This document shows positions 1-14,057 of a stretch of 14,057 nucleotides of DNA, piece by piece; within the stretch, counting starts at the first letter, position 1, and each line of letters begins with the position of its first letter. The translations under genes were made by a program, and so were the position numbers. Source of the stretch: Blastocladiella britannica (taxonomy: Eukaryota > Blastocladiomycota > Blastocladiomycetes > Blastocladiales > Blastocladiaceae); NCBI GenBank assembly GCA_025349905.2, contig MU625017.1, positions 1-14,057 on the forward strand, written 5' to 3'. The notes beneath the pieces were generated by a model that worked only from the letters and a program-made list of their open reading frames with translations, had not been told where the DNA came from and made no database searches.

Positions 1-56
1 CAGCCATCTACGGTACCGTCGGAGACTTCTGCAACTGGGGCGACTTCTCGTTCTAA
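1..56 (+). CDS. 3' end of an unidentified protein-coding gene (partial)
   Basis: Reading from base 3 gives 17 codons ending in TAA at 54-56, with the C-terminus AIYGTVGDFCNWGDFSF. Fifteen of these 17 codons end in G or C, as in the confirmed genes of this window, while the other two frames either run on past the region or give unlikely peptides. The tail is rich in aromatic residues and glycine and contains one cysteine, which could fit the end of a secreted or enzymatic domain, but it is too short to assign a family. The stop lies 99 bp upstream of the next gene on the same strand. Confidence is limited by length. Confidence 0.45.
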   Translation, partial: AIYGTVGDFCNWGDFSF

Positions 57-155
57 GGTTCCGTTTAGAGTGAAATATACTTGTGTTTTTTTTTGAATGA
101 CTCTTCTCGACTGCCTTTATCATTCATATTAGCCTCTTTCAACTTGACTATTAAT

Positions 156-2420
156 ATGAACGTTCTTGACCTTCCCGACGACCTTCACGTCAATATTGCC
201 CGGTACCTGACGCTGGCAGAGGTGGTCGCCTTTCGCTCGACATGCCGCACGCTGCATACCTCAGACCTTCTCCTGCTGCCACACCCAACCTTTGCCGCCC
301 TGGATGCAGCCATCAATGGCAATGTCGACGCTCTGAAGCGGGCCCGCGGTATTGCCAAGCGCACGGGCGAAGTGACCGATGGCATTGATTCGTTCTTCGT
401 CAAATTGGCGACGCGTCTGGTCCGCAACGCCATGCTGTCGGAGACCGTCGCCATCACCATTCGCGACGCGGGCTTCCAAGTCACGAACGATGCTGCCACC
501 GCGGACATTTTGATGGCACTCGCGACGCACAATCGGCCGAACATGTTCCCAATGGTCATGGCCGTGTTGACGGGCGCCGCCATTGGCCCGACTGATCTGT
601 GGGCCAGCGACGATGACTCTGCTTTCCTTGTGCTGCGCTTGGCCCGCATCTACGCCTTTCTCAAGTCTCCGATTACAATGGACGATCACCCACTCAAAGA
701 CATTGCCGAGGCGATTGCTTCTGCGCTGGTTGAGCGCCATGCGCCAAAACTAAAGCACCACGCAATGAACTCGCTGGAAGTGGTACTTGCCCTCGAGAGC
801 GACGAGGACGAGGAAAAGCTTCTGATTGCCGCTCGCGTCATTCGTGGTGTTCTTGCCCGTCCGTTTTTTATTCTCTTCTCAAGGATGCCACTATGGTCTC
901 GCTGACAACCTTGTTGGTTTATAGGAAACGGATACCCAGACAATGCCGCCGTGGTCGCCGTGAACCCTCTTCCACGCCTCGTCCCCCACTTGCGCCATCC
1001 CACAGAAGAGATTGCCCAGCAGGTCTCCTGGGCGCTCTGCAACTTGGCAGCGCACTCGGCCGATTCGGCAGAAGCCGTGGTCAACTCCGGTGCTCTCCCG
1101 CTGCTCATTGAACATTTGGCGGATCGGAAGAGTGACGTGCTGCGCGACCAAGCGGTCTGGACACTTGGGAACGTGGTGGCCGATCGCCCCTCGTTCCGCA
1201 ACACGCTGGTCGAGCTGGGTCTTGTAGAGCGCATCGCGGACCAGGTGACGGCCGAGACTGTGTCACTCAAGGACGTGTCTTTCCCACGCGACGTGGTCCT
1301 CAATCTCGCATGGGTCCTCAAAGTCACGGCGTACAAGTGGCGTGAGGAGGACAATGCCAAGCTCGACTGCCTGGTCCCCGCGCTCATCCAGCTGCTGCAG
1401 TCCACCGACGACGATACCGTGAGCGACGCGGCCGACGGACTCAAGAACTTAGTCAAGGATACCGCCACTTCGACGTGCATGCGCGTGGTGGAGCTGGGCG
1501 GCCCCCGTGCGCTCGTGGCTCTGATGCGCGACATGTTCGACAAAGACCACCTGCAGGCCCGCGAGCCTCGGATCTTCAAGTCGGCGCTGATTGCTCTGAC
1601 GTGTCTGACGTCGGGTGACGATACCCTGTGCCAGAGTGTGATTGACGCTGGGTTGCTTGACATTGGCCTGAAGCTGCTTGCGCACCCGGTCCCGCTCGTG
1701 GTCAAGGAGTTTTTGTTCACGCTGTCCAACATCACCGCGGGCACCACCGACCAGACGCGCGCGGTGAATGCGGTCGGGCTGCTGCCACCAATCGCCGAGC
1801 TGCTGTTTGATCAGAACAACGCGGAGCGGATGGTCCGGGCTGAGGCCGTCTGGGTGCTTGCCAACGCGTCGGAAAAGGGCGACGACGGGTCGCACTCCGA
1901 CATCATGACCGTCCTGCAAGACTGCCACCACGTCGTCGCCATGTACAAGTCGCTCAACTCGGACCTGAACGACCGCGAGGTGCGCGTGGCCGCCAAGGGC
2001 ATCGTGAATGTGCTCAAGTACGAGGTGGCCAACCCGATCATGTTCCCGCTCTTCAAGTCGACGGTCCAGGAGCTCATTCAAGCGGAAGAGAATGCGAACG
2101 AAACAACCTCTCTGGACATGGCGGCCGGGCGCGGGGGGTCGGTGGGGGACACGATCGACGAGATCCGCGAGCTGCTGGGGATCGAGGAGCCCGACGCGGA
2201 GGAGACGGACGAGGATGCGGAAAACAAGAATCCCGACGGTGAAGACGTGGAAGGCAAGCCTGTTGATGCTGACGATGTTGGGGAAGAGGAGGCGCTGTCC
2301 AACCCTGTGCCAGATGAGTTTGTCGAAGAGGGCGAGTACAAGACCGAGCATAACAGCGAGAACGATGACCAGGACGAGGGTGCAGCACCATTGCAGCCGC
2401 CGGCCGAGTCGCGCGAATAG
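156..2420 (+). CDS. F-box protein with importin-alpha-like armadillo repeats and acidic tail
   Basis: Exons 156-846 and 925-2420 join in phase 1 across a 78-nt GT..AG intron (donor GTGTTC, branch-like CTGAC, acceptor TTTATAG), giving 728 aa. ATG 156 is the first in-frame start. Residues 3-40 form an F-box (LDLPDDL, IARYL, then CR), a motif that binds Skp1 in SCF ubiquitin ligases. A helical region of about 190 residues follows, then tandem ARM repeats from about residue 195 to 600. These closely resemble importin-alpha: SWALCNLAA, AVWTLGNVV, FTLSNITAG and AVWVLANAS correspond to its Trp/Asn NLS-binding ladder (W266/N270, W309/N313, N499, W540/N544). Other rungs are changed: V364 replaces Asn in the third repeat, and D replaces Trp in the fourth. 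The last 80 residues are very acidic. No basic importin-beta-binding segment is visible. It could be a substrate adaptor rather than a transport receptor. F-box/ARM fusions are known (plant ARABIDILLO, Dictyostelium Aardvark). Confidence 0.8.
847..924 (+). other. Intron of the F-box/ARM gene (78 nt)
   Basis: GTGTTC donor, CTGAC branch-like motif and TTTATAG acceptor. Splicing joins the phase-1 codon G|GA. Unspliced reading of the upstream frame hits a stop at 903-905, and the ARM frame has no credible ATG of its own before its first repeat, which supports one spliced gene rather than two. If the intron is wrong, the two parts would be separate genes. Confidence 0.75.
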
Positions 2421-2653
2421 AGGAAAAATGCAACCAATCACGTTCTTTGCAGGCCTTAGTCTGTTTGGCCATTAAGCCATTGAGCCACAACCACCGAAGT
2501 TCTCTCCTTCTTGGTAATCCACCGTGACGACTGCAGCACTCTGACAACGCACACATTCGACCGTCCGAACCGGCTTCTTTTGATATCTCAAGTTGCGCTG
2601 GCGGGTCACCCCCTTCTTTAGACCACACACACATAATAGAAAAACAAAACTAT
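2421..2653 (+). other. Intergenic region between the F-box/ARM gene and the SLC35F-like gene
   Basis: This 233-bp gap between two same-strand genes holds the 3' UTR of the first and the promoter and 5' UTR of the second. I see no tRNA, repeat or convincing ORF. The last 25 bases before the ATG are A-rich (ACACACATAATAG then A-rich), typical of the leaders in this window. Confidence 0.5.
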
Positions 2654-4017
2654 ATGGCTGGTACTAAAATCAACCTCCGTCGCGTCGCCGGCGTCTTTGG
2701 CTACGGTCAGATCCTGTCGGTGCTCGTGGGCTCGTCGCAGCTGTTCAACACGGGCCTCAACCTGGCCACCAACGCGTCGGATCCGCCGTTCTACATCAAC
2801 TTCCCGCAGCTCGCGTCGCACTACACACTTCTGTTTACGGTGTTTGCGATTGGACACGTGGTCATGCACCTGTGGGACAAGCAGCGCGTGTCCTCGGGCG
2901 TGCGCGAAAAGGATGCGGAGCCTTCGTGGCCGTTTGACTTGAAGGTGTGGTTCCAGCGGGCGCCGTACTACCTTGCATTTGGGATTTTTGACTGGTACGG
3001 CAACTGGACCGTAACCAAGGCGTTCGGGTACACGAGTCCGCTCTCGGCGTTTTTGCTGGTACGCGCACTTTTCTGTGAGTTGACTTTGGACCAATCTCAC
3101 ATGCGCCATTTCAGAACTCGGTCTCGACTCCGTTCACGGTCCTATTTTCGATGCTGTTCTTCAAGGCTCGGTACCGCCCCTTGCACTATCTCGCGATTCT
3201 GGTCACCATTGGCGGCCTCGCCATCATCACCTGGCAGGATCTCGTGCAGCCGAGCCCTCGCCTGTCGCTGTCTCCGTCGGATCCTGGTGCAAAATCTTTA
3301 TTATTTTTTATCTTTCCATAGAGAGCGAAAAACACTCATGAAATATAATGAATAACAGACAAGGTCTGGCTCGGCAACGTCCTCGGCCTTCTCTCGGGCC
3401 TCTTCTTTGCGCTGGCCAACGTGACGCAAGAGTGGGCCGTGAAACGTCTCGGCTCGATTCCGGAACTGTGCATGTCGCAGGGTCTGTTCGGTGCTCTGGT
3501 CGCGGTGGTGCACGTCCTGATCTTTGACCGCGACGAAGTGACCGCGCTCCTGTCGCTGTCGGCGTCGCAGTACGCCCCCTTCTTCTGGAACTACGCGGGG
3601 TACTTGGCGGTGATGCTGGCGCTGTACTCGGCGGGGCCATGGTACTTTGGGTACGCGTCGGCGACGCTGTTCAACATGTCACTGCTCACGTCCGGGTTCA
3701 TGGTGCTGATTGGGTCGGTGGTGGTCCTCAAGACCAGCGAAATCACCGCCATGTACTTCGTCGGTTTCCTGGTCATGGTTGTGGGATTGGCCGCATTCAA
3801 CTTTGATCCGAAGGGGTGGCGCGACGTGTTTATGGTGCCCGAGGGGATTTCGGGCGGGATTGAGGCGGCTGCTCCGTTGGCGCCGGCGGCGAGCGAGGCG
3901 GCAACGTTGAACGGGGATGTTCAGTCGGTGACCACGGCGGTGCCCAAGACCGACGGTGACGACGACAAGGACGATCCCGAAGAGGTCAAGGACGGACTTG
4001 TCCAGGCAGCGGCGTGA
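2654..4017 (+). CDS. SLC35F-type (DUF914) multispanning membrane transporter
   Basis: Three exons, 2654-3058, 3115-3286 and 3359-4017, give 411 aa. The introns are 56 nt (phase 0, donor GTACGC) and 72 nt (phase 1, donor GTGCAA). The protein is mostly hydrophobic with about ten predicted helices, beginning near residues 11-32, 55-73, 103-120, 140-152, 157-175, 196-214, 230-247, 266-284, 290-316 and 322-340. The segment YYLAFGIFDWYGNWTVTKAFGYTS (105-128) matches the SLC35F1/F2 signature around the fourth helix, and NMSLLTSGFMVL (298-309) matches the late SLC35F helix. These proteins belong to the drug/metabolite transporter superfamily and sit in internal or plasma membranes; substrates of most F members are unsettled. 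The C-terminal 55 residues are acidic and probably cytosolic. The stop lies only 26 bp from the convergent LIPT2 stop. Confidence 0.85.
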
Positions 4018-4043
4018 TTACAATTTACAACAATAATACAATT
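4018..4043. other. 26-bp gap between convergent SLC35F-like and LIPT2 stops
   Basis: The gap is AT-rich and contains two copies of TACAATTT; read on the minus strand these give TGTA-containing 3' signals. Each 3' UTR must run into the opposing coding sequence or use this gap for both polyadenylation sites. Confidence 0.5.
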
Positions 4044-5143
<1,100 letters not shown>

Positions 5144-5180
5144 ATTTTTTATACAATGGAATAATTTGCGAAAGATAATG
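5144..5180 (-). promoter_or_regulatory. 37-bp gap between ERCC4 stop and LIPT2 start
   Basis: On the minus strand this AT-rich gap carries TGTATAAAAAAT directly against the LIPT2 ATG. It must serve as 3' end of ERCC4 and leader of LIPT2, unless LIPT2 transcription starts inside ERCC4 or the two are cotranscribed. The TATA-like string sits too close to the ATG for an ordinary TATA box. Confidence 0.35.
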
Positions 5181-8100
5181 TCATTGCCCCGGCCGATGCT
5201 CAATAAACTCGACAAACCGGGCCATGGCATTGTCCGCATCGCCGATCGCCACCGCCAGCCGTTGTCCCGTACTTCTCTGATCCTCGGTGGCCGCAATCGA
5301 GTGGGCGGCGGCGGCCTGCACGGTCTTGGCGACGGTCGGGAACGCGCGCATGATCCGGTCGGCGTTGCCCAAGTGCACGCCCGGCATGGCCCTGAGCATG
5401 CCGCTCGGGAGCGCGCGGACCTCGCCGTGGGCCAGCGCCGCGTCGTCGTCGCCCTGCTCACCGGTCCCCAACGCCATGGCGGTCTCGGCCGAGGGTTCCG
5501 CCCGTCCGCGCTTGAGATCGTCCAGCAGTTCGGCCGAGTTGGCGGGGGATGCGGACCACACGATGCGCAGTTTCGGGAAATGGATGGTCAGCAGCACCAC
5601 TTTCGCCGCCACCGCGTCCTGCGCCGACTGCAGCATGCTGCTGGTATTGGACGCCAGTGGCGCGTCAAATGTACCAGCGCCACTCCGCGACGATCCTCCT
5701 CCAACCGCGTTGGTGAACAGCGACATGGTTGGGGCTTCGGTTGACCGGCCGTCCACGCCATCGCTGAGCTCAATCAGCAGGACCGCCATCGCGTACAGCC
5801 GGCACATGGCCTCGGCTTGCGTGTACAGCCGCCCCGACGCCAGCGACTGCACTAAGTCCGGCATGGACTTGCGTTCCACCACCAAGTCGGGGGCAAGCAC
5901 GTAGTCGCCGACCGTCAGCGTGACGGGAACAATTTTCAGTCCACGTAAGTGGAGGGCCGACGGCAGAGCCGCCCGGAACTCGCGCACATCCACCACCACT
6001 GATCGCTGGGTCGGGAGCGTGGCTTCGGCGCCTGTGGTTGCAGCCCGAACGGTGCGTGGGCCACCCAGAGACGATGCCCCCGGGTCAGCGATACCCGCAT
6101 GAGCTTCCACCTCGTCGTGCGTGCGCGCTCCCACCGCGCCCAGCGACGCGCCCATGGCGGGACCCGTCGTGAGCGGAATCACCATGCGCGCGGCCATGGT
6201 GATCACGCGCTCAAATGACTCGCGCTCGCGCCGAATGCGCGCCAGGTACTGCATTTCCTCGGCCGAGTCCGCGTACAGCAAAAAATATACACGCGGGGTG
6301 AAGGTTTCGGCGGCATCGGCGCCCGTTCTTTTAGTTAACACGCGCGTGGCCGCCCACACCTCGATTCGGCGGACAAACCCTGGGTTGGGATCGTACAGCA
6401 CAATCGTGTCGGGCTGGACGGACGGGAGCACGTCGTCATCGCCATCGTCCAGGTCCTTGTCAGTCGTGACGTGAATGTAGATATCGGCGTTGGTGACGCC
6501 AATGGGGCCGGTGTTTTCATGATGCTGGCTCTCGTCTCCCTCAACTTGGTCAAGAGCTAGGTCCTGGTTGCGTGCCGCGGTTGGATCATTGCGGTCGAAT
6601 CCGAGCTCGCGCTCGGCCTGATATAGCGCCGTCGAAATGAGGTTATCCGCCTCGTTCATGGCCGCCTCCAAAGGGTCCGTGCTGCCACCGGGTCCCATTT
6701 GGGTCCGAGAGGCCGCTGTCGCGGTGGCGGCAGCACTTGTTCCAGAAGCAGCTGTTTGTGCAGCGGGGCCACGGACGCGGCGGCGTTTGGCAGCAGCCGA
6801 TCCAGCGACGACCGGCGCATTGCTCGTGGCTCGCGGCGGTGGGAGCATGGCGGTAGCAGAAGCCGAGGTCCCGGCATCGCCGGCTTGCCGATTGGTGGAA
6901 GTGGTTTTCGCCAACTGGCCCTTGAACCGCATGTACGCCAGAAACCCGTGCTCGAGGACGCGGTTGCCGTGCACGAGAAACGACGACAGCTGGCGGGCGG
7001 TCCGCCGGTCATTGACGAGAATCAGGATTCGGTGCCTCCGTGCCTCCTGTTTGACTGCTGCTGTTGTCGTCGGCGACGTTGGTGAGGCAGCAACCGCGGT
7101 CACTTCAGCCAGCACCTGGTTGACCACGACCCATTTTGGTGGCACTTCGAGCGTTGCGTGCACGCCGAGCTGCTTTTCGACCACCGCGAGCTGATTCTCA
7201 GCATCACCCGTCGCATCAGCCTCGGCATCGGGTTGCGGCGACGTACGCGCCAAGTGCACGCGCTCCCTTGCAATCCCGACCAACTGCGCGCCCGCATCCG
7301 ACCCAATCCATGCCGCGGGCGTATCGTTTGGGTCCCTCCACGGTGACCGCATCGCCATCACTGCCGCGCCGACCACCGCGTCCAAATGCATGAGGAACGC
7401 GACCGCATCGCACGCAAACAGTTTTCGGAACAGCGACATGAGCACCTGCAAGTCGGCGTAGAGCCGGCGCGCGCGTGAGCCCGGTGGGCGGGTACCGAGC
7501 CCAATGGCGGCGAACCCGTGGTTGGTGAGCGCCTCGGCGAGCGTGCGCGACGACGAGTCGGCTCCTCGAGCCCCACGGCGCCGCCGCCGACGCCGACCGG
7601 CTTCGGTTTCGTTTGCGGCCGACTCTGCCGACATTTCCGCTAGCAGCGACGATGGGCCCATGGCGGCAGCCGACACGTCGGCGGCCATGCCAATGTCGGT
7701 CTTTTCGAACGCTAGGACCGTCGGGTCGGGGAGTAATGGGCGCAGTTCGGCTAACGCTTGGGCAATCACATCGAGCAGCCGCGTTTCTAGCATGTGCATC
7801 CGAGGAGGCAGCCCAACGTGCAACTCCACGGTCTCGATCAGTTCCTGTTGTTGCTGTGGTGACGTTGGTGCGAGGGATTCTGCGACAGCCACATGGAAGC
7901 GCGGCCACGCCAAGAGGGTCCGAAGTTGCAGGGCGCCCATCAAGCGCTCCAGGTGCGAGAGGCCGCCCAGCAGCCGCTCGGCGTGCTCGGTGAATGCGCG
8001 AATAAAGGCTTGCTATTCCCACTCGTTAGTCTTGCTTTCAATTTGCAAACGACATGATCGTACGCTATTCTCCAGCCGGACCAGCCGCAGAATAAAGGCC

Positions 8101-8599
8101 TCGGTGGTCATTGGTGCGACTCTTTAAATGCGTTGTGCGGGAGTGGGTCAGTCCGGGCTGCCCCTATTCTAGCAATAGTACAATACCGCTCGGCATTGCG
8201 CACAAGCACGCCGGTAATCATGGCCACGGGCACTTTTTCCGACAACAAGTCGACGACCAAAATGCGTGGTGTGATTAAGAACACGCCGCCCTGACGGTAC
8301 GCGTTAGTACGGGCCGCGCCGCCGGTCTCGGCAGTGACAATGTGCACGTGCGGGTTTGCTTCCATGCCCAGTGCTGAGGGCCGGTGATCGGACGGCCGGC
8401 CGGCGTCAATCACAAACACCAGCGCTTCGGGGATCGCAAAGGTGCGGAACAGAAACCGCAGCAGGTGAGTGGTGCCGAGGCCGCGGCCCAGGACTAGTAA
8501 CGCCGAGTCGGCATCGAGCAAGTCGGTGACGATGGCGCGGTGGAACGCTAGTGGCAGTTCTGACGGTTGCACTGGCGCCATTATTGCCGTAGTGGCCAT
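5181..8599 (-). CDS. ERCC4: XPF/ERCC4 (Rad1/Rad16) structure-specific DNA repair endonuclease
   Basis: Three exons, 8599-8187, 8121-8064 and 8012-5181, give 1100 aa; introns are 65 nt (phase 2) and 51 nt (phase 0, branch-like ACTAAC). XPF with ERCC1 cuts the 5' side of lesions in nucleotide excision repair and acts in interstrand-crosslink repair and recombination. The N-terminal helicase-like domain is recognisable (GRGLG 39-43; QGGV, then TPRILVVDLLSEKVP 110-124; EAFILRL; WPRFHVAV) and lacks a working Walker A site, as is normal in XPF. The nuclease motif is intact: GDYVLAPDLVVERKSMPD, with D860, E870, R871, K872 and D876. RSVVVDVREFRAALP precedes it. A helix-hairpin-helix region lies near 1025-1090 (MPGVHLGNADRIM). 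At 1100 aa it is longer than human XPF (916) because of low-complexity inserts, including seven arginines (297-303) and a possible nuclear signal KRRRVR (566-571). Confidence 0.95.
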
Positions 8600-8639
8600 A
8601 GTATAGGTGACGTTGTTTTATAAAAATGCAAAGAGAGGT
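8600..8639 (-). promoter_or_regulatory. 40-bp gap between C2-protein stop and ERCC4 start
   Basis: On the minus strand it reads pyrimidine-rich, then TTTTTATAAAACAAC, then CACCTATACT before the ERCC4 ATG. A TATAAAA string lies about 20 bp upstream of the ATG. The gap has to contain or overlap the upstream poly(A) site and the downstream transcription start. Promoter function is inferred from position only. Confidence 0.35.
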
Positions 8640-10502
8640 TTACCGCGGAGGGAATTCGGGGCGGTACGCGCCGCCCGATGGCGGGTATCCCTGCGATTGC
8701 GGCTGCGGAGGGTACCCGCCGTACGCTTGCTGCGGTTGAGGCGGGTACCCGCCACTGCTGCCGCCGGTCGCATTCGAGTACACGCTACTGCCGCCGGTCG
8801 TGTTGGCGTACACGCCACCGCCACCGCCTACGGGTGCGCCGTATGCGGGGCCGTAAAGGCTCGGGTCAGGCTGCACCGGGTAGCCCCCAGTGTACGATGG
8901 ACGCACCGGCTGTGCGCCGCCATACAGCGACGGGTCCAGTTGTCCTTGCGGCGGGTAGCCACCGGTCGCCTGGCCGTAAATGGCTCCAGCTGGCGGATAG
9001 CCGCCGGTCGTCTGTGGTGGGTACCCACCGGCAGCAGGTTGCGGTGGGTAGCCGCCAGCGGCCGGAATGGGCGGGTAACCGCCGGCGGCCGGAATGGGCG
9101 GGTAACCTCCGGCGGCCGGCTGCGGCGGGTATCCTCCTCCACCCGTGGTCTGGCCGTAAATGGGGCCTGGCACCGGCGGGTATCCACCAACTGCCGGCTG
9201 TGGTGGGTATCCTCCGCCCGTCACCTGCGCGCCAATCGACCCGCCCGTCCCTTGCATCCCGATACCGCTCACCGGCGGGTATCCTGATGGGTAAGCGCCA
9301 GGGATACCGCCGCCGCCAATGCTGCCGCCGGTCTTGTTTGGCGCCATCGGTGGGTACGGGGCCGGGCCCGATCCAATCGACCCACCGGTCGCGTGGCTGC
9401 CGATGCCGCCGCCGGGGAACGCGGGCACGGGGCCGCCAGTCGGGCGCGAAGCACCGAGGTTCGGCGACACGGCGAAGGCGGGCGCCTCGGGCAGGGCCGG
9501 AAGCATTCCAGCAACACCAGCAGGAGCAGCGGTCGTGGCAGGGGTCGTGCCGTGGACGGGCAGCGGCGGGTTGGACGACGAGATGCGCTGCGGAATCGCG
9601 GGGTGCTGCGAGACGGCGCTCGGGTGCAAGGGAGCCGGGGCGCCGATTGGGGCCAGCGCACCACCGGGCATGGCGCCGGGCGGGAGCGTTTGGAGGCGCT
9701 GTGGTGGGGCTCCGTGCGGTTGGGCGGTGTGCGACGTCGGGGCGACGCTCATAGCCGAAGTACCAGCGCCGATACTACCACCACCAGCAGACGCGTCGGC
9801 CGGAGGCTTCCAGCCGCCCGGAGAGGCGCCAGCAGCGGCACCGGCGACACTCGAACCGGAGGCGATCCGCGCAAAGTCGATGCCCTGCGGCTGTGTATCT
9901 TGGCTGGCGGAGAATGCGGCCTATATTTTGATGGGCATGCGTGAGTGTGTTGATTTGGAAAATAGCAAGCATCGATCATCACTGCGGTGGCAATGAAAAT
10001 GAAGAAGACGACCGTACGTTGGGCTCGAACCACAGCGACAAGCGAATCTCGCCACCGGCCTTGCCGGCAACGGTGCGAATCTCGACCCACTCGTCAAAAC
10101 CAGGGTGGTCCCTGGTCGAGGCGCCGCGCTTGAGCACGGGGGCAATCGACACCTCCAGATTGTACCCGACCTGTTTCTCGGACAAGAAGCCCTTGTGAAT
10201 CACGTCGATTTGAATGCTGCGCTCCGACTTGTCGGGACGCGACGACACGGGGAACGCCAGCGGCGCCTGCTTTGTCCACTGCGGCGCCGCGTGGCCATTG
10301 TCGGCCACGTCCGTCTGGTGCTTGGTGTTGCCGAGCGTCACGCGCACAAACGGGTCCATCTTGGACAGCGGGTTGGCCGACACATTGAAGAGGCCGCGGC
10401 CGGCGGCTTTTGTTTTCATGTTCTTGGTGAGGAAGGCATTCACTTGGGTCAATATCAAGAAAACGTACTTGGGAGCACGAACAGGGTGCCAATAGACGCC
10501 AT
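8640..10502 (-). CDS. N-terminal C2-domain protein with a long Gly/Tyr/Pro-rich tail
   Basis: Three exons (10502-10469, 10406-10018, 9920-8640) give 567 aa; introns are 62 nt (phase 1, GTACGT) and 97 nt (phase 0, GTACGG). The first exon has only 11 codons plus one base, MASIGTLFVLP. Splicing to AGRGLFNVS restores a canonical C2 beginning, followed by KMDPFVRVTLG, PQWTK and a final strand ending LWFEPN, so the C2 domain covers residues 4-141. C2 domains bind membranes, often with calcium; only some of the usual calcium-ligand aspartates are apparent. The remaining 426 residues are disordered: Ala/Gly/Pro-rich, then TGGSIG motifs (three copies), then 11 GGYPP motifs. This layout resembles plant SRC2 and, more loosely, fungal Inn1/Fic1 cytokinesis proteins. 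A membrane-recruited scaffold or condensate-forming protein is plausible, but the function is not established. Confidence 0.8.
9015..9137 (-). repeat. 27-bp coding tandem repeat, unit GGYPP[QI]PAA
   Basis: Four full 27-bp units (9137-9111, 9110-9084, 9083-9057, 9056-9030) and a fifth partial one encode the nonapeptide GGYPP followed by QPAA or IPAA. The two central units are almost identical at DNA level, pointing to recent slippage or unequal exchange. More diverged GGYPP copies lie on both sides (about 8650-9290). Unit length is a multiple of three, so copy-number changes keep the frame. Confidence 0.9.
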
Positions 10503-10686
10503 GACCGAGTGTTTAGTTTTTTTTATTGTTGTTTTGTGTTGAGCGAAAGAGGAGAAGTGATGTTTTGTTGGGTTGCCAATTTCGCGGCAGAGTCGGACAA
10601 CGCGCCAAGCAGATTCCAAGGCAGAGGCAGGTAAGTACACTTATTTAACAACAAGATCCCCGATTTAGATATGCATTGCTTTCACG
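10503..10686 (-). promoter_or_regulatory. Intergenic region: MZM1 3' end and C2-gene promoter/leader
   Basis: The 184-bp gap lies between two minus-strand genes. Read on that strand it goes from an AT-rich MZM1 3' part (with GTTGTTAAATAAG), through a mixed segment, to an A-rich leader (ACAACAATAAAAAAAAC) ending in GGTC before ATG 10502. I see no RNA gene or ORF of substance. Confidence 0.4.
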
Positions 10687-11262
10687 CTAATAGTTGACGC
10701 CGACGCGTGGCAGGGCCTCGGATCCAGCGCCGCAGCAAGGGATCCGCGCGCCCTTGACGTACGGCTTCTTGTTCTCGTCATTGTCGTTGATCTCGTGCCG
10801 CTTTGGGTCCAGTTGCAGGTCTAATGTACAGCATTCCTTGCATCTGTTAACTCGGTCCCACAAGGAAATAAAATGAGACAATACTATAACGATCTCCGCC
10901 CTTATTGACGGCCTGCACAATGTTGCGCTCAAGATACACGGCAATCGCATCGGCCTTTTCCAACAACTGTTGTCATTCATATGGTGAGCCTCTGGAATGG
11001 GGCGACCATTTATAAAGAATTCGTACTGCCTCAGACTCGGTCGCGTCCGTCACTGCGCGAGCCTCCAGGAACTGCTTGCGGGTTTCGAGATGCGCGGCTG
11101 TCCCAAAATTTTCCAACCACGAATGAATCCCATGTTTCCAACCAAGCCAAGGTATGGATGTGTACCATGAAGAGTGGTCAAGTCGCCTGCAAATGTCTGC
11201 TGCTGCACGCGCAGCAACCGCCTGTATGCCGAGAGCGCACGCGTCCGAAATGCGGTTGCCAT
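10687..11262 (-). CDS. MZM1: LYR-family complex III assembly chaperone (Mzm1/LYRM7)
   Basis: Four exons (11262-11166, 11097-11027, 10966-10885, 10820-10687) give 127 aa, close to yeast Mzm1 (about 123). The introns are 68, 60 and 64 nt, with phases 1, 0 and 1. Mzm1/LYRM7 works in the mitochondrial matrix, where it stabilises the Rieske iron-sulfur protein before Bcs1 inserts it into cytochrome bc1. The LYR-type motif appears as ALSAYRRLLR (9-18), with A in place of L as in several Mzm1 proteins, followed by Phe24 of the LYR family. YLERNIVQAV (67-76) and DRYNLQLDPKRHEINDND (81-98) match the later conserved block of fungal Mzm1. The donor at 10884 was chosen over one six bases upstream because it yields DRYNL. 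Its start codon is 52 bp from the divergent ATP12 start. Confidence 0.88.
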
Positions 11263-11314
11263 TATTCTGATATTTACCCTTCTCGATAAAGAGCGAAATT
11301 ACAAATCGACATAT
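11263..11314. promoter_or_regulatory. 52-bp bidirectional intergenic region of MZM1 and ATP12
   Basis: The two start codons point away from each other with 52 bp between them, so both 5' leaders and core promoters must fit here or extend into the neighbouring coding exons. The sequence is AT-rich with GATATTTACCC and CTCGATAAAGAG, and ends in CATAT before the ATP12 ATG. No clear TATA box is placed for either gene. Both products are mitochondrial respiratory-chain assembly factors, which makes co-expression plausible. Confidence 0.65.
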
Positions 11315-12414
11315 ATGTTTTCCATTGCAGCAGCAGTGACCCGTCGCAGTGCCCCAGTGGCCGTGGTGTCCGCGGCTACATTTTGCGGAATGCGCGCCCT
11401 TTCGACCGCACGCGTGCTCCTTGATGCTGGACCTTCCGATGGCGCGTCCATTTTTTACTTGACAACAATTCGTGCGGCCGTTGTTGACATCGACCCATAA
11501 AAAACAGGCAAGGCACCCGAGCTGAAAAAGTTTTGGCGCGCCGTGACGCTTGCCGAGGAAAAGGGTATAATATTCTTTTAGAGCGTTCCTCGTTATTGTG
11601 TTAACGCGTGATTCCAAAAACAAAAGATGGCTGGCAGGTGCTGCTCGACGGCCGTAAAGTGCGGACACCCAAGGGCACGCCGCTCGTGGTTGCTCGTGAT
11701 CAGACCATGCTTGCACACCTCGTGTCGGCCGAATGGGAGGCGCAGGAGAAGCTTCTTCGCGCGTACTCACTGCCTCTGGTTCGTTTGTCTATTCCTATTA
11801 CATGCACGAGAGCTGATGCGACCAAACATACAGACCTCCATCATCGTGCGGTCCTTGGACGACCTGAACGATGCCGAGGTTCGTCGCGAAACGATCGACA
11901 AGCTCATGAAGTTCTTGCAAACCGACGCGACTTGGTCCGTTATTGCGCGCTTCTTCCTTGACCATGAAATCATTCCTGACCCAGATAAAAACAACAACAA
12001 AAAAGCTACTTGCAAGAGCACCCGCAAGTGCTCGTGGACTTGCAAGAAACGCACTGGGTCCCACTGGTCGATTGGGCGCGCAAGCGGTTCGGCGTCGAGC
12101 TGCGCACCACCACGTCGCTGCTGGCCCCCGCACAGCCCGCGGCCACCACCGCAACGCTGCGTGCGCACGTGGAAACGTACTCGCCCCTGCAGCTGTCTGC
12201 ATTTGAACGCGCGGTGCTCACGTCCAAGTCGTTCGTGATTGGGCTTGCGCTCGTTGAAGGCGCGGTGTCGGCCGAGGAAGCTACAGCGGCGGCAAGCGTG
12301 GAAGTGCAGGCGCAGATTGACGTGTATGGCGAGGTGGAGGACGCGCACGATGTGGATCGCGAGGATCTGCAGCGGACGCTGGCGTCGACGGCGCTGGTTG
12401 TTGCCAAGATCTAA
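11315..12414 (+). CDS. ATP12: F1-ATPase assembly chaperone Atp12 (ATPAF2)
   Basis: Five exons: 11315-11471, 11508-11564, 11627-11778, 11834-11934 and 12006-12414 (291 aa). Introns two to four (62, 55 and 71 nt) are well supported by the family motifs they restore: KKFWRAVTLAEEK|DGWQVLLDGRKVRTP, SLPL|TSIIVRSLDD and TDATC|YLQEHP. Atp12 binds the F1 alpha subunit in the mitochondrial matrix and prevents its aggregation before the alpha3-beta3 hexamer forms. The N-terminus (MFSIAAAVTRRSAP) is a typical presequence. THWVPLVDWARKRFGV matches the conserved C-terminal Atp12 block. The first intron is uncertain. A 36-nt version (11472-11507) is unusually short; a 99-nt version (11414-11512) uses an AG five bases further on, removes a segment of poor GC3 and gives 270 aa, joining ALSTAR to APELKKFW. 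ATG 11315 fits both. Confidence 0.9.
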
Positions 12415-12549
12415 ATGTATTGTATTGTTGATGCAAATGTGAATCCATGTACCGACTTCCCATCAAGCATCTTTTTGATCACTCGTTTCCATCTTCCTCT
12501 CAGGCGTCCCAAACCGAGATACCACCTTTAAATTGTAAATAAATAAGAA
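12415..12549 (+). other. Intergenic region: ATP12 3' UTR and ADAM-like promoter
   Basis: This 135-bp gap starts with TGTATTGTATTGTTG just after the ATP12 stop, similar to the TTGTATTATTGTTG found after the LIPT2 stop. An AATAAA hexamer lies at 12538-12543, only seven bases before the next ATG, so it is more likely leader sequence than the ATP12 poly(A) signal. A short inverted repeat (ATCAA...TTGAT, near 12462-12479) is too weak to call. Confidence 0.4.
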
Positions 12550-14019
12550 ATGATGCTGGGACGCCGCCAACCGTTACTTTTGCTCCTCGGGCTCTTCCTG
12601 CTTGCCGTTCCGGCAGTGCAGGTGGCCGCTGAACCGGCACCCACGCCTTTCAGTCCCTCTGAAACGGCTCCCATGCTCACTCGGCGCGGTTCGTGAACCT
12701 CGCTTTTCTTTCTCCTGATCGCCCTGGAAACCCGATCAAAAACTCACTTCAAATACATTTCAACCAGGCGTGGAGGTGGATCGCTCGTCCGAACACTACT
12801 TTGTGGACATTTCAACACCCCAGGCGTCAGTGGACCTCTTTCACTTTCAAAAACGTGGAGCCGAACACCCGCACCACGCCGAGACTCTGTCGCTCAGTAT
12901 AAAGGGTCCTGGCAAGAAACCACTGCACCTTGATCTCCGCCGGAGCGACGATCTGCTCAGCCCCGGGTACCAGCGGCTCGCTGTCAAGGGGGAAGGGTTG
13001 GTGATCCAGAAGAAACCGCGCCAGCGGTGCTGGTATCGCGTATGTTTTGATATTTTTTCTTCACTTTCTCCAAAAAAAAAAAAAAAAAAACTCATTTTGA
13101 GATCATGCTTACTTAGGGATCCGTAGCTGGACACTCGGGATCGCTTGTCGCGCTTTCGACCTGCGACGGAGTGGTACGTAATTTCTTCAGTCGCTTTTGA
13201 AAAGCACCCTTCCTCTTAAAAAAAAATTCCAGAATGGAGTGATCCACCTCTCTGCGGCAGAGCGGTACACGATCCATTCCATGCCCGACAAGAAGGCAGT
13301 GGGGCAGCCCCAAGGTGGAAAGCAGCTGCGTCGTCGACAAGCACTTGACCAAGAATCCCGCACACATCTCCTGGTTCGCGACACGGGTCTTTCGACCTCG
13401 GACGAGGCCGCGTCCGAGGAATCCATGGACGGTCAGCGCATGTGCGCGGTCGACGCTCGAGTGGAGGAAGTACCCCTTGGCGACGAACCCACCAAGCTCG
13501 CCAAGCGCCAAGTCATGTACTCGGTAACCGGAAACAAGACCGTGCACCTGCTCCTGGCCTCGGACGCGGCACGCACCGCCGACTGGTCAGGCGACTTTGC
13601 CGAGCAGTCGCTGATTGACATGGCCAACTACGCGGCGGCGCTGTACGCGCAGCCCGACTCGGGTTTGCTCCCTTCGCCGTACGTGATCAAGCTGGTGCTG
13701 GTCGGGACGATTGTCTCCGACGATCCGACGGTGTGGGCGGCGGGCGGGGACGGGAAAGGGCCCGTTGACGCCGATATCATGCTTCGGTCGTGGTGCAAGT
13801 GGCGCGCCGACGCTAAGCGCGCGGCAATTGCTAGCGGCGACACTGCCAGCGCCATTGCGGTGCACGACATTGCGCACTTGGCGACGGGGCGGACTATGAC
13901 TAGCGGGCACGAGGCGGTCAAGTTGGCGGCGAGTATTGAAGGATACGCCAACATGGGCAGTGCGTGCGAGGAGGATCGATCGTGCGGGGTCGTCCGTGGG
14001 GTGCGGGTCGTGAACTTGG
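12550..14019 (+). CDS. Secreted or membrane ADAM/reprolysin-like metalloprotease (5' part)
   Basis: Exons 12550-12688, 12768-13039, 13117-13173 and 13233-14019 (introns 79, 77 and 59 nt) give at least 418 residues. A further donor, GTACGC, at 14020 starts an intron that leaves the window. MMLGRRQPLLLLLGLFLLAVPAV begins a clear signal peptide; a second ATG follows at once. Residues 50-160 look like an ADAM propeptide: YFVDIST, a Cys-containing CWYRGSVAGHSGSLVALSTCDG, then HLSAAERYTIHSMP. A dibasic KR (247-248) in KLAKRQVMY directly precedes KTVHLLLASDA, the first strand of the protease domain, so Kex2/furin-type activation is likely. HDIAHLATG and YANMGSACEEDRSCGVV (C401, C407) match the reprolysin region just upstream of HExxHxxGxxH, which is beyond the edge; activity therefore cannot be judged. 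Confidence 0.85.
13072..13090 (+). repeat. 19-bp poly(A) tract inside intron 2 of the ADAM-like gene
   Basis: Nineteen consecutive A residues lie in the 77-nt intron 13040-13116, between the donor GTATGT and the acceptor ACTTAG. Another A-run (nine bases) lies in the next intron. Homopolymer length here is likely variable between individuals and prone to sequencing error, without effect on the reading frame. Confidence 0.9.
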
Positions 14020-14041
14020 GTACGCTCTTGGTTTTTTTTCG

Positions 14042-14057
14042 TTTTTTTTTTTTTTTT
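14042..14057 (+). repeat. Poly(T) tract at the window edge, within an intron
   Basis: Sixteen T residues end the window, preceded by another T-run. They follow the donor at 14020, so they lie in the next ADAM-gene intron. A sequence that stops in a homopolymer may mark a contig break. Confidence 0.7.

Follow-up and report, generated by a model that had tools for sequence, protein, structure and literature searches.

In most eukaryotes the fourth base of the intron (+4) is A and lies opposite nucleotide 5 of U1, which is normally U (pseudouridine); the canonical U1 start, without G at nucleotide 5, is AUACUUACC. To our knowledge, the U1 5' end is generally treated as invariant. A compensating U1 change at this position was considered in a survey of 240 species, and that paper (PMC10581693) gives U1 as identified in 236 species and as ACUUACC in all of them. 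No report of a published natural change at this U1 position was found in our literature search. The same survey (Parker et al. 2023) ties the A-to-U switches at +4 in Saccharomycotina to METTL16 and SNRNP27K. These switches resemble the case of Blastocladiella britannica described here in that the preferred +4 base has changed species-wide. In Saccharomycotina, however, U1 ACUUACC and U6 ACAGA are invariant and METTL16 and SNRNP27K were lost, whereas in B. britannica U1 nucleotide 5 is changed, both of these genes are kept and C is the commonest +4 base.

Compensatory U1 mutations have been engineered experimentally (Zhuang and Weiner 1986, as cited in PMC11732430), and U1 position-5 mutants were made in human cells (PMC2766253). 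These resemble the present case in that an altered U1 5' end pairs with an altered donor, position 5 being opposite +4, but they concern single introns, whereas in B. britannica the change is natural, is carried by both of the U1 genes found and is matched by donors that appear adapted throughout the genome. The diplonemid S. specki has a second U1 with a C stretch (PMC12621601), likewise a natural change of the U1 5'-end sequence; that variant is an extra copy alongside a conserved U1 and pairs about equally well with the same, canonical donors. Splice sites are altered genome-wide in Fritillaria borealis, which has non-canonical splicing (PMC13326754), but there the U1 5' end is strictly kept, and U2AF and m6A are changed instead. 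Yeast and Giardia donors with +4 U (PMC3510501) share the +4 pyrimidine, but their U1 retains ACUUAC, giving a U-U pair at +4. For B. emersonii, an EST paper (PMC2773782) presents the donor logo as a figure. Set beside these systems, B. britannica looks like a natural case of the lock (U1) and the key (donors) changing together, and we consider it very probable that a U1 with G at nucleotide 5 (G5) and donors of the form GTA[C/T]G covary species-wide.

The window, the whole of a 14,057-nucleotide contig of B. britannica, was run through a gene finder that ignored donor context, for which GT alone was the donor requirement, GT and AG ends being imposed by the method. Within the window this donor-blind model called 17 introns, with +4 C in 9, T in 6, A in 1 and G in 1. 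Twenty donors were then chosen with judgement from the blind model, an informed model trained on the blind donors, NCBI proteins and direct reading, and these carried C at +4 in 14, T in 6 and A in none; an earlier note on this DNA had counted 21 donors, 14 with C and 7 with T, which is nearly the same. NCBI proteins mapped to two window genes had C or T at +4 in 5/5 donors (GTCCG; GCGCG, GTATA, GTTCG, GTCCG). In the F-box/ARM (importin-alpha-like) gene on the forward strand, NCBI protein P0001 and the blind model agree on the intron at 859..924 (CCC/GTCCGTTT, +4 C; slashes mark the exon-intron boundary). The forward-strand ATP12 introns were taken from NCBI protein P0040 and lie at 11442..11507 (ATG/GCGCGTCC, +4 C), 11565..11626 (AGG/GTATAATA, +4 T), 11779..11833 (CTG/GTTCGTTT, +4 C) and 11935..12005 (TTG/GTCCGTTA, +4 C). 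The first ATP12 donor had been described as ambiguous but lacking +4 A in both versions, and NCBI indeed annotates a GC-AG intron there, with GCGCG and +4 C.

The other forward-strand introns include two in an SLC35F-like transporter, both placed by the blind model, at 3059..3114 (CTG/GTACGCGC, +4 C), where the flanking open frames match Pfam SLC35F, and at 3287..3358 (CTG/GTGCAAAA, +4 C). An M12B metallopeptidase-like gene has blind-model introns at 12689..12767 (GCG/GTTCGTGA, +4 C), with an M12B propeptide domain downstream, and at 13040..13116 (CGC/GTATGTTT, +4 T), as well as one at 13174..13232 (GTG/GTACGTAA, +4 C) placed by the informed model. The donor of an intron that continues past the contig end (14020..14057, GTACGCTC, +4 C) was read directly. 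On the reverse strand, the blind model placed an intron of a small unnamed gene at 10967..11026 (GCA/GTACGAAT, +4 C), and the informed model placed an intron at 10821..10884 (ATA/GTATTGTC, +4 T). The remaining reverse-strand introns were all placed by the blind model: 10407..10468 (CAA/GTACGTTT, +4 C) and 9921..10017 (AAC/GTACGGTC, +4 C) in a C2-domain gene; 8122..8186 (GCG/GTATTGTA, +4 T) and 8013..8063 (AGC/GTACGATC, +4 C) in an XPF/ERCC4-like gene, the ERCC4 domain lying in the exon after the latter; and 4704..4765 (GAG/GTCTCTTC, +4 T), 4561..4622 (TCG/GTATTGAT, +4 T) and 4361..4424 (TTG/GTTCGATC, +4 C) in a lipoyl/octanoyl transferase-like gene, the exon after the last of these introns matching LplA-B_cat at E 1.8e-5, just under the Pfam cut-off. 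Four blind calls were judged wrong and remain counted among the 17: the A donor at 10890 (GTTAT; alternative GTATT at 10884), the G donor at 13171 (GTGGT; alternative GTACG at 13174), and the T donors at 5208 (a gene fusion) and 11835 (an antisense call).

Zero A among 21 donors in the window alone gives p of about 0.03 against the 15.3% A found after GT. Since this is only modest evidence, 20 stretches of 10 kb were sampled from the B. britannica genome and combined with the window. The donor-blind run on this sample gave 199 introns, of which 187 were left once overlapping and short gene models were removed (+4 C 91, T 72, A 15, G 9). Re-scoring was possible for 186 of the 187, and 117 reached a posterior of at least 0.9, with C in 65, T in 43, A in 9 and G in none; 656 nearby decoy GTs carried C in 178, G in 197, T in 171 and A in 110. 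A held-out set scored with frozen parameters contributed 35 further donors called with confidence, with C in 19, T in 14 and A and G in 1 each. The pooled 152 confident donors (C 84, T 57, A 10, G 1) differ from the 656 first-set decoys with a chi-square of 87.9 (p 6e-19), and enrichment over decoys was 2.04 for C, 1.44 for T, 0.39 for A and 0.02 for G. This order, C > T > A > G, is that expected from pairing with G. The claim that +4 A is avoided and +4 is C-rich thus stands genome-wide, but A is rare rather than absent and T forms a nearly equal part of the signal; the last exon base is G in 76 of the 117 confident donors, as in the two thirds or so reported earlier.

Ten donors derived from three NCBI-annotated proteins, whose gene models may be predictions themselves, all had C or T at +4. 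Predicted introns were present at 4 of the 6 U1, U2, U5 and U6 gene loci, and the eight-locus group containing these six gave 8 donors with a posterior of at least 0.9 (C 4, T 4); before filtering, 14 introns were predicted at the snRNA loci and the pattern-match loci, 2 of them with +4 G. The 3' ends of the 117 confident introns were CAG, TAG, AAG and GAG in 63, 36, 16 and 2 cases, respectively, and a YTRAY branch-site motif was present in 70. The introns are of the major (U2-type) class on the basis of their GT-AG ends, which the method imposes, the branch site and standard U2, U5 and U6 sequences. When donor, branch site and AG were counted together by regular expression in the sample, the count did not exceed that in reversed controls, so a whole-genome pattern count was not made. 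In exploratory and weak comparisons, +5 G accompanied +4 C in 59/84 and +4 T in 29/57 (p 0.022), and +3 A accompanied +4 T in 44/57 and +4 C in 46/84 (p 0.008); neither association was seen in the decoys, and +6 T was not associated with the +4 base (p 0.3). Five positions were tested in a first round and three in a second, and all three p values are uncorrected.

A covariance-model search for U1 (RF00003) in the 15.26-Mb genome gave two matches, with 41 of 234 candidates scored. Both genes start AUACGUACCU, not AUACUUACCU; where ACUUACCU is expected the 5' end reads ACGUACCU, a single base being changed, and this base, G at nucleotide 5 in 2/2 genes, is opposite donor +4. The matches span the whole model (1-166/166, genome-wide E 6.4e-10) at 47.1 bits, under the Rfam gathering score of 69.5. 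That gathering score is the curators' noise threshold, not a biological feature, and the last U1 stem-loop fits poorly. The covariance alignment gave two features of the U1 cloverleaf, loop I as GAUCAACAAG (GAUCA...AAG) and a Sm-like site AAUUUUUG; in the place aligned with loop II (the U1A site, where AUUGCAC is expected) the sequence reads AUCGCAC. The predicted fold, at -65.4 kcal/mol, beats 200/200 shuffles (z -4.0); the unconstrained minimum-energy fold is multibranched with the three stem-loops, but in it the Sm-like stretch is paired, as is a portion of the 5' arm. With U1 position 5 left free, a pattern search gave four matches in the genome, of which only these two genes were also U1-model matches, both with G5. 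In viral contigs, U1-like patterns occurred with G5 in 5 stretches and with U5 in 19, and the 11 of these 24 scanned with Rfam (5/5 with G5, 6/19 with U5) had no match at gathering score. Both U1 genes lie at contig ends within about 400 identical bases, so additional U1 copies may be missing from the assembly. Judged by the model match, by being the only such genes found and by complementarity to the genome's own donors, we regard them as divergent U1 genes.

This complementarity was measured as duplex energy. The mean over the 117 confident donors was -3.71 kcal/mol with G at U1 nucleotide 5, compared with -1.53 for A, -0.96 for U and -0.63 for C, and among the four bases G separated the donors best from 400 sampled decoys. 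The G5 duplex was better than the U5 duplex for 102 donors, worse for 13 and equal for 2; G5 pairs with +4 C and wobbles with +4 U. A compensating change in U1 rather than U6 is supported by these sequences. The earlier note had offered both and had proposed looking for the U1, U6 and METTL16 genes: the U1 alternative is supported by G5 in the two U1 genes found, a G facing +4 in U6 finds no counterpart in the sole U6 gene found, with its standard GAUACAGAGAAGA, and a METTL16 gene is present.

Donors misplaced by the gene finder or by the reader could mimic such a bias, and some blind calls were wrong (4/17 in the window so judged). This explanation is nevertheless highly improbable, as the GT-only model regained the usual -1 G, +3 A, +5 G and +6 T, the C+T share climbed from 163/186 to 72/76 as the posterior cut was raised from 0 to 0.99, and the held-out and NCBI-annotated donors concur. 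That a GC-rich genome alone puts C at +4 is scarcely credible. GC is indeed 0.55-0.63 in the window and in 19/20 sampled stretches (the remaining one being mostly N), and C follows any GT in 32% of cases; G, however, follows GT in 36% and is commoner than C, yet occurs at +4 in a single confident donor of the 152, and AT-rich intron interiors would push +4 toward A or T.

The proposal that the central A of the U6 ACAGA box became G, pairing with +4 C, predicts the same donor bias. It is very unlikely, since the only U6 match in the genome (74.3 bits, 47/546 candidates scored) reads GAUACAGAGAAGAUUAGC, a standard ACAGA box; U2 and U5 likewise have standard recognition sequences. U1-C, whose 38-position domain an intron may interrupt, and U4 and U12 gave no match at E 0.001, a miss that for U4 and U12 does not show absence; with U1-C and U4 not found, the set of spliceosome genes recovered is incomplete. 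A route like that of Saccharomycotina, in which METTL16 and SNRNP27K have been lost or made inactive, U6 A43 carries no methyl group and +4 A gives way to U (here also C), is favoured by the association of METTL16/SNRNP27K loss with +4 U in that group (PMC10581693) and by the abundance of +4 T in B. britannica. By sequence comparison, however, both genes are present. The METTL16 candidate scores 41.4 bits against Methyltransf_10, above the cut-off, in a Pfam family that also matches bacteria and an archaeon; its CNPPF motif (NPPF type) is invariant among 13 aligned proteins, and its predicted model resembles human METTL16, with PsiM first and METTL16 next among PDB matches. Against spMETTL16 with U6, the model gave TMt 0.53-0.54 and an rmsd over 12; past residue 360 (the VCR/KA-1-like region) helices and strands are predicted with pLDDT mostly 30-60. 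The SNRNP27K candidate aligns to the human 27K protein at E 0.002, shares KYRQYMN with it and keeps the residue aligned with Met141. Its Pfam match is partial (23.7 bits against a cut-off of 23.1, model positions 2-20 of 56) and the alignment ends at residue 143 with a divergent tail, both of which would suit this route; after Asn142 the predicted tail appears to differ from the human one. The Saccharomycotina-like route predicts U rather than C and leaves the near-absence of +4 G and U1 G5 unexplained, and is considered improbable.

We therefore favor the reading in which U1 and donors changed together. On this reading, U1 nucleotide 5 would be G rather than U (pseudouridine), and in early 5' splice-site recognition G5 would form a Watson-Crick pair with +4 C and a wobble with +4 U, poorly tolerate +4 A and reject +4 G; because of these preferences, donors genome-wide would have converged on GTA[C/T]G. 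At the later step, U6 would be unaltered in sequence, its standard ACAGA box facing C, a mismatch, or U, which pairs with unmodified A43. As the METTL16 and SNRNP27K genes are kept, the +4 base would be set at the U1 step rather than through a lost U6 m6A pathway. We infer from the genomic sequence that the G5 genes are the expressed U1 and that U1-donor pairing drives the bias. T almost matches C in frequency although the G.U wobble is weaker, and a second influence, pairing with U6 A43, may be needed. The stronger version, in which the U-to-G change took selection at +4 over from U6 m6A43, with donors throughout the genome pairing with U1 and mismatching U6 while METTL16 still methylates U6, seems to us evenly balanced between true and false.

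A species in which U1 and donors have shifted together would amount to a natural double-mutant experiment. B. britannica would separate the contribution of U1 from that of U6 and m6A at +4 and would open to testing the dispute over which snRNA determines the donor consensus. In this lineage, gene prediction adjusted to GTRAGT may go wrong. If the proposal is true, the U1 stage sets +4 here, contrary to the current view that the U6 hand-over does so, and the change probably marks the Blastocladiaceae, in part or whole.

The donor data were obtained with a gene finder that required only GT at the 5' splice site and combined coding and intron base-content models with an acceptor model estimated from the data. 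The first set comprised 20 stretches of 10 kb (contigs C1 to C20; in L020, 6,917 of the 10,000 bases are N, from a gap or withheld sequence) and the window, which is the entire contig C473 of a genome of 15.26 Mb in 624 contigs. From 199 predicted introns, 187 (95 gene models) were left after overlapping or short models were dropped, with C (91), T (72), A (15), or G (9) at intron position +4; the base following any GT in the same DNA was C (0.32), G (0.36), T (0.17), or A (0.15). Posteriors were obtained for 186 introns by re-scoring in-frame donor/acceptor pairs locally, and at a threshold of ≥0.9 the 117 confident donors had C in 65 cases, T in 43, A in 9, and G in none, the counts for 656 decoy GTs at most 60 bases away being C 178, G 197, T 171, and A 110. 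The usual donor features were thus recovered at −1 (G, 76 of the 117), +3 (A, 74), and +5 (G, 65), and the departure from the usual is at +4. Since intron interiors consist of T (0.35), A (0.29), C (0.21), and G (0.15), the content model works against C at +4 rather than for it.

Parameters were then frozen for 14 untrained loci (three of 10 kb, the others surrounding snRNA and splicing genes). In these, 62 introns were predicted, 58 with a scorable donor and 35 with a posterior of ≥0.9, for which +4 was C (19), T (14), A (1), or G (1); the A and G cases, retained in the count, both came from a merged multi-gene model in one stretch (L005) that used both donors. Donors derived from NCBI proteins, whose source is gene models, had a pyrimidine in 10/10 cases (C 6, T 4; one from the ARM gene, five from METTL16 by the first mapping solution, and four from ATP12 by one solution). 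As implied by its NCBI protein, the first ATP12 intron (window 11442-11507) is GC-AG with donor GCGCG. Pooling both sets gave 152 confident donors with C (84), T (57), A (10), or G (1), corresponding to enrichments over the 656 first-set decoys of 2.04, 1.44, 0.39, and 0.02, respectively. The avoidance of A and preference for C that the earlier note had read from the window is thus confirmed in predicted donors and extended to the genome. In exploratory tests, +4 C tended to occur together with +5 G, and +4 T together with +3 A; this weak coupling would fit two donor subclasses.

A compensating change had been proposed either in U6, as a G facing +4, or in U1. The single U6 match (74.3 bits) reads GAUACAGAGAAGAUUAGC and therefore places no G opposite +4, which speaks against the U6 proposal. 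The two U1 matches (47.1 bits each, E 6.4e-10) both read AUACGUACCUUG... where the model consensus has AUACUUACCUGG...; the altered base is nucleotide 5, which faces +4 according to PMC10581693. Judged from these gene sequences, the U1 proposal appears borne out to the exact nucleotide, with G in both genes found. Matches to U2 (two, GUGUAGUAUC retained) and U5 (one, CGCCUUUUACUAA retained) were also obtained; as only the best candidates were scored (for U1, 41 of 234), all snRNA gene counts are lower bounds. Branch-site-like motifs were odd, with ACTCA in 30/117 and CTCAC in 20/117 introns (last 50 bases; the 20 sampled stretches, L008-L027, and the window) and only 70/117 carrying YTRAY at a distance of 8-45 bases from the 3' end, despite a standard branch-pairing sequence in U2.

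A whole-genome pattern search with nucleotide 5 left free gave four matches: two coincide with the U1 model matches, both having G, and the remaining two are absent from them. The U1 genes (L002:156-321 and L003:1501-1666) are each embedded in a stretch of about 400 identical bases close to the end of a separate contig, beyond which the flanking genes differ; one neighbor, by our own reading, is a uS7 (RPS5)-like gene with donor GTGTG. Such shared sequence near contig ends, set among unrelated neighbors, suggests a dispersed or homogenized repeat that broke the assembly. The U1 score is under the Rfam gathering score, and the unconstrained fold, though stronger than 200/200 shuffles, has the Sm-like stretch in paired form along with some of the 5' arm. 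The palindromes UACGUA and GUAC occur both in the U1 5' end (AUACGUAC) and in the consensus donor (GUACGUAU), which might allow self-pairing of U1 5' ends or donors.

The fit of G at U1 nucleotide 5 to the donors was assessed from duplex energies in a fixed register, ignoring RNA modifications and proteins, which averaged −3.71 (G), −1.53 (A), −0.96 (U), and −0.63 (C) kcal/mol over the 117 donors; compared with U, the usual base, G paired more strongly with 102, more weakly with 13, and equally with 2. In separating donors from 400 sampled decoys, the actual base was the best of four at 9/11 U1 positions, including position 5, the exceptions being 1 and 7. The observed order at +4 (C > U > A > G) is also the one that a G partner would predict.

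According to PMC10581693, METTL16 and SNRNP27K accompany +4 A in Saccharomycotina and their loss accompanies +4 U; a change at U1 nucleotide 5 was considered there, and ACUUACC was invariant in the U1s identified (227/230 Saccharomycotina, 9/10 outgroups). METTL16, which was to be sought in the same assembly, is present as an NCBI protein of 491 aa with a Pfam match above the cut-off (a family that includes bacterial enzymes too), matches to PsiM and METTL16 among PDB sequences, and CNPPF invariant across 13 aligned sequences. The methyltransferase part of its predicted model (mean pLDDT, 67.6) resembles PsiM and human METTL16; because the C-terminal domain is poorly modeled, U6 specificity is likely rather than certain. 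SNRNP27K is present as well: its short match (L005, minus strand, about 1440-1310) has the residue aligned to Met141; KYRQYMN is kept and the tail after it is divergent. LUC7 was found at one place in the genome.

The first window gene (156-2420) encodes a 732-aa protein with an F-box followed by importin-alpha-like ARM repeats, 100% identical to an NCBI-listed armadillo-type protein of Blastocladiella britannica (Blastocladiomycota); itself excepted, identity among the matches listed was only 24-36%. The window also holds SLC35F-like transporter, lipoyl/octanoyl transferase-like (domain score slightly under the cut-off), XPF/ERCC4-like, C2-domain, and ATP12 genes, and an M12B-like metallopeptidase gene (12550-14057) truncated by the contig end; this fungal gene encodes a propeptide domain of the M12B (ADAM-like) type.

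Trichomonas donors are GTAYGT. Searches of open-access papers, which leave out most of the subscription literature, turned up neither a natural change at U1 nucleotide 5 with matching donors nor an account of +4 in Blastocladiomycota, and priority for the U1 finding is not firmly claimed. Contrasting cases are Fritillaria (PMC13326754), diplonemids (PMC12621601), Giardia (PMC3510501), engineered human U1 (PMC2766253), and nucleomorphs, in which U1 retains a conserved recognition motif; a review (PMC11732430) covers donor classes.

Most likely, donors would be chosen at the U1 stage through a G5-C+4 pair or a G5·U+4 wobble, after which C or U at +4 would be accepted at the U6 stage. The high share of T, close to that of C, would fit a compromise, since U alone pairs with both U1 G5 (by wobble) and U6 A43. 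The excess of A (10/152) over G (1/152) may be a trace left by the U6 m6A43:A contact.
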